Assembly (NCBI RefSeq): GCF_029502005.1 | Contig: NZ_JAMQOT010000001.1 | Location: 558,001 to 622,000 of the forward strand | DNA from: Natrinema salsiterrestre | GTDB lineage: Archaea; Halobacteriota; Halobacteria; Halobacteriales; Natrialbaceae | Length of the DNA stretch: 64,000 nucleotides | Reading direction: 5' to 3' | Translations under genes and position numbers: made by a program | Notes under the pieces: model-generated | What the model was told of the DNA's origin: nothing | What the model saw: the letters and a program-made list of their open reading frames with translations, nothing else | The model's database searches: none | Shown: positions 1-64,000 of the stretch, one piece after another | Layout: each line of letters opens with the position of its first letter | Numbering within the stretch: position 1 is the stretch's first letter

Positions 1-175
1 CGGGGAGGATCGAGACCGGATCCGTGGCGGTGACCAGCGCTCGCCCGCCGATATCGAGGACGCCGAAGTCGACGCCGTGGGTGGGACCGAGGGCGACGTC
101 GTCGCGGTCGGCACCCAGATTCGGTGCGATGTGGCGGTCGAAGAACGCCCGATCGATTTTTCCGAGATCGCTCAC
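1..175 (-). CDS. AIR synthase-related (HypE/PurM-like) protein, N-terminus only
   Basis: The reverse strand from a GTG at 173-175 reads MSDLGKIDRAFFDRHI, then a segment containing GADRDDVALGPTHGVDFGV and DIGGRALVTATDPVS, and runs off the left edge. An Asp-rich start followed by a D-x-GG-x-LV-x-TD-P strand is the N-terminal pattern of the PurM/HypE/ThiL superfamily, whose members bind ATP between two such halves. Haloarchaea carry several AIR synthase-related proteins of unknown substrate, so only the superfamily can be named. The gene is transcribed away from the H-NOX gene and shares its AT-rich upstream region. GTG is chosen because the conserved reading begins there and no ATG lies just upstream in frame. 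Confidence 0.6.
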   Translation of the reverse strand, partial: MSDLGKIDRAFFDRHIAPNLGADRDDVALGPTHGVDFGVLDIGGRALVTATDPVSILP

Positions 176-239
176 GTTCGCTGGAACCGGGTCGGTCGTC
201 TTATCCGTGGTGATTCGTCGGTACAATCGATCCCCAGTA

Positions 240-430
240 CATAATTAAACATATATGTGTGATAATATATACGGGTCCCGCGTTGTGCACCCACCTCACA
301 TGATCGGTTACGTACCCAACAATGTGGGTAAGACGACTATTGGGCAGTAGTTACAACGTAACTTGACAATCGTGAATACTGATATATTCGGTCCACTTCC
401 GAGCGGAGAAAGCGGGGGCAGCGGGGCACC
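240..430. promoter_or_regulatory. Divergent promoter region upstream of the H-NOX operon, with an inverted repeat
   Basis: This AT-rich spacer separates the leftward GTG start at 175 from the rightward ATG at 431. It contains a palindrome ACATATATGT at 249-258, a perfect inverted repeat TACCCA / TGGGTA at 313-318 and 325-330 with a 6-nt spacer, and a TATA-like GATATATT at 381-388. The TATA-like box would place a start of transcription roughly 20 nt before the ATG. The inverted repeat sits about 50 nt upstream of that box, where an operator is plausible. No regulator can be assigned. Confidence 0.4.
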
Positions 431-1090
431 ATGCACGGGATAATTCTGAAGACCCTGCAGGCGTTCGTCGTCGATACCTACGGCGAGGACGCCTGGCTCG
501 CAGTGCAAGCGGAGGCCGACATCGAGGAGAAAGTCTACGTGCCCGTCACCGTCTATCCGGACGGCGACGTCTACGAGATCGCGCGGACCGCCGGCGAACT
601 CACCGACCAGAGTCCGCGGACGATCCTGACCCAGTACGGAGAGTGGGTCGTCCCGGCGCTGCTCGAGACCTACGATCTCCACATCGACGACGAGTGGGAG
701 GGACTGGAACTCATCGCGAACATCCAGCAGTTCCACACGTCGCTGCGGACGCGGGACATGACGACGCTGACGACGCCCCGAATCCGATCGGAACGAATCG
801 ACGAGAACCGGGTTCGGATCACCTACGACTCGGACCGAAAGCTGTGTGACGTCGCCCGCGGCGCGATCCAGGGCGTCGCCGAGCGCTTCGACGAGGAACT
901 GATCGCGGAAGAGCGAACCTGTATGCACGAGGGAGCCGAGGAGTGCCAGTTCGACATCCGGCGGAACGTGGCCAGAGACGCCGAAAGCGAACGAGATCCG
1001 CAGTCGGATACCGAGACCGAATCGAAAACCGGGTTCGAGTTCGAGTCCGAACCACCGGCCGACGCTCCCAGCGGGGGAACGAATGACTGA
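431..1090 (+). CDS. H-NOX (heme NO-binding) domain protein
   Basis: This 219-residue protein begins MHGIILKTLQAFVVDTYG, the typical first helix of H-NOX domains, which bind b-type heme and sense NO or O2. Family landmarks fall at canonical positions: His102 (FHTSL) matches the proximal heme ligand, Pro116 the conserved proline, and Tyr132-Ser134-Arg136 (YDSDR) is the YxSxR motif that holds the heme propionates. After about residue 185 the tail is acidic and low-complexity, with no output domain, so signal must pass to a partner. The stop overlaps the start of the downstream transducer by 8 nt (ATGACTGA), implying co-translation and a stand-alone H-NOX feeding a chemotaxis receptor. Ligand preference cannot be read from sequence. 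Confidence 0.88.
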   Translation: MHGIILKTLQAFVVDTYGEDAWLAVQAEADIEEKVYVPVTVYPDGDVYEIARTAGELTDQSPRTILTQYGEWVVPALLETYDLHIDDEWEGLELIANIQQFHTSLRTRDMTTLTTPRIRSERIDENRVRITYDSDRKLCDVARGAIQGVAERFDEELIAEERTCMHEGAEECQFDIRRNVARDAESERDPQSDTETESKTGFEFESEPPADAPSGGTND

Positions 1091-2708
1091 GTCGACGGCA
1101 GCCACCGACGACACGTCGGCGCTCCCGACGGCGATTCAGTCCGACACGCCGATCGGGTTCGGCGTCGCGATCGCGCTGGCGGGACTGGTCGTCGTCGCCG
1201 TCGCCGCAGTCGCACTCGGGGAGCTGGCGACCGCGCCCCTCGGCGTCGGAATCGCCGGCGTCGTCGCGACGGGCGGGAGCGCGGCCGCGATCGCCGCCGT
1301 CTCGGACGCCCGATCCGCACCGCGTCAGCGCGACGAGCTCCGCGAGGGGATCGCCGACGTGACCGACCGGACCGCCCGTCTCGAGAACGAGGAGTACGAC
1401 GTTTCGTTCGCGACGGATCGGGACGACGAGTTCGGCGCGCTCGAGGACGCGCTCGCCGGGATTCGGAACCGACTCGCGGCGGGCGAGCAGACTGACCGAT
1501 CGCTGGACGAACTCGAGAGCACGGTCGAGGCACACGCCGAGACGACGCGAGCGGTCGCCGCGGGCGACCTCACCCGACGGTTCGAGCAACGCGGGACCCA
1601 CGACGCGATCGACGAGTTGGCCGGCAACTCCAACGCGATGCTCGCGGAGATCGAGGACACCTTCGGGACGTTGAAATCGTTCTCCGGCGAAACCGTCACC
1701 TACAGTCGCGAGCTCAAAACGAGCATGGAGACGGTGCGGGCGGAGGGCGAGCGCACGAGCGAGGCGCTCACCGAGGTCGTCGCGGACAACAGGGAGCAGA
1801 ACGATCAGCTCCAGACCGTCGCGACCGAAATGGAATCGTTCTCGACGACGATCGAAGAGATCGCCGCGACCGCTTCCGAGGTCGCCGACACCGCCGACAG
1901 GACCGCCAGAGTCGGCCAGGAAGGGAGCGAGGCCGCGGGCAACGCGATCGAGGGAATGGCCGTGATCGACGCGGAGACCGAACGCACGCTCGAGGAGATC
2001 GAGGGGCTCGAGGCGGAAGCCGAGCAGATCGACGACCTCGTCGAGTCGATCAGCGACATCGCGGAGCAGACGAACATGCTCGCGCTCAACGCGAACATCG
2101 AGGCGACCCGGACCGGCGACGGCGGCAGCGAAGGGTTCGGTGCAGTCGCCGACGAGATCCAGAACCTCTCCGAACAGGTCTACGACTCCGTCCAGGCCGT
2201 CGAGGAGCGCCTCGAGGGCCTCAGGGACCGGGCGATGTCGGCGGCCGACGAGGTGCGAACCAGCCGCGGCCGCATCGAGGACAGCGTCGCCGACGTCGAG
2301 GCGGCCGCGAACGCCCTCGAACGGATCGCCGAGCTCGCGGGCGACACGAACGACGGCGTCCAGGAGATCTCCGCTGCGACCGAGGAGCAGGCCTCGGCAA
2401 CGGAGGAAGTCGTCGTGCTGGTCGAGTCCGCCGCCGAAACGAGCGAGAAGACGGCGACGACGTCCGCGAGGGCCGCCCGCCGAGCGTCCGCTCAGGCCGA
2501 CGCGCTCTCCCACGTCGCCCGGAGCGCGACGGTGCTCACCGAACAGGCCGGCGAGTTGAACGCGCAACTCGAGCGCTACGTCACCGAAGGCGGCTACGAC
2601 CTCCCCGAGGCCCGAACCGCCGACGACGTCGATCCGGACGCGGTCTCGACCGCGACGTCGACGCCGGAAACGATCGGCGACGGAAGCGGCGGGAGCGAGA
2701 CCCGCTAG
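1083..2708 (+). CDS. Methyl-accepting chemotaxis transducer (Htr-type)
   Basis: A 541-residue transducer. Two adjacent hydrophobic segments (about residues 20-42 and 45-68) form a membrane hairpin with almost no extracellular loop. A HAMP-like linker follows, then a long Ala/Glu coiled coil. The hairpin tip reads IAEQTNMLALNANIEA, the CheA/CheW-binding signature of MCPs; flanking Glu-rich stretches would hold methylation sites. The receptor has no periplasmic sensor domain, which fits cytoplasmic input from the overlapping H-NOX gene. Together they would steer swimming by NO, O2 or heme redox state (inference). The ATG at 1083 overlaps the previous stop and needs no extension. Confidence 0.9.
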   Translation: MTESTAATDDTSALPTAIQSDTPIGFGVAIALAGLVVVAVAAVALGELATAPLGVGIAGVVATGGSAAAIAAVSDARSAPRQRDELREGIADVTDRTARLENEEYDVSFATDRDDEFGALEDALAGIRNRLAAGEQTDRSLDELESTVEAHAETTRAVAAGDLTRRFEQRGTHDAIDELAGNSNAMLAEIEDTFGTLKSFSGETVTYSRELKTSMETVRAEGERTSEALTEVVADNREQNDQLQTVATEMESFSTTIEEIAATASEVADTADRTARVGQEGSEAAGNAIEGMAVIDAETERTLEEIEGLEAEAEQIDDLVESISDIAEQTNMLALNANIEATRTGDGGSEGFGAVADEIQNLSEQVYDSVQAVEERLEGLRDRAMSAADEVRTSRGRIEDSVADVEAAANALERIAELAGDTNDGVQEISAATEEQASATEEVVVLVESAAETSEKTATTSARAARRASAQADALSHVARSATVLTEQAGELNAQLERYVTEGGYDLPEARTADDVDPDAVSTATSTPETIGDGSGGSETR

Positions 2709-2814
2709 CGAGACCCGGTACTGGCGTCTCGGCCGTCTGGTCGACTCCGGCCCGGGTGGGAGATCGGTATCGGAAACGCCCAGTATTTTGACCCGTGCCG
2801 CCTTTTCTCCGTTC

Positions 2815-3714
2815 ATGAACGGTACCGGTGTGCCGCTCGTCACGCCGTTCGATTCGTCGGGACGCGTCGACCGCACGCGACTCCGCGACCTCGTCGCCTG
2901 GCTCGAGGAGCGCGGCGTCGACTTCCTCGTTCCCTGCGGATCGTCGGGCGAGGCCCCGCTGCTGACGACCGACGAACGGATTCGCGTCGTCGAGACCGTC
3001 GCCGAAGTAACCGAACTCCCGGTGCTCGCGGGCACCGGTCGCGAAGGGTTCGAGCCGACCCTCGAGACGACCGAACGAGCCGCCGCGGCCGGTGCGGACG
3101 CCGCGCTCGTGGTCACGCCGTCGTACTACGACTCGGACGAGGAGGCCCTGGCCGCCTACTACCGCGACCTCGCGGACGACTCGCCGATCCCGATCTACCT
3201 CTACAGCGTTCCGAAATTCACCGACCACGCGCTCGCGCCGGAAACGGTCGCCTCGCTGGCCGGCCACGAGAACGTCGCCGGCATCAAGGACTCGAGCGGG
3301 AGCCTCGAGGCCATCCAGCGACTCGTCCGCCTCACCGAAGACGAGGAGTTCGCGGTGCTGGTCGGCAGCGGGAGCATCTACGCAGCGGGGCTCACCGCGG
3401 GTGCCGACGGCGGCGTGCTGGCGCTGTCGAACGTCGTTCCCGGACGAGCGGGGGAGATCTACCGACTGCACGACGCCGGTCGGGGAAACGCCGCGCGAGC
3501 CCTGAACGCCGATCTCGTCGAACTCAACCGCGCCGTGACGTCGACCTACGGCGTTCCGGGTATCAAAGCTGCGCTGGCCACACGGGACCAGCCGGTCGGC
3601 TCGCCTCGACGACCGCTCCGGCCGCTCGCGGAGGCGGCGCGGGGGGCCCTCGAGTCGGTACTCGCCGACGCGCTCGAGGCGACGGGCGAGGCGGATTCGG
3701 ATCGACCGACGTAA
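2815..3714 (+). CDS. DapA/KdgA-family (class I) aldolase-lyase
   Basis: The ATG at 2815 gives MNGTGVPLVTPF, the normal first strand of the N-acetylneuraminate lyase/DHDPS TIM barrel; an in-frame TTG at 2788 only adds a non-conserved leader. Length is 299 residues, normal for the family. The Schiff-base lysine is K158 (VAGIKDSSG), the catalytic tyrosine Y130 (YLYSVPKF), and the substrate carboxylate loop is CGSSGE at 41-46, where DapA usually has GTTGE. Candidate reactions are dihydrodipicolinate synthesis, 2-keto-3-deoxygluconate cleavage or a related keto-acid aldol step. No lysine or sugar-acid genes adjoin it, so the substrate is left open. It is monocistronic, about 100 nt after the transducer. 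Confidence 0.75.
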   Translation: MNGTGVPLVTPFDSSGRVDRTRLRDLVAWLEERGVDFLVPCGSSGEAPLLTTDERIRVVETVAEVTELPVLAGTGREGFEPTLETTERAAAAGADAALVVTPSYYDSDEEALAAYYRDLADDSPIPIYLYSVPKFTDHALAPETVASLAGHENVAGIKDSSGSLEAIQRLVRLTEDEEFAVLVGSGSIYAAGLTAGADGGVLALSNVVPGRAGEIYRLHDAGRGNAARALNADLVELNRAVTSTYGVPGIKAALATRDQPVGSPRRPLRPLAEAARGALESVLADALEATGEADSDRPT

Positions 3715-3799
3715 CCGAAATCGGCCACAACGAGGGGAGAGAGAAACCGTCCCCAGTTACCGCCAAGAGTCAAGTTCGTTCCGGAGTTACCGGGAGTAG

Positions 3800-4903
3800 A
3801 TGGCGTACTCGTTCCGCTCGAGCACGGGGTCCGACCTCGAATTTTCCGCGGGCGAACTGACGGGTGCGCTAGGAGATTCCGTTACGGTGTTACCGCTGAT
3901 CGTGGCGTTAGGGGCGACGACGAGCGTCTCGCTTCCCCACGTCCTGATCGGCTTCGGCGTCTTTCAGATCGTCTGGGGGCTGTACTACGGGCTGCCGCTC
4001 TCCGTCGAACCGATGAAGGCGCTGATCGGATTAGCGATCGTCGGGACACTGTCATACGCCGAACTCGCCGCCGCCGGATTGGTCGCCGGCGGCGTCTTGC
4101 TCGCAGTCGGCCACCTCGGGCTCGTCGGTCGACTCCAGCGGGTCGTCGGCGAACCGGTCATCCGCGGCGTGCAACTCGCCGTGGGGCTGCTCCTGCTCGA
4201 GGCAGCGGTCGACCTCTCGCTGGGGAACCTCCCCGTCGCGGCGGGCGGCCTAGCGGTCGTCGGCCTGCTGGCAATCGTCGGCTACCGCCAGGCGAGCGTC
4301 CTCGTCGTGCTCGGGCTCGGCGGGGTCGCGGCCGTCGCGACGGCCGGCGTTCCGACGCCTGCGATTCCCGAGATCGGGGTCTTTCCGGCCGGGTCGCCGT
4401 CGATCACCGCGGCCGCGCTCGAGGGAACCGTCGCCCAGCTCGGCATGACGGTGGGCAACGCCGCGATCGCGACGGCTCTGCTCTGTGGCGACCTCTACGA
4501 TCGTGACGTCTCGGCCGACGACCTCTCGACGAGCATGGGCGTGACCTGCCTCGCGGCGATCCCGTTCGGTGGCGTGCCGATGTGTCACGGGAGCGGCGGT
4601 CTCGCCGGTAAGTACGCCTTCGGCGCGCGAACCGGCGGGGCGAACGTACTGCTCGGAATCGGCTACCTCGCGCTCGCGTTGGTCGCCACCGGTGCCCTGC
4701 TGGCCGCGTTTCCGATGGCCGTCCTCGGCGTCTTGCTCGTCGTCGTCGCGCTCGAACTGGCTCGAGCGGCGTTCGAGCCGATCACCGGCAGACGGGCGCT
4801 GGCTGTCGTCCTCGGCGTCGGGATCATCGGGCTGGCAGTCAACGTGGGCGTGGCGTTCGTCCTCGGAACGATCGCGTTCTGGCTGCTCTCGCAGCGGTCG
4901 TGA
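3800..4903 (+). CDS. MOT1-like sulfate/molybdate permease family membrane protein
   Basis: A 367-residue, very hydrophobic protein with about 10-11 predicted membrane spans. The first span carries GDSVTVLPLIVALG and the region near residue 72 LSVEPMKALIGLAI; these match the paired motifs (GDLGTxxPLxLAL and MPVQPMKAIAA) of the MFS_MOT1 branch of the SulP superfamily, which imports molybdate in plants and algae. A later GVPMCHGSGGLAGKYAFGARTGG loop is also typical. Transport of molybdate or sulfate is therefore likely but not proven. It stands alone, with no modA-type ABC or cofactor genes beside it. Confidence 0.75.
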   Translation: MAYSFRSSTGSDLEFSAGELTGALGDSVTVLPLIVALGATTSVSLPHVLIGFGVFQIVWGLYYGLPLSVEPMKALIGLAIVGTLSYAELAAAGLVAGGVLLAVGHLGLVGRLQRVVGEPVIRGVQLAVGLLLLEAAVDLSLGNLPVAAGGLAVVGLLAIVGYRQASVLVVLGLGGVAAVATAGVPTPAIPEIGVFPAGSPSITAAALEGTVAQLGMTVGNAAIATALLCGDLYDRDVSADDLSTSMGVTCLAAIPFGGVPMCHGSGGLAGKYAFGARTGGANVLLGIGYLALALVATGALLAAFPMAVLGVLLVVVALELARAAFEPITGRRALAVVLGVGIIGLAVNVGVAFVLGTIAFWLLSQRS

Positions 4904-4970
4904 CCACCGGATGTTTCGCCGGCGGACTCGAGCCGGACCACCTTTGATGCCGTAGCACCAACCGCCACCG

Positions 4971-5084
4971 ATGGCTACGAGCTGGGACGACCTGTTCGAC
5001 CGCGGGGCGGCGTACGACGGCGATCTCGAGCGGGTTCGAAGCGAACTCGAGGCGCTCCGGGGGGACGACGATGCCGGATCGTGA
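4971..5084 (+). CDS. 37-residue acidic protein overlapping the PIN gene
   Basis: A tiny ORF starting at ATG 4971 encodes MATSWDDLFDRGAAYDGD followed by a short amphipathic helix rich in Glu and Arg and an acidic end. Its last 14 nt overlap the start of the PIN-domain ORF at 5071, the tight coupling expected for a translationally linked pair. The size and charge would suit a minimal antitoxin-like partner, but there is no recognisable DNA-binding fold and 37 residues is short for a VapB. I do not recognise the family. Confidence 0.5.
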   Translation: MATSWDDLFDRGAAYDGDLERVRSELEALRGDDDAGS

Positions 5085-5550
5085 CGAACCGAACCCCGCC
5101 AGAGTCGTCGCGGACGCCGACGTCCTCGCGGCTGACCTCCTCGTCGGCGGCGCGGCGCGCGAAGCGCTGGATCACGTCCGGCGTCACTCGTGGGTCGACC
5201 TGATCGCGAGCGACCCGCTGCTCGAGGAGACGGAGCGACTCGTCGCGCGACTCGTCGACGCGGAGCTGGCCGCCGACCACCGGGAGCGACTCGAGGACGA
5301 GCGGGTCGCTGTCGACCAGCCAGAGGGGGACCATCCGGCGCTGGCGTCGGCCTATCAGGGCGGAGCGGCGCACCTGCTATCCTACGACGAGCGGCTTCGA
5401 TCGGCGAGAGCCGGGCTCACGCTCCAGCCTCGCGTATCCGTCAGCATCCGCCCGCCGGACGCGTTCGCTCGCCTGTTCGACCCCGCGAGCCTGTACGATG
5501 TCGTCGAGGGCGGCGAGTATCCGGGACCGGATCGGGATCCGCGAGCGTGA
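5071..5550 (+). CDS. PIN-like domain protein (putative ribonuclease)
   Basis: This 159-residue protein shows the acidic pattern of PIN nucleases: an N-terminal strand VVADADVLAADLL, a central helix beginning DPLLEETERL, and a third acidic element in DHPALASAYQGGAAHLLSYDE, where a metal-binding Asp precedes the helix and the buried LLSYD strand. PIN domains cut RNA with Mg2+ or Mn2+ and form the toxin half of VapBC pairs or act in rRNA maturation. The C-terminal 40 residues, ending PGPDRDPRA, are outside the core. Overlap with the upstream 37-codon ORF suggests a co-regulated pair. Role as toxin versus housekeeping nuclease is undetermined. Confidence 0.6.
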   Translation: MPDRDEPNPARVVADADVLAADLLVGGAAREALDHVRRHSWVDLIASDPLLEETERLVARLVDAELAADHRERLEDERVAVDQPEGDHPALASAYQGGAAHLLSYDERLRSARAGLTLQPRVSVSIRPPDAFARLFDPASLYDVVEGGEYPGPDRDPRA

Positions 5551-5551
5551 C

Positions 5552-5578
5552 ATCCTCCCCGCGCTGAAGCGCGAGGAT
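5552..5578. repeat. Hairpin resembling an IS200/IS605-type terminus
   Basis: Directly after the PIN gene stop lies ATCCTC at 5552-5557 pairing with GAGGAT at 5573-5578, enclosing GCGC-TGAA-GCGC (5561-5572) with an unpaired CCC. I recall hairpins of this CATCCTCCCCGC...GAGGAT form at ends of haloarchaeal IS605/IS1341 elements. No tnpA or tnpB is present here, so it would be a solo remnant; it could equally serve as the terminator of the PIN operon. Confidence 0.4.
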
Positions 5579-5683
5579 ACCCACAGCGCCGGCCGCGATA
5601 GCGATACGAGGCTGCTACCGGATGTGCTCAGGCCCCTGCGGGCGTGACTCTTATTTGCCGGAGACTCCTCTATCGTACGGGAA

Positions 5684-6814
5684 ATGAACGATCTACGTAC
5701 CGGGCTGAGCTACGGTGACGTGCTCCTCGTACCGAACCGATCACCGGTCGATAGCCGCAGTACCGTCGACCTCTCGACGAGCCTGACGCCGGACGTCGAG
5801 CTAGACGCGCCGCTGGTCTCCGCCGCGATGGACACCGTCACGGAGGCCGAACTGGCGATCGAGCTCTCGCGGGTCGGCGGGTTCGGCGTCTTGCACCGGT
5901 TCCTCACGCCGGACGAACAGGCCGAACAGGTCGCACGGGTAGCCGCCGCCGACGAACGGGTCGGCGCTGCCGTCGGGATCGACGAAGACTACGTCGGGCG
6001 CTGTCGGAAACTGATCGAAGCCGGCGTCGACGTGCTCGTCGTTGACGTCGCTCACGGCCACCTCGAGCGAACGCTCGAGGCCGTTGAAATCCTCCGGGCG
6101 GAGTTCCCGGAGACCGACCTCGTCGCCGGCAACGTCGCGACGCCGGCGGGCGTCGAGGACCTCGCGGCCGCCGGAGCCGACTGCGTGAAAGTCGGTATCG
6201 GCCCCGGCTCTCACTGTACTACTCGAAAGGTAGCCGGGGCGGGCGTCCCGCAGCTGACCGCGGTCGACGACTGTGCGACCGCGGCCGAGGAGCTGGACGT
6301 CACCATCTGTGCGGACGGCGGCATCCGTACCTCCGGTGACGCGGTGAAGGCGCTGATGGCGGGGGCGGACACGGTGATGCTCGGGAGCCTCTTCGCCGGC
6401 ACCGAGGAAGCGCCGGGGGCGGTCGTCGAGGTCGACGGCGCACGGTACAAGCGCTCGCGGGGGATGGCGACGACGACCTCGGCCGAAAAGCGCGACGACA
6501 AGGACGCCGACGTCCGCGCCGACGAGGGCGTCGAGGCCCTGACCCCGTACAAGGGGCCCGTGGCCGACGTCGTCGAGGAGTTCTGCGCCGGGGTTCAGTC
6601 GGGCCTCTCCTACTGTGGCGGGCTGACGATCCCCGACGCCCGCGAAAAGGCCGAGTTCATTCGCGTCGCACCCAGCGCGAAGGAGCGGGAGGGGTACCAC
6701 GCGGATCAGGACTGGGAGGGCGTCAGCGTCGACACCGAAGCGAAGGCGGTCACCGAATCCCAGCTGGCGGCGGACGACGAAACGGCGAGCACGACCGCCG
6801 AAAGCGACGACTGA
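5684..6814 (+). CDS. IMP dehydrogenase/GMP reductase family enzyme, no CBS domains
   Basis: A 376-residue TIM-barrel oxidoreductase of the IMPDH/GMPR family. The start [20 protein letters not shown] and SAAMDTVTE are family hallmarks; the active-site loop [11 protein letters not shown] carries the catalytic Cys. [24 protein letters not shown] binds the phosphate, and [14 protein letters not shown] is the flap. The paired CBS domains of canonical IMPDH are absent, so the protein is GMP-reductase sized, while [12 protein letters not shown] after the Cys looks IMPDH-like. The reaction is either IMP to XMP (GTP synthesis) or GMP to IMP (salvage). The last 35 residues are an acidic Thr/Ser tail. 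A TATA-like CTTATTT about 30 nt upstream of ATG suggests a short leader or leaderless transcript. Confidence 0.85.
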
Positions 6815-6830
6815 CGGTCGCTCGATTCGG

Positions 6831-7382
6831 CTACTCGTCGCGTCCGGCGAACCACTCCGCGAACTCCCCCAGCGCGCGTCCGCGATGGGAGATCGCGTTC
6901 TTCTCTTCCGTGCTCATCTCGGCCATCGTCTGCCCGTTGTACTCGAAGATCGGGTCGTAGCCGAACCCGCCCTCACCGCGGGGTGCGACGAGCGTGCCGG
7001 ACACCGAGCCCGCAAACGACTCGGTGCCGTTCTCGTCGGCGTACGCGAGGACAGTTCGGAACTGCGCGCGGCGGTTCTCTTCGGCCTCCGCGAGCCGCCA
7101 GAGCCGTTCGACTCCCACGGTGTCCTCGACGTACGCCGAATAGGGGCCCGGAAACCCACCCAGCGCGTCGACGAACAGCCCCGCGTCGTCGACCAGCACC
7201 GGCTCGTCATTCCCTAACTCCTCGAAGGCCTCGCGGGCGCCGTGGGCCGCGATCTCCCCGAGGGAGTCGCTCTGAACCTCGGTGTAGTCGTACTCGACCT
7301 GTTCGACGGGCTCGACTCCGTCGAGGTAGCCCCGCGCCTCGCGGACCTTCCCCTCGTTGCCGGTGACGAATCGAATGGCCAT
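6831..7382 (-). CDS. rdgB: XTP/dITP diphosphatase (RdgB/HAM1 family)
   Basis: 183 residues beginning MAIRFVTGNEGKVREARGYL, the T-x-N-x-x-K substrate loop of HAM1/RdgB pyrophosphatases. Other landmarks are LVDDAGLFVDALGGFPGPYSAYV (catalytic acid and base-recognition region), GGFGYDPIFEYNG and EEKNAISHRGRAL near the C-terminus, all normal for the family. It removes inosine and xanthosine triphosphates from the nucleotide pool. The gene converges on the IMPDH-family gene with 16 nt between stops, a functional purine neighbourhood, though the two are on opposite strands. Confidence 0.92.
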   Translation of the reverse strand: MAIRFVTGNEGKVREARGYLDGVEPVEQVEYDYTEVQSDSLGEIAAHGAREAFEELGNDEPVLVDDAGLFVDALGGFPGPYSAYVEDTVGVERLWRLAEAEENRRAQFRTVLAYADENGTESFAGSVSGTLVAPRGEGGFGYDPIFEYNGQTMAEMSTEEKNAISHRGRALGEFAEWFAGRDE

Positions 7383-7509
7383 GTACGAGGCGGGGTTCGC
7401 GGGCGGAAAATAGGCGTCGGTTGGCCGCTGTCGATCCGCGAGCCGTGTCGCGTCGTCGGCGCGTTCGCGCCGCCGCTCGAGGAATAGGGGGCCGAACGGA
7501 TTCAGCCCC

Positions 7510-8160
7510 CTAGAGCTCGAGGGCGTCCATCACGGTTTCCTCCGCCTTCCGGAGGTGTTCGGCGGCCGTTCCGGGCGCACAGCCGAGTTCCTCGGCGACG
7601 TCCTCGACGCTCGCCGACCGGGGGACCTCGAAGTAGCCCAGTTCGCGAGCGACCCGCACCGCCTCGCGCTGGCGTGCAGTCAACGCGCCGACGGCGGCGT
7701 CGCTTCCGTCGTATTGTCCGATTCGGTCGACGGCCGTCTCGATGCCCGCGGGGACGCCCTCGAGCGCCCGCCGGAGATCGGCCGATTCGCCGACGACCGA
7801 GAACCGAACCGTCCAGTCGGACCGGTACTCGATCGGCGGTAACACCACGAGGCTCCCCTCCGTGAAGAGGTCGAGGAGCCGTTCGTCGACGCCCTCGGGT
7901 ACGTCGCGGACGTAGACGGTGAACGTCCGGTCGCCGGTCCGCGTGAGTTCGTAGTCGCTCACCCGATCGGTCTCCTCGAGGGCGGCTTCGTAGACGTCCG
8001 GATCGCCGACGACGTGGAAGATGAAGGCGTTATCGTCGGTTCCCGAGAAATTCCCGTGGACCATCCGGTAGGCGTCGAAGGCGTCGCTGTCGGCGACGAA
8101 CCGGTGCATCGGATGGATCGTCTCGGCGTCGTACCGAAGCGTGAGCCGAACCGTCTTCAC
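7510..8160 (-). CDS. Bat-type HTH transcriptional regulator
   Basis: 216 residues. The last 55 (ALTARQREAVRVARELGYFEVPRS, then EDVAEELGC and AEHLRKAEE) form the HTH_10 domain of bacterio-opsin activator (Bat)-type regulators, which bind promoter DNA. The first 150 residues form the haloarchaeal ligand or sensor region typical of small Bat-like proteins, rich in beta strands, with no cysteines or PAS signature. It is divergent from the NuoCD gene (84 nt between starts), so it is a candidate regulator of that orphan subunit. The start at 8160 lies just downstream of a TATATAAATAG stretch at 8181-8191, a good core promoter on the minus strand. Confidence 0.85.
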   Translation of the reverse strand: MKTVRLTLRYDAETIHPMHRFVADSDAFDAYRMVHGNFSGTDDNAFIFHVVGDPDVYEAALEETDRVSDYELTRTGDRTFTVYVRDVPEGVDERLLDLFTEGSLVVLPPIEYRSDWTVRFSVVGESADLRRALEGVPAGIETAVDRIGQYDGSDAAVGALTARQREAVRVARELGYFEVPRSASVEDVAEELGCAPGTAAEHLRKAEETVMDALEL

Positions 8161-8243
8161 GGCCGAACGTTCGGTTGCGGATATATAAATAGCCTAGCGG
8201 CTGTCGCAGAATCGACTCGCCCGCGGGGTGCGAATAGTCGGGT

Positions 8244-9914
8244 ATGTCACCGGAGTCGACGCTCGAGTCGCGGCCGAGCGAGAACGCCGATCCGAGCGGG
8301 CAGCGCGACCTCGAGGCGCTTCTCGGCGACGCCGTCCTCGATCGCGACGACCACGAGAACGCGCCGGCGGTCGTGATCCGTCCGGACGACGTGCAATCGG
8401 TCCTCGAAACACTGCGCGACGACGCGGGGTTCGACCACTGCTCGTGCGTGACCGCCCAGCAGTATCCCGATCGGTTCGAAACGATCTATCACCTGACGTC
8501 TTACGCCGACCCGACTCGAGAGGCGAGCGTCGTCGTGCCGACGCCGATCGACGACCCGGTCAGTGAGAGCGCCGAACCAGTCTTCCGGACGGCCGACTGG
8601 CACGAGCGCGAGGCCTACGACCTCGTCGGCATCGAGTACGAGGACCATCCCGATCTCCGGCGGATTCTCCTGCCGGAAACGTGGCAGGGGCATCCGCTCT
8701 CGCGAGGGTACGATCAGGAACGACCGCAGGTCGTCACCCTCTCGGAACACGAAAACCCGATCGCGGGCGACGAGCGCGACGCCGCGTCGGAGACGATGTT
8801 CCTCAACATCGGGCCGCATCACCCGTCGACCCACGGCGTCCTCCACGTGAAGGCGGTACTGGACGGCGAGACGGTGGTCGACGTCGACCCCGACATCGGC
8901 TACATCCACCGTTGCGAAGAACAAATGTGCCAACAGAGCACGTACCGCCACCAGATCATGCCCTACCCCGACCGCTGGGACTGGGTGTCCTCGGGGCTGT
9001 TGAACGAGTGGGCCTACGCCCGCGCCGCCGAGGACCTGGCCGACCTCGCGGTGCCGGACTACGCCCGGGTCGTCCGAACGATGGGGGCCGAACTCTCGCG
9101 GCTGGCATCGCACTTCATCGCGATCGCCACCTACGCGCTGGACATCGTCGGGGAGTTCTGCGCCGCCTTCCAATATGGCATCCGCGACCGCGAACTCGTC
9201 CTCGACGTCCTCGAGGAACTGACCGGCCAGCGCATGATGTTCAACTACTTCCGACTGGGCGGGGTCGCCTGGGACCTCCCGGAGCCCCGCGAGGAGTTCA
9301 TCGCCGGCGTTCGTGACGTGCTCGACAGCTTCCCCGCGAAGATCGAGGAGTACCACGACCTGCTGGTCACCAACGAGATTTTCCAGCGACGGTGCGTCGA
9401 CACGGGCGTTCTCGAGCCCGACGCGGCCAAACAGTACGGCTGTACCGGCCCCGTCGCACGAGGCTCCGGCATCGACTACGACCTCCGCCGCGACGATCCC
9501 TACGGCTACTACGACAATCTCGAGTGGAACGTCGTGACCGAACCGGACGGTGACAACTACTCCCGGCTGCTCGTCCGACTGCGTGAGATCGAGGAATCAG
9601 CGAAGATCGTCGAGCAGTGTCTCGACCTGCTCGAACACTGGCCCGAAGACGAGCGCGAAATCCAGAGCAACGTGCCCCGAACGCTCAAACCCGAGGCCGG
9701 GACGGAGACGTATCGCGCCGTCGAGGGGGCGAAAGGCGAACTCGGGATCTACGTCCGCGCGGACGGGACCGAGACGCCGGCCCGGTTCAAAATTCGCAGC
9801 CCCTGTTTCTCGAATCTCTCCGCGTTACCCGAGCTCGCGCGCGGCGAATACGTGGCCGATCTCGTCGCGTCGATCGGCAGTCTCGACTGTATCATGGGCG
9901 AGGTCGACCGCTGA
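8244..9914 (+). CDS. NuoCD-type fused subunit of a complex I-like dehydrogenase, orphan
   Basis: 556 residues with a NuoC (30 kDa) domain over about 25-165 (HEREAYDLVGIEYEDHPDLRRILLP) fused to a NuoD (49 kDa) domain from about 185 (FLNIGPHHPSTHGVLH, then GYIHRCEEQMC and a C-terminal IMGEVDR). These form the peripheral arm that carries electrons to quinone in respiratory complex I or Fpo-like complexes. The key His pair in GPHHPSTHG is intact, so the gene looks functional. No other nuo gene is adjacent, whereas haloarchaeal complex I is normally one operon; this copy is therefore a paralogue or an adapted subunit. It diverges from a Bat-type regulator. Confidence 0.88.
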   Translation: MSPESTLESRPSENADPSGQRDLEALLGDAVLDRDDHENAPAVVIRPDDVQSVLETLRDDAGFDHCSCVTAQQYPDRFETIYHLTSYADPTREASVVVPTPIDDPVSESAEPVFRTADWHEREAYDLVGIEYEDHPDLRRILLPETWQGHPLSRGYDQERPQVVTLSEHENPIAGDERDAASETMFLNIGPHHPSTHGVLHVKAVLDGETVVDVDPDIGYIHRCEEQMCQQSTYRHQIMPYPDRWDWVSSGLLNEWAYARAAEDLADLAVPDYARVVRTMGAELSRLASHFIAIATYALDIVGEFCAAFQYGIRDRELVLDVLEELTGQRMMFNYFRLGGVAWDLPEPREEFIAGVRDVLDSFPAKIEEYHDLLVTNEIFQRRCVDTGVLEPDAAKQYGCTGPVARGSGIDYDLRRDDPYGYYDNLEWNVVTEPDGDNYSRLLVRLREIEESAKIVEQCLDLLEHWPEDEREIQSNVPRTLKPEAGTETYRAVEGAKGELGIYVRADGTETPARFKIRSPCFSNLSALPELARGEYVADLVASIGSLDCIMGEVDR

Positions 9915-9969
9915 TCGCCGGGCTGCCGACTCCGCCGCCATCCGCGAGAAAGCGATCGATCGGTGCCGC

Positions 9970-10260
9970 TCAGTCGTCCGAGTCGCCGTCGTCGACGATG
10001 ACTTCGACGGGTTCGTCCGCAACGTCCTCGGTCCCCTCCGACGCTCCCGTCTCCTGTTGCCAGAGGAGCGCTCCGGCGACGGCGACGACGATCCAGGACC
10101 GCCAGTTGGCGAGGTTCAGGGTGTAGCCGACGCCGAAGGGTTTCTCGACGAGCATCCCCTCGCCGGGCTGCCAGTACGACGAGAGCATGCGACCGATGCT
10201 CGGTCGTTCGAAATTGTACGGTACCCCGAGGATCTCACCGGAAGTCGGCTTGTCTGCCAT
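9970..10260 (-). CDS. DUF5808 family membrane protein
   Basis: 96 residues. The N-terminal ILGVPYNFERPSIGRM is the signature of DUF5808 proteins, followed by YWQPGEGMLVEKPFGVGYTLNLAN and one membrane span (WIVVAVAGALLW). The C-terminal 25 residues are almost entirely acidic. Function is unknown. The gene is small, monocistronic and convergent with the NuoCD gene. The ATG at 10260 is followed directly by the conserved domain. Confidence 0.75.
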   Translation of the reverse strand: MADKPTSGEILGVPYNFERPSIGRMLSSYWQPGEGMLVEKPFGVGYTLNLANWRSWIVVAVAGALLWQQETGASEGTEDVADEPVEVIVDDGDSDD

Positions 10261-10357
10261 GGCAGGTGATACGTCCTCCCCTGATAAAGTAATTGTGTGC
10301 TGCGACGACGGCTGCGATCAGCCGACTGCCGTCGTGTGAACGACGGACTCGAGGGCG

Positions 10358-12166
10358 TTACGACTGGTACCGGCCGCGTCCCTCGACGTCCCGCAGCCGT
10401 TCGAGGACGCGTTCCTCGCCGACCTCGCGATATCCCTCCCGGACCGCCTCGCGAAGCGGGGCGGGGTCGTCGGCGGTGCCGACGAGGCTCTGATCGAAGA
10501 CGTGCAGGTCCATCGCGTAGTCCTCGACGTGGTCGGTGTGGTAGCCGAGGCCGAAGTCGATGAGATACGTCCGGTCACCGGCTCCCTCGCGGTCGTCGGC
10601 CGCTCGCTCGTCCCGGGACGCGTCGCGTCCCGTACGCCCGACCCTGACGTTCCGCGTCGTCGGATCGCCGTGGACGAACCCGGCCCGGTGGAGCGCCGCG
10701 AGGTGCCGGCCGACGTCGCGGACCCGCTCGACCGACAGCCCGTCCCGCAGGTCCCGGTCGCCGACGTACTCGAGTTCGAGTCGCGCTTCGCGGGGATCGA
10801 CGTCCGAGAGCACGGGCGTCGGAACCCCCTCGCGGCGGGCCAGACCGGTCAGCCGGGCCTCGAGGGTCGTCCGCTCGCGGCGGAGTCTATCGTCGAGTTC
10901 GGGATGCCGGTACGTTTTCGACTCGCGGCGCTTCGTGACGCGGCCGGCGTCGGGCGCCAGGTCGACCACCGCTTCGGCACCGCGAACCCGGCTCTCGTCG
11001 GCACCCTGGCCGCGCCCGGCCGCGAGCTCGGGCTCGTCCGTCTGCTCGCGGTTCCGTCCGTCACCGCTCGCCGTTCCGAGGTCCTCGCTTCGCTCGGACC
11101 TCGCGCGCCACGTGACCGGCACCTGATCCGGACGGAAGTCCGGGTCGACGCGGGACTCCTCGATTTCGAGCGTGTCGCCGGCCGCGTACATCTTCGCACC
11201 GAGCACGGCGATCATGCCCGCGTTGTCCCGCAGGAATCGCGGCTCGGGCGCGTGGAATTCTGCACCGCGCTGGGCGCACATTTCCGCGAGCATCTCGCGC
11301 AGGCGAGCGTTCTGTCCGACGCCGCCGCCGAGGACGAGTTCGTCGCTGCCGGTCAGCGACAGGGCCCGCTCGGAGACCTCGGTCAGCATGCCGAAGACGT
11401 TCTCCTGCAGGGAGTAGCAGATGTCCTCGATCGGCACGCTACCGTCGGACTCGCTACGCTCGTCCGACGAGCCTCCGCTCGCGTTGCTCGCGGAGACGCC
11501 GTCGTAGGCCTGCTTCGCGGCGCTCATGATCCCCGAAAACGAGAAGTCCATCCCCTTGACGACGTAGGGAAGGTCGACGTACTCGCCGTCCTCGGCGGCC
11601 GCCTCGACTTTCGGCCCGCCGGGGTGGGACCAGCCGACGTGGCGGGTGAACTTGTCGATCGCGTTGCCGACGCCGGTGTCCATCGTCTCTCCGAGCACCC
11701 GATAGCGTCCGTTGCGGTAGGCCAGCAGGTGCGCGTTCGCCCCGCTGGCGTTCAGACAGACCGGCGAGTCGAAGCCCGACGTGTGCCGCCCGATTTCGAG
11801 GTGGGCGACCATGTGGTTCACCCCGACGAGCGGCACGCCGAGAGCCTGACTCAGCGCTCGAGCGGCGGTGCCGACGACGCGCAAGCAGGGCCCGAGCCCC
11901 GGGCCGCGGGAGAAGGCGACCGCGTCTATGGGCGGGTCCGTCGCCGGGCCGTCGTGGGTCTCGCGGGCGTACTCGAGGGCCCGCTCGACGACGCGGGGAA
12001 TCGCGTCGTGCATGTGTTCGGCGGCTTCGCGAGGGTGAATCCCGCCGCTCTCGGGCTGGTAGGCGTCGCTCTCGATGAACACGTCGTCGCGCTCGGCGTC
12101 GAAAACAGCTGCGCTGGCGGCCCAGGCGGTGCCCTCGATCCCGAGGATGCGAACGGTATCAGTCAC
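10358..12166 (-). CDS. kae1-bud32: KEOPS Kae1-Bud32 fusion (tRNA t6A synthase / kinase)
   Basis: 602 residues. The N-terminal half is Kae1: GIEGTAWAASAAVFD, metal-binding H118 and H122 (VNHMVAHLEIGRH), NASGANAHLLAYRNG, and GGGVGQNARLREML. It transfers threonylcarbamoyl to A37 of ANN-decoding tRNAs. A charged linker (about 345-400) leads to the Bud32 kinase/ATPase, with GAEAVV, catalytic loop GFVHGDPTTRNV and LIDFGLGYHTDHVEDYA. This fusion is a known archaeal arrangement. The gene follows rps24e and rps27ae on the same strand with 71 nt after rps27ae, the common euryarchaeal translation cluster. Normal length, no lesions. Confidence 0.95.
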   Translation of the reverse strand: MTDTVRILGIEGTAWAASAAVFDAERDDVFIESDAYQPESGGIHPREAAEHMHDAIPRVVERALEYARETHDGPATDPPIDAVAFSRGPGLGPCLRVVGTAARALSQALGVPLVGVNHMVAHLEIGRHTSGFDSPVCLNASGANAHLLAYRNGRYRVLGETMDTGVGNAIDKFTRHVGWSHPGGPKVEAAAEDGEYVDLPYVVKGMDFSFSGIMSAAKQAYDGVSASNASGGSSDERSESDGSVPIEDICYSLQENVFGMLTEVSERALSLTGSDELVLGGGVGQNARLREMLAEMCAQRGAEFHAPEPRFLRDNAGMIAVLGAKMYAAGDTLEIEESRVDPDFRPDQVPVTWRARSERSEDLGTASGDGRNREQTDEPELAAGRGQGADESRVRGAEAVVDLAPDAGRVTKRRESKTYRHPELDDRLRRERTTLEARLTGLARREGVPTPVLSDVDPREARLELEYVGDRDLRDGLSVERVRDVGRHLAALHRAGFVHGDPTTRNVRVGRTGRDASRDERAADDREGAGDRTYLIDFGLGYHTDHVEDYAMDLHVFDQSLVGTADDPAPLREAVREGYREVGEERVLERLRDVEGRGRYQS

Positions 12167-12237
12167 GGCTGAAAACGGGTGTTAGCGGCGTTCGACGTGC
12201 CACGTCCGTGGTCGGCACGTCGCCCATCGGTCGGGGG

Positions 12238-12372
12238 TTACTCCCACTCGGTGTAGCTGCACTTCCCGCAGTGCTTGCGGTCGCCGTGGTCGGCGAGGAA
12301 GACGTCACCGCAGCGGGGACAGAGTTCCCCCTCGGTGCTGCCGTCGTCGCCGTAGAGCTCGTGTCGCGCCAT
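12238..12372 (-). CDS. rps27ae: Ribosomal protein S27ae
   Basis: 44 residues, [20 protein letters not shown] followed by a second CxxC unit ending [12 protein letters not shown]. The two pairs (CPRC and CGKC) form the zinc ribbon of S27ae in the 30S subunit. The start follows the rps24e stop with no spacer (stop 12373-12375, start 12372), so the genes are translationally coupled. The stop is TAA at 12238-12240. Confidence 0.93.
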
Positions 12373-12699
12373 CTATGCTTCCTCCGCTTCGGGTTCCGCA
12401 TCGGCCTCGGCCTCCTCTTCTGCGCCGATCTTGTTTCGCTCGAGCATGTGGTCTTGCTCGACGTCGCGAGCGGAGTCGGCCGTGTCGTAGACTTTCGCCT
12501 GACCGACGGTCTTGCGCATCCCGAACTTGGTGTCGAGTTTGCGGATGACGACCTCGTCGGCGTCCTTGTTCAGCTTCGCCGCGAGGCTGTCGCGAACCTG
12601 CAGCCGGGAGGGCGTGGCGTCCTCGTGGACGAGTTCGAAGGTCACGTCAGTTCGATGCAACATGGGGTTCTCCGTTTCGGAGATGATGTCGACGTCCAT
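12373..12699 (-). CDS. rps24e: Ribosomal protein S24e
   Basis: 108 residues starting MDVDIISETENPMLHRTDVT, with the family core LAAKLNKDADEVVIRKLDTKFGMRKTVGQAKVY typical of S24e of the small subunit. The last 20 residues are a haloarchaeal Glu/Ala tail. It leads the S24e-S27ae-Kae1/Bud32 cluster, linking ribosome assembly and tRNA modification. A TATA-like promoter lies 34 nt upstream of the ATG. Confidence 0.95.
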   Translation of the reverse strand: MDVDIISETENPMLHRTDVTFELVHEDATPSRLQVRDSLAAKLNKDADEVVIRKLDTKFGMRKTVGQAKVYDTADSARDVEQDHMLERNKIGAEEEAEADAEPEAEEA

Positions 12700-12732
12700 G
12701 ATATCACTCAGTTACCTTACTATCCCCGTGTA

Positions 12733-12746
12733 GCGCCTAAAAGGAT
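12733..12746 (-). promoter_or_regulatory. Core promoter of the S24e-S27ae-KEOPS cluster
   Basis: On the minus strand this reads ATCCTTTTAGGCGC, a TATA-type box about 35-45 nt upstream of the S24e start at 12699. The identical 14-mer occurs upstream of the ACT-hom genes at 35038-35051, which supports it as a conserved core promoter. Confidence 0.5.
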
Positions 12747-12770
12747 TTCGAAGCCGCCCACCTGAACGGG

Positions 12771-13847
12771 CTACTCATCGAGAACGGCGGACGACGCGAC
12801 CAGTCCCCGCGGCGTCCGCGTCTCGAGTCCCGTCGGCCAGTCGATATCGACCCGCGCCCACGAGTCGCCGAAGTCCCGGGTTCCGAAACTACCCCGATTG
12901 TTCACCGCGTAGACGACTCCCGGCTCTCCCGTGGTCGCGAACACCGTTCTGACGACGCCCTCGCCGGTCGGCAGTTCACGGTCCTCGAGCCGTTCCCACG
13001 AGTCGCCCCCGTCGCGGCGGTAGACGTACGACGCCGCGCGGCTCACGGTGTGAGCCGACGACGCGCCGCTGGCACTCGAGACGAGCACCCGGTCCGGGTC
13101 GCCGGGATCCGGGACGACGCTCCAGCAGTACGTGTGCTCGAGGCCGTCCTGCGGTCGTCGCCACGATTCCCCGCAGTCGTCGCTCTCGGCGTAGCCGTCG
13201 CCGGCCGCGGCGTAGAGCCGGCCCTCCCGGTCCGAGTGCGTCGCCAGACTGTGGTTGTCCCGGCGCGATCCCGGCGGCCGTTCGCGCCAGGTCTCACCGC
13301 CGTCGGGGGTGTACACGAACGCGCCCGCCTCGATCCCGACGTAGAGCCGCTCGGGATCGAACGGATCCACCTCGAGCCACCGAACGTGGTGGGTGTCCGG
13401 ACGCGGCGGGAAGTACCACTCGTCCTCGGAGGGCAGGTCGACCAGTCCCTCGAGGTGGGTCCAGGAGTCGCCGCCGTCGCGCGAGCGGTAGATTCGGCTG
13501 GGTTCGGTGCCGGCGTAGACGATCGACGGATCGTGCGGGCTGATCGTCACGGCCGTCACGCGATCGCGCTCGGTGGGGACTCCGGTCCCGTCATCTCCCG
13601 TCGTCGACCGCTCCTCGGCGACGAACTCGGTCTCGAGTCGGTCGAACGAATCGCCGCCGTCGGTGCTCCGGAACAGACCGTCGTCGACGGTTCCGACGAC
13701 GTACCGAGACGGTTCGTCGGGGGCTGTTGCGATGCAGACGGGATCCGTTTCCTCGAGTCGTGTCGCAGTCGTCCACCCGTCGGACGCGGGTCCGTCGCCC
13801 GTGCAGACGAGCAGGCGGTCGGCGAGTGCGATGATCACCGTCGCCAT
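12771..13847 (-). CDS. BNR/Asp-box beta-propeller protein (sialidase/Ycf48-like fold)
   Basis: 358 residues from ATG 13847 (MATVIIALADRLLVC). Asp-box motifs S/T-x-D-G-G-x-S/T-W recur: STDGGDSF, SRDGGDSW, TPDGGETW, SDDCGESW, RRDGGDSW and TRDFGDSW, about one per 45-60 residues, giving a six- or seven-bladed propeller. No signal peptide or catalytic sialidase triad is evident, so it is likely a cytoplasmic structural or binding propeller, as in many haloarchaeal genes annotated as BNR repeat or glycosyl hydrolase. An in-frame upstream extension to 14303 is low-complexity and overlaps the divergent kinase, so it is rejected. Partner unknown. Confidence 0.75.
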   Translation of the reverse strand: MATVIIALADRLLVCTGDGPASDGWTTATRLEETDPVCIATAPDEPSRYVVGTVDDGLFRSTDGGDSFDRLETEFVAEERSTTGDDGTGVPTERDRVTAVTISPHDPSIVYAGTEPSRIYRSRDGGDSWTHLEGLVDLPSEDEWYFPPRPDTHHVRWLEVDPFDPERLYVGIEAGAFVYTPDGGETWRERPPGSRRDNHSLATHSDREGRLYAAAGDGYAESDDCGESWRRPQDGLEHTYCWSVVPDPGDPDRVLVSSASGASSAHTVSRAASYVYRRDGGDSWERLEDRELPTGEGVVRTVFATTGEPGVVYAVNNRGSFGTRDFGDSWARVDIDWPTGLETRTPRGLVASSAVLDE

Positions 13848-14034
13848 ACGGGACGTTCGGGCGGCGAGTAAATATACGGTCGGCCGCGACGGATCGACCC
13901 GAATCCGATCCATCGACTGCGACCGTCGAATCGGTCGGGGCGGACGTCGCCGTGCGAGTCTGTCCGTCCCGGTGCTCACGTCTGGCAGTTTCCGACTCGC
14001 GGCCGGTCGTGTCAATTTCGGTGCCAATTCATTA

Positions 14035-15588
14035 ATGAGAGCGGTGGACCGATCAACGAGTGGTTCGATGGGGGGCACCATTCGCCGAGCGGCCGGCCGT
14101 GCTCGAACACGGACCGTTTCACTGGTCGGGTTCGGGCTGCTCGCCATCGTCGGAGCATACGGGTTGACGTTTGGCGGTCCCTCCCTGCTGTTGGTACTCG
14201 AAGCGGCCGTCCCGACGACGATCGGCGTCGGGCTCGTCTGGTACGGGCTTCGAAGCCACGACGACGAGTCGGGGACCGAACGCGCGACGATCGTCACGGT
14301 CACTTCCTGCAGCTGTGGGGCGCTGGGTGCGCTCTTCTGCCTGAGTAGTATCTCTCTCCTCTCGCTACGGATGGGGTTTTCCGGTGGGCTCGCTCAGCCG
14401 GCGATAAACGCGTTGAGCGTCGGGCTGGGCTTCGGGGCCGTTCTCGGACACGTGTACGTCGAGTTCTCGACGCACTCCCGAGAGAACGAACGGCTCTCGC
14501 GGGCCGTCGACGCCTCGATGGATGGAATCGCAGTCGTCGTCGACGGCCGCCACGTGTACGTCAACGAGGCGTACGCCTCGCTGTACGGGTATCGGGACGA
14601 GGCGACGCTCGAAGGACGGCAATGGTGGACGGTGTATACGAACGAGTCGAGACGACGAATCGAACGAGAAGTCGTTCCCGCACTGTCCGATCGAAGCTAC
14701 TGGCGGGGCACGCTTACCGGCACGCGAACCGATGGGACGACGTTTCCCCAGAGCGTGACGGTGAGCGCACTCGCGGACGGATACGTCGTCGTCGTCCGCG
14801 ACGTCACCGATCAGCGGGATCGCGAGCAACGTATTCAGGTCCTCAACCGGGTACTCCGACACAATCTCCGAAACGCGTTCACCGTTATCCGAGGCCACGC
14901 GAACCTGATCGGCGACCGGAATCCCGAACTCGAGCAGCGACACATCACCCCGATCCGTGCGGAGATCGACGACCTGCTCACGACGGCGGACAAGGCCCGC
15001 GGCGTGGAACGAACCCTCGATCGACACGGTGACGCCGAGTTGATCGACGCCAGCGAGGCGGTTCGGCGAGTCACTGACCGGGCGCGTGCGGCGTATCCGG
15101 ACGCTCGTATCGTCTCACGGATCGAGAACCCGGGACGCGGGTCGACGATGCTGTCCATCGAGGACGTCGTGGTCGACGCCCTCGACGAACTCGTCGACAA
15201 CGCGATCGAGCACAACACCGCGAACGCTTCGAGTTCCGATATCGACGTGGCCACTGATGGGGACGGCCGCGACGACACCGCCGCGACCCCGACCGTCGAA
15301 ATCACCGCCCATACCGTCGACACCGAGTCCCAATCCCGTCTCGAGTTTACCGTCGCCGACGACGGACCGGGGATCCCGGCGACGGAACGACGGGCGATAC
15401 TCGAGGGCCACGAGACGGCGCTGGATCACGGCTCCGGGCTCGGACTGTGGCTCGTCAACTGGATCGTGCGATCGACCGGCGGCGAGCTGTCCTTTGCCGA
15501 GTCCGACGAGGGCGGGACGACCGTTCGGCTGTCGTTCCCGGACGTGACGGACACGAAGAGAGAGCCCACATCGGTGCCGACGCAGTGA
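14035..15588 (+). CDS. Membrane sensor histidine kinase with PAS domain
   Basis: About 517 residues from ATG 14035 (an alternative ATG at 14068 gives 506). Four membrane segments span about residues 28-130 (VSLVGFGLLAIVGAYGLTFG and following). A PAS domain follows (VDASMDGIAVVVDGRHVYVNEAY), then the H-box LNRVLRHNLRNAFTVIRGHA with the phospho-acceptor His, N-box ELVDNAIEHN, G1 DDGPGIP and G2 GSGLGLWLVNWIV. It is a complete kinase of the haloarchaeal RHNLRN class. It converges on a Bat-type regulator 44 nt away. No receiver protein is encoded next to it; the input signal is unknown. Confidence 0.88.
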   Translation: MRAVDRSTSGSMGGTIRRAAGRARTRTVSLVGFGLLAIVGAYGLTFGGPSLLLVLEAAVPTTIGVGLVWYGLRSHDDESGTERATIVTVTSCSCGALGALFCLSSISLLSLRMGFSGGLAQPAINALSVGLGFGAVLGHVYVEFSTHSRENERLSRAVDASMDGIAVVVDGRHVYVNEAYASLYGYRDEATLEGRQWWTVYTNESRRRIEREVVPALSDRSYWRGTLTGTRTDGTTFPQSVTVSALADGYVVVVRDVTDQRDREQRIQVLNRVLRHNLRNAFTVIRGHANLIGDRNPELEQRHITPIRAEIDDLLTTADKARGVERTLDRHGDAELIDASEAVRRVTDRARAAYPDARIVSRIENPGRGSTMLSIEDVVVDALDELVDNAIEHNTANASSSDIDVATDGDGRDDTAATPTVEITAHTVDTESQSRLEFTVADDGPGIPATERRAILEGHETALDHGSGLGLWLVNWIVRSTGGELSFAESDEGGTTVRLSFPDVTDTKREPTSVPTQ

Positions 15589-15632
15589 GTCGTGTCGACT
15601 CGAGCTCGAGGTCAGACGGGTAGAACCGACGG

Positions 15633-16352
15633 TTATCGAACCGATCGACTGGGGGCCGGGTCTCGATCGCGGTCCGTCTCCGAACACCGTTCGTTGCCGG
15701 CGACGAGCGTCGACATGAGCCGAGCCTCGATCCGACGGAGGTGTTGGCCGACGGTCCCCGTCGAACAGTCGAGTCGACCGGCGATGTCCTCGTACGTCAC
15801 CTGTCGCGGCTCCTCGTAGTACCCTTCCTCGATTGCGACGCGTAACACCTCGCGCTGGCGTTCTGTCAGGTCCGCGAAGGCCCGTTCTTCGGACGGGTCG
15901 TAGTTACCGAGCCGCTCGATTTCGACGTCGACGAGCGCCCGCGTTTCCTCGAGAACGCGGCGTAACGCCGTCTCGCGGCCGATCTCTGCGACGCGAAGGC
16001 TGCGGTTTTCCGGTCCGATATACGCGAGCGGATAGTCGAGCAATACCGCGTGTCGATGGTGGATCCCGAGCAACTCGTCGACGAGCTCGCTCGGACGATA
16101 ATGTAACTGGAGGATGGTCGTTCTGTCGGTGTCAGTGAGCTGGTAGTCGACCACCGCCTCTCCCGTCTCCTCGAGCGCCTCTCGAACGGCCGTTCGGTCC
16201 CCGCGGACGACCTTTTGCGTGATGATCGTTCCGTCCTCGAGCCGATCGATGTCCAGAATCGACTCGAACGTCACGCCGCGCTCACGGAGGCGTTCTGCAC
16301 CCCGGTCGAAGTATCCCCGCGTCGGTGTGAGTGTGTATGTCACACTTCGCAT
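15633..16352 (-). CDS. Bat-type HTH transcriptional regulator
   Basis: 239 residues from ATG 16352 (MRSVTYTLTPTRGYFDRGAE), the usual beginning of this family; a 5-codon extension exists. The N-terminal domain (about 1-150) is the Bat-like sensor region. The C-terminal HTH_10 domain reads LTERQREVLRVAIEEGYYEEPRQ, then YEDIAGRLDCS and GQHLRRIEAR. The last 25 residues are charged and disordered. It converges with the histidine kinase upstream, so a functional link is possible but not shown. Two CACACTT direct repeats (16341-16347, 16365-16371) flank the start codon and could be an autoregulatory site. Confidence 0.85.
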   Translation of the reverse strand: MRSVTYTLTPTRGYFDRGAERLRERGVTFESILDIDRLEDGTIITQKVVRGDRTAVREALEETGEAVVDYQLTDTDRTTILQLHYRPSELVDELLGIHHRHAVLLDYPLAYIGPENRSLRVAEIGRETALRRVLEETRALVDVEIERLGNYDPSEERAFADLTERQREVLRVAIEEGYYEEPRQVTYEDIAGRLDCSTGTVGQHLRRIEARLMSTLVAGNERCSETDRDRDPAPSRSVR

Positions 16353-16591
16353 GCGCCTAAATTGCACACTTCCCCAAGATAACAGTTGTGACCGTTCATT
16401 GCGGAGTAAATAACAACGGTAACTGAATTCGAGAAGTTAGAAATCGATAGAAAAATATTTGTCTGCATCTATTGTCACTGGAAAAGTATCAGAAAAAGTA
16501 TTAGCATCCGATGTTTGGAGCAGTCATTAGCAGTGCGGACGCTGCACCCGCGGTAACCGAGACGAGTTCGGCGGCACCGGTTCGACCCGAA

Positions 16592-17707
16592 TCACGTGTA
16601 GTAGGGCCAGTACATTGCCCGTCCGGCCTTTACCAGCGGCCAGAGGGGACTGCATCCCCGTTCCCAGACGAGGACCGGCACGGCCCGACCGCCGAACCCC
16701 TCCTTGAATCGGTAGACGCCGTCCTCGAAGTCCGTGGTCGTACTGCCGAAGTCGTACGTGTCGTAGCCGTGGTCGATCCCCCACTGGAAGACGTGGTCGT
16801 AGAGGAGCTCCGACGCGTGATCGTCGAAGTACTCCTGCGGGATGGCTGCGAAGAACCCGTGGACCGAATCGCGCTCCTCGTCGAGTAACTCGAGCATCCC
16901 GCCCGCGTACTCGCCGTCGATGCGAATCGTCAGCAAGAGGAGCCGCGACGCCATCGGCTGCAGCGCCTCGAAGAACGAGAACGGATACACCTCCCCGCCG
17001 ACGCGGTCCATGACGCGTTCGTAGGTTCGATGGAATCGCTGCAGGTTCTCTCGCGTGATCTCCTCCTCGACGATCTCGTAGTCGCCGTCCCGCCCGCGTT
17101 CGATCCCGCGACGGCGAGTCCGGCTCATGTTCGCCAGGATCTCGTCGTGCCCCGCGGTGAGATCGAGGCGGAACCGACACTCTCGCCGATACGGCTCGTA
17201 CCCGCGCGACTGAAGGAAATCGTTGTATCGGAGGTAACTCGTGTCCAGCCCGCGGATCTGATGGACGATCGTTCTCCCCCGGCAGAGCGTCGGGACGGCC
17301 TGAACGATGCGCTCGAGCGCATCGCTCGTGTCCGTCGGGACCACCGGCCCGCCGAACCCGGGATAGAGCGACGAGAGGCGATCGAACGGCGTCTTCTCGA
17401 TCTCCACCACGAAGTTCGGCATCCCCCCGATCGCGTTCCCGTCCTTGGTGACCACCAGGTGCTTCGGGGTGTAGCCCAGCCCCGTCTCGATCGCCTCGAG
17501 CCACTCGTAACGGTGGAACGCGCTGCCGCGACTCGAGCGCTCGACGATCCCGTTCCATCGGTCCTTCCGCAGGTCCTGAATCGAATCGACCACGTCCACC
17601 TCGAGATCCGATCCCCCGTTTCTCACCGATCGGCCGACCCGATTCGAGAACAGCGACCCGATCCGATGGACGCTCGAGCGACCGGAGCCGCCGGTCTTCT
17701 GTGCCAT
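16592..17707 (-). CDS. FemAB-like / GNAT-fold N-acyltransferase
   Basis: 371 residues from ATG 17707 (MAQKTGGSG); a longer in-frame start at 17818 adds a non-conserved leader. The pattern SSRGSAFHRYEWLEAIETGLGYTPKHLVV plus a second half DGEYAGGMLELL and YDTYDFGSTTTDFEDGVYRFKEGFGG is that of the FemAB/BioF2-like double-GNAT proteins that transfer acyl or aminoacyl groups, often to cell-surface glycans or lipids. The conserved Y-D-F-G-S-T and F-K-x-G-F-G motifs are present. Substrate unknown. The upstream flank is the start of the AT-rich accessory zone; the C-terminal end faces a 240-nt AT-rich spacer. Confidence 0.7.
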   Translation of the reverse strand: MAQKTGGSGRSSVHRIGSLFSNRVGRSVRNGGSDLEVDVVDSIQDLRKDRWNGIVERSSRGSAFHRYEWLEAIETGLGYTPKHLVVTKDGNAIGGMPNFVVEIEKTPFDRLSSLYPGFGGPVVPTDTSDALERIVQAVPTLCRGRTIVHQIRGLDTSYLRYNDFLQSRGYEPYRRECRFRLDLTAGHDEILANMSRTRRRGIERGRDGDYEIVEEEITRENLQRFHRTYERVMDRVGGEVYPFSFFEALQPMASRLLLLTIRIDGEYAGGMLELLDEERDSVHGFFAAIPQEYFDDHASELLYDHVFQWGIDHGYDTYDFGSTTTDFEDGVYRFKEGFGGRAVPVLVWERGCSPLWPLVKAGRAMYWPYYT

Positions 17708-18249
17708 TGCCCGCGAATAATAGCGGGGGCCTATTTGGTAGTCCGTCCATTCCGTCCCGGTACCGTGACGGTAACAGCTTCTCAGTCTGCCGGCCCCACG
17801 GACGCTCTGACCGTACAATCCTCGGAGATAAGACGTACAAAGCCGCGAACATACCGCTACTTCACTGGCACGGCGGGAGCGATCATTGCGGGACTAAACG
17901 GGTAACTATCCCAATCGGCTCTCTTTTTAATATAGAATTTTGATTATTTTCTAGAACTAATATTAACTATTTGTATGAAGTCCGTTAGGTGGCCTGTTTA
18001 TTTGATCACAGTTCAAAAGAACGAGTGGCGGGGGAGAACTGATTCAGCCACGACTGAAGGAATCTGTCCGACCCGAGACATTCGGATCCTCGCCACAGCT
18101 GAGATCGTTCCAGCGTGAAGTCGACCGCCGTACTGTCGAACACCCTGGTCTCAGACCCACCCTCGTGACATACCACCTGAGGATGGGAAGTCTAACGCTG
18201 GCCATCCGCCAGCGTTCTCGAGAAGCCAAACCTGCAAGAGCTATTTCCA

Positions 18250-18369
18250 TCAGTTTGTTGCTAGCCAGTAGGGTAGTTGTCGGTCGACGATACTGATTCC
18301 GTCAGTGTTTTTGTTCCGTTCAAGTTTTGAAATCGCTTTTTCGACTTCCTCTTGAGTTGCTTCTTCCAT
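18250..18369 (-). CDS. Possible 39-residue small protein
   Basis: ATG 18369 to TGA gives MEEATQEEVEKAISKLERNK followed by a short Asp/Ile-rich and aromatic end. The first 25 residues would form a charged amphipathic helix. It sits in an AT-rich decayed zone, and no family is recognised. It may be an expressed microprotein or chance; the codon pattern is plausible but unproven. Confidence 0.25.
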   Translation of the reverse strand: MEEATQEEVEKAISKLERNKNTDGISIVDRQLPYWLATN

Positions 18370-18624
18370 CCACGATCACTCTACTAACCGATAGTAAGCG
18401 TAAATACCGTAAAACGACCTCAGCGTGTTCAGACTGAGAAAATCAGTCACCCACTCTAGATCAACCGTATACTGAACTCTGCAGTTCCTTTCTGGTAGTG
18501 CGTCGGTCACTGATATGTCGGATTTCTCGGAGCAAGGGGTGGAATATAATTTCCGCATATTGTTCCGGAAAGTGCGTGATTTATTGGAGAGGAGAACGTA
18601 GATCGAAACGGGGCTGGCAAGAAA

Positions 18625-18816
18625 TCACCACCACCACCACCTACCTGCCAGCTCACACTTCTGCTGAAAGACACGAACACTGTTAGTCCGATCAACGACG
18701 ATTTCGGATTCGACTTCGAACGTCACTGCCCTCGTCGCAATCGTTTCGGCGATGTCTTGACGCTGTTCGCGAGTGAGACCGTCGTCCTCGGTTGCCTCGG
18801 TCGTCTTCTCTTCGGC
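18625..18816 (-). pseudogene. Fragment of a decayed gene
   Basis: This reverse-strand reading has haloarchaeal-looking coding pattern (EDDGLTREQRQDIAETIATR, then AVTFEVESEIVVDRTNSV) but begins right after a TGA at 18817-18819, has no start codon and ends in a run of four Trp codons and a stop. That is what a gene broken by deletion or frameshift would leave. Parent family not recognised. Confidence 0.35.
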
Positions 18817-19068
18817 TCAAACAGCTCGCCGATTCCGAGACGGTTTTCGGCGCTCACTCCGACCACCCCTATCCTTTCGAGAAATCACCGAACGGCGGCG
18901 ATCGAGTGGTAAATCCGCTACTATTCGATTTCGCGGCCCTGGTTTATTCTATCAATAGAAAATTACAACGCCCGACAGACGCAGTTGCGACTCCTCTTTT
19001 AGCGCCCGCCGAGAGATAGGGCCACTGAGACGGACTCGCCGGGAGTCACGCGAGAGAAGCGAAAGAAG

Positions 19069-19097
19069 TGGACTCGCCGGGATAGAGACCCGAGGCC
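19069..19097. repeat. Left att copy (tRNA-Ala 3' end remnant)
   Basis: TGGACTCGCCGGGAT at 19069-19083 is identical to 30425-30439, and the next 14 nt match the tRNA at 9 of 14 positions, giving 24 of 29 overall. The mismatches cluster in the T-loop, so this copy can no longer be a tRNA part. A second partial copy (GGACTCGCCGGGA at 19032-19044) lies 37 nt further left. Confidence 0.75.
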
Positions 19098-19271
19098 AGA
19101 CGTTCCGGGCATGCGGCGCGAAGCGCCGTACCGGGGCTGCGACTGGCGTGCTGCCGGCTCTCCGCCTGCGCGGAGAAGCCGGCAACCGGGGCCTCAAGGA
19201 AATTGTTGCGACTCCGACTCGGTCGCCACGCCATCTCACCCTCGCTGTGTCTAACGCGATTCGTGATCACA

Positions 19272-20285
19272 ATGGAGCACGATCTCGAACCCCTTGCACC
19301 CGAAACAGCAGTAGAACAGTATATCGAATCGCGAAAACTCGACGCAACACAGTCCACTATTCGGAACCTTCGGTACCGACTTAAGCGGTTCCTCGAGTGG
19401 GCGGACGAGACCGACTTTGACGATATGAATCAAATGTCGGGCCGGGAGGCAGAACACTTCAAGAACTGGCGGGTGAACAATGACGGAATTAACGCGGTGA
19501 CGCTGGAACAGCACTTGCGGACATTCCGGCTATTCATCCGGTGGTGTGAGTCTAATGATGCCGTCGAATCGGGCGTTGCCGACAAGATCATCATTCCCCA
19601 ACTCTCTGACGAGGAGAAGGCGCGAGATGTCCATATTGAAGCAGAACAGGCTGAGGAGATTATCGACTACCTCTCTCAGTTCGAGTACGCATCAATGCGC
19701 CACATTATTTTTCATATCCTGTGGCATACGGGGATGAGAAGGAGCAGTCTCCACTCATTGGACGTTGAGGACTGGTATCCCGATTCAGGTACACTGACGG
19801 TAAAGAACCGAGAGGGGACTCCCCTCAAACTCGGAGACAACGGCGAACGTCACATCAACATCGTTGATGCTGACCTCGTTAATGCACTCAGTGATTATAT
19901 CAAGAAGAATCGGCCCGACGTTGAAGATGAGTACGGGCGGAAGCCATTGATCGCCACGCAACACGGCCGTGCACATATCAATACTATCCAGAGCCATGTC
20001 TACCGTGTCACTCGGCCGTGTTACTATTCCAATGACTGTCCACACGGGGAAGTGATCGAAGACTGCGAGGCGACTTCCCGTGATAATTTCTCTAAATGTC
20101 CTTCATCAATATCACCACATCCAGTTCGTCGAGGAGCAATCACTGCACATCTAAATCGGGATGTTCCGGTTGAAATCGCTTCTGAACGGATGAATGTCTC
20201 CATTGAGACACTTGAATTACATTATGATGCCCGAAGTAAAGAGGAAAAACGAAAGAATCGTAAAAGCCACCTATCTAATATTTAG
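19272..20285 (+). CDS. Tyrosine recombinase / integrase
   Basis: 337 residues from ATG 19272 (MEHDLEPLAPETAVEQYIES); an earlier in-frame ATG at 19203 gives a non-conserved leader. The N-terminal core-binding domain (about 8-105) reads STIRNLRYRLKRFLEWAD. In the catalytic domain the first Arg is in HTGMRRSSLHSL (about R156), the His-x-x-Arg box is SPHPVRRGAITAHL (H283, R286) and the nucleophile is Tyr318 in LELHYDAR. A Cys-rich insert (CYYSNDCPHGEVIEDC) before the HxxR box is common in haloarchaeal integrases. All catalytic residues are present, so the element may still excise. It lies next to the left att copy and points inward. Confidence 0.92.
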   Translation: MEHDLEPLAPETAVEQYIESRKLDATQSTIRNLRYRLKRFLEWADETDFDDMNQMSGREAEHFKNWRVNNDGINAVTLEQHLRTFRLFIRWCESNDAVESGVADKIIIPQLSDEEKARDVHIEAEQAEEIIDYLSQFEYASMRHIIFHILWHTGMRRSSLHSLDVEDWYPDSGTLTVKNREGTPLKLGDNGERHINIVDADLVNALSDYIKKNRPDVEDEYGRKPLIATQHGRAHINTIQSHVYRVTRPCYYSNDCPHGEVIEDCEATSRDNFSKCPSSISPHPVRRGAITAHLNRDVPVEIASERMNVSIETLELHYDARSKEEKRKNRKSHLSNI

Positions 20286-20323
20286 GGTTTAGAGCCACTC
20301 AAAACATGGTATAGAGGACTCAA

Positions 20324-20878
20324 TCATGAATCCTCTCGGATTTCTTCCGGGTTATATGGATTCAATATCCCACTTTGAACAGCCTCAATACCTATTCCAA
20401 TCGCGACGAGAATAGATAGGAGGGCTACTATTATTGACCATGATTCGTAACTGAACCCAAAGAATACACCTGTGCTGTTGATGCTTGCTACCGACGAAGC
20501 AACAGCATTGATAGCAGATATTGCTACTAAGCCAAGAGTAAGATATCCAATTATCCGGTTGACATTGTTTTGCCGCTTTGATCTTTGAGTCTCTGCCCTT
20601 GTCTGCTGCTGACGTTGTTTCCAATCATGCACCACACTGAACCCTTTTCCAGTGATGATGTAGTGATCTGATTGAGGTATTTCTACTAATCCTGTATCTC
20701 TCAAAAATGACATAGCCTCGTTAAATTCGTCTACCTCCAAATCGGTTTCGGAGTAGGCTGGATTATTTGGATCAACTGCGAGTGAGCCCTGAATAGGAAG
20801 ATCAATTGTCGCGATTTGACTCTCGTATAGCGCGAGTAGCACCTTTAGCCAATCAGGTGGGGTCAATTCTTCGGTCAC
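20324..20878 (-). CDS. Winged-helix-like N-terminus with two membrane spans
   Basis: 184 residues. The first 85 (DWLKVLLALYESQI, then VDEFNEAMSFLRDTGLVEIP and YYI-like ITGKGF) have the shape of a small winged-helix domain, a helix pair followed by a beta wing. A basic Gln/Arg linker (about 88-103) leads to two membrane spans (IGYLTLGLVAISAINAVASS and WSIIVALLSILVAIGIGI). A membrane-tethered DNA-binding or effector protein is possible. It is transcribed toward the integrase, with 38 nt between the stops. Family not recognised. Confidence 0.65.
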   Translation of the reverse strand: MTEELTPPDWLKVLLALYESQIATIDLPIQGSLAVDPNNPAYSETDLEVDEFNEAMSFLRDTGLVEIPQSDHYIITGKGFSVVHDWKQRQQQTRAETQRSKRQNNVNRIIGYLTLGLVAISAINAVASSVASINSTGVFFGFSYESWSIIVALLSILVAIGIGIEAVQSGILNPYNPEEIREDS

Positions 20879-21002
20879 ATGATGTTCTCTATCTCTTAAT
20901 CATATCCGTTGTTCGATTTGCTGGAATTCGAACATCTGGAGAAGGAGACAGACCATCATTGCCCCCCAACACCTTTTAGTGAAGAAAGGATTCGTAAAGA
21001 AC

Positions 21003-21371
21003 ATGCAATTTGACCAGGAAACTACTGAAGATTCGTTCCTAACTGATCGCGTACCCCCCGAAGAACGTGAAAGTCATTTCTTTGTCTGCATTCGTACTGG
21101 GACATACTCGAAGTGGAATAGCCAGGAGTTTAGAACTGAAGAAAAGGAATACAAGCATCACCTTCTAGTAATTGAGACGGATATGGCCACAGGTGATGTC
21201 TGTTCTGGCCCGAGAAGTGTTTGTAGTCATTTTGATTATTCAAGAGGGATGGAGGTTGAACCATTACAGGACGCTCTAAAGAGCGAACCAACGACCCAAG
21301 AGCAGATTTGTGGCCACTGTTGGAAGCGTTTACCGGAAGAGTCGCGAGAGGAATTGACTAATCGATCGTAG
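21003..21371 (+). CDS. Small Cys-containing protein of unknown function
   Basis: 122 residues from ATG 21003; a GTG at 20979 adds 8 residues. Features are an acidic N-terminus, a central beta region (SHFFVCIRTGTYSKW), and Cys/His groups (VCSGPRSVCSHFDY and ICGHCW) that could bind one zinc. It is followed after 48 nt by the PD-(D/E)XK nuclease gene on the same strand, so co-expression is likely. No family recognised. Confidence 0.6.
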   Translation: MQFDQETTEDSFLTDRVPPEERESHFFVCIRTGTYSKWNSQEFRTEEKEYKHHLLVIETDMATGDVCSGPRSVCSHFDYSRGMEVEPLQDALKSEPTTQEQICGHCWKRLPEESREELTNRS

Positions 21372-21419
21372 CGGATTAGATAGATAGGACTATCTAGTAT
21401 CCCGATAGAAACGATCGCT

Positions 21420-22148
21420 ATGGTTGATCGCAATCTTACTACTATAGATGGATATCCTTCTGAGGGGAGGGCTACAAGGGCGATATTACGATTTGCTAAG
21501 AACTTGTCCGAGAGATCTACGCGAAGTGAACGACGGGGGATAATCTTTGGCAAGAAACCCCTTCAGCCTGAGGAAGTTGATATAGGATTTAAGCCAGAAG
21601 CCTTCACACGCCATAATCTTGTACGGCCTTTGCTTAATGCGGCCGGACTTGAATATCAGCCTGAACCGAGAGGAGGGGAACAACAAGAGACGTATCCTGA
21701 TTTTCTTATTACGAATACAGATGTAGAGATCATAGGCGAAGTAAAACCAGTAAACCGAATTTTCGAAGGGAAAGAACAACTTCGCTCATATCTTAGTACT
21801 GGTGCATTTGACGCATCATATGGCATTCTAACTGACGGAATAGAGTGGCGAATCTACACCTCTGTTGGCACGCATGATTTCTCGGGAGTTAGTCAAGCCT
21901 CAAATTCAGTATCTCTTCGTGACACGCTGAAGTCATTAGCCTATGAAGAAGAACTTATTCAGATGGACCCAGGGAGAGCCACTCGAGCAAGAGAGTTAAA
22001 TAAAATAGATGAGTTTCTCCACACATTTCACAAAGAACGACTCAATACATGGATTCTCTATCAACTTCCAGAAGACGAGAAACGAGCCTTCTTAGATGAA
22101 ACAGGTGGAAGTCAATTCGCACTTGATGATTTTAGCGTTGGGGAATGA
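21420..22148 (+). CDS. Stand-alone restriction-type nuclease domain (HsdR N-terminal-like)
   Basis: 242 residues. The middle reads YPDFLITNTDVEIIGEVKP, then EQLRSYLST, ASYGILTDGIEWRIYTS. This gives a PD-(D/E)XK set: D94, E107-x-K109, and Q120-x3-Y124, the QxxxY motif of type I restriction HsdR N-terminal nuclease domains. There is no helicase or methylase, so it is a free-standing nuclease or a nicking or processing enzyme. The C-terminal 70 residues are helical and charged. Its place on a mobile element suggests a defence, competition or DNA-processing role (inference). Confidence 0.7.
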   Translation: MVDRNLTTIDGYPSEGRATRAILRFAKNLSERSTRSERRGIIFGKKPLQPEEVDIGFKPEAFTRHNLVRPLLNAAGLEYQPEPRGGEQQETYPDFLITNTDVEIIGEVKPVNRIFEGKEQLRSYLSTGAFDASYGILTDGIEWRIYTSVGTHDFSGVSQASNSVSLRDTLKSLAYEEELIQMDPGRATRARELNKIDEFLHTFHKERLNTWILYQLPEDEKRAFLDETGGSQFALDDFSVGE

Positions 22149-22379
22149 AATAGCCGCATAAAGTCAGTTCCTATTGAACTGGGTCTATTGTGAGTGGAGC
22201 GCTTTCATCAACCCTGTTCAGCAGTTCCGCCTTAGCGTCATTTCGGCCTAAGACTAACGTAGCCCACCGTCTCCCTATGTATAGAAAGTGATGCTCGAGA
22301 TCGCTGTTTTGTGTAAACAATGTGTTTCCACCCATAAATTTCATCCATACTAAATGTCCAGATATGATATTGCAGATAT

Positions 22380-24047
22380 ATGGGGTACGACGATATTTCG
22401 GAACGGATTGATAGTAGTCTGAACACTGGGCGCCGCCCATTCTTGAGCGGAATTATGACAGCACTATTCGTCAATGGTGGATTATCAGTTATTACTGACA
22501 AAGTTGGCGCTACATCACAAGCAGGAAATGAAAATTGGCCTCAGCAAGTAAAACTCATCGCTGACGACGGGGAAAGCGGCGATGCCTTCGGTAATTCAGT
22601 CGCGCTGGATGGAAATACCATTCTTATAGGTGCTCCTGGTCACGGGTCAGCATATATCTTCAGTTATGCAAACGGAAGTTGGACTCAGCAAGCAGAACTC
22701 ACTACTGGTGACATTAACGGTGACTTCTTTGGCTATTCTGTAGCACTGGATGGCGACACCGCGCTCATCGGGGCTTCACGTGATGGAGAACCGAATGGAC
22801 GGCGTGCTGGATCAGCCTATATTTTCACTCATTCCGGGGGAGACTGGAACCAGCAAGCGAAATTAGTCCCTAATGACGGGGATAGTCGTGATTGGTTCGG
22901 GCAAAGAGTAGCATTGGAGAATGACACTGCCGTTATCGGAGCCCCTCACGATGAGGACCCAAACGGTGATCTCAGTGGATCAGCATATATATTCACTCGA
23001 TCCAATGGTAACTGGAGTCAGCAAACAAAACTCACCCCAAATGATGGTGATCAGGACGATATTTTCGGTAGTTCAGTAGCGATAGACGGAAATACCGTCC
23101 TTATCGGGGCTCAAGGCAACGAGAACCCAAACGGAGACAGTGCTGGATCAGCATATGTGTTCATTCGTTCTAATGGGGATTGGATTCAAGAAGAGAAATT
23201 AGTTGCTGATGATGGAGACAGTATAGACTTGTTTGGCTATTCTGTAGCGTTAGATAGTGAAACAGCACTCATTGGGGCCGAAGGTGATGAAGATCCTAAT
23301 GGAGTCAGGGCAGGATCGGCATATGTATTTACTCGCTCTTCTGGGAACTGGTCTCAGCAAGCAAAACTCAGCGCTGACGATGGGGATGCAGATGACTCCT
23401 TTGGTTGGGCGGTAGCCTTAGAGGGGGATATTGGTCTCATTGGAGCCCGCGACGACGACGATCCAAACGGAGAGAGTGCTGGGTCAGCGTACATATTCAC
23501 TCGCTCGGATGGACAATGGTCTCAGGAGACAAAACTCGCCGCAAATGATGGCGACAGTATTGATCAATTCGGTGCATCAGTAGCAACGAATGGAAGGACT
23601 GCTATCATAGGGGCTACCGGTGACGAGGATCCACTTGGGTACTATGCTGGTTCTGCGTATGTGTTTGGCCAGAATCGAATTCAAATCGAGATCGAGATTA
23701 AGCCAGATAGTGACCAAAATATTATTAATAAAAATAGTAAAGGACTCCTACCTGTTGCTGTCCTTCAAACAGATGATTTTGACCCGACAAAATACCTTGA
23801 TGAGAGTTCAGTAAGGTTCGGTAATGCTGAGAACGTCTCGGTATCTAATAGTGAAGGGGCAAGCCCTGCCCATAAGAATGGTCATATAGAAGATGTGAAT
23901 AACGATGGGAGAAACGATTTCCTGTTCCATTTTCCAATAGAGAAGATCGATGTTGGAGAGGGAACTTTTAAGGGGAAACTGGTAGCGAAGAGGACTGACG
24001 GTACTCCACTGGTTGGAACAGAAACCGCAGAAGTACTATCGGAATAA
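22380..24047 (+). CDS. Secreted FG-GAP seven-bladed propeller protein
   Basis: 555 residues. The N-terminus has a twin-Arg motif (GRRPFLSG) before a short hydrophobic stretch, a possible Tat signal. Residues about 52-430 contain seven repeats of roughly 50-56 residues, each with DDGDs-x-D-x-FG, SVALdgdtaLIGA, and GSAYIFtRSnG-x-W-x-QQ; that is a complete integrin-type FG-GAP propeller, and the Asp-rich loops suit Ca2+ binding. After it comes a domain (IEIKPDSDQNIINKNSKGLL, PVAVLQTDDFDP) common in secreted prokaryotic proteins that ends at VLSE without a membrane tail. Likely an exported binding protein; ligand unknown. It has its own 231-nt upstream spacer. Confidence 0.8.
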   Translation: MGYDDISERIDSSLNTGRRPFLSGIMTALFVNGGLSVITDKVGATSQAGNENWPQQVKLIADDGESGDAFGNSVALDGNTILIGAPGHGSAYIFSYANGSWTQQAELTTGDINGDFFGYSVALDGDTALIGASRDGEPNGRRAGSAYIFTHSGGDWNQQAKLVPNDGDSRDWFGQRVALENDTAVIGAPHDEDPNGDLSGSAYIFTRSNGNWSQQTKLTPNDGDQDDIFGSSVAIDGNTVLIGAQGNENPNGDSAGSAYVFIRSNGDWIQEEKLVADDGDSIDLFGYSVALDSETALIGAEGDEDPNGVRAGSAYVFTRSSGNWSQQAKLSADDGDADDSFGWAVALEGDIGLIGARDDDDPNGESAGSAYIFTRSDGQWSQETKLAANDGDSIDQFGASVATNGRTAIIGATGDEDPLGYYAGSAYVFGQNRIQIEIEIKPDSDQNIINKNSKGLLPVAVLQTDDFDPTKYLDESSVRFGNAENVSVSNSEGASPAHKNGHIEDVNNDGRNDFLFHFPIEKIDVGEGTFKGKLVAKRTDGTPLVGTETAEVLSE

Positions 24048-24290
24048 GAGATCTCCTTCCGGCCGAGGCTACCGCTGAATCGAGGAGAAATTTATATCAA
24101 ACTGAATCTCATCTGAGTTGCTCAATCTTTCCATGGAAGGAGAGGTTCGATTTCTATCGAACTGACCCCTGTTCTGAAAGTGAACTTACTCCACTGTTCT
24201 GACTGACAATCTCACGCTAAATCATATTACGGCATATAGAGAATAGATAATTTCAGAAGATACTATATTACTGCCGTCTGATAGCATCCT

Positions 24291-25469
24291 ATGGATAACA
24301 GTAAGGGCGACTCCAAGGGACTTATAAGTAAACTCCATGATTTGATAACAAAAAAGCAGGATGAAGCACAAAAAGAATTCAAGAAAGGGATTGAACAGGG
24401 GAAGGAAAACGTAGAAGCGACCAAAGAAAAGGAAGGTCATAATCGAAAGAGGACTACATCGAAATATTCTGAAGACGATCTTCTCAGTAACGATGATTAT
24501 CTCCATGATATGATGTTTAAAGAAAATATATCTGATTCCGATATCGAATATATTTTCTTCAATAAAAAGAAGGGGATCAAAGCCGAAGGTAATAGCATTC
24601 AGCCGGATCAGGACTTTCTTACTATAATAGCGTTCACTGAGAGCCAAATTATTGCAGTCGTTGGAAAAGAGACAGGTGATTCCAAGATATCTATTTCATA
24701 TCCTGATATATCTGATGTATCAGTAAGAACTAAACTTACAGAGAGGAGATTTCAAGTGAAAAATGAGGATCAATCATGCACCCTCTATATTTCTCGAAAA
24801 TCCACAAATAACGATGAATTTGTGAATGCGACTCAGTACCTCTACAATTCAACTACTGTTCCCCTGCCTGATCATCTTGAAGCAATAGGTCGACCAGACA
24901 TTGATCTTGACTGTAAACCACAGGGAGACTACGTTACAGAAAAGCGGGTAGAGAAGATCCAAGATCTTCTTGATGAGGGTGAGAAAATTCATTTCCTGCT
25001 TGCTGGAAGGGACTTAGATGTGGAAGGAAGCGGTGCCGGGGAAACAAAATATGGAGTTAACAGAAATCGACGATCAACTTCTCTTAGTTATATTTATACA
25101 GCAATCACCGATAAGCGAATTGCGATCAAGATACCGGGGTATATAACTGGAAATGATGAGCGGTCTATTCCCTTTGATAGTATCACAAGTGTTGATCTCG
25201 ACGTAGGGATGGTAACCAAACGGTTGTCTCTCCAGACTCCTGGCCAAACGTATCATATAGCGATTCTCCAGCCCGGAAAGAGAGAATGCAGAAGTGCTTC
25301 TCAGTTTATCCGGGATAGAATCACTAAAGACACCGAAGACGCAGTTTCTACAGAAGACCAGAAGGACAATTTAGATAAAATAGATAAACTACATGAACTC
25401 TATGAGCAGGGAGTACTATCGGAAGATGAATACAGAGAAAAGAAGGAAGATCTTCTCAACGATGTTTAA
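24291..25469 (+). CDS. Protein with PH-like domains and a C-terminal SHOCT motif
   Basis: 392 residues. The N-terminal 60 are Lys/Glu-rich coiled coil. Two PH-like (bacterial PH) segments follow: about 95-175 (DFLTIIAFTESQIIAVVGKE) and about 240-345 (YIYTAITDKRIAIKIPGYIT, RSIPFDSITSVDLDVGM). The end, DKIDKLHELYEQGVLSEDEY, is a SHOCT domain, a short helical motif that mediates oligomerisation. Such proteins are soluble or membrane-associated scaffolds of unknown biochemical role. No membrane span is seen here. It is followed by a four-span membrane protein, a possible partner. Confidence 0.7.
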   Translation: MDNSKGDSKGLISKLHDLITKKQDEAQKEFKKGIEQGKENVEATKEKEGHNRKRTTSKYSEDDLLSNDDYLHDMMFKENISDSDIEYIFFNKKKGIKAEGNSIQPDQDFLTIIAFTESQIIAVVGKETGDSKISISYPDISDVSVRTKLTERRFQVKNEDQSCTLYISRKSTNNDEFVNATQYLYNSTTVPLPDHLEAIGRPDIDLDCKPQGDYVTEKRVEKIQDLLDEGEKIHFLLAGRDLDVEGSGAGETKYGVNRNRRSTSLSYIYTAITDKRIAIKIPGYITGNDERSIPFDSITSVDLDVGMVTKRLSLQTPGQTYHIAILQPGKRECRSASQFIRDRITKDTEDAVSTEDQKDNLDKIDKLHELYEQGVLSEDEYREKKEDLLNDV

Positions 25470-25649
25470 GTATCTATAGTAGCCGCATAGGGATCGATGA
25501 CGTCTAAACAGAGGTAGTTAGGTATTTGGAGCCCGTTTCAACTCGCCGTAATTCGACTCTCTCTAACGTAGAGTTGATAAAAGATTCCCTCAGACGAAAC
25601 CACAATAGAGTACCAGAATATTATTTATTAGTACAACTGAACTTCGCAT

Positions 25650-26420
25650 GTGCCAGCAACCGACGAAATCTCAGATCTACTCCGACTTGACGCGGACCAA
25701 CTTCACGAAACAGCGAAGAAGGGGTTATGGGTCTCCCTCTTTACAGGAATATTCGGTTTAGTACTTACCAGACTTTCTCTATTGATTTTGGTAACAACTG
25801 CTCTTTCAATCGGGGGAGACGAATCAGCATTACTCTCGTGGGTTGCCTCAAAAAGTATCATGCTAACCGCCACAGTAATCTTAATTGTCCCGCTGGTACG
25901 CGGTCTCCGGTGGATCTCTGAGCGCCTCAATCGGTCGTCAACTTATGCTTGGGCTTTCTTGGATCCAATATTTGCTCTTCTCTGGATCGCTATTGGAATC
26001 GTCGGTGTCGAAATTGCTGCATCCTCTCTTGAAGCCCAGCCGAATATCGATTCCCCACTTGGTCTAGTTTTCATCTGGGGAATTTACTTCGTCTTCGCTG
26101 GCGTTGGGACTGCATCAGCAATGGCATGGTTGTTTGCTGGGACCACTATCGTTGTATATTTTAAGCATCTTCAGGTTTCCTCTATAATCTATAAGTTCAC
26201 CAACGCTATTGACCTATTCTGGAGTTTGATATATTATCCAAAACTCTGGTATTGGTATGCAGAAATAAACCATACCACATTAAGCGGAGCAGCACTCAAA
26301 CTACTTCGTCAGGCTGGTAGTGAAATAAAAGCCGAGTTAGAGAGAGCACAATCAATTAAAAATGAAAAACGGTCCGAGACGAAAAGCGACGATTCTTCTG
26401 AGCCCATAGGAGAGTCTTGA
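25650..26420 (+). CDS. Four-span membrane protein of unknown function
   Basis: 256 residues from GTG 25650 (MPATDEISDLLRL). Four hydrophobic segments lie at about 28-53, 65-88, 104-124 and 140-172, flanked by a cytoplasm-like N-terminal acidic region and a C-terminal tail of about 80 residues ending in a Lys/Glu coiled stretch. A conserved-looking amphipathic region FTNAIDLFWSLIYYPKLWYW follows the last span. No family recognised. It sits 180 nt after the PH/SHOCT gene. Confidence 0.7.
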   Translation: MPATDEISDLLRLDADQLHETAKKGLWVSLFTGIFGLVLTRLSLLILVTTALSIGGDESALLSWVASKSIMLTATVILIVPLVRGLRWISERLNRSSTYAWAFLDPIFALLWIAIGIVGVEIAASSLEAQPNIDSPLGLVFIWGIYFVFAGVGTASAMAWLFAGTTIVVYFKHLQVSSIIYKFTNAIDLFWSLIYYPKLWYWYAEINHTTLSGAALKLLRQAGSEIKAELERAQSIKNEKRSETKSDDSSEPIGES

Positions 26421-26501
26421 CTACAGATCCGAATCATACCGAATCCAACAGTCTATTCAGGAAATCGAAAACTACATTCATGAACACTTACCACAAGGAT
26501 T

Positions 26502-26894
26502 ATGGCAGCATCTATACAGTTCGATGGAGCATGCCGTAATAATCCAGGACCGGCTGGAATCGGGTACTATATTGAGATTGGATCTGAGGAAATAGAAGGG
26601 AAAGAGTATATTGGGGAATGTACTAATAATGAAGCAGAATATAAAGCGTTAATCGCAAGTCTCGAGCATGCTGTTGAACTTGAGTGTGCAGATGTTGTGA
26701 TCGAGGGCGATGCAGAACTCGTTGTGAAACAAGTTACTGGTGACTATAGTGTGAACGCTGAGAATCTTCAGCCACTTCATGAGAAGGTCATGGAACTTAA
26801 ACAAGAATTTGAGTCGTTCCATATCTACCATCAAGTGAGAGAGCAAAATGAACGCGCAGATTCTCTCGCTAATGCTGCTCTCGATGAGGATTAG
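26502..26894 (+). CDS. Ribonuclease HI family protein
   Basis: 130 residues. The N-terminal strand FDGACRNNPGPAG carries D8; E46 lies in CTNNEAEYKAL, D70 in IEGDAELVV and D120 in NERADSLAN, the complete DEDD active site of RNase H. This short archaeal/bacterial-type RNase HI lacks the basic handle. It degrades RNA in RNA-DNA hybrids; on a plasmid-like element it could remove primers or R-loops during replication. It is separated by 56 nt from the convergent Rep-like gene. Confidence 0.9.
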   Translation: MAASIQFDGACRNNPGPAGIGYYIEIGSEEIEGKEYIGECTNNEAEYKALIASLEHAVELECADVVIEGDAELVVKQVTGDYSVNAENLQPLHEKVMELKQEFESFHIYHQVREQNERADSLANAALDED

Positions 26895-26950
26895 AACCCT
26901 GAAGTTTGTATTTTCAGAGTAGATTCTTCGCCAATGCTATCTGAAGCAGA

Positions 26951-28066
26951 TTACGTTGGTCGAATATCTGAAATCTCATCAAGAGACGGCTTATCATCAT
27001 CATCCCAAACTGTGTATGAACTCCTCCGGAACGCATTGCCATTCCAAGCATCAACCGTCGAGGAATGCAACAGTTCGTCCTGAGCCATTTCATCAACCGG
27101 TGGAAGGTGGGGGAGTTGCGTCAAGACGTAAGTGGCACCCTGGCTTTCCGCAGGCGTATCCGACATCCGTGGAATCATGTCATCTTCGTTTCCCCGAACG
27201 GAAATTGTACCGTCTTTTGGTGAGTTGCCACGCATATCGTCAGGAGCGTAGGGACACTCCCCTACGAATTTCTCCACAACTGGGGAGAACCGTTTACGAG
27301 ACACGTCGCCATCACAGTAAACGTAGATATGGAGATGGGGAGTTGCTCGTTTCTCTGTTCCAGCGAGTACAGCAAAATACTCCCATTCACTTGCCGTGAG
27401 AGGAGCATCAGCACTCCTCTGCAGCCGGTAGCGGAGTTGTTCGAAGGTTGGATTGATCGCATCATGAAGTCCACTGAGAAGCGTCAGACGCCCTCTGTCG
27501 CCAGGGGAAACCCGAAGTGAAAGGAGAACCGTCGTTGGATTATCATAATTGCGGAGTAATTGTCTGTCCATCTCTTTCCCTATACGATATTGACGGTTGG
27601 CTCGCCAATTTCGTGTCTTCTTGAAGCCGTTTTTCTCAGCAGAGACGTTTTCTCCATGTCGGGCCTCCACGTAGGATTTCACTGCTTCACGCGCTGATTT
27701 TGGCCCTTGCGTTTCCTCGTCCAAGTAACGGCGAGGCTTACTCACTCTTTCAGCAGAATCGGCTATTGGCTCATAGAGACGGTAGTGATCTTCGACAGAA
27801 TCATCAAGCGGTTCTGGATTACAACCATCGGCCTGAGTAGTAGGCCGCTGCTCGAAGGAATTACTGTTCTGGTGGACCGCAAGTTTAGCACTTGGACCAA
27901 CGTAGTCTGCTTTGAGAGTGCGGTCTTTCCTAAATAGACTTTCTCGGTCCTCCAAACAACCGAGGAGCGTGTTGACTTTAGAGGAGTCTTTGATCCTCTC
28001 GCTGTATTTGTTGGTTATTGATTTGGTCTTGCTTCCAAATATATCTAATATCGAATTTGCGGACAT
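26951..28066 (-). CDS. Candidate HUH-type rolling-circle replication initiator
   Basis: 371 residues from ATG 28066; a start at 28084 adds six residues. Residues 242-250 read TPHLHIYVY, hydrophobic-His-hydrophobic-His, the metal-binding motif 2 of HUH nucleases; the preceding strand TTVLLSLRVSP would be motif 1 and the following Tyr in ATYVLTQLPHL (about 313) the candidate nucleophile of motif 3. The first 150 residues are charged with few hydrophobics. This fits Rep proteins of haloarchaeal plasmids and pleolipo-type viruses, but motif 3 is weaker than usual. Hairpins lie just upstream (28109-28164), where a double-strand origin would be expected. Confidence 0.6.
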   Translation of the reverse strand: MSANSILDIFGSKTKSITNKYSERIKDSSKVNTLLGCLEDRESLFRKDRTLKADYVGPSAKLAVHQNSNSFEQRPTTQADGCNPEPLDDSVEDHYRLYEPIADSAERVSKPRRYLDEETQGPKSAREAVKSYVEARHGENVSAEKNGFKKTRNWRANRQYRIGKEMDRQLLRNYDNPTTVLLSLRVSPGDRGRLTLLSGLHDAINPTFEQLRYRLQRSADAPLTASEWEYFAVLAGTEKRATPHLHIYVYCDGDVSRKRFSPVVEKFVGECPYAPDDMRGNSPKDGTISVRGNEDDMIPRMSDTPAESQGATYVLTQLPHLPPVDEMAQDELLHSSTVDAWNGNAFRRSSYTVWDDDDKPSLDEISDIRPT

Positions 28067-28108
28067 GGCGACTTCAGCCGCCAAACGGTGAAATCAGATG
28101 GCGGCTGT

Positions 28109-28164
28109 CCTACCGTGAGGTAGGAAACGCAGAGTATGGTTCACCCACTGAGAGACAGTCTCAG
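28109..28164. other. Two hairpins upstream of the Rep-like gene, origin candidate
   Basis: CCTACC-GTGA-GGTAGG at 28109-28124 and CTGAGA-GACAG-TCTCAG at 28148-28164 are perfect 6-bp stems with 4- and 5-nt loops, 43-98 nt upstream of the Rep-like start at 28066. HUH replicons typically have their nick site in such stems near rep. No nick consensus can be assigned. Confidence 0.4.
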
Positions 28165-28704
28165 GAGGTAGTACCCTGCGCCAACTTATATTATTGTTTG
28201 AATTACCATCACTTAAAAGTTCCGTCCATTGGGATTTGAGGGACACCTTTCACGTGATATTCAATCCCATAGAGCCTAAGTGCAGCAAGAAATTCCGATA
28301 TGGGTCACCCAGGCTCGTATTCAATATAGAGTTCTCACCCAATTAACGTATTTGACGGTCGTACAAGAAGACCAAATACGTAGATAAGAAGAGCCATTTG
28401 CGAATTTTGATGACAAAATTTTCACCGTCGACTTGTGCAGAAGTATTGATATTACGTTTTGTAGTAATAAAAAAGACTGGCAGAACCCTCTGGAACCGAA
28501 TTGATGTGAACTGAATCTCCCTATCCAACTCTGCCAAAATCAAGGGAGTCTGTCAGCAGCCGATGTTAACAATATAGCGCGAATGTACCACGCGGCTTCT
28601 ATCAAACTCGAGGTAATTCGGTAATTGCCGCGATGAATACAGAGGATGCAACCAGTAGATCATTGAACCGCAGTTCCAGGGAGAGTTGCGGCGAGAGTGA
28701 TTAG
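28165..28704. other. Intergenic region inside the element
   Basis: About 540 nt of AT-rich sequence between the origin-candidate hairpins and the next reverse gene. It contains no ORF over 66 codons and no tRNA-like structure. It may include the Rep-like promoter and plasmid maintenance sites, but nothing specific is seen. Confidence 0.4.
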
Positions 28705-29451
28705 TCAAAGCCGCTCCTGTCGCGCATCCATCCGCTCGTGAGTCTCCTTCGCCAGATCGATTACCATATTGACGAATGCCTCCAGTGAGTCATCCACCAC
28801 TGTGTTCAGAAAACCCTCGGTTTCGAAGGCGTCCTCGGTCTCCTCAATTGGAATGTTGAGCGCTTCTTCGATAGATGTCGGGTATCCAGCCTCAAGCGAC
28901 TCGTCGCTGAACCGGGAGCGAAGCCGCTCGGCTACTTGCTCATCAATATCCACGTTCCTGTCTGTCTTAGCGAATTCGCCGAAGTCGAACCCCGAGAACA
29001 GGGCTTCCAAGTCGTCCATATCGTAGTCGCCGTCGTAATCCTCAATGGCATGGCCTTGGACGCGCTTGATGAAGTCGAGCGCGTTCGTGTTCAAGGATTT
29101 CTCGGAGAGTGAGGCGAGACCAGTTGTGTAGGCGGCAATGACAGCGAGTTCGACTCGGGCCTCATCGTCGACTCGCTTCCGATCGTCATTGGCGTGCCTC
29201 ATCATCTCCTCGTCGAGACCATTAAGGAGTTCGTGGAGGGTGTCGTGGTTCACGCCATCTCGGTAAGCGGTGGCCTTCCGCGCGGCCTGTTGGAGGTTAG
29301 AGAGGTACCCCTTGGCTTCGCCGTACCACTCTCGCGCTTCCTTTTTCTGTTGGTGGCGTCGTCTGACGTATTCGCCGGTGACGACGCCGACGAGAGCGGT
29401 TATGCTACCGTAGATAAGCGGATTCGTCGTAATCGCGCTTATTACTCCCAC
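28705..29451 (-). CDS. Membrane-anchored acidic coiled-coil protein
   Basis: 248 residues. One N-terminal membrane segment (PLIYGSITALVGVVTGEYV) followed by a basic RRRHQQKKE stop-transfer, then a long helical, strongly acidic cytoplasmic region with ARKATAYRDGVNHDTLHELL and IKRVQGHAIEDYDGDYDM. Codon use is GC-richer than the surrounding element, closer to chromosomal genes, suggesting separate acquisition. Family and function unknown. Confidence 0.65.
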   Translation of the reverse strand: MGVISAITTNPLIYGSITALVGVVTGEYVRRRHQQKKEAREWYGEAKGYLSNLQQAARKATAYRDGVNHDTLHELLNGLDEEMMRHANDDRKRVDDEARVELAVIAAYTTGLASLSEKSLNTNALDFIKRVQGHAIEDYDGDYDMDDLEALFSGFDFGEFAKTDRNVDIDEQVAERLRSRFSDESLEAGYPTSIEEALNIPIEETEDAFETEGFLNTVVDDSLEAFVNMVIDLAKETHERMDARQERL

Positions 29452-29581
29452 TTTGGCAGATTGACGTCTTCATCCCAAGTAAACATTCGGTTTCACCTTA
29501 ACTATCAAAATATGTAAAATAAGATCCAGTTGTTCGACTCAGTATGAACTGAAACTACCGACAGATCAGACTTTGACTATG

Positions 29582-30070
29582 TTAGAAATTGGCGTTGATA
29601 GCGTACCTAACGTTGTTTATCAACACTTCTCTTAAGGGTATGATGGTACAGTGTTCAAGGGTTTGTTTCAGCCTCTTACGGTACTCTTCCTTTCTCGGAT
29701 CATAATCCTTGTATTCCCAACAAATTATAAAATCGCATCTTTTTGGGTTATGACCATGGTATATGAAATTCTTAAATTGATATTCAAATTCTATCAACAC
29801 ATACTCATCATTGAGGATTGCTTTTCCGTCTGGAAAATCTTCTGAAATGTGAGTGACGTCGTCAAAACGAAGATAGGGATGTACCATCCAGAATAATTTG
29901 ATAACGCCACTCTCATCACCTGGAGCCTCTATTTGAGAGTTTGAGAATATCTTTCGTAGTTTCTCACCTTCTCGTTCGAAATCCGTTATCTCTGTTTGTT
30001 CTGTGTTTTTATATAATCCAAATATCTCTTCCTCTTTTTCAGACGGTATTGTTGGGATTCTCCAGACCAC
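29582..30070 (-). CDS. Unknown protein with a nuclease-like E-H-CD-CWE motif
   Basis: 162 residues. The core is VLIEFEYQFKNFIYHGHNPK with E94 and E96 followed by RCDFIICWEYKD (C112-D113, C117-W118-E119). An Ile-Glu-Phe-Glu strand, a His-rich turn and a CD-x-I-x-CW strand resemble the catalytic core seen in small stand-alone restriction-endonuclease-like proteins, but I cannot assign the family with certainty. The gene is AT-rich, starts at 30070 and is the last clear cargo gene before the tRNA. Confidence 0.5.
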   Translation of the reverse strand: MVWRIPTIPSEKEEEIFGLYKNTEQTEITDFEREGEKLRKIFSNSQIEAPGDESGVIKLFWMVHPYLRFDDVTHISEDFPDGKAILNDEYVLIEFEYQFKNFIYHGHNPKRCDFIICWEYKDYDPRKEEYRKRLKQTLEHCTIIPLREVLINNVRYAINANF

Positions 30071-30206
30071 AGGGATGGTACTCTACAGAGGACAATAATT
30101 ACCTATTATATTTGTATGAAATTAGAATGCGAAGAACGTCTTGAGTCATATTAACGTTTGTCAGTCAGGGCCAACTCAGGCTGAGCCCGACGCAATCGAT
30201 CCCACG

Positions 30207-30443
30207 ATGGCCGTACAAATGAGGAAAATACTTAATTGGCTGTCACACGTCCTTCAAGACGAATCGCACAATACAGTCGGGGCTGAGTCCCCTACAGGTT
30301 CGATTGTGACCAGGGGAGGTATACGACGCGGAGTCAAATGGGTCCTCGTCAAGACTCGAGGACTCTTAAAGAAAACTCGGAAGGCGGCCGCTGTGCTGTC
30401 CTTTCGAGCGAAGCGAGAAAGGAGTGGACTCGCCGGGATTTGA
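30207..30443 (+). CDS. Possible small basic protein reading into the tRNA complement
   Basis: An ORF from ATG 30207 gives MAVQMRKILNWLSHVLQDES, then a Lys/Arg-rich end (RGVKWVLVKTRGLLKKTRKA) and terminates at the TGA inside the tRNA-Ala complement. If real it is 78 residues with a basic C-terminal half supplied partly by the att region. It may be the tail of a gene reset by integration. Expression is doubtful. Confidence 0.3.
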   Translation: MAVQMRKILNWLSHVLQDESHNTVGAESPTGSIVTRGGIRRGVKWVLVKTRGLLKKTRKAAAVLSFRAKRERSGLAGI

Positions 30444-30496
30444 ACCCGGGGCCTCTTCCTTGCGAAGGAAGCGATCTACCACTGATCTACGAGCCC
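30425..30496 (-). tRNA. tRNA-Ala(CGC), integration target
   Basis: The reverse strand folds as a 72-nt cloverleaf: acceptor GGGCTCG with CGAGTCC (one G-U pair) and discriminator A; D-arm GATC/GATC; anticodon arm CTTCC-TTCGCAA-GGAAG with anticodon CGC; T-arm CCGGG-TTCAAAT-CCCGG. CCA is not encoded, as usual in haloarchaea. No intron is needed. The 3' end (30425-30453) is duplicated at 19069-19097, so the integrated element lies on the 3' side and leaves the gene whole. Confidence 0.95.
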
Positions 30497-30595
30497 TCGC
30501 ACGTTCCTAACCCGGGTTTCTATTTGTAGCTTGTGTTTCGGGGACGGATCGGCACACCGCACCACGGTGTGGACTCGAGCCGAGCCCCACCGAAG

Positions 30596-31294
30596 TCACC
30601 GAGCAGACCTGCCGGGTTCCGACTCCGAACCGACGGCGAGCGCTCGAGCCCGCCCGGCGACTGCCCCGACCAGGAAGCCGGTGAAGTGGGCGATCAGCGC
30701 GACGCCGGGCGAAGCGGTCGCGGACGTGACCGCGATCGCGAGGCCGACGAAGAGGAGGATCGACAGCCAGTCGGGGAGGTCGACGACCGAAGCGAGCCCG
30801 CTCGAGAGTCGATTCGACGCGACGAGATAGCCCAGCAGGGCGAAGACGGCACCGCTGGCACCGAGGACGCCCGGCGTCGGCGCGACGGGGACGAGCGGGA
30901 TCGCCGCGAGCACGCCCGTGAGGACGATCTGGGCGATCCCGGCGATCGCACCGGTGATCGCGAAGAAGGCGTGAAACCGAAGGCGGGTCGTGGCTCGCGC
31001 CACAGGCCAGCCGAAGACGATCAGCGCGAGCGTGTTCGAGAGGAGGTGCCCCAGTCCGTTGTGGGCGTAGACGCTCGTGACGATCGTCCACGGGTCGCTC
31101 GTCAGCGGCGGTGCGAGGACGAAGAATGTGCCCATCACGCCCGCGAACATCGCGAGTCCCTGTACAACGAACACGACGGCGAAGACGAAGAGCAGCTCGA
31201 GAATCGGGCTGCTCGAGCCGGGCTCAGACCCGTCCTCTCGCCCGGAATCGGACCGCAGGTACGTCTCCGGCTGTGATCGCGAGCGCCCTGCCAT
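30596..31294 (-). CDS. Rhomboid family intramembrane serine protease
   Basis: 232 residues from ATG 31294 (MAGRSRSQPETYL). Six or more membrane spans. Motifs: HNGLGHLLSNTLAL in the first conserved segment, GASGAVFALLGY with the nucleophilic Ser of GxSG, and ALIAHFTGFLVGAVAGR with the catalytic His. It cleaves membrane helices in the lipid plane, possibly in surface-protein maturation; substrates unknown. It is the first chromosomal gene beyond the tRNA and reads toward it. Confidence 0.88.
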   Translation of the reverse strand: MAGRSRSQPETYLRSDSGREDGSEPGSSSPILELLFVFAVVFVVQGLAMFAGVMGTFFVLAPPLTSDPWTIVTSVYAHNGLGHLLSNTLALIVFGWPVARATTRLRFHAFFAITGAIAGIAQIVLTGVLAAIPLVPVAPTPGVLGASGAVFALLGYLVASNRLSSGLASVVDLPDWLSILLFVGLAIAVTSATASPGVALIAHFTGFLVGAVAGRARALAVGSESEPGRSAR

Positions 31295-31506
31295 ACGGGT
31301 AGCTGTGACGGCGAGGGACAAAAGTCCCGGCACCGTCTGGAGCCGGTGGGAAGTTGCCGAGGGTGGGAGGACGATCGGAGCCGCGACTCCGGACTCTCGG
31401 TTGTGCCTCGAGCGCCACGGCTATCACTGGGGAACGGGACTCGAAGACTACAAAAACGATCAGTAGCTCGGATACCGGTCGCGGTCGAGCCGGCCTCGAT
31501 GAGCGA

Positions 31507-31815
31507 TTAGTCTTCGAGGACGATCTCGATCGAGACGTCGTTCGGTACCTGAATGCGCATGAGCTGGCGGAGTGCGCGTTCGTCGGCGTCCAGATCGATC
31601 AGGCGCTTGTGGACGCGCATCTCCCAGTGCTCCCACGTCGCGGTGCCCTCGCCGTCAGGCGATTTCCGGGTCGGGACCTCGAGGGTCTTCGTCGGCAGCG
31701 GGATCGGACCGCTGAGGTTGACGCCGGTGTTGTTCGCGATCTCGCGGACGTCGTCGCAGATGTCGTCGAGGTCGTCTGGACTCGTGCCCGCGAGTCGAAC
31801 GCGTGCCTGCTGCAT
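31507..31815 (-). CDS. rps10: Ribosomal protein S10
   Basis: 102 residues, [20 protein letters not shown], with [25 protein letters not shown] and [18 protein letters not shown], textbook uS10 of the archaeal 30S head. Its start is adjacent to the EF-1 alpha stop (31816), so the two are one transcriptional unit (tuf-rps10 is a conserved archaeal pair). Confidence 0.97.
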
Positions 31816-33081
31816 TTATTGTTTCTCGTGAACTTCGAGGACCTTTCCGGCGGCGATGGTCTGACCCATGTCGCGGATGGCGAAGCTCCCGAGTTCGGGG
31901 ATCTCGCTCGACGGCTCGATGCTGAGGGGCTTTTGCGGTCGGATGGTGACCACGGCAGCGTCACCCGACTGGATGAAGTCGGGGTTCTCCTCGGCGACCT
32001 CGCCGCTCGAGGGGTCCATCTTCTTGTCGATGGACTCGATCGTACAGGCGACCTGTGCGGTGTGGGCGTGGAAGACCGGCGTGTAACCGGCCGTGATCAC
32101 GCTGGGGTGTTGCATGACGACGATCTGAGCCTGGAACGTCTCGGCGACGCTCGGCGGGTCGTCGGCGGGGCCACAGACGTCACCGCGTCGGATGTCGTCC
32201 TTGCCGATGCCGCGGACGTTGAATCCGACGTTGTCACCGGGCTCCGCTTTGGGCACCTCTTCGTGGTGCATCTCGATCGTCTTGACCTCGCCGCCCACGT
32301 CGCTGGGCTGGAAGGAGACGTTGTCGCCGGTGTTCAGGAGACCGGTCTCGATACGTCCGACGGGGACGGTACCGATACCGGAGATGGTGTAGACGTCCTG
32401 AATCGGGAGTCGGAGCGGCGCGTCCGTCGGCGGCTCCGGCTCCGGCAGGTTGTTCAGGGCCTCGAGCAGGATTTCGCCGTCGTACCACGGCGTGTTGTCG
32501 GACTCCTCGGCGATGTTGTCGCCTTCGAACGCCGAGATCGGGATGAACGAGGCGTCGTCGGTGTTGAACTGGACCTGCTGGAGCAGCTTGTTGACTTCCT
32601 CGACGACCTCGTCGTACGTCGACTCCTTGTAGTCGACGATGTCCATCTTATTGATGCCGATGATGAGCTCGTCGATACCGAGGGTTCGAGCCAGGAAGAC
32701 GTGCTCCTGGGTCTGGGGCGCGACACCGTCGTCGGCTGCGACGACGAGGACGGCGTTGTCCGCCTGGGATGCGCCCGTGATCATGTTCTTCACGAAGTCA
32801 CGGTGGCCGGGACAGTCGACGATGGTGAAGTCGTACTTGTCCGTCGAGAACTCCTGGTGGGCGATGTCGATGGTGACACCGCGCTCTCGCTCTTCGGCGA
32901 GGTTGTCCATGACGTAGGCGAACTCGAAGCCGCCCTTGCCCTTCTCCTCCGCTTCTTCGCGGTGCTGTTCGATGACGTGCTCGGGTACGCTCCCCGTCTC
33001 GTAGAGGAGTCGTCCCACGAGCGTACTCTTGCCGTGGTCAACGTGACCGATGATGGCCAGGTTCTGGTGTTGGTCGCTCAT
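31816..33081 (-). CDS. tef1a: Translation elongation factor 1-alpha
   Basis: 421 residues with GTPase motifs [19 protein letters not shown] (G1), [12 protein letters not shown] (effector), DCPGHRDF (G3) and NKMD (G4), followed by the two beta-barrel domains ending KVLEVHEKQ. It delivers aminoacyl-tRNA to the ribosome. It heads the EF-1 alpha-S10 pair. A TATA-like box about 25 nt upstream implies a leaderless or nearly leaderless mRNA. Confidence 0.98.
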
Positions 33082-33103
33082 TGTTGTAGCTCACGCGCTG
33101 AGG

Positions 33104-33115
33104 CGCTTATATCGG
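33104..33115 (-). promoter_or_regulatory. Core promoter of the EF-1 alpha-S10 unit
   Basis: The reverse strand reads CCGATATAAGCG; the GATATAAG box ends about 25 nt before the ATG at 33081. TATA-to-start distance in archaea is about 25-27 nt, so transcription would start at or next to the ATG. The rest of the 380-nt spacer to the homoserine dehydrogenase gene shows no other gene. Confidence 0.55.
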
Positions 33116-33459
33116 TCCCTTTGGCTCGTTGCGGTTAAAACCATTTCGAAAGCGTATTCAGCCGATCCCGACGCCCGCTTGCGGTTTGGCTAGGATTACC
33201 ACGGCACGGTCGGTCGATCGAGCGGGAAGATCGGGCCCGAGACCCTCCCGGGACCGCCTGAGCGAGTCGTAGCTCCGGACGTTCGCGGTCGACTGCTCGG
33301 GCGACACGCCGTCAGGCAGTCTCCCCGACGACATCTCGGTCGGTCGTCGGCAACCGGATCGACCCGCGAATCCGTCGGGTACGTACCGAACGGACGTGGT
33401 ACGACGAGCGGTACTCAAAACGAGACAGGACGATCTTCAGTAGCGAGAGTCGAGGCGGG

Positions 33460-34407
33460 TTACAACGGCGGCAGTCGACCGACGTCGGAGAGGACTGCCG
33501 TCGCCGTCTCCGGCCCGCCGGCACCGCGGCCGCTCGAGTGGAGCGAGCCGGCGTGTCGCGTTTCGATCTGGACGATGTTGCGGGTCCCGGTGACGGCGAG
33601 CGCGCCGTTCTCGGGGACGAGCCGCGGACCGACGCGGACGCCGTCGCGGGTCGCCTCGCCGATGAGCCGAATGGTGCGGCCGTCTTCGGCGGCGAGATCG
33701 AGCGCGCTCCCGGGGATGTCCTGAATGCCCTCGACCGTCGCGTCCTCGAGAGCGAAGCCGCCGTCGGCCAGCACGTTCGCGAGGATGACGAACTTGAGCG
33801 CGGCGTCGGTGCCGTCGACGTCGAACGTCGGATCGGCCTCGGCGACGCCGAGGTCCTGCGCCTCGGCGAGAACGTGCTCGTAGTCGAGTCCCTCGGCGGC
33901 CATCCGGGTGAGGATGAAGTTCGCGGTCCCGTTGAGCACGCCCCGCACCGCGGTGACCGCCTGTGGCGTGCAGTCCTCGACCGTCGAGAGCACCGGGATC
34001 GCGCCGCCCACCGTCGCCTCGAACCGAATCGAACCCGCGTGCTCGTCCTCGAGCGCGCGCAGTTCCTCGTAGCGTTCGGCGACCGGCCCCTTGTTCGCGA
34101 GCACGACGTGGCGGTCGGCCTCGAGCGCACGTTTCACGTGCGTGAAGCCGGGTTCGGCGTCGCCGAGCGTCGTCGGCGTCGCTTCGACCAGGACGTCGTA
34201 CTCCGTCTCGAAGACGTCCTCGGGGTCGCTGGAACCGACGGCCTCGCCGCCGGCCTTGCGCTCGAGAACGGATTCGACGGCGATTCCGGCCGGATCGACC
34301 GCAGCGCCGCTCGAGTCGGCGAGCGCGACGACGTCGTGGCCGTATTCGCCCGCGAGGTCGGCCACCGAGCGGCCGACATCACCGGCACCGAGAATTGCGA
34401 GTTTCAT
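33460..34407 (-). CDS. hom: Homoserine dehydrogenase
   Basis: 315 residues. The N-terminal Rossmann fold MKLAILGAGDVGRSVADLAG binds NAD(P); ATPTTLGDAEPGFTHVKRAL and VLANKGPVAERYEEL precede the catalytic region with FEATVGGAIPVLSTV, GVLNGTANFILTRM and AEADPTFDVDGTDAALKFVI, which holds the substrate-binding Asp and Lys. It reduces aspartate semialdehyde to homoserine for Thr and Met synthesis. The enzyme has no ACT domain of its own, but the overlapping upstream gene encodes one, a plausible split regulatory arrangement. Confidence 0.93.
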   Translation of the reverse strand: MKLAILGAGDVGRSVADLAGEYGHDVVALADSSGAAVDPAGIAVESVLERKAGGEAVGSSDPEDVFETEYDVLVEATPTTLGDAEPGFTHVKRALEADRHVVLANKGPVAERYEELRALEDEHAGSIRFEATVGGAIPVLSTVEDCTPQAVTAVRGVLNGTANFILTRMAAEGLDYEHVLAEAQDLGVAEADPTFDVDGTDAALKFVILANVLADGGFALEDATVEGIQDIPGSALDLAAEDGRTIRLIGEATRDGVRVGPRLVPENGALAVTGTRNIVQIETRHAGSLHSSGRGAGGPETATAVLSDVGRLPPL

Positions 34408-34976
34408 CAGGCGTCACCTCCGAGCAGCGGTTCGACGACGGTCAGTTCCTTGTCCGTTCCGATCGAGCGGATCGCGGCGAGCGCCTCCTCGGACCGGCCG
34501 GAGTCGATCGCGAGTCGGGCGCGGGCGCTCGAGATGCCGCCGGTCCCCTCGGGCGCGGCGAGCGAGAGGTCGAGCACGACGGCGTCGGCCTCGTCCTCGA
34601 TCCGCGAGAGCGTGTTCGAGAGGTCGGTCTCGACGAGGTGACCGACGAGTACGACGTTGATCTCCTCGCCGTAGTGCTCCGCGCCGGCCTGAATGACGTT
34701 GACGCCGGCACCGCGGAGGCCCTCGACGACGTCGTCGAACCGGTCGGGGGGACACTCCAGGTCGACCTCGACGGGAATGTGGCCGCGCGGCGTGATGTTC
34801 CCGCGTTCGTGGTGGATACTCAACAGGTTGCCGCCGTTGTCGGCGATCGGGGCGAGCGCGCGAAGCAACTCCCCGGGTTCGTCGACGAGCTCGAGTCGGA
34901 CGGTATAGGCCCGGAGCCCGCCGTCGGTCTCGGCGTCGGGCTCGTCCTCGTCGCCGGAGTCGGGCGCGTCACCCAT
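34407..34976 (-). CDS. ACT domain amino-acid-binding protein
   Basis: 189 residues from ATG 34976 (MGDAPDSGDEDEPD), after a disordered acidic leader; a start at 34985 adds three residues. Two ACT-like regions are seen: YTVRLELVDEPGELLRALAP with GGNLLSIHHERG, then INVVLVGHLVETDLSNTL. It would bind an amino acid and regulate an enzyme. Its stop shares a base with the start of hom, so both are translated together. It very likely provides feedback sensing (threonine or similar) for homoserine dehydrogenase, which is inferred from coupling. Confidence 0.85.
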   Translation of the reverse strand: MGDAPDSGDEDEPDAETDGGLRAYTVRLELVDEPGELLRALAPIADNGGNLLSIHHERGNITPRGHIPVEVDLECPPDRFDDVVEGLRGAGVNVIQAGAEHYGEEINVVLVGHLVETDLSNTLSRIEDEADAVVLDLSLAAPEGTGGISSARARLAIDSGRSEEALAAIRSIGTDKELTVVEPLLGGDA

Positions 34977-35037
34977 CGCCGGCACCTCCCGCCTGCAGGC
35001 GTCTACTCGTCGTCATGATATGCGATGTCCGTAGTGG

Positions 35038-35051
35038 GCGCCTAAAAGGAT
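35038..35051 (-). promoter_or_regulatory. Core promoter of the ACT-hom operon
   Basis: Minus strand ATCCTTTTAGGCGC, identical to the box before rps24e at 12733-12746. It lies about 60-75 nt upstream of ATG 34976, a little longer than for leaderless genes, so there may be a short 5' leader. Confidence 0.4.
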
Positions 35052-35133
35052 ATAGGACTTCCCAAAACTCTCCAACCCTGTCAACGAGGACCAAACGATG
35101 GGGGCCGGCCGACCCGGCGGCAGCCGCGCGGAT

Positions 35134-35499
35134 TTAGAGATGGTCCTTCCCCGGATTCGACGATCCCCAGTCGCCGCGGCCGCCTTCAGTTCGATCGACG
35201 CCCATGATCGATTCGGGCTGGTCGGGGCCGCCGAGGCTGTCGCGCGCGTCGGGCACGCGAACGGTGACCTCGTCGATCTCGGGCCACGTGATGAGTTCGG
35301 CCTCGATGTTGCCGGTCGTCACGTCGCTGACCGAACAGCCCTTGCAGCCGCCGCCGAGTTCGATGATGACCTCGCCGGTCTCGGGATCGGCCGACCGTAC
35401 CGCGCTGGTCCCGCCGTGCATCTGGATGATCGGCATCTCCCGTGCCATGAACTGCTCGACGCGTTCCTTCAGGGACGGCTCGCCCTCGGAGTCAGTCAT
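35134..35499 (-). CDS. NifU C-terminal domain protein
   Basis: 121 residues. MHGGTSAVRSADPETGEVII followed by ELGGGCKGCSVSDVTTGN carries the C-x-x-C motif (CKGC) that coordinates an Fe-S cluster in Nfu-type carriers. The last 30 residues (PDQPESIMGVDRTEGG) are a haloarchaeal extension. It transfers iron-sulfur clusters to client enzymes. Single gene, 157 nt downstream of the ACT-hom promoter start. Confidence 0.88.
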   Translation of the reverse strand: MTDSEGEPSLKERVEQFMAREMPIIQMHGGTSAVRSADPETGEVIIELGGGCKGCSVSDVTTGNIEAELITWPEIDEVTVRVPDARDSLGGPDQPESIMGVDRTEGGRGDWGSSNPGKDHL

Positions 35500-35559
35500 G
35501 AGTCGTGCTAGGAACTCGAACGGTGAATAAGTTCGGTCGCACGGCCGAAAACCGTCGAA

Positions 35560-37050
35560 TTAATCCTGAACGTTTCCGCTGCGGCGGCGCAGCCACTCGA
35601 GCGCGACCCCGCCGCCGACGACCCCTGCGAGACCGGTGAATCCGGAGATCGAATCCCCGTCGCCGCTGGATCCGTCCCCCGCGGTTTCGTTTCCGCCGGT
35701 ATCGTCGCCATCGGCGGGTCCGTCGCTGGCGTTGGATTCGTTTCCGTTGTCCGTCTCGTCTCCATCCGTCGTCCAGCTGGCGGGATCCTGAAGCGACGGC
35801 GGGTCGGCCTGCTCGCCCGCTTCGATCGGGAAGGTGTAGAGCGCCCCCTCGAGCGACGTGTTCGGAATCGCCTCGGTACTGCTCGCGACGAACGTTTCAC
35901 CGGGCTCGGCGACGCGTGCCGTCCAGAACCCCGTCTTCTCGGGGTCGCGCCACCAGGCGATCTGCTCGGGTGAGGCGGGATCCGAGACGTCGTGGATCTT
36001 CACGCCCGCGCGATACCACGACGAGTAGAGGTGCTCGTCGCGGAACTCGAAGTTGTGCGACGTCGTCCACGCCCCGGCGCCGTGAGTCTCGTCGGTCGTT
36101 CGCGGCGGGTCGATCGATCCGCGTCGAACCGGGTCTTCGGGATCGCTCACGTCGTAAAGGTCGATTCCACCGGGTCGGTCGGGGTCTTCCCCGTCGACCG
36201 CCCAGGCCTCCCGTCCGACCGCCATGAGGTCGCCGGCGTCATCGACCGCCGCGTAGTGATCGTTTCCGGGCAACCCGTAGACGGCCGCCTCCCAGTCGTC
36301 GATCTCGCGTTGTTCCTCGAGCGTGGTTTCCGCGACGTGGGAGACGTATTCCGGGGCAGTCGGGTCGCTGACGTCGATGAGATAGGTCCCGGCGTTCCAG
36401 TGGGCGAGGTAGGCGATGCCGTCGTGAACGGTCACGTCGTGGAGGTAGCGGTAGAACCAGTCGACGTCGCTCCAGCCGGGTGCGTACTCGACCAGCGACC
36501 AGTCGCCGACCCGGGCGATCTCCTCGCCGCCGACATCGTAGATCGCGAGGGGATTTTCCTCCGGCGTGTTCGCGACGACGTACAGCGACTCGCCGTCGAG
36601 ATAGCAGTTGTGGATGTGGTAGCCGGTCTCGAAGCCACCGATCGAGACGGGGTCTGCGGGATCGCTGACGTCGTAGCAGCGAAACCCCATCGGTCCGACG
36701 CCGGGGTTGGCCGGCCCGGCGACGACCAGTCGGTCCCCGTCGACGGTCGCGTCGAGAATCTCGGAGAGGACGTCGTCCTCGAGTTCGATGTCGCGTTCCT
36801 CGGCGAGCAGCGTCGGCTCGGCGGGATCGCTCACGTCGACGGACGCGAAGCCGGTAGTCGCCGCGACGTATGCGATCCGGCCGTCGTCACCGACGACGGC
36901 TTCCGCGGCACCGGTGATCGGGACTCTCCCGAGCGGTTCGTACGTCCCCTGGGCGGTCGCGCCACTCGATCCGGACGCCGCGGCCGCGCCCGGCAGTGAC
37001 AGGGAGACGCCAGTTACACCGCTCGCTCGAAGGAACGCTCTCCGCTCCAT
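35560..37050 (-). CDS. Tat-exported LVIVD-repeat propeller with C-terminal membrane tail
   Basis: 496 residues. MERRAFLRASGVTGVSLSLP is a Tat signal (RR then hydrophobic core). The body has repeated units ending -x-Y-D-V-S-D-P-x-D-P (VDVSDPAEPTLL, YDVSDPADPVSI, IDVSDPTAPEYV, YDVSDPEDPVRR, HDVSDPASPEQI), the LVIVD beta-propeller. A Gly/Asp/Asn-rich linker (about 425-468) leads to a hydrophobic helix FTGLAGVVGGGVALEWLRRR, like the membrane-anchor tail of haloarchaeal surface proteins. It acts outside the membrane; role unknown. Confidence 0.85.
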   Translation of the reverse strand: MERRAFLRASGVTGVSLSLPGAAAASGSSGATAQGTYEPLGRVPITGAAEAVVGDDGRIAYVAATTGFASVDVSDPAEPTLLAEERDIELEDDVLSEILDATVDGDRLVVAGPANPGVGPMGFRCYDVSDPADPVSIGGFETGYHIHNCYLDGESLYVVANTPEENPLAIYDVGGEEIARVGDWSLVEYAPGWSDVDWFYRYLHDVTVHDGIAYLAHWNAGTYLIDVSDPTAPEYVSHVAETTLEEQREIDDWEAAVYGLPGNDHYAAVDDAGDLMAVGREAWAVDGEDPDRPGGIDLYDVSDPEDPVRRGSIDPPRTTDETHGAGAWTTSHNFEFRDEHLYSSWYRAGVKIHDVSDPASPEQIAWWRDPEKTGFWTARVAEPGETFVASSTEAIPNTSLEGALYTFPIEAGEQADPPSLQDPASWTTDGDETDNGNESNASDGPADGDDTGGNETAGDGSSGDGDSISGFTGLAGVVGGGVALEWLRRRSGNVQD

Positions 37051-37215
37051 AGAGATAGCAGGAGGCGTGCAGGTACATAGAGGTAGTCACTCGCCTCGGA
37101 ACTCGCGACCGGAGTCGGGACGCACCCGAACCGGAACGCGACCGGGATCGGGTCGCGGACACGGGATATCTCGCCCGGCGATCGGCGCTCGCTCGATGCC
37201 GGACCGGCGAGCGGT

Positions 37216-38193
37216 TCAGCCCCGCAGTCGGCGTCGATCTCCGGTCCCGTCGGTCAGGGCGCTCGCCAGCGCGCCCTCGACGACGACGTCGTCGCCGAGG
37301 TCGGTGACGCGGATCTCGGGGACGTTCGTCATCACCATCTCCGCGACCCGCTCGCGAACGGGGTCGACGACGAGCTCCTCGTTGTGGAGCGCGACGGCCC
37401 CGCCGAAGGAGACGACGATCGGTGCGAACGAGTGGATCACGTTGGTCACGCCGATCGCGTTCCAGTGGGCGAGCTGTTCGATCGCGTAATCCGCCAGTTC
37501 GTCCTCGCCCGCGAGATCGAACACGTCTTTCGCCGTGAAATCGGGCCCCTCGAGCGGGAGCTCCGTCGTGATCGTCGGGTCGTCCTCGGCGAGTAATCGG
37601 ACGTAGTCAGGGATGGCGTTGCCGGAGCAGTACGCCTCCCAGTGGCCCTCGCGGCCGCAGCCGCAGGTCAGCCGGCCGCGGGGATCGACGACGCAGTGGC
37701 CCACTTCACCGGCGTTGCCGTCCCAGCCGTGCATTATTTCGCCGTCACAGCAGACGCCGGCACCGATCCCCGAAGAAATCGTGATGTAGACCATATCGTC
37801 GGGGTTCCGATCGGCGTGAAACCGCTCGCCGATCACGCCGGCGATCGTGTCGTTGTGGAGGTAGACGTCGTCGCTGCCGATCAGTTTCGAGACGGGGCCG
37901 GTCAGCGGGATCCGATCGATCGAGTCGGGAAGGTTCGCCGGATCGATCACGGCCCCTTCGGCGAGATCGAACGGCCCGATCGAGCCGATTCCCGCGGCGG
38001 TGATTCCCTTCGGATCGATTCCGGCGTCGCCACACGCTTCGCGGAGCGTTCGGAGCACCCCTTCCGTCACGTGGATACCCGTCGGCCCGCGCGGCGTGGA
38101 TCGGCGACTCACACCGATCGCCGTCCCGTCGGCCTCGGCGACGATGGCCCGAACGTTGGTCGCGCCGAGATCGACGCCCGCGTAGTAAGCCAT
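37216..38193 (-). CDS. ROK family sugar kinase
   Basis: 325 residues. MAYYAGVDLGATNVRAIVAE is the phosphate-1 loop of ROK kinases. DDVYLHNDTIAGVIGERF provides the catalytic Asp region, DMVYITISSGIGAGVCCDGE follows, and GEVGHCVVDPRGRLTCGCGR plus EGHWEAYCSG is the Cys/His zinc-binding motif of ROK proteins. No winged-helix domain, so it is an enzyme such as glucokinase or another hexose/N-acetylhexosamine kinase rather than a NagC-type repressor. Substrate not determinable. It stands alone. Confidence 0.85.
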   Translation of the reverse strand: MAYYAGVDLGATNVRAIVAEADGTAIGVSRRSTPRGPTGIHVTEGVLRTLREACGDAGIDPKGITAAGIGSIGPFDLAEGAVIDPANLPDSIDRIPLTGPVSKLIGSDDVYLHNDTIAGVIGERFHADRNPDDMVYITISSGIGAGVCCDGEIMHGWDGNAGEVGHCVVDPRGRLTCGCGREGHWEAYCSGNAIPDYVRLLAEDDPTITTELPLEGPDFTAKDVFDLAGEDELADYAIEQLAHWNAIGVTNVIHSFAPIVVSFGGAVALHNEELVVDPVRERVAEMVMTNVPEIRVTDLGDDVVVEGALASALTDGTGDRRRLRG

Positions 38194-38333
38194 TGCTATG
38201 CTAGGGACGACCGTCGTCGTACTTAACTACCCAGATTATACTCACGGACGAGTAGCAATCTCGATGCATTGCGGGCGCGGTAGCCGGCGGTCTCGGCGAC
38301 ACACGTATGCCATTCCATGGCATAGTTTAGCGC

Positions 38334-38765
38334 ATGGCCATCGACGATACGCCCCTCGATCCCGACGGCGAGTCGGAGTCAGTGCCGGCGCTTTCCGACA
38401 CGGAGTGCGAAGCGCTCCACGAAGTCGAGCTGGGCCTCGAGTGGGTCCAGCGCGCCCAGGGGAGCCTGCTCGAGTTTCATCACGCGACCGGTCACGGGAT
38501 GGACCACCTCTACCGCGCCAAAGAACTGCTCAGGGCGACCGGTCACGACGACCTCGCGGACGCGATTCGAACCGAACTCCTCCCCCAGGGGGTCGTCGAC
38601 GAGGACCGCTGGTCCTACGACGTCCTCGAGAACTTTCAGGACGGCCTACTGGCCGAAACGCGGTCGCTCGAGCGACGCGTTCGCCGGGACCTGGCCGACG
38701 GCGAGCGTCACGTCCGGGAGCGACGGCAGGAGCGGGAGTGGAAGCACCGCGCTGACGAATCGTAG
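38334..38765 (+). CDS. Haloarchaeal helical protein of unknown function
   Basis: 143 residues. After an acidic leader (DDTPLDPDGESES) it is mostly helical with His-rich patches: GSLLEFHHATGHGMDHLYRA and LLRATGHDDLADAIRTELLP; the end is a Glu/Arg coil. It looks like a soluble protein of a family confined to haloarchaea, function unknown. It diverges from the ROK kinase (140 nt between starts) and has its own ATG at 38334. Confidence 0.75.
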   Translation: MAIDDTPLDPDGESESVPALSDTECEALHEVELGLEWVQRAQGSLLEFHHATGHGMDHLYRAKELLRATGHDDLADAIRTELLPQGVVDEDRWSYDVLENFQDGLLAETRSLERRVRRDLADGERHVRERRQEREWKHRADES

Positions 38766-38829
38766 ACGGACGCACGGAGACGGAGAGAGGGAAAAAGCGG
38801 ACGGAGAGGGTCGCGCGGCGTCGCGTTCG

Positions 38830-39294
38830 TTACTCCATCACGTCGAGGTCGCGGAAGTACGTGACCGGACAGGGGGCCTGCAGGATAATTTCCTGCGAGA
38901 CCGAGCCGAGAACCGCTTTTTCCGCCGGCGAGCGCCGGCGGCCGCCGACGACCATGCGATCCGCGCCGACGTCGATGGCCATGTCGACGACTTTGGTGCT
39001 GACCTCGCCGAGCGCGCCCTTGATCTCGTACTCGACGCCGGCCTCCTCGAAGCGTTCGGCGAGTTCCGGGACCGGTGCGCGTTCGGCGGCGACCTCATCG
39101 GGGTCGACGTCGTCGACGCGCGCGTCGAAGCCGAGGTCGTCGTGGACGTCCTCGTACTCGTCTTCAGTGAAGGCGTGTCCGATCACGACTTTGGCACCGA
39201 GGGGGTCGGCGATCTCGAGAACGGTTTCAGCGAGTTCCGGCGCGCGCACTGAGTCCATCGGTCCGACTGCGAGAAGTACCGTATCGATTGCCAT
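38830..39294 (-). CDS. Universal stress protein (UspA domain)
   Basis: 154 residues from ATG 39294 (MAIDTVLLAVGPMDS). The UspA fold is seen in the first strand TVLLAVGP, the VVIGHAF strand and the nucleotide-binding loop GADRMVVGGRRRSPAEKAVL, where most ATP-binding Usps have G-x2-G-x9-G-S/T. The replacement of a Gly by Arg in that loop also occurs in the neighbouring paralogue at 39444, so both form a subfamily. It is probably a nucleotide-sensing stress protein. An upstream in-frame extension to 39384 is not conserved. Confidence 0.85.
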   Translation of the reverse strand: MAIDTVLLAVGPMDSVRAPELAETVLEIADPLGAKVVIGHAFTEDEYEDVHDDLGFDARVDDVDPDEVAAERAPVPELAERFEEAGVEYEIKGALGEVSTKVVDMAIDVGADRMVVGGRRRSPAEKAVLGSVSQEIILQAPCPVTYFRDLDVME

Positions 39295-39443
39295 ACCGTC
39301 ACAGTGGTGGGGCCATCCGCTTAAGTATTCTCGTCGTTGCAGTATTGCGGAAACGGCCGGCAGTCGCCGCGGTGTGGTCGCCATCGCAGCGACGGGGGCG
39401 ACCGATTGATCTGCGTGGTGACAGTATCGGACGATTCGGTCAG

Positions 39444-39896
39444 TCAGTCGTGGCGGACGAACGTGACGGGACAGGGGGCCGACAGCAAGACCTCCTGTGC
39501 CGTCGAACCGAAGACGGCCTTGCCGGTCGGCGATCGGCGGCGGCCACCGACGACGACCCGGTCCGCCCCGGTGCTCGTCGCCAGATCGACGATCGAGGGC
39601 CCGTGTTCGCCGACGGCACCCCGGACCTCGTAGTCGACGTCGTGCTCGTCGAGGATCGCCTGCAAGTCCTGAATCGTCGAGTGCCGGCCCGCGACCGCGT
39701 CCGGATCGATCTCGTCGACCGTTCTGTCGAACTCGAGTCGGTCGAGCACCTCGCCGTACTCGTCGTCGGTGAAGACGTGTGCGAGAACGACGGTCGCATC
39801 GGCGGGTTTCGCTACCTCGAGGACCGCTTCGGCCAGCTGTTCGCTTCGATCGGCATCGCCCGGTCCGACGGCGAGCAGGACAGTTTTCAGCGTCAT
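39444..39896 (-). CDS. Universal stress protein, paralogue of the neighbour
   Basis: 150 residues from ATG 39896 (MTLKTVLLAVGPGDADRSEQ). Same architecture and motif GADRVVVGGRRRSPTGKAVF, STAQEVLLSAPCPVT as the gene at 38830, indicating tandem duplication. It is divergent from the SDR gene, with 103 nt between starts. Function is inferred from the family only. Confidence 0.85.
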   Translation of the reverse strand: MTLKTVLLAVGPGDADRSEQLAEAVLEVAKPADATVVLAHVFTDDEYGEVLDRLEFDRTVDEIDPDAVAGRHSTIQDLQAILDEHDVDYEVRGAVGEHGPSIVDLATSTGADRVVVGGRRRSPTGKAVFGSTAQEVLLSAPCPVTFVRHD

Positions 39897-39999
39897 AGCG
39901 TAACTATTGACTCGGGATCCTGTAAATCCACGTCTTCGAAACAATCAACGGTGTTTTAGTTCCGGATGGTTTTTGCGTACAGTCGACCAGAGGAGACGC

Positions 40000-40740
40000 A
40001 TGGAGGAACCAGACCTCTCGGGACGGACGGTGCTCGTCACGGGGAGCGCGACGGGCGTCGGCCGCGAACTCCTGCTGGCGACGGCCGACTGCGGCGCGCG
40101 GACGGCGGTTCACTACCACACGAGCGCCGACGCCGCCCGCGACGCGGCCGAGGACGCCCGCGAGCGCGGTGCCGAAGCGACGATGACGGTTCAAGGCGAC
40201 GTCACCGACCCCGAGAGCGTCGACGGCCTCTTTGCGGCCGTCGAATCCGAACTCGGGACGGTCGACGTCCTGGTCAACAACGTCGGCGACTTCGCCCCCG
40301 CCCACTGGGCGGATATCGAGTTCGACACCTGGAATCGGGTCCTCGAGACCAACCTCAACGGGACCGCCCTCTGTTCGAAGCGGGCACTGCCGGCGATGCG
40401 GGAACGCGAGTACGGCCGGATCGTGAATATCGGGTACGCCTCGAGCGGGCAGGGACTCGTCAGCCCGAAGAACTTCCCCTACTTCGTCGCGAAGGCGGGC
40501 GTGTTGATGTTCACGCGCATGCTCGCGGCGGACACGCAGGACGACGGGATCACGGTCAACGCGATCTCCCCGTACGTCGTCGAGAACTCCGACGAGTTCC
40601 CCGAGGAGCTGCCGCGGGGCCGGCCGGCGAGCTTCGACGACCTGATCGCGCCGCTGTACTTCTTCGTCGATCCGGACAGCGAGTACGTCAGCGGCGAGAA
40701 TATCGAGGTCGACGGCGGCTGGTTGCCCGAGCGAGTATAG
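40000..40740 (+). CDS. SDR-family oxidoreductase (3-oxoacyl-ACP reductase-like)
   Basis: 246 residues from ATG 40000, preceded by AGGAG at 39991-39995; the in-frame start at 39907 gives a non-conserved leader. Rossmann motif VTGSATGVGRELL, NNVGDF, and catalytic YFVAKAG (Tyr and Lys) with upstream Ser (YASSGQG). The end, EYVSGENIEVDGGWLPERV, is the usual SDR C-terminus. It reduces or oxidises a carbonyl/hydroxyl with NAD(P); substrate unknown. Its 3' end sequence recurs at 40877-40920 and 41771-41814. A strong stem with a T run follows. Confidence 0.88.
   Translation: MEEPDLSGRTVLVTGSATGVGRELLLATADCGARTAVHYHTSADAARDAAEDARERGAEATMTVQGDVTDPESVDGLFAAVESELGTVDVLVNNVGDFAPAHWADIEFDTWNRVLETNLNGTALCSKRALPAMREREYGRIVNIGYASSGQGLVSPKNFPYFVAKAGVLMFTRMLAADTQDDGITVNAISPYVVENSDEFPEELPRGRPASFDDLIAPLYFFVDPDSEYVSGENIEVDGGWLPERV
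40697..40740 (+). repeat. SDR 3'-end repeat, copy 1 (in the gene)
   Basis: The last 44 nt of the SDR gene, coding ENIEVDGGWLPERV and the stop. A 26-nt core (40697-40722) is identical in copy 2 at 40877-40902, exactly 180 nt away, with only scattered changes beyond. Confidence 0.8.
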
Positions 40741-40764
40741 GCGGCTCCGCTACGGTCTGCTGAG

Positions 40765-40794
40765 CCGCGGCGCGACGCGCCGCGGGGCGTTTTT
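40765..40794 (+). terminator. Terminator after the SDR gene
   Basis: A 10-bp GC-rich inverted repeat (40765-40774 with 40776-40785) is followed by GGCG and a run of five T (40790-40794), an intrinsic-terminator layout just after the SDR stop. A second hairpin with an 8-bp stem lies at 40826-40844. Confidence 0.55.
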
Positions 40795-40876
40795 GGTCCA
40801 GATTTTTGCAAGGAGCGGGTCTCGAGCGGTGCGCGACGCACCGCGAGGGCCCCCGACGCAGTAAAAAGGTGGGTGC

Positions 40877-40920
40877 AGAATATCGAGGTCGACGGCGGCT
40901 GGCTGCCCGAGCAGGTATAA
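40877..40920 (+). repeat. SDR 3'-end repeat, copy 2
   Basis: Repeats the SDR 3' end with 26 identical nt and encodes the same C-terminus with one change (ENIEVDGGWLPEQV, stop). No SDR gene precedes it; it follows a spacer. Together with copy 1 it forms a diverged 180-nt tandem unit, seen also in the following sequence (GAGCCGCGGCGCGACG versus GAGCCGCAGCGCGATG). Confidence 0.75.
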
Positions 40921-40988
40921 CAGGCCGCGGCCACGAACTCTCGAGCCGCAGCGCGATGTGAATTTTCCCCTATGGACTCCGCTAACTG

Positions 40989-41330
40989 CTACTCGTCGCC
41001 GACGTTGTTGAGCGCGCTGTTCAACTCGAAGAGTTCTCGGATGACGTTGCTGTCTGCGACCCGGTACCGACGTGGAGACGTGTTCGGAACCTCCTCGATG
41101 AGTTCGACCTCGAGCAGAAGGTCGGTGTAGTTGCCGACAGTTTGGCGTGTGACGCCGGCGTGCTCTGCGAGTTCAGTTTTGTTGAACTCGCGGTTCGGCG
41201 GAAGATCGAGTAACGCATCGACGAGGATCGGGATGGCGTCGTGCTGCGTGAGGTAGAGCCACCCGCTGGGGTGCTCTCTGCGGAGTTCCTTCTTCTCCTC
41301 GCGGTCAGCCGCGTGATCCATGCTACTCAT
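40989..41330 (-). CDS. Winged-helix transcriptional regulator
   Basis: 113 residues from ATG 41330 (MSSMDHAADREEKKELRRE). Core: IPILVDALLDLPPNREFNKT, then ELAEHAGVTRQTVGNYTDLLLEVELIEE, a clear wHTH with recognition helix RQTVGNYTDLLL, and a short wing NTSPRRYRV. It would bind DNA as a dimer. It is divergent from the 104-residue gene, with a 93-nt region between them that holds two similar half-sites; auto- and cross-regulation is likely. It lies between repeat copies 2 and 3. Confidence 0.75.
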   Translation of the reverse strand: MSSMDHAADREEKKELRREHPSGWLYLTQHDAIPILVDALLDLPPNREFNKTELAEHAGVTRQTVGNYTDLLLEVELIEEVPNTSPRRYRVADSNVIRELFELNSALNNVGDE

Positions 41331-41423
41331 ACAGAGAAAGACAAGCTGTGCGTGTATAAGTATTTCCACTACCGTTAACGGCCATTAACAGCATTTATTT
41401 GGCGTCGACTTTGTTCTTCGATT
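41331..41423. promoter_or_regulatory. Divergent promoter with paired half-sites
   Basis: Reverse TATA-like box at about 41352-41361 (CTTATACACG on the minus strand) and forward CATTTATTT at 41392-41400, 24 nt before ATG 41424. Between them GTTAACGG and ATTAACAG (about 41374-41390) are two similar half-sites a few bases apart, a plausible shared operator for the winged-helix gene product. Confidence 0.45.
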
Positions 41424-41738
41424 ATGGAGAAGCCGTCGGTGAAATGCTCCCTGTTGGCAACGATGATAGCGAAACACAAGTGGGGCACACCGATCACGGA
41501 GGAAGCGCTCCTCGATCTCTCAGCGATTAACGGCGATTACCCCACTGCGCGCGAAGTCTACGCCGACCTTCGCAGTGAGCCGTATATCATTTACCGCGGG
41601 AACCGCGGTATCAAACTCGACAAGAGCAACTTCGACAAACTCGCCGACGTCCTCTACCACGACTGTGGCTGGGAGGGTTGGGAAATCGACAGTCGACTGA
41701 AACATTACGAAGGCATCGAGGACCACGACTGGGCGTAA
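41424..41738 (+). CDS. Small haloarchaeal protein of unknown function
   Basis: 104 residues from ATG 41424 (MEKPSVKCSLLATMIAKHKW). A helical first half (ITEEALLDLSAIN, then TAREVYADLRSEPYIIYRGN) resembles a small wHTH or DNA-mimic fold; the second half has an aromatic, acidic end (CGWEGWEIDSRLKHYEGIED). A leaderless promoter is implied by TATA spacing. It pairs with the divergent regulator; function unknown. Confidence 0.65.
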   Translation: MEKPSVKCSLLATMIAKHKWGTPITEEALLDLSAINGDYPTAREVYADLRSEPYIIYRGNRGIKLDKSNFDKLADVLYHDCGWEGWEIDSRLKHYEGIEDHDWA

Positions 41739-41770
41739 TTACGAGTTTCGGTCTGATTACCGAGGAGTGG

Positions 41771-41814
41771 TATACATCGAGGTCGACGGCAGTTGGTCGC
41801 CCGAACGAGTGTGA
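41771..41814 (+). repeat. SDR 3'-end repeat, copy 3 (diverged)
   Basis: Reads YIEVDGSWSPERV and stop TGA, the same C-terminus as the SDR gene with two substitutions. A 15-nt block (ATCGAGGTCGACGGC, 41776-41790) is identical to copies 1 and 2. It lies just after the 104-residue gene, so copies 2 and 3 flank the regulator cassette in direct orientation. Confidence 0.7.
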
Positions 41815-42008
41815 CGGATCGACGACGTTTGGCCGCACCTTTTCCTGCCATCGGCCCCTGCGATCGGTATGGTTCTCCCGGTCGCGATGGGGTGGCGCCA
41901 CCTGCTCTTCGCCAACTGATCCGTCGCTGGAAACGAGGCGGTCGGACCGAGGTGTGAAGCACGAAATCTCACACCACGCTTAACAGAGTCCTCGCCCTCG
42001 AGTCGCGT

Positions 42009-42476
42009 ATGCGAATCGCAGTCGCCGGCACGTTCGGGCCGCTCCACGACGGGCATCGCACCCTGGTCGAACACGCGCTTCGGTTCGGCGAGGACGGCGT
42101 CGTCGTCGCGCTGACCAGTGACGAACTGGCAGTCGAGACGCGCCACGAGCCGCGCCCCGTTCCGTCGCTCGAGGAGCGGATGCAGGCGATGACTGACATG
42201 ATCGCGGACCTCGACGAGTGGGATCGCGACGTCGAACTCCGCACCCTCGAGACCGAGTACGGCATCGCGACCGACGAGCCGTCGATCGACGCGCTGGTCG
42301 TCTCCCCGGAGACGGCCCCCGAACTCGAGGCGATCAACGACCGGCGGCGCGAACGGGGGTTCGGGCCGCTGTCCGGAATCGTCGCCCCCTACGTTTACGC
42401 CGACGACGGCGAGCGGATTTCCTCGACGCGGATCGTGAAGGGCGAGATCGACGAGCACGGGCGCGTGCTCGAGTAG
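42009..42476 (+). CDS. coaD: Phosphopantetheine adenylyltransferase, archaeal type
   Basis: 155 residues. GTFGPLHDGHRTLVEHAL is the nucleotidyltransferase H-x-G-H box and YVYADDGERISSTRIVKGEI contains the ISSTR motif. It converts 4'-phosphopantetheine and ATP to dephospho-CoA. The archaeal enzyme differs from bacterial CoaD in sequence but shares this fold. Single gene. Confidence 0.92.
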   Translation: MRIAVAGTFGPLHDGHRTLVEHALRFGEDGVVVALTSDELAVETRHEPRPVPSLEERMQAMTDMIADLDEWDRDVELRTLETEYGIATDEPSIDALVVSPETAPELEAINDRRRERGFGPLSGIVAPYVYADDGERISSTRIVKGEIDEHGRVLE

Positions 42477-42511
42477 GGACCAAAGCACCGCGGCCGCGAT
42501 CGGCGGATCGA

Positions 42512-43309
42512 CTAGACGAACGTCAGCGGCACCATAACGAGAATCCCGACGACGATACCGCCCGCGAGCTCGGGCTTGCCGCCGTTCGGTAACCGCTCCC
42601 CGATGTCCAGCGCCTCGGGGACGAACTCCGTGAGCACGAGGTAGATCATCGCGCCGGCGGCGAAGCCGAAGCCGTAGGGCAGGAACTCGCGGGCGTAGCG
42701 GACGAAGCCGAACGCGAGGACCGCCCCGATCGGCTGGGGGAGACTCGAGAAGACGGCCCACCAGACCAGTTTCCAGTTGGCGACGTCCATCGAGCGCAGT
42801 GGGATCGAGATCGCGGTCCCCTCCGGAATGTTGTGAATCGAGATCGCGATCGTCATGAAGATCGCCAGCACCGGGACGGTAAAGCCGAGGAACTGGGTCC
42901 CGCCCTCGAGCCCGAGGTCCGCAAAGGAGACGCCGATCGCCACGCCCTCGGGGAAGCTGTGGACGGTCAGGATGCCGAGGATGAGGACGAGCTTCTTGAA
43001 ATCGGCCGCCTCGTACTGCTTCGGATCGATATCGGAGTCCATCAGCACGTCGTGAGCGACGACCACGAGCGCGACGCCGGCCGCCATGCCGACCGCGATC
43101 TCGAGGGGCGTCCCCTCGGCCAGCCCCTCATCGATGAGACCGAACGTCGACGCCGAAATCATGATACCCGAGGACAACCCCCAGAGAATCACGTTTCGCC
43201 GGTCGCTGATCCCCTCGAAGAAGAAAAACGGGAGCGCGCCGATCCCCGTCGCCAGCGCCGTGATCAGGCCGGCGACGAACACTAACAGGAGGTTCTCCAG
43301 CAGCGCCAT
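42512..43309 (-). CDS. ZIP family metal transporter
   Basis: 265 residues, about eight membrane spans. Two His-x-x-Pro-Glu-Gly motifs, HSFPEGVAIG and HNIPEGTAIS, are the metal-transport site of ZIP proteins (ZupT-like); the variable loop near residue 95 is acidic (DSDIDPKQYEAADF) rather than His-rich. It imports zinc or other divalent cations. It converges on coaD. Confidence 0.9.
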   Translation of the reverse strand: MALLENLLLVFVAGLITALATGIGALPFFFFEGISDRRNVILWGLSSGIMISASTFGLIDEGLAEGTPLEIAVGMAAGVALVVVAHDVLMDSDIDPKQYEAADFKKLVLILGILTVHSFPEGVAIGVSFADLGLEGGTQFLGFTVPVLAIFMTIAISIHNIPEGTAISIPLRSMDVANWKLVWWAVFSSLPQPIGAVLAFGFVRYAREFLPYGFGFAAGAMIYLVLTEFVPEALDIGERLPNGGKPELAGGIVVGILVMVPLTFV

Positions 43310-43484
43310 CTACTGACGTATCGAACTGCGCGTATAAATCGACGACGAAAGCGGACGTTGCGCGCGGTTCACTCCGACAAAACCCGCCATATGACGGAGG
43401 CACAGTACGCCAGCCCGACTGAGATTTCCGAGGGCCCTCATCTCGACCGATACCATCAACAGCCGTCCGTCGGTTAGGTCGCGT

Positions 43485-45125
43485 ATGTCACTGTGGAGCT
43501 CTCACCGCACCCGTCATTATTTCCTGTTGGTGGCCGTGACGACCATCGGCTCCACGTTGTTGTACAATTACGGCATGGCAACGTGGGAAAACGACCCGCA
43601 GCCGCTCTTTCGATCGCTTGGCATCGTCTTTCAGTCGTTCACGACGACCGGCTACGGCGAGGATGCAGGGTGGACGACGCCGCAAATGTACATATTGACG
43701 ATCGGACTACAGCTCATGGGAATCGGACTGATCCTCACCGCAGTCGACGTCTTCGCGGTGCCGTGGCTCCGAAACACGCTGGCGGTCACGCCACCGACGA
43801 GCGCCCCGACCGTCGAGAACCACGTCGTCATCTGCGAGTACACGTCCCGCGGCGAGGCGTTCATCGAGGAGCTCGAGTCCCGCGGCGAGGAGTACGTCAT
43901 CGTCGAGTCCGACGAGGAGCGGGCGAGGACGCTTCACGAGGACGACTATCGCGTCGTCCACGGCGATCCGGAATCGATGACGGTGCTCGAGAACGCCGGA
44001 ATCGAACGGGCGAAGGCGGTCGTGACCGATTCGGCCGACGATACGAACGCGAGTATCGTCCTCTCGGCGCGCGAGGCGAGCCCCGACGTGCAGATCGTGA
44101 CGCTGGTCGAGGACCAGCGCCTCGCGGAGTATCACGAAATCGCGGGCGCGGACGAGGTGCTGTCGCCGCGCCAGTTGCTCGGCGAGAGCCTCGCCCATCG
44201 AGTGCCGACGGCCGTGACGACCGCGGTCGACGAGGGGGTCGAAATCGGAGACGATCTGGAGCTGGTCGAGCTCTCGATCGCCGAGGGAAGCGACCTCTGC
44301 GGACGGACCGCGGACGACGTCCAGCCGCGCGAACGGTTCGGCGTGGACGGAATCGGCGCCTGGATCGACGGCGAGTTCGAGAGTCCGATTCCGCCCGGCC
44401 GCGAGCTCGACGCGGGGGTGCGGCTACTCGTCGCGGGGAAGCCGGAGCGGATCGAAACCCTTCGAGCGGAAGCGATGTCGACGGTCCAGCCCTTCTCGGC
44501 CCAACACGTGCTGCTCGCCGGCTACGGCGAGGCGGGCGCGACGGCGGGCGCTGCCCTCGCCGATACGAACACGCGAGTAACCGTCCTCGACAGCGCCGAC
44601 AAGGACGGCGTCGACGTCGTCGGTGACGCCCGCGATCCGGCGGCAATCCGCGAGGGCGGTATCGACGACGCGTCCGCGGTGATCGTCACCCTCGACGACG
44701 ATACGACCGCGATCTTCGCGACGCTGGTCGCGCGGGATCTGAACCCGTCGGTCGACGTCATCGTCCGGGCGAACGACACGGAAAACGTCCAGAAACTGTA
44801 CCGTGCGGGTGCCGACTACGTTCAGTCGCTGGCGACGGTCAGCGGCCGAATGCTGGCCTCCACCGTCTTCGAAGACGAGGAGGTCCTGGCCGTTGACAGA
44901 CAGATCGACGTCGTGAAGCTCCCCGCCGGGCGGCTGGCGGAACGGACGGTCGTCGACGCCGACGTTCGCTCGCGAACTGGCTGTACCGTCCTCGCCGCGG
45001 TCAGGGACGGCGAGACGATCACGGAGTTCGATCCGGCGTCGTTCACGGTCCAAGAAGGCGACGAGGTCGTCCTGGCGGGAACCGACGAAAGCGTCCGATC
45101 CTTCGAGGAGGCGTTTCTCGCCTGA
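43485..45125 (+). CDS. Two-RCK potassium channel
   Basis: 546 residues. Two membrane helices (HYFLLVAVTTIGSTLLYNYG and MYILTIGLQLMGIGLILTA) flank a pore loop FQSFTTTGYGEDAG with the TTGYG selectivity filter. Then RCK-N (VVICEYTSRGEAFIEELESR), a TrkA-C domain, a second RCK-N (VLLAGYGEAGATAGAAL) and a second TrkA-C end. K+ selective, gated by a bound nucleotide or ion; it takes part in the high-K+ homeostasis of halophiles. Normal length. Confidence 0.92.
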   Translation: MSLWSSHRTRHYFLLVAVTTIGSTLLYNYGMATWENDPQPLFRSLGIVFQSFTTTGYGEDAGWTTPQMYILTIGLQLMGIGLILTAVDVFAVPWLRNTLAVTPPTSAPTVENHVVICEYTSRGEAFIEELESRGEEYVIVESDEERARTLHEDDYRVVHGDPESMTVLENAGIERAKAVVTDSADDTNASIVLSAREASPDVQIVTLVEDQRLAEYHEIAGADEVLSPRQLLGESLAHRVPTAVTTAVDEGVEIGDDLELVELSIAEGSDLCGRTADDVQPRERFGVDGIGAWIDGEFESPIPPGRELDAGVRLLVAGKPERIETLRAEAMSTVQPFSAQHVLLAGYGEAGATAGAALADTNTRVTVLDSADKDGVDVVGDARDPAAIREGGIDDASAVIVTLDDDTTAIFATLVARDLNPSVDVIVRANDTENVQKLYRAGADYVQSLATVSGRMLASTVFEDEEVLAVDRQIDVVKLPAGRLAERTVVDADVRSRTGCTVLAAVRDGETITEFDPASFTVQEGDEVVLAGTDESVRSFEEAFLA

Positions 45126-45174
45126 AACACGGTGTCGCGTTCGCCGGATGACTCGGACCAGCGAGCCGAGGTCG

Positions 45175-46425
45175 TTACACCAGCGAGCCGAGATCGAGGT
45201 CCAGCTGCTGTTTCGCCAGTCGGGCGACCAGCGGCGCGTCCCCGAGCTCGAGCAGCTGCGTGATGGCCCGGACGTTGCCCTTGTTCGCTTCGGCCAGCGT
45301 GTCGTCGTCGAGCCGCTGGAGGTCCCGCATGAGTCTGTCGTAGCGGTCGTTGGGCGCGAGATAGAGGAGCTGCGTCATTAGCAGCCGCGTTTTCGCGTTG
45401 GGCGCGACGTCGCGGTGCCAGAGGGTGTCGTAGACCGCGAGGTTCTCTGCGGTCGGTTCGATGCCGTCGTGCTTGAGAACGCTATCGGCGGTGATGGCGG
45501 CCACGCGGCCGGACTGCATGCACTTGTTGATCCCCTCGCCCCAGAGCGGGTCGATGGTCGGGACGGTGTCGCCGATGGCCATGAACCGGTCGGTATGGAG
45601 CTCGCCGGGCAGCTGGATGTGGGCCGAGCCGCGGTGTTGTTTGCCCTCGATCTGGGTGGCGTCCCGGAACCGCGGGTCGGTGTCGAGCCAGTGAGACAGG
45701 TAGTCGTCGATGGTGAAGTCGTCGCGGCCGTACCGCGCGTGGCTCCCGTTCTGGATGTAACAGAGGCCGACCTTGGCGGTGTCCTCGCCGGTGTGGAAGA
45801 TCCACGAATAGCCGCCGGGCGCGATCTCGTGGTCGAGTCGCAACATCATGGCGTCGCGCAGGTCGGCGAACCCGGGGCGGTCGACGTCGATGCCCTCGAA
45901 CTCGTACTCGATACCGATAGCGTGGTTCTCGCGTTCGAGATCGACGACGTCGAGTTTCTTCGCGAGCGGGGCGCTCGGACCCGTCGCGTCGATAACGATG
46001 TCGCCGTAGACCTCCTCGTCGCCGTTGTAGGTGACGCCGGTGATCTCGCCGCCCTCCATGATCGGCGCGGTGACGCGGGCGTCGAACCGATACTCCGCGC
46101 CGTCGTCTCGACCGTCTTTCACGAGGTAGCGCTTGAAATCGGCGAACTCGAGGACCGCACCCGTCTGGTCGCGGACGTAGTGCTCCGTCGGCGACTCGAG
46201 GACGACGCTGTCGGTGTACTGCATGACCACGTCGTCGGGAATTCCGAACGCGCCCATCATCGAGTGGAAGGTACCCGCAGTGGACTTGTTGCTCTGCCGT
46301 GGGAACTCGTCCTCGCCCTCGGTCTCGAGGACGACGACGTCGTACCCCCTGGCGGCGAGGTCGCGGGCACACTGTGCGCCGGCGGGACCGGCACCGGCGA
46401 TGACTACGTCGTAGCGGTCGTTCAT
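45175..46425 (-). CDS. Geranylgeranyl reductase family flavoprotein
   Basis: 416 residues. FAD-binding VIAGAGPAGAQCARDLAARG; PRQSNKSTAGTFHSMM; IDATGPSAPLAKKL; and C-terminal FAD box MAIGDTVPTIDPLWGEGINK, all of the digeranylgeranylglycerophospholipid reductase family. It reduces isoprenoid double bonds in archaeal lipids or quinones; haloarchaea have several paralogues, so the exact substrate is not fixed. Starts at 46425 and converges on the K+ channel. Confidence 0.87.
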   Translation of the reverse strand: MNDRYDVVIAGAGPAGAQCARDLAARGYDVVVLETEGEDEFPRQSNKSTAGTFHSMMGAFGIPDDVVMQYTDSVVLESPTEHYVRDQTGAVLEFADFKRYLVKDGRDDGAEYRFDARVTAPIMEGGEITGVTYNGDEEVYGDIVIDATGPSAPLAKKLDVVDLERENHAIGIEYEFEGIDVDRPGFADLRDAMMLRLDHEIAPGGYSWIFHTGEDTAKVGLCYIQNGSHARYGRDDFTIDDYLSHWLDTDPRFRDATQIEGKQHRGSAHIQLPGELHTDRFMAIGDTVPTIDPLWGEGINKCMQSGRVAAITADSVLKHDGIEPTAENLAVYDTLWHRDVAPNAKTRLLMTQLLYLAPNDRYDRLMRDLQRLDDDTLAEANKGNVRAITQLLELGDAPLVARLAKQQLDLDLGSLV

Positions 46426-46649
46426 GTAATCGAGACTGTGGTGGACCTTAATTAGTTTGTCCAGTTACGTTCGAGCGGACGGGCCGGAGCGTATTGAATT
46501 CCGGCCCGGAACTGACGAGACGGCGTCTCGCGTTCAGCCGGTCGATACTGCCTGAGATTCGAGACGGGGACACCGAACGCGTCCGTCCCCTCGCCGCGTT
46601 CGGCGGCCTCGGCAAACTCGAGCCTATCGGTGACGACCCGAACCGGCCG

Positions 46650-47066
46650 CTACCGAACGATCGTCACCGGAACGGGCGCCTGTCGCGCGATCCGCTCCGC
46701 GACGCTGCCGAGCAACACCCTCGAGAACCCGGTCCGACCGTGGCTCCCGACGACGATCCGATCGACGTCGTTGCTCGCAGCGTAGTCGACGATCGCGTCG
46801 GACGGCTGGCCGACGATCGCCTCCGTCTCGAACTCACAGCCGTACTCCGCCCCGCGATCTTCGGCCGCCGCGAGCAGTTCTTCGGCCGCCTCCCGCTGGC
46901 GCTCGAGTAACACGTCCGGTCCGAGATGTGCCACCTCACCATAGCCGCTGTCGGTCGGATCGACGGCGTGGACGACCGTGATCTCGTCGTCGGGATGTTC
47001 CGTACACGCGAACTCGAGGGCCGCCCACCCCGGCTCCGAGTCGTCGAGCGCGACCAGCAAGTGCAT
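46650..47066 (-). CDS. Universal stress protein
   Basis: 138 residues from ATG 47066 (MHLLVALDDSEPGWAALEFA); an in-frame start at 47087 adds 7. UspA fold with the canonical ATP loop VVGSHGRTGFSRVLLGSVAE, so nucleotide binding is likely. Unlike the pair at 38.8-39.9 kb, this copy retains G-x2-G-x9-G-S. A 224-nt spacer with no gene separates it from the reductase. Confidence 0.88.
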   Translation of the reverse strand: MHLLVALDDSEPGWAALEFACTEHPDDEITVVHAVDPTDSGYGEVAHLGPDVLLERQREAAEELLAAAEDRGAEYGCEFETEAIVGQPSDAIVDYAASNDVDRIVVGSHGRTGFSRVLLGSVAERIARQAPVPVTIVR

Positions 47067-47211
47067 ACCGACCGATACGGCGGGCAACTACTTGAGTGTC
47101 ATCCTCTATCACACGTTTCGGTCGAAGTCGCTTCCGCGAACGCTCCGCTACTGCTCGCTCCGCCGCCGCTCCAGAAATCTCAGTGGGACGGGTGTGCGAG
47201 CTCCATCCGCG

Positions 47212-47361
47212 TTACTCGGAGTAGCCTTCCTGAAGGAACGCCCCCTCGGTCTCGTACATCGAGACCAGTTCCTCGACGAGTTCCTCGGGCGATTGACCCT
47301 CCTCACAGTGGCTGTCGAGTCGGTCCATCAGGTCGTCGCTGATTTCGAGTCTCTGTGTCAT
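47212..47361 (-). CDS. 49-residue haloarchaeal protein (DUF7557-like)
   Basis: ATG 47361 to TAA gives MTQRLEISDDLMDRLDSHCE followed by EGQSPEELVEELVSMYETEG and a short tail. The first 30 residues resemble a ribbon-helix-helix start (antitoxin-like: a strand TQRLEIS, then two helices), as in the small family annotated DUF7557. No toxin neighbour is evident. It may be a solitary regulator. Confidence 0.6.
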   Translation of the reverse strand: MTQRLEISDDLMDRLDSHCEEGQSPEELVEELVSMYETEGAFLQEGYSE

Positions 47362-47547
47362 GGGTGAACCTCGGAGCGCGATCGGTACGCGTCGGCTGTA
47401 CCGTCGGGAGCCAGCGTCAAATAGTCACGGGACGAGTGTGCAGCCGCGTCCGGTCGCCGCTGATCGGCAGCGACGGAAGCCGATCCCGACTGCCACCGGC
47501 ACGGGACGGCCGTTCGCTTACCCCGCACGTCGTCGTAGGGATCGGCG

Positions 47548-47787
47548 ATGACAGCGCCACTGACCGACGACGACGTCGGCAAGACGGTCGTCGACCCCGA
47601 CGGGAAGGAGCTCGGTATCGTCGCCACCGTCGACGACGGAACGGCCCACGTCGATCCGAACCCCAGTGTGGCCGAACAACTGCTCGCCTCCGTCGGCTGG
47701 GAGGGCGAAGACGAGGAGGATTACGTCGTCACCGAAGACATGCTCGAGCGGATCGACAACGAGGTCGTGCTCCGCGGAACGCTCTGA
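47548..47787 (+). CDS. PRC-barrel-like small protein
   Basis: 79 residues from ATG 47548 (MTAPLTDDDVGKTVVDPDGK). ELGIVATVDDGTAHVDPNPS and DYVVTEDMLERIDNEVVLRG follow a PRC-barrel pattern (short strands, GxV/A turns and a final V-x-x-L). Such domains bind RNA or proteins; role unknown. It converges on the 7TM protein. Confidence 0.65.
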   Translation: MTAPLTDDDVGKTVVDPDGKELGIVATVDDGTAHVDPNPSVAEQLLASVGWEGEDEEDYVVTEDMLERIDNEVVLRGTL

Positions 47788-47807
47788 GTGCCGACCGGAG
47801 CGACGGG

Positions 47808-48599
47808 TCACTCGAGCGACCGGTCGTCGAGGGACTGTTCTCGCCAGGTCGTCCAGTCGTAGAGCCGCTCGAGTTCGCCGCCCTGCTGGCGGATCGCCAC
47901 GGCGGTGTTGAACAGGAAGGCGGCCACGAGCGTCGTCCCGACGAGCCAGGCGGCGTCGGCGAGCGCGCCGTAGCCGGCCGCGTAGCTCGTCAGCAGATCG
48001 ACGAAGATGACCGCGGTGACGCAGACGATCGCCGGCAGCAGGTGTCGGGTCAGCGCGGCGAACGTCGTCCCTTCGTGGACGCGGACGGCGCGAACGCCGT
48101 AGAGGACCGCCCACGCGGAGGTGACGACCCAGCCGACCGCGACCACCAGCCGGGTCGAGGAGGTCTCGACCAGAAAGGTCCCCCACCAGGCGGCGACGAA
48201 GCCGGCAATGACGACGTAATCGGCCCACGCGGGCAACAGCCGAGACCGATTCCCTCCGGCCGGCTGATCGTGGTACATCGCGCGGATCGCAAGCGCGAGA
48301 AAGAGGATGAAAAAGAGGATCGCGCCGTCGACGAACCGGCGGATCCAGTCGGGCTCGAGCAGGAGCGAGCCGACGCCGGCGACGGCGTAGACGATCGCCG
48401 CACCGATCCCGGTCAGGAGATACCACTGCTCGGTCCCCGCGTCGACGGCGAGCACCTCGCGGACGTAGATCCGTGCGTAGTAGAGCAACACGACCGCTGC
48501 GATGCCCATCGCGAGATACGCGAACAGCCGCCCGATCGCGACCGTCGCAGCCGGATCGCTGGCATCGAACGCAATCGACGGAATCGGTGCGAACACCAT
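47808..48599 (-). CDS. Seven-span membrane protein of unknown function
   Basis: 263 residues with seven hydrophobic segments (first GRLFAYLAMGIAAVVLLYYA, last LVGTTLVAAFLFNTAVAI) and a short C-terminal tail ending WREQSLDDRSLE. Topology is that of a small 7TM protein, but no opsin lysine in the last span is visible (no K there), so it is not a rhodopsin. Family unknown; possibly a haloarchaeal sensor or membrane scaffold. Confidence 0.65.
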   Translation of the reverse strand: MVFAPIPSIAFDASDPAATVAIGRLFAYLAMGIAAVVLLYYARIYVREVLAVDAGTEQWYLLTGIGAAIVYAVAGVGSLLLEPDWIRRFVDGAILFFILFLALAIRAMYHDQPAGGNRSRLLPAWADYVVIAGFVAAWWGTFLVETSSTRLVVAVGWVVTSAWAVLYGVRAVRVHEGTTFAALTRHLLPAIVCVTAVIFVDLLTSYAAGYGALADAAWLVGTTLVAAFLFNTAVAIRQQGGELERLYDWTTWREQSLDDRSLE

Positions 48600-48869
48600 C
48601 GGGTGACACTGGCGGCCGAACTGGTAAAAATATACACCCCTGTTACTGTCGGTCGGGAAGGGCTCGAGTGAGGGCCGGTCGGTCGCCGCCGAGCGATATC
48701 GCCGGTTGGTGCGAGTGGCTCGCCTACGAAGACGACGGTCTCCAGAAACAGCCGGTCTCGAGGGGGTACGGGGACGACACGAAACGCATCGATTCGAGTC
48801 GCTCGGCGGAAGTGAGAACGGGAACGAGTGAGAAGGGGAAACGGCGAGTCAGGGGCGGGCGGGTCCCGC

Positions 48870-49961
48870 TCACGGGTCCTCGTCGTAGAGGTCTTCGGTG
48901 GGTTCGCCCTCGACGTTGACGACGCCGAGTGCGCCCCGGCGGGCGGCACGCGTCAGCGCGTGATCGACGATTTTGACCGGGCCGGGCACGGGGAACTCCA
49001 TTTCGCCCGCGGTGGTCGTCCCGGGGGCGACGGGCGCGGTCTCGACGTTGTGGGCGGGGTCGCTCAGGAGGTCGCCGTCGCGGTAGTAGCGGCTCCAGAC
49101 GTTCCCGATGGGGTGGAGCGAGCTCAGCAGGTTCGGCCCGCCGTTGGCGAAGTATACCCGGGCGGTCTCGCCCGTGTTGGCCTGCATCGGTTGGCCGCCG
49201 TCGGGGGCGAAGCCGTAGGCCTGGCCGTTGAACACGACGTAGGTGGGCGATTCGTCGAGCATGGCGTCGAAGTCGAAGCTGTGGTGGCCCTTCTCGCCGA
49301 CGTCGCCGTCGGTGTAGATCTCGTGTTGGCCGAGGTAGTACTCGTGGTCGACCTCGGGGAGGCCCTCTTCGGGCTCGACGAGGATCGACCCGAACATGCC
49401 GCTGCTGATGTGCTGGTCCATGTTCGGGATCGCACAGTGGTAGATGAACACCCCCGCGTAGTCGGCCGTGAAGCTGATCTGGGTCGGGTCGTCGCCGGGC
49501 GCGATCGTGGTCGCGTCGGCCCCGCCGCCGGGGCCGTAGACCGCGTGGAAGTCCATGTTGTGCGCGGCCGCGTTCAGGTCCTCGGGCACCTCGAACGTGA
49601 GGTTCACCCGGTCGCCCCGCCGCACGCGGATCATCGGCCCCGGCACCTGCCCCTCGAAGGTCATGTACTCGAACGTGACCCCCGGCTCGATCTCGGCCGT
49701 CTGCCGAACCGTCTCGATCGTGATGTCGTGTTCGCGGGGCTCGTTCCAGTCGACCGGCGCTGGAATATCGGTCGGGTCCCGCGCGATCCGATCGACGTCG
49801 ACGTCTTTCGCCGCCGGCAGCCCCTCGTCCTCAGCCGCCGACTGGTCGGCTTCCGCGCTGTTCGCCCCCGTGTCGCCACCGAGACAACCGGCCACCGCCA
49901 CCGCGCCGGTCGCCCCGATCGCCTGCATCGCCCGTCGTCGGGTGAGGTTGGATTGGGTCAT
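48870..49961 (-). CDS. nirK: Copper-containing nitrite reductase
   Basis: 363 residues from ATG 49961. TRRRAMQAIGATGAVAVAG is a Tat signal followed by a lipobox-like Cys. Type-1 and type-2 Cu ligands are all visible: AHNMDFHAV (two His), YHCAIPNMDQHISSGM (His, Cys, His, Met) and SLHPIGN (third type-2 His). It reduces nitrite to NO in denitrification outside the membrane. No other nir gene adjoins it. The H-NOX gene elsewhere in the window is a possible NO sensor. Confidence 0.95.
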   Translation of the reverse strand: MTQSNLTRRRAMQAIGATGAVAVAGCLGGDTGANSAEADQSAAEDEGLPAAKDVDVDRIARDPTDIPAPVDWNEPREHDITIETVRQTAEIEPGVTFEYMTFEGQVPGPMIRVRRGDRVNLTFEVPEDLNAAAHNMDFHAVYGPGGGADATTIAPGDDPTQISFTADYAGVFIYHCAIPNMDQHISSGMFGSILVEPEEGLPEVDHEYYLGQHEIYTDGDVGEKGHHSFDFDAMLDESPTYVVFNGQAYGFAPDGGQPMQANTGETARVYFANGGPNLLSSLHPIGNVWSRYYRDGDLLSDPAHNVETAPVAPGTTTAGEMEFPVPGPVKIVDHALTRAARRGALGVVNVEGEPTEDLYDEDP

Positions 49962-50241
49962 TGGTCTTCTCCTCACTCGGTAGTAGGGGGGACATACGTT
50001 CAGGCGTGTCGATGATTCTCGGGTAGTGGTAAGCGATCTGATCGTTCCCCCTATATCGTGGGTGTTTAAGTACCACGTCGAATGCTGTACTTTTTCGGCC
50101 GAAATAGCGGCCCTAAGACGGATCAATGCGAGGGGGAAAGCGCCGACTGATATCGAATTATCGAGTTACCGATACGAGAGTAACCGCTCGACAATTGGGC
50201 AACCGTCAGAACGAACACGGGACCGCACGAACGACTGCACA

Positions 50242-51348
50242 ATGAAACCGAGCGAACTCCGCGAGACGATACCGGCTCTCGAGTCCGGCGTCTACTGCAA
50301 CTGGGGTGCCGGCGGACCGAGCCCGCGTCGGGTCGTCGAAGCGGCGGAATCGACGCTCGAGCACCACGCGTACGAGTCCCCCACGGGGGAGGGGATGTAT
50401 CCCGCAGCGTTCGACGTCTACGACGAGGCGCGAGCGGCCGTCGCCGACCTGCTCGGGGCCGCGCCGAGCGAGATCGCGCTGACACAGAGCACGACCGACG
50501 GGATCAACCGGGTCGCGGGCGCGTTCGACTGGGACGAGGACGACGTCGTCGTCCGGACCGACCTCGAGCACTCCGCGGGTATCCTGCCGTGGCAGCGACT
50601 CGAGCGCGAGCACGGCGTCGAGGTGCGAGTCCTCGAGACCGAGGACGGGCGGCTCGATCTCGCGGACGTGAACGCCGCGGCCGACGCTGCGACCCTGTTC
50701 TGCGTGAGTTCGCTCACCTGGACGCACGGGACGCGACTGCCGATCGCGGACGTCGTCGAGATCGCCCACGACGCCGGGGCGTCGGTTCTCGTCGACGCCG
50801 TGCAGGCACCGGGACAGGTGCCGGTCGACGTCCGCGAGTGGAGTGCCGACTTCGTCGTCGGGGCGGGCCACAAGTGGCTGCTCGGCCCCTTCGGGGCGGG
50901 GTTCCTGTACGTCCGTGACGGCGTCGAAGCGGACCTCGTCCCCGCTGCGATCGGCTACCGGAGCGTGGAAGACGAGAACGAAAGCGACTACCGGTACGCG
51001 GCCGGTGCGCGACGGTTCGAGGTCGCCACCGCCAGCCCCGCACCCTACGCGGGGCTGACGGAGGCGATCGGGGTGCTCGAGGAAGTCGGGATCGACGCGG
51101 TTCAGCACCGGATAGAGACCCTCACCGACCGATTCAAAGCCGGGATTTCGGACGAGCGACTGCTGAGTCCTCGGGAGTACGACTCCGGACTGGTCACCAT
51201 CGCCGCCGACGATCCCGAGGAGACCGTCGAGCGACTCGCTGAGCAGGGGATCGTCGTTCGACCTCTGCCGGCACCGGACGCGATCCGCGCGTCGATCCAC
51301 GCGTTCAACGATCGGCAGGACGTGGACGCGCTGCTCGAGGCGCTGTAG
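50242..51348 (+). CDS. Class V aminotransferase (cysteine desulfurase-like)
   Basis: 368 residues from ATG 50242 (MKPSELRETIPALESGVYCN); an in-frame extension to 50026 is not conserved. PLP fold: TQSTTDGINRVAGAF, DLEHSAGILPWQRLE, VLVDAVQAPGQVPVDV with the cofactor Asp, and GAGHKWLLGPFGAGFLYV with the Schiff-base Lys in HKW. Related to SufS/IscS and isopenicillin epimerase-type enzymes; the desulfurase Cys loop is not evident, so a non-sulfur reaction is possible. It is divergent from NirK. Confidence 0.85.
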   Translation: MKPSELRETIPALESGVYCNWGAGGPSPRRVVEAAESTLEHHAYESPTGEGMYPAAFDVYDEARAAVADLLGAAPSEIALTQSTTDGINRVAGAFDWDEDDVVVRTDLEHSAGILPWQRLEREHGVEVRVLETEDGRLDLADVNAAADAATLFCVSSLTWTHGTRLPIADVVEIAHDAGASVLVDAVQAPGQVPVDVREWSADFVVGAGHKWLLGPFGAGFLYVRDGVEADLVPAAIGYRSVEDENESDYRYAAGARRFEVATASPAPYAGLTEAIGVLEEVGIDAVQHRIETLTDRFKAGISDERLLSPREYDSGLVTIAADDPEETVERLAEQGIVVRPLPAPDAIRASIHAFNDRQDVDALLEAL

Positions 51349-51383
51349 CGGCTTCGAAAGCGAATGCCGGCGGATTGGCCGCG

Positions 51384-52313
51384 TCAGTCGGCGGCCATCC
51401 GTTCCTCGAGGGTCGCCCTGACGTCACCGTACCGTTCGAACCGGTCGGCACCGATGTAGTCGACGGTGTCCTGCAAGTACTGGGTGATCTGTTTGGCGAT
51501 CGGTTTCCGCTCGTAGCCGTCGAACGGCTGGTCGTCGAAGGGCGGATCCGCCAGCAGTCGGTTCTCGACGTACGCCTCGATGCGCGGTTCGTAGACGTCC
51601 GCGACGATGTCGGGTTCGGCCTCGGCCAGTTGCTGGAGGATCCAGCGGCCGTTCTCGATGTGGCGCGTCTCGTCCTGGCGGACCTTGCCGATCGCAGCCT
51701 GGAACGACTCGAGGACGACGTCCCGTCCCATCTCCTCGGCTTTCAGTTCGATCATCTGGTCGAAGCTGAGGTAGCCGCCGCGGGCGAGCTGGGCCTCGAC
51801 GATGCCCATATAGTTGAGATAGGCTTCACCGAGCGCGTAGACGAGTTCAGTCCGGTCGCCGCCGTCGATTGCGGCCGTGAGGTCGTCTGCGGTATCGTAG
51901 AGGTCGTCCGTGCTGTACCCCTGCTCCTGATAGCCGCCTTCGCGGTACGGGGCCGTGTCCTGGGTACCGAAAACTTCCTCGAAGTACCGGCTGAAGAAGT
52001 CGGTGTGCTTGGCCTCCTCGTAGACCTGCTGGGCCAGGTACATCTCCTCCTGGACCGTGTCGAACGGCATCTCCTCGTTCGGCAGGGCGTCCAGCGCCAT
52101 CATGTACGGGGCGAGCGTTCGCGTGACGTCCTCCTCGCCGTCGTAAAACCCCGAACACGTCATGAGGAACCGCCGTTGTTCGGCCTCGGAGAACTGCGCC
52201 CAGTCCTCCCGGTCGCCCTCGAGGTCGTAGTCGTCCGGGTCCCACGTTCCCTCTCGCTTGCCCTTGCGGTAGAGTTCGTAGGACTTCTCGCGGTCGCCGT
52301 AGTCGATCGCCAT
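51384..52313 (-). CDS. R2-like ligand-binding oxidase (R2lox-like) protein
   Basis: 309 residues from ATG 52313 (MAIDYGDREKSYELYRKGKR). WDPDDYDLEGDREDWAQFSE, YDGEEDVTRTLAPYMMALD, EEAKHTDFFSRYFEEVF and DETRHIENGRWIL give the E...ExxH...E...ExxH dimetal ligands of ferritin-like R2 proteins. The spacing and the start resemble R2lox (Mn/Fe oxidase) rather than NrdB, and no NrdA gene adjoins it. Annotation pipelines often call it ribonucleotide reductase beta. Its substrate would be a long-chain ligand (family knowledge). Confidence 0.8.
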   Translation of the reverse strand: MAIDYGDREKSYELYRKGKREGTWDPDDYDLEGDREDWAQFSEAEQRRFLMTCSGFYDGEEDVTRTLAPYMMALDALPNEEMPFDTVQEEMYLAQQVYEEAKHTDFFSRYFEEVFGTQDTAPYREGGYQEQGYSTDDLYDTADDLTAAIDGGDRTELVYALGEAYLNYMGIVEAQLARGGYLSFDQMIELKAEEMGRDVVLESFQAAIGKVRQDETRHIENGRWILQQLAEAEPDIVADVYEPRIEAYVENRLLADPPFDDQPFDGYERKPIAKQITQYLQDTVDYIGADRFERYGDVRATLEERMAAD

Positions 52314-52432
52314 GTGTTGGACCGACAACACTCTCCACAATGAAGGTTCGGGTGAGTATCACTAGCGTATCGGGCTCGAACGACGACCGCTCCGTCGGCC
52401 ACATCACCCCGTTTCCCGTCCGGCCAGCTCCG

Positions 52433-52939
52433 TTATTCGGCTCCGGAATCGGCCGATTCGGCCGCCATCTCGACCATCGTCCGGCGTTCGTCGTCGAAGT
52501 ACGCCGGTGCGTCGGCGTCGGCCTCGAACTCGACGACGCGGGTCAGCGCCTCCGCTTCGTCGACCGCGTTCGACGCGAGCTCCTCGGCCAGCTCGGTGTA
52601 GTCGGCGGCCAGCTCCTGAAACGCCTGCATCCGCGCCTGTTTGGCCTCCACGAGCAGCTGTTTCTCCTCGAGTTCCTCCTGCAGTTCCTCGATCGCCGCG
52701 ACGTCGATCTCGCTCGCGTCGGGGACGTCCGCGGTCGACGGCGTTTCGGTCCCGGGAACCTCCTCCGGGAGCGTCTCGAGGCGCGATCGGATCTCGGCCA
52801 TCTCCTGGTCGATCTCGTCGAGGAGTTCGTCGGCCTCCTCGCCCATCGTCTCGACGCTCCCCGAGAGCAGTCCGGCCTGCGTCCGGCAGTATTCGACGAC
52901 ATCGTCGACCGCGAGTGTCTCCGCGGCGTCCTCGCTCAT
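52433..52939 (-). CDS. Acidic coiled-coil protein of unknown function
   Basis: 168 residues. Nearly all predicted helix, with heptad-like Glu/Leu runs (EELQEELEEKQLLVEAKQAR and LLDEIDQEMAEIRSRLETLP) and a flexible Thr/Pro link. No membrane span or catalytic motif. Possibly a haloarchaeal structural or DNA-associated protein. It lies 119 nt past the R2lox start on the same strand. Confidence 0.65.
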   Translation of the reverse strand: MSEDAAETLAVDDVVEYCRTQAGLLSGSVETMGEEADELLDEIDQEMAEIRSRLETLPEEVPGTETPSTADVPDASEIDVAAIEELQEELEEKQLLVEAKQARMQAFQELAADYTELAEELASNAVDEAEALTRVVEFEADADAPAYFDDERRTMVEMAAESADSGAE

Positions 52940-53198
52940 GGGTGGCCTTCGGACTGCCGGCCGAAGTCACTTTGGTCCGATTACGGAAACCGGGTCGCGC
53001 GGGCGGTCTCGATCCGACGATCGTCTCGCTCAATACACCGAACGCAGGTATCGAGGAAACCGTCGCTCTGTCCGATACCGCGGAGCCATTCGGTGGGATA
53101 CAGCGCTCGAGTTCGCGTCTGATGCCTTATTACGGACAGTCATTCACTATTTCGTACACCAGTCACTATACCGGTGGTTCGTGATAGGCGATGATACT

Positions 53199-53471
53199 GT
53201 GTCAGATCACACCGAGCGGGAGATCGTTCATCGTAAACTGGACACGGACGCCGAAAACCCGATTGTACCGCTCATAAACGCTATCGCAGACATTGAGAAC
53301 AAGGACACGACCGAGTTGCCGGCGATGTATGATTGTGTGGATGGCATGCTCGACGAACTCTTTTCTAACCCACCTGCTCCGGACTCACAGATGGCGGTCG
53401 AATTCAGCTACGAAACGTATCGGATCACCGTCGAACAGGGCGGTAACGCGAAGTTCGTGAAGACGGAGTGA
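53199..53471 (+). CDS. HalOD1 output-domain protein
   Basis: 90 residues from GTG 53199 (VSDHTEREIVHRKLDTDAEN); upstream in-frame sequence has no better start. IVPLINAIADIENKDTTELP, AMYDCVDGMLDELFS and VEFSYETYRITVEQGGNAKF match the haloarchaeal output domain HalOD1, a stand-alone signalling module. Its target is unknown. Codons are less GC-biased than neighbours. Confidence 0.75.
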   Translation: MSDHTEREIVHRKLDTDAENPIVPLINAIADIENKDTTELPAMYDCVDGMLDELFSNPPAPDSQMAVEFSYETYRITVEQGGNAKFVKTE

Positions 53472-53593
53472 TCGCTCCGTCACGAAGGGAGACGACGCGG
53501 GGAGCGCCCGCATTGTTCGGTGCGAACGTGTATCGGATAGCCGCGGTCACCGTTCCGATAGTCGGGCGAAACCGACTCGACGGTGCCGGGCCG

Positions 53594-53827
53594 TTACTTC
53601 TTGTGCGTGAAGATGACCGCCTGATCGTCCGCCGACCCCACGCACAGGTCCAGCTGTTTCGAGAGGTTGAGACTCGTCGGGTTCTCCTTGCACACGATGA
53701 GGTCGTCGAACCGCGCGTCACAGGCCGGACAGGACACTGCGACCGTGTTCTGGTAGCTCTTGATCGCCTGGTTTTCCTCACGGAGCGTCAGCGATGCCAC
53801 GAGTTCCTCGAGGTCGATGTCGTCCAT
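53594..53827 (-). CDS. DUF7385-like Cys-motif protein
   Basis: 77 residues from ATG 53827 (MDDIDLEELVASLTLREENQ). NTVAVSCPACDARFDDLIVC has a C-x-x-C and later Cys (LCVGS), a probable zinc or metal site. Haloarchaeal homologues are often called flagella cluster protein from their location in some genomes. No archaellum gene is near, so the name is only a family label. Confidence 0.65.
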   Translation of the reverse strand: MDDIDLEELVASLTLREENQAIKSYQNTVAVSCPACDARFDDLIVCKENPTSLNLSKQLDLCVGSADDQAVIFTHKK

Positions 53828-54167
53828 ACGCACCCTTCTGACCCAGTACCCATAAAAACAGGCGACAGTAGCGGCCCGATCGGCGATGCGGACCGCCCGC
53901 CGAGCGTGTTCACCGGGTCGAACGAACCGATCGTTACGGGGCCGGTGAATGGCGCGGTGGTGCACCTCCGTGGTGACGTTTCCCAGACGGGCGACCCGAC
54001 GCAGACTCGAGCGATCGACGACACCGCGGGCGACTCCGGTGTGAAGCGTCAACTTGCCCCATGACATTGGGCTTTCAGACTCGTTAAGTCCTTCCGGCCA
54101 CTGACTCAGATACAATGAATCCGGAACCGTATCGACAGGAGAGACAGTCCCGATCCCCGATCGAACG
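53828..54167. promoter_or_regulatory. Spacer between the DUF7385-like gene and uvrA
   Basis: 340 nt between divergent starts, GC-rich, without a supported gene. The region just before uvrA contains CTCGTTAAGTCC at about 54079-54090, a TTAAG TATA-like box about 80 nt from the ATG, implying a short leader. A reverse ORF through it is low-complexity and rejected. Confidence 0.35.
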
Positions 54168-57131
54168 ATGAGCAAGGACTACATCGAAGTCCGCGGCGCG
54201 GAGGAGCACAACCTCAAGGACATCGACGTCACGATCCCGCGAGAGGCGTTTACCGTCGTCACCGGCCTCTCGGGCTCGGGGAAGTCCTCCCTGGCGTTCG
54301 AGACGGTCTACGCCGAGGGCCAGCGCCGCTACATCGAGAGCCTCTCCGCGTACGCCCGGAACTTCCTGGGGCAAATGGACAAGCCCCAGGTCGAGACCGT
54401 CGAGGGACTCTCGCCGGCGATCTCGATCGATCAGAAGAACGCCGCGAACAACCCGCGGTCGACCGTCGGGACGGTCACCGAGCTGCACGACTATCTGCGA
54501 CTCCTCTACGCCCGCGTCGGCACGCCCCACTGTCCCGACTGTGGCCGCGAGGTCGGCGAGCAGAGCGCGCAAAACATGGTCGAGCGCATTCTCGAGCTCC
54601 CGGAGGGAACCAAGGCCAAACTGGCCGCACCCGTGGTCCGCGACCAGAAGGGCGCCTTCGAGGACCTCTTCGAGGAGCTCGTCTCGGAAGGCTACGCTCG
54701 CGTCGAGATCGACGGCGAGGAGTACGACCTCACGATGGACGATCCCGACCTCGACGAGAACTTCGACCACACCGTCGACGTGATCGTCGACCGCGTGAAG
54801 GTCAGCGCGGAGGACCGCCCGCGGATCATCGACAGCGTCGAGACGGCGCTCGACGAGGCCGAGGGCGTCCTGAAGGTGATCCTCCCGGACGCCTCCGAGG
54901 AAGTCGCCGCGGACCTCGGCGAGGAAGCCCGCCGGACCGGTGCGCTCGGCGAGGAGACCGAGGCAAACGACCGCTTCGTCGTCGAGTTCTCGAAGGACCT
55001 CGCCTGCACGCACTGCGGGATCGATATCCCCGAGATCGAAACCCGCTCCTTTTCGTTCAACTCGCCCCACGGCGCCTGTCCCGAGTGTGAGGGCCTGGGC
55101 GAGACCAAGGAAGTCGACGAGGCCCTCGTCCTCCAGGACGAGTCCAAGCCGCTCAAACACGTCTTCGAGCCCTGGAGCTACAACCGGTCGTACTACCAGA
55201 CCCGGCTCGACGCCGTCGCGGAACACTTCGACGTCTCGCTGTCGACCCCCTTCGAGGAGCTCGAGGAAGACGTCCAGCGGGCGTTCCTCTACGGGACGGA
55301 CGGCGAAGTGGTGTTCAAGCGAAGCACCAAGAACGGCACTCGCCGGAAACGGAAGCGCTTCGAGGGGGTCATTCCGAACCTCGAGCGGCGCTACCTCGAG
55401 ACCGACTCGGACTCGACCCGCGAGCACATCGAGGACTACATGTCGGTCACGGAGTGTCCGGCCTGTGACGGGACCCGCCTGAAGCCCGCCAGCCGCGCGG
55501 TGCTGGTCGACGACAGTTCGATCACCGAGATCAACGCGATGAGCATCGGCGACGCCCGCGATCACTTCGAGGCGATGGAGGCCGATCTCACCGAGCGGGA
55601 GAAGGTGATCGCCGAGGAGATCCTCAAGGAGATCCGCGCCCGGCTCGGATTCATGTGCGAGGTGGGCCTCGACTACATCACGCTCGACCGCGAGGCCTCG
55701 ACCCTATCGGGCGGCGAGAGCCAGCGGATCCGCCTCGCCACGCAGATCGGCTCCGGCCTCGTCGGCGTCCTCTACGTGCTCGACGAGCCCTCGATCGGGC
55801 TCCACCAGCGTGACAACGACCGACTGCTGGACACGCTCGAGGAGCTGCGCGACCTCGGGAACACCCTGCTCGTCGTCGAACACGACGAGGAGACGATGCG
55901 CCGCGCGGACAACGTCATCGACATGGGGCCCGGTCCCGGCAAGCGCGGCGGCGAGGTCGTCGCCAACGGCTCCGTCGAGGAGGTCACGGACACCGAGGGG
56001 TCCGTCACCGGCGACTACCTCTCGGGCCGGCGCCAGATTCCGGTGCCCGACGAGCGCCGCGACCCGGAGGGCGCGCTGACGATCCGCGGGGCGCGCCAGC
56101 ACAACCTCAAGGATCTGGACGTCGACATCCCGATCGGCTGTTTCACCGCCATCACGGGCGTCTCCGGCTCCGGGAAGTCCACCCTCATGCACGAGGTGTT
56201 CTACAAGGGCCTCGCTCGCCAGATGAACGACAACACGAGCGTGATTCCGGGCGACCACGACGCCCTCGAGGGACTCGACCAGATCGAGACCGTCCGGCTG
56301 ATCGACCAGTCGCCGATCGGCCGCACGCCCCGGTCGAACCCCGCGACGTACACCAGCGTCTTCGACTACATCCGGGAGCTGTTCGCGTCGACGAAGCTCG
56401 CGAAACAGCGGGGCTACGAGAAGGGACGGTTCTCCTTCAACGTCAAGGGCGGCCGCTGCGAGGAGTGTGGCGGTCAGGGAACGGTGAAGATCGAGATGAA
56501 CTTCCTCAGCGACGTCTACGTCCCCTGCGAGGAGTGCGACGGCGCTCGCTACAACGACGCCACGCTCGACGTCACCTACAGGGGCGAGACCATCGCCGAT
56601 GTCCTCGAGATGTCCGTCGAGGAGGCCTACGACTTCTTCGAGTCCTCGAGCCAGATCCGCCGGCGGCTCAAGCTCCTGAAGGACGTCGGCCTCGACTACA
56701 TGACGCTCGGCCAGCCCTCGACGACGCTTTCGGGCGGGGAAGCCCAGCGGGTCAAGCTCGCCGAGGAACTCGGCAAGAAGGACTCGGGGGAGACGCTGTA
56801 CCTGCTCGACGAACCGACGACCGGACTGCACAGCGAGGACGAGCGCAAGCTCATCGACGTGCTCCACCGGCTGACCGACAACGGCAACACCGTCGCCGTC
56901 ATCGAGCACGAACTCGACCTCGTCAAGAACGCCGACCACATCATCGACCTCGGCCCCGAAGGCGGCGAGAACGGCGGCGAAATCGTCGCGACGGGCACGC
57001 CCGAAGACGTCGCCCGGCTCGAGGATTCCCACACCGGACGCTACCTTCGGGATCTGCTGCCGAAGATCGACCTCGAGGGCCCACGCGGCGAGCGCGTCGA
57101 GCCCGTGAGTGCGCCGATGGACGACGACTGA
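54168..57131 (+). CDS. uvrA: UvrABC excinuclease subunit A
   Basis: 987 residues, slightly long for UvrA. Two ABC ATPase modules: Walker [16 protein letters not shown] and [15 protein letters not shown]; signatures [20 protein letters not shown] and [19 protein letters not shown]; Walker [14 protein letters not shown] and [10 protein letters not shown]. Zinc modules CPDCGRE, CTHCG, CPECEG, CPACDG and CEECGGQG with CEECDG. It scans DNA for bulky lesions and loads UvrB. It is the only uvr gene here. Extra C-terminal 25 residues. Confidence 0.97.
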
Positions 57132-57249
57132 TCGGCGGGGGTCGCGCGAACGACCGAGCCGCGGTCTCGCTCGAGTACCGGCGACGACCGTCCCGCTTCT
57201 CGCGGCGAGTGAGAACGACTAACTGCGATCCCGGAGAACCGTGCGAGCG

Positions 57250-57666
57250 ATGAGCGGACTGAAACCCGTCGTTCGCCGCGGCTTCGCCGGTGGCGGCGTC
57301 GCCACGCTTCTGCTCGCAGGTCTCTTCGTGATCAGTGGCGGCTTTCGAAGCTCGACCACACTGGTACTGATCGGGTGGCTGACCGCCGTCGGTATCGCGT
57401 TGCTCCTCGCGGGCACTCGAGAACGAGTCGTCGTCGGCGGCCGAACCGTCGGCTGGCCTCGCCTCGCCGCGGTCGGGATCGGGATACTCGCCGTCGGCTC
57501 TGGGGGGTTCGGCCTCTCGCAGCTCCGGGGGTTCGCGGTCGCCAGCGGCCCGTGGCTGCTCACCGTCGCCGGGACGATCTTCGTCCTCGCATACTTCGCG
57601 TGGTTCGCCCTCGAGTGCTGGACCGGGGGCCGATACCTGGACGATGAGATGTTCGCCGTCGAGTAG
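57250..57666 (+). CDS. Small membrane protein, four spans
   Basis: 138 residues from ATG 57250 (MSGLKPVVRRGFAGGGVATL); an ATG-like GTG at 57241 adds 3. Four hydrophobic segments (LLLAGLFVISGG, LVLIGWLTAVGIALLLAG, LAAVGIGILAVGSGGFGL, GPWLLTVAGTIFVLAYFAWF) and a short acidic end. Unknown haloarchaeal family. Confidence 0.7.
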   Translation: MSGLKPVVRRGFAGGGVATLLLAGLFVISGGFRSSTTLVLIGWLTAVGIALLLAGTRERVVVGGRTVGWPRLAAVGIGILAVGSGGFGLSQLRGFAVASGPWLLTVAGTIFVLAYFAWFALECWTGGRYLDDEMFAVE

Positions 57667-57748
57667 CGGTTCGATCGCGTTTTTCCTCCGGTTCGATACG
57701 CGTCGGTAACGTGCCCGACCTTTTCAGCGCCGGCGTCGTCCGACCGAT

Positions 57749-58765
57749 ATGAGCGCTCGAGACCGGGAGCTCTCCACGACTGCAAACGGCGAGGAGAGCC
57801 AGTTGACCTACCAGAAGGTAACCGAGTCACCGATCAGGCGCTGGCTGATGCTCGACGGCCACCGGCTGGTGATCGCCGGGCTGTTGACGGGCGGTCTGTA
57901 CGCCGCCGTCGTCGCGCTGTACGTCGCCGGGCTGTTCCCGGTGACCGACGCGGAAGCCGTGGTAACACTGTACGGCGCGCTCGTCGGCGGGACCCTGCCG
58001 TTCATCACGATCGTGCTGGCGATCAACCAGCTGGTGCTCTCCCAGGAACTGGGCTGGACGCCGGATCTCAGGACCCGGTTCGAGGGGATGACCGACTTCC
58101 AACGGGACGTCGAGGAACTAACTGGATCGGGCGTCAGTCCGGCGTCGCCGGCCGCCTTCCTGAACCTCATCGTCACGGCGACGGTCGACCGCGCGCGGCA
58201 GCTTCCCGGCGCGCTCGCGGCGGACGCCGAATCCCACAAACGGACCGAAATCGAGCGGTTCATCGAGACCTTCGAATCGGACGGTGAGACGGTCTCGGCT
58301 GCGCTCGAGGACGCCGAGTTCGGGACGTTCGAGGCGCTGTCGGCCGTGCTCGGCCACCATCAGGGGAACCATTACCACGCGGCGCGGACCTTCCGGGACG
58401 AGTGGAGTGAGGCCTTCGACGAGACGGAGCCCCTCGAGGACCTGGTCGAGTTGCTCGGCTACCTCGCGATCGCCCGGCAGACGTTCAAGACGCTGTACGT
58501 CCAGCACGAACTGGCCGTCCTCTCGCGGATGCTCCTCTACGTCGGCTTCCCCACGCTGGTCGGCGGCGGCCTGCTGCTCGTCTCCTACGGGCGGATCGCC
58601 GCCGCGGTCGCGAACGACTGGCTCCTGCTGGCGATCGCCGCCGCGGGCGTCGTGCTCGTCTTCCTCCCGTTCATGGTCCTGCTGAGCTACGCCCTCCGGA
58701 TCGCGACCATCGCCGCGCGAACGGCGGATTTCGGTCCGTTCGTCCCGCGGGCCTCGAGCGAGTAG
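57749..58765 (+). CDS. Membrane protein with a soluble helical middle domain
   Basis: 338 residues. Two N-terminal spans (LVIAGLLTGGLYAAVVALYV and GALVGGTLPFITIVLAINQL), a cytoplasmic helical domain of about 150 residues (TDFQRDVEELTGSGVSPASP, SAVLGHHQGNHYHAARTFRD), then two C-terminal spans (MLLYVGFPTLVGGGLLLVSY and LLLAIAAAGVVLVFLPFMVL). Function unknown. Its ATG lies 82 nt after the previous gene. Confidence 0.7.
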   Translation: MSARDRELSTTANGEESQLTYQKVTESPIRRWLMLDGHRLVIAGLLTGGLYAAVVALYVAGLFPVTDAEAVVTLYGALVGGTLPFITIVLAINQLVLSQELGWTPDLRTRFEGMTDFQRDVEELTGSGVSPASPAAFLNLIVTATVDRARQLPGALAADAESHKRTEIERFIETFESDGETVSAALEDAEFGTFEALSAVLGHHQGNHYHAARTFRDEWSEAFDETEPLEDLVELLGYLAIARQTFKTLYVQHELAVLSRMLLYVGFPTLVGGGLLLVSYGRIAAAVANDWLLLAIAAAGVVLVFLPFMVLLSYALRIATIAARTADFGPFVPRASSE

Positions 58766-58855
58766 CGGTCGTCACTGGTGCCCTCGCTCGGTCAACGTGG
58801 TCCGGGAGAACGAGCCGGGAACACATCCAAGAGGACCGCCGTCCAACTGTGTGGT

Positions 58856-59221
58856 ATGGGAGAACACGACAGTCGATCCGAGGAGCCGACGCCGATCGAG
58901 GAGGACCGGACCGACTCGTTCGACCTCGAGCACGCCGAGCGCGTCCAGATCGGCGTCACCCGCGGGGAAATCGGCCTCGAACTGGGACCGCCGCGGGACT
59001 ATCCCGATCGCGCGGACGTTTCCGTTCGACCAGAGTCGGCGGACGGGCACCGGCTCGTGCTGAGCATCGACGCGATGGCGGGCGACCACGGCACGGCCCA
59101 CGCGGACGTCGAGCTGACGCCGACGGAGAGCCGAGCCTTACGGGATCACCTCGACGAGACGGTTCGGTGGATGACCGAAGACGAGGGGTTCGAACCCGCC
59201 GCTGACGGTGACTCGAGCTAG
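58856..59221 (+). CDS. Small haloarchaeal acidic protein
   Basis: 121 residues from ATG 58856 (MGEHDSRSEEPTPIEEDRTD); longer in-frame start at 58778 is not conserved. A beta-rich middle (ERVQIGVTRGEIGLELGPP, RLVLSIDAMAGDHG) precedes a C-terminal helix (TESRALRDHLDETVRWMTED). No family recognised; resembles small acidic haloarchaeal hypothetical proteins. Starts 91 nt after the membrane-protein stop. Confidence 0.6.
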   Translation: MGEHDSRSEEPTPIEEDRTDSFDLEHAERVQIGVTRGEIGLELGPPRDYPDRADVSVRPESADGHRLVLSIDAMAGDHGTAHADVELTPTESRALRDHLDETVRWMTEDEGFEPAADGDSS

Positions 59222-59247
59222 GTCCATCGAGTACTCGTCGTCGGTGT

Positions 59248-61302
59248 TCAGTTTACGGCGAGAGGATCCGAGACAGTCACGGAAATTCGTGCCCCGCCGC
59301 TCTCGCTCTCTCCGACGGACACATCCCAGCCGTGGGCGTCGGCAATCTGCGCGACGATCGCGAGCCCGAAGCCGGTCCCGCTATCGGTGGTCGTGTAACC
59401 GAAGTCGAAGACGGACTCCCGCTGTGTCTCCGGAATGCCGGGGCCGTCGTCGGCAATGGCGAATCCGTCGTCCTCGAGGGAGACGGTGACGGTGAGGTCG
59501 CCGTCCCCGTGTTCGATCGCATTGCGAAAGAGATTCTCGAACAGGTGGAGAAGCCGATCCGGATCGCCGTCGACGGTTCGATCGGTGTCGACGACGAGTT
59601 CCGCGTCGCGGGTATCGACGTGAACCCACGCGTCGCGGGCGACGGTTTCGAGCGAGAGCCGTTCGGGTTCACCGATGGATTTCCCCTGCCGGGCGAGCGT
59701 GAGCACGTCCTCGATCATCGTCTCCATGCGGTCGAGCGAGTGTTCAATCTCGTCGAGGGAGTCAGTCGACCCGGTTTCGCGGACGACCTCGAGGTGCCCG
59801 CTGGCGACGTTGAGCGGATTTCGCAGATCATGGGAAATCACGGAGGCGAACTGTTCGAGTTGGTCGTTCGTCCGCTGGAGTTCGCGCTCTCGTTCCTTGC
59901 GCTCGGTGATGTCCCGTGCGTTGAGGACGATGCCCTCGACGTAGGAATTCTCGACGAGGTTTCGTACCACGACGTCGACGACGCGCCACTCGCCGGCGGC
60001 GTCGGGAAGTCGGTATTCGACTCGCGGCTGAGCATCGGGGTTGCACAGCGCCCGATCGAACGCCTCGCGGGCCGCCTGCGTATCCTCGTCGTGTATGTAC
60101 TCGAAGGCGTCCTCGCCGACGATCGACTCGGGCGAGACGCCGAACAGCCGGGTGATCGACGGGCTCGCGAACGTGACCGTCCCATCGGGGTTCAGGACGA
60201 AGATGATATCCGTCGCGTTCTCGATCAGTTCCTGGTAACGCTTCTGTACGGCGTGTCGGTCCGTCACGTCGCGGAGGGTCAACAGCCGCCCGATTCGGTT
60301 CTCGTCTTTGGATAGCGTCGAGACGGTCGCGATCAGGAACCGGTCGTCATCGTCGGTCGTGACCGTGAGTTCGGTCTGAACGTGGCTCCCGTGCTCGTGC
60401 TCCGCGACGAGCGATTCGACCGCCGGGAGGACGGTGTCGACGTGATCGCCGATGATCTCGTCGCCGCGCTGGAAGATGGTGTGGGCGGCAGGGTTGAGAT
60501 CGACGATCCGGTCGGCAGTGTCGAGGACGACGTATCCGTCACGCATGTTCTCGACGACCGAATCTCGAGCGATGGGGACGATGTCGAGGAATCTGAATTT
60601 GAATATCGCGTACCCGAAACAGAGGCCAGTGATCGCGAACGCGATCGGGGTTAGGTCGACCTGTCGCGGGAGAAGCGGATACGCCTCGAGGACGTAGAGA
60701 ATACCGGCGACGATCGGGAATAGAGCCCCGAGAGACACCGCAAGCGTCTGTCGGCGGTAGAGTTCTTTCGACGTAAACGAGTATTTGACGAGCATCATCG
60801 TGGCAAATATCGACGAGGCCGAATTGTAGAGGAAGAACACGAGGAAGAGCGGTTGAAAGGAGCGATCAATATACAGGATGTCGCCGACCGGGTCGGGTTC
60901 TAGCGTCCAGAGCAGCCCGTGGTACCAGTTCGTCGATGCGAGGGCAGTTCCGATAAGCGGGACGATCGAGAGCAAGAGCACCGTCTTTCTCGTGACGAGG
61001 TGTTTTCGGCCGGTAAACGCGAGTGCGAAACAGAGGAGCCCTATCGCGGCCCCGAAATAGCCGAGGTAGAGCACCCCGAGGGCTGCCTGTTTGAGTTCGA
61101 TCGCGGGCGTCGAAAGCTGAATAGCACGTGCTAGCGACCAGAGGGCCGAACTCGCCATCGTGGCGGTGAACGCGAGCAGCGTCTTGTCGAATCCGTTCGC
61201 CCGGCCGAGCCTGATCGAATAGCCGGCGAGCGTCAAGAGGACTGCTGCGCCGACGATAAACGGGACGGTATAGGGGGTGAACTGGAATAATGGGGAACTC
61301 AT
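59248..61302 (-). CDS. 7TM-PAS-PAS sensor histidine kinase
   Basis: 684 residues. Residues 1-230 contain the seven-span N-terminal histidine-kinase sensor (TPYTVPFIVGAAVLLTLAGY and six more). Then two PAS domains (FLDIVPIARDSVVENMRDGY and YQELIENATDIIFVLNPDGT), an H-box QFASVISHDLRNPLNVASGH, N-box FRNAIEHGDG, DDGPGIP and GTGFGLAIV. It is an intact kinase of the HisKA type. Input via the membrane domain or PAS is unknown; no partner regulator is adjacent. Confidence 0.9.
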   Translation of the reverse strand: MSSPLFQFTPYTVPFIVGAAVLLTLAGYSIRLGRANGFDKTLLAFTATMASSALWSLARAIQLSTPAIELKQAALGVLYLGYFGAAIGLLCFALAFTGRKHLVTRKTVLLLSIVPLIGTALASTNWYHGLLWTLEPDPVGDILYIDRSFQPLFLVFFLYNSASSIFATMMLVKYSFTSKELYRRQTLAVSLGALFPIVAGILYVLEAYPLLPRQVDLTPIAFAITGLCFGYAIFKFRFLDIVPIARDSVVENMRDGYVVLDTADRIVDLNPAAHTIFQRGDEIIGDHVDTVLPAVESLVAEHEHGSHVQTELTVTTDDDDRFLIATVSTLSKDENRIGRLLTLRDVTDRHAVQKRYQELIENATDIIFVLNPDGTVTFASPSITRLFGVSPESIVGEDAFEYIHDEDTQAAREAFDRALCNPDAQPRVEYRLPDAAGEWRVVDVVVRNLVENSYVEGIVLNARDITERKERERELQRTNDQLEQFASVISHDLRNPLNVASGHLEVVRETGSTDSLDEIEHSLDRMETMIEDVLTLARQGKSIGEPERLSLETVARDAWVHVDTRDAELVVDTDRTVDGDPDRLLHLFENLFRNAIEHGDGDLTVTVSLEDDGFAIADDGPGIPETQRESVFDFGYTTTDSGTGFGLAIVAQIADAHGWDVSVGESESGGARISVTVSDPLAVN

Positions 61303-61579
61303 TGAATTGGCCTATGGAAGATACGTACAACAGAAACGGGAAGTGGGAAGGATGTTCCGGCCAATCCACGAAGCGATACTGAGCTACTGGGCGGTTTCAC
61401 CACCGTTCAGTTTCGATCGACGTCCGGGAAGCCGCCCCGTCCCGCCGCCCTCGCGGGCGCACCGCTTCCTTCGTGCACTGACGAGACAGCAAACCCGTCT
61501 CGAGCGACAGTATGCGGTCCAGCGGTGGCTCTCGACCCATTCGCTTCCGAAAGAGGGTACGAGGTCCGAACCGCGAGAA

Positions 61580-61984
61580 TTACTCCGGGGACGGCGTCTC
61601 TTCGCTCGAGAGGTACGACGCCAGATCGGACGTCGTCACCATCCCGATGACGCCCTCGTCCTCGTCGACGACGGGAACGTGATGGAAGCCGCGTTGGACC
61701 ATCAGGTCAGCGACGTCGCGAATCCCGTCCTGTGCCGAGGCCGTCACGACGTCGGCGCTCATGTACTTGGAGACCGGCGTCTGATCTTTCGGCTTCTGTT
61801 CCGCGACGATCCGGACGAAGTCCGTCGTCGTCAGGATTCCCTGCAGCTGGTTGTCGTCGTCGGTGACGACGACCGAGCCGATCTCGTTGTCGAGCATTAC
61901 CTGTCCCGCCGTCTCGACGAGCGTGTCCGGCGCCACCGTGTGCAGCGACGTGGACATGACTCGAGCCACGAAAATATCCTCCAT
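61580..61984 (-). CDS. Tandem CBS domain protein
   Basis: 134 residues, two CBS motifs: ARVMSTSLHTVAPDTLVETA ... GSVVVTDDDNQLQGILTTTD and MSADVVTASAQDGIRDVADL ... HHVPVVDEDEGVIGMVTTSD. Such Bateman modules bind adenine nucleotides and regulate partners. It stands alone here. ATG at 61984. Confidence 0.88.
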   Translation of the reverse strand: MEDIFVARVMSTSLHTVAPDTLVETAGQVMLDNEIGSVVVTDDDNQLQGILTTTDFVRIVAEQKPKDQTPVSKYMSADVVTASAQDGIRDVADLMVQRGFHHVPVVDEDEGVIGMVTTSDLASYLSSEETPSPE

Positions 61985-62518
61985 ACATCACAGTACTCGG
62001 GAGCCGTTATAATGATTATCGAACCCGATCCGTTCGAGACAGGACCCGAGGGTCCCGAGCACGCGACTACGTCGGCCCTCCGACCGAACGACGTCGGTCG
62101 TGACGGAGCGTCGAAACGGGTGTGCCGACGTTCGCGGGTCGAGCAATGGATTATCGTCTGTTTGGGCACATCTATCCAACGGTGCCCGTGAGACGGTCGT
62201 CCATTACGGGTACGGAAATAACGAGCAGGGTTGGAGCAGGGCTGCAAAGTGGGAAGGAACGGAGAGGTGTGGTCCGCTTCTGCCGGCAACACGGAACGGC
62301 CACGCCCTCCCCAGCCGATTCACTCGCTCACTACGTTCGCTCACTCATCCCTCGCACAGCGTCGTCGACCGCCCTCGATAGCACTCGGGCGGCCGACAGC
62401 GCGCGCCACCGCATATCGGTGGTCAGTCCGGGACGAGACGTCTCTCGCTCGTCTTGAGGCTACAGACCGCTCCTCGCGAGAGACGTTTGACAGCGTGGAT
62501 TCGGCTCCGACTCAGCAG
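61985..62518. other. Intergenic region
   Basis: 530 nt between the CBS gene start and the MFS gene stop. Short ORFs in several frames are inconsistent with each other and low-complexity. No tRNA or clear hairpin is seen. It must hold the CBS promoter at its left end. Confidence 0.4.
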
Positions 62519-63691
62519 TCAGTAGCCCAGCGAGAGGACGGCGTTCGTGACGATGATCACCAGCGAGAGCGCCATGATCCCCGAGAGCAGCCCGAACGCG
62601 ACGGCCCAGCCGAAGAGATCGGCGGCCGAGCCGACGGCGACGCTGCCGGTCGCGCCGAGGGTCATGTAGACGGTCCGGACGAGTCCGAAGCCGAGGCCGC
62701 GCTCGGAGTCGGAGAGGACGTCCATGAACCGCGACTGCAGCGGAGCACCCCAGGTCATCGCGATGCCGACGCAGACGACGCCGGCGACGGCCGCCGGGAG
62801 CTCCCGACCGCCGACTAGCACCGCGAAGCCGACCACTCCCGACGACATCGTGATCGCGGCGGCGGCGTCGCGCGAGTAGCGGTCGGACAACGCGCCGATC
62901 AGCGGCTGAACGCCCCCATTGACGAGGAAGTACAGCGAGAACAGGAGCCCGGCCGTCGTTCCCGGGAGTTCGTAGCCGACCTCGAGGAAGGTCGGGAGGA
63001 ACGACGCCGTCGCCTGCCAGGTGAACGCGCCCATCGCACAGAGCGCGGTCGTGTAGGTCACGCTGGGACGGGTCAGCAACCGAGAGAGGAGGGAGGGATC
63101 GATCTGGTCACGCATCCGTCGCTCGGGATAGCGCGGCTCCGTCGGCCGGGTTCGGAGGAAAAAGACGAGGACGATCGGAACCCCGACCGCCGTCCCGACG
63201 GCGATGGCCGCGCGCCAGCCGTACCGGTCGGCGGCGAGGGCAGCGAGTATCGGCGCGGCGAGGCCGGCGATCGGCGCGCCGGAGACGTGAATCCCGATCG
63301 CGCGTCCCGTCCGGTCGAACAGGCGGGTGAGCAGCGTCGTCGCGACGCTGTAGTGGAGTCCGGCCGCACCGCCGAGGACGATCGCGAAGAGCAAGAACGC
63401 GACGTAGGTCGGGGACACCGCGAGGAAGGCGCTCGCGACCGCCGTTCCGCCGATCGCGGCCAGAATAATCGCCCGTTCGCCGAATCGATCGCCGAGCAGT
63501 CCGCTCGGAAACTGCGAGAGCGCGTAGGCGGCCCACATGCCCGTCAGCGCCAGCCCGACCGCGCCGGTACTGACCGAAAACGTCTCGCCGATGTCGGGAA
63601 CGACCGGGCTGATCACCAGTCGGGCGGTCACCGTCACGAAGAACGCGCAGGTACAGAGAACGAGAACCGTATTCCTGTACGACCAGTTCAC
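62519..63691 (-). CDS. Major facilitator superfamily transporter
   Basis: 390 residues with 12 hydrophobic segments, first NTVLVLCTCAFFVTVTARLV. The loop 2-3 motif appears as GLLGDRFGERAIIL (the MFS motif A G-x-L-x-D-R-x-G-R/K-R type). Second half mirrors it (LIGALSDRYSRDAAAAITM). Substrate unknown; the fold resembles anion/sugar-phosphate or drug exporters. ATG at 63691. Confidence 0.85.
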   Translation of the reverse strand: MNWSYRNTVLVLCTCAFFVTVTARLVISPVVPDIGETFSVSTGAVGLALTGMWAAYALSQFPSGLLGDRFGERAIILAAIGGTAVASAFLAVSPTYVAFLLFAIVLGGAAGLHYSVATTLLTRLFDRTGRAIGIHVSGAPIAGLAAPILAALAADRYGWRAAIAVGTAVGVPIVLVFFLRTRPTEPRYPERRMRDQIDPSLLSRLLTRPSVTYTTALCAMGAFTWQATASFLPTFLEVGYELPGTTAGLLFSLYFLVNGGVQPLIGALSDRYSRDAAAAITMSSGVVGFAVLVGGRELPAAVAGVVCVGIAMTWGAPLQSRFMDVLSDSERGLGFGLVRTVYMTLGATGSVAVGSAADLFGWAVAFGLLSGIMALSLVIIVTNAVLSLGY

Positions 63692-63846
63692 TTACGGGTC
63701 GTTCGGGCACCGTCCGAAAAGCGGTTTCGATAGCGGTCGTCCGCGACGGTTACGGAACCGACAGCACGCGATCCCCGACCGATCCTCGAAACGACGCACT
63801 CCGGGTGTCGAGCGGAGCGACCGATCGGTCGCACGCTGTGCCCACA

Positions 63847-63853
63847 TTTAAAT
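63847..63853 (+). promoter_or_regulatory. TATA-like box before the last gene
   Basis: TTTAAAT at 63847-63853, 34 nt before the ATG at 63887, in an AT-rich patch (CACATTTAAATAGCAATTG). This is a good haloarchaeal core promoter position with a short leader. Confidence 0.5.
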
Positions 63854-63886
63854 AGCAATTGCGTCATACTCGGTGACGTACAACCG

Positions 63887-64000
63887 ATGGCGTCTCCCTC
63901 GCCCGCGCTCGACGGAACCTGTAAGCTCCTCCCCGCTCCCGCGCCCAGCACCGACGTCTTCGCGACCGTCGCCGCCGAGTACGCCGCCCTCGCCGCGGAA
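63887..64000 (+). CDS. N-terminus of an unidentified gene, cut by the window end
   Basis: From ATG 63887 the frame is open to the edge, reading MASPSPALDGTCKLLPAPAP and then VFATVAAEYAALAAE. Thirty-eight codons are visible. No motif is diagnostic; the position after a TATA-like box supports a real start. Confidence 0.5.
   Translation, partial: MASPSPALDGTCKLLPAPAPSTDVFATVAAEYAALAAE

Follow-up and report, generated by a model that had tools for sequence, protein, structure and literature searches.

In Natrinema salsiterrestre, a non-coding element of about 136–137 nt with no gene inside, here named E, is found between two copies of the 3' end of an SDR gene. The window in which it was found is a stretch of 64,000 nucleotides, and the same element recurs at many unrelated haloarchaeal genes, each with its own end repeated. 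The reading we prefer, with a probability of roughly 0.55, is that E arrived by insertion and is now spread or exchanged by homologous recombination, in which the gene-end copy would act as the right arm. E is a conserved and covarying element, matched in almost every haloarchaeal genome searched and without a match in Rfam.

Copies of the SDR gene end

All three SDR 3' ends reported in the initial annotation are real and form one repeat family (40697–40739, 40877–40919 and 41771–41813), copies 1 and 2 being 93% identical and copy 3 77%. The 26 identical nucleotides claimed at a spacing of 180 nt between copies 1 and 2 were recovered as well and make up the first 26 nt of both. The core ATCGAGGTCGACGGCNGNTGG has three exact matches in the 4.79-Mb genome and its reversed control none, so that by this measure the three ends are unique in the genome. 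In 1.24 Mb of sequence, comprising 60 related loci and the window, the only spaced direct repeats of a gene end are those at the SDR site; the remaining repeats, judged by eye, are tandem-array-like or lie within coding or low-complexity sequence. The features are collected in Table 1, in which the SDR gene is taken to start at the ATG at 40000, while the ORF list gives a TTG start at 39907. Upstream of the gene, two adjacent minus-strand ORFs (38830–39384 and 39444–39944) are similar to each other and look USP-like by eye.

Table 1. Features at and downstream of the SDR gene, in window coordinates
Feature	Position	Strand	Evidence
Short-chain dehydrogenase (SDR) host gene, 246 aa	40000..40740	+	ORF list; Pfam adh_short_C2, E=5e-43
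Copy 1, functional SDR 3' end with stop codon, left repeat	40697..40740	+	Repeat-family search
hp1, GC-rich palindrome CCGCGGCGCGACGCGCCGCGG, left part of E, followed by the first T-run	40765..40785	+	Read from the sequence
Conserved E box GTTTTTGGTCCAGATTTTTGC	40789..40809	+	One match in the window; 0 in 100 shuffles
E hairpin core, box through GGTGG	40793..40872	+	Covariance model R1, 50.4 bits, E=1.8e-13
E right terminus, GGTGG + GTGC, abutting copy 2	40868..40876	+	GGTGG plus about 4–5 nt precedes the repeat at most repeat-bearing sites
Copy 2 of the SDR 3' end	40877..40920	+	Repeat-family search
Probable palindrome start of a second E unit	40943..40956	+	13/14 nt identical to 40762–40775, spacing 181; putative E remnant
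Winged-helix-like passenger gene	40989..41369	-	ORF list; no Pfam family above cut-off
Divergent 104-aa ORF, passenger	41424..41738	+	ORF list; no Pfam match
Copy 3, SDR 3' end, diverged; presumed original end	41771..41814	+	Repeat search; DUF2071 remnant after copy 3
DUF2071 gene remnant, 16 codons then stop	41869..41916	+	tblastn, E=8e-6

Structure of E

E is about 100–140 nt long, palindrome included, and is built from a GC-rich palindrome, the box T5-6-GGTCCAGA-T5-6, a long hairpin, and A5-6-GGTGG followed by about 4 nt. The copy in the window reads hp1, T5GGTCCAGAT5, long hairpin and A5GGTGG + GTGC, after which copy 2 begins. Palindromes like hp1 stand ahead of the T-run in most of the E copies inspected. 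Among 45 aligned E cores, compensatory changes are seen in 9 of the 14 predicted pairs, and 116 of 120 cores have the better fold on the + strand. This points to a single-stranded + form, either RNA or DNA. Rfam gave no match at E<=5 for window positions 39000–44000 and none at the gathering threshold in eight loci.

Variants of the layout have also been observed. The argF copies of six genomes carry an extra hairpin between GGTC and CAGA: G115 (locus L321), G125 (L350), G126 (L346), G127 (L344), G145 (L322) and G147 (L335). A sister family is possibly represented by loci L218 and L244, whose similar-looking units have TTTTTTCATCAACGTTTTTT where E has the GGTCCAGA box and carry AAAAAAGGTTGG on the right.

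Distribution of E in haloarchaea

With model R1 at E<=0.01, E is matched in 56 of 61 haloarchaeal genomes; the counts per genome run from 0 to 42, with 20 in the genome of the window, and are rough, given the strict search filters. In the latter genome, E-like sequences are found at argF, ileS and a thiolase gene, each with its own gene end repeated. Exact searches, with a 16-mer in 100 genomes and with an 18-mer in named genomes, gave at least 153 distinct E sites, in a sample biased by exact k-mer matching toward sites with an exact box. Among the matches listed, 74 of 153 sites have E flanked by a direct repeat with a score of at least 20, while pairing the left flank of one E site with the right flank of another gives 4 of 153; at a score of at least 30 the corresponding counts are 63 and 0.

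The repeat-bearing sites are spread over many genes, with 61 of them grouping into at least 29 gene clusters. E often lies at the end of a housekeeping gene. Host genes named include ileS, pheT, gyrA, gatB, argF, hisF and thiolase, and hosts assigned by the family search include isoleucine- and phenylalanine-tRNA ligase, GyrA, GatB, ornithine carbamoyltransferase, HisF, acetyl-CoA acyltransferase, a phosphotransacetylase domain, SufS, ETF alpha, HMG-CoA synthase, diphthamide synthase and a DapD-like protein. At the 54 sites where the host stop codon could be placed, the repeat starts 21–114 nt before the stop (median 44) and ends a median of 3 nt past it (range -17 to +108), and the right copy retains a stop codon in 53 of the 54. 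The identification of the repeat as a gene end applies to these 54 sites. A tandem array at a thiolase gene (G000 C20:62486-62623; L103, L104) has two E units among three gene ends.

About half of the collected sites end with no repeat. Here the neighbour of E is often a convergent gene, whose stop codon it adjoins, and at some sites an apparent tRNA 3' end, as judged by eye. At eight loci (L175, L205, L208, L214, L224, L233, L246 and L248) the right end of E adjoins an apparent opposite-strand tRNA 3' end with no gene-end repeat. One such site, at a TRAM-domain gene, has E in some members of the genus and a decayed E or none in the others, again without a gene-end repeat.

Carriage of E by viruses was considered and dropped: 35 IMG/VR contigs contain the 17-mer, and none showed E in its setting in the stretches inspected, most of them being low-GC. 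A search of the literature and of the motif sequence recovered, among the matches listed, no paper recognised as being about E.

Filled and empty sites in relatives

The SDR gene is present in 77 of 100 genomes drawn from the genus, family and order, and for 60 of the 77 the 20 kb downstream of it were taken. A second SDR end lies 150–212 nt past the first in about a dozen of the 60, with the same E between the two wherever the interval was read. In many other relatives, the gene end runs straight into other DNA, and a few look decayed. The comparison of occupied and empty SDR sites proposed in the initial annotation has found both kinds. In the sister genomes G028 (filled) and G021 (empty), the DNA downstream of the gene end in G021 follows copy 2 in G028 with a 60-nt identity of 1.00. 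At argF, 22 of 52 genomes have a second gene end after E or an E variant and 30 have neither, and the downstream DNA of the E-less relative again follows copy 2 (G147/G046, 0.92; G059/G153, 0.87); in the other SDR and argF pairs the downstream DNA is too dissimilar to place. On the SDR tree, the presence of E requires at least 11 changes.

The comparison shows E inserted at the gene end, with a gene end on both sides and the native downstream DNA after copy 2. Since the E-less relatives have one gene end and share the DNA that follows copy 2, the insertion at a gene 3' end proposed in the initial annotation is supported. Its other part, an att site specific to the SDR gene, is ruled out by the recurrence of the same E at many unrelated genes with their own ends repeated.

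Divergence of the two copies

Over 86 pairs, copies 1 and 2 differ synonymously at 128 codons and non-synonymously at 72; the pairs were chosen by nucleotide similarity and are non-independent, several of them sharing ancestry. The non-synonymous share is 0.36, while the neutral simulation gives 0.76 and never less than 0.68 in 500 runs. A stop is replaced by another stop 22 times against 3.5 expected under neutrality, and lost 9 times against 14.9. With mainly synonymous differences and stops swapped for stops, the copies bear the signature of coding constraint, and neutral decay of copy 2 is hard to maintain. Copies are more similar within than between genomes, both for SDR (0.886 versus 0.817) and for argF (0.897 versus 0.851), a difference reached in 0 of 20,000 permutations for each gene. 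We read the copies as probable functional ends of different alleles, or as ends refreshed from such alleles, which is what recombinational exchange of E with E-less alleles would predict.

A foreign origin of copy 1 is clearly visible in one close pair only, G028/G021, in which the similarity to the sister is 0.87 for copy 1 and 0.95 for copy 2. It does not hold as a general rule, since in the other pairs copy 1 is either the nearer of the two or about as near as copy 2.

A probable second unit between copies 2 and 3

As the initial annotation states, the winged-helix gene and the ORF divergent to it lie between copies 2 and 3; they do not lie between copies 1 and 2. The counterpart in G001 of the remnant after copy 3 belongs to the DUF2071 family (E=5e-71), and in E-less relatives a DUF2071 gene directly follows the SDR end. 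As the remnant of this native downstream gene comes after copy 3, copy 3 would be the original SDR gene end. G020 has, in this order, end 1, E, end 2, an E broken by an insertion, end 3 and the DUF2071 gene. The stretch with the gene pair (40989–41738) has a 93% alignment in G010, where the pair is present and a third SDR-end copy was not found. Copies 2 and 3 apparently enclose a second, older unit, which may have been invaded by the winged-helix pair as a later passenger.

Origin and spread of E

In the recombination model, ordinary homologous recombination would carry an E that lies between two copies of a conserved gene end into E-less alleles, the left arm being the gene body and the right arm the gene-end copy; recombination between the flanking repeats would remove E scarlessly. 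Exchange with E-less alleles, together with gene conversion between genome copies, could hold both copies protein-like; such conversion is known in Haloferax volcanii, and haloarchaea are polyploid (PMC4056108). E would also supply the host gene with a putative palindrome/T-run terminator, and this may make it tolerable to the host. In a Haloferax volcanii reporter, a T stretch ended 95% of transcripts (PMC7237163). More tentatively, and as less probable than not, we suggest that E is a new kind of selfish element that lacks its own enzyme: a non-coding, structured insert crossing species through the homologous recombination of its hosts, with its copy of a conserved gene's end as a portable homology arm. 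If E spreads by recombination alone, it would show that a non-coding insert can be mobile and revisit the same genes across genera, and gene exchange among species of haloarchaea would have a natural record in E. An integrase att site is not the only possible meaning of repeated gene ends.

The recombination model would cover spread and persistence, and the first entry of E into about 29 genes lies outside it, as do the roughly half of sites that end without a repeat. The nearly constant right terminus over many unrelated genes (GGTGG plus about 4–5 nt) speaks against the model and argues for an enzyme. An unnamed transposase or nuclease might accordingly move E and make an unusually long and variable target duplication at gene ends, with recombination only reshaping the copies later, and the sites before and after insertion do resemble insertion with target duplication. 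We consider this unlikely, although it is the strongest of the rivals. Ordinary transposases make short target duplications, and the repeats at E, at 21–114 nt to the stop, are longer. Several E-rich genomes have no Y1 transposase match (20 E and 0 Y1 matches in G000, 20 and 0 in G004, 42 and 0 in G065, 21 and 0 in G084), and such genomes, with 20–42 E matches and none to PF01797, do not support a Y1 transposase as obligatory partner. A reverse transcriptase as the driver was also rejected, RVT_1 being matched in 0 of 61 genomes in a search whose positive controls worked. An enzyme alone would moreover leave the synonymous bias between the copies unaccounted for. Two candidate signals at the right junction were discarded: the in-register match to GGTGG, sought as microhomology with the target, is 0.32 and falls within the 0.24–0.44 of other offsets, and a preference for AGA (7 of 29 clusters; other windows average 2.3 and reach at most 4) is too weak.

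Less probable again is an origin close to the idea of the initial annotation, in which integrase-borne elements, with att sites at gene 3' ends like those at tRNA genes, left E and its repeats behind as remnants. The repeat lengths are like the 29–69 bp (median 45) of crenarchaeal att sites and archaeal elements are known in the 3' regions of protein genes (PMC6563490), and the displaced native end and rebuilt gene end agree in form. Such an origin fits poorly with one conserved E at many different gene ends, in contrast to the single site of an integrase, with the viral contigs described above (0 of 35 like E in setting), and with the 20 kb downstream of SDR in 60 genomes, which held no second SDR end beyond about 1.2 kb resembling the boundary of a large island. 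It is quite improbable that E is a resident bidirectional terminator whose gene-end copies came from replication slippage or template switching at its hairpins. The many no-repeat sites directly adjoining a convergent stop codon or tRNA 3' end, the persistence of E at the TRAM gene in part of the genus and the termination of transcription at T stretches in Haloferax (PMC7237163) would suit a terminator, but slippage of a gene end with E predicts an E after the second copy too, where single-E sites have native DNA, and the copies differ like alleles under coding constraint. That copies 2 and 3 are the last traces of decayed full tandem duplicates is scarcely credible. Nothing was found in its support: a full SDR pseudogene ahead of the second copy, which according to the initial annotation would indicate simple decay, was seen in none of the relatives having that copy, nor was any full or partial second SDR gene seen in relatives; the E-less relatives contradict it, and the same structure surrounds the same E at many other genes.

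Comparison with known systems

E resembles the integrative elements that use a tyrosine recombinase and have their att sites at the 3' ends of tRNA and other genes, among them, in Thaumarchaeota, protein genes (PMC6563490). Both have an intact gene end on one side and a displaced partial one on the opposite side, with repeats of similar length. As in such elements, the direct repeat rebuilds the gene end and displaces the old one. In contrast to them, E has only about 100–140 nt and codes for nothing, the SDR-site copy holding no gene and hence no integrase of its own. Whereas such an element type has a single site sequence, the gene ends that flank E differ among at least 29 clusters.

The SMRs, PATEs and MITEs of haloarchaea, described in Haloquadratum (PMC3119063), are like E short, non-coding, palindromic and dispersed, with no transposase. 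SMRs and PATEs are described as being without target duplication (PMC3119063), whereas about half of the E sites collected have long flanking repeats specific to the gene. The direct repeats behind repeat-mediated deletion in Haloquadratum (PMC3119063) permit traceless loss, which would yield E-less alleles and accounts for the loss of E only. A MITE would have the inverted terminal repeats of a known transposon and a short target duplication, from which E appears to differ in being a single covarying hairpin with unlike ends and repeats of 21–114 nt up to the stop. The Y1 transposase that goes with an IS200/IS605-derived PATE or REP has no match in genomes with 20–42 E matches, the reverse transcriptase of a non-autonomous retroelement (RVT_1) has none in the 61 genomes, and the Rfam match of a known RNA family was not seen in the window region and eight loci searched. 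REP and BIME elements are, like E, short conserved hairpins in the 3' flanks of genes; E differs in its flanking gene-end repeats and in needing no Y1 transposase match in the same genome. Finally, the T-stretch terminators of haloarchaea (PMC7237163) resemble the T-runs of E, which stand just past the gene, the first of them after a GC-rich palindrome. Compared with these terminators, E is conserved and covarying, has defined ends, is patchy in its distribution and is insertable.
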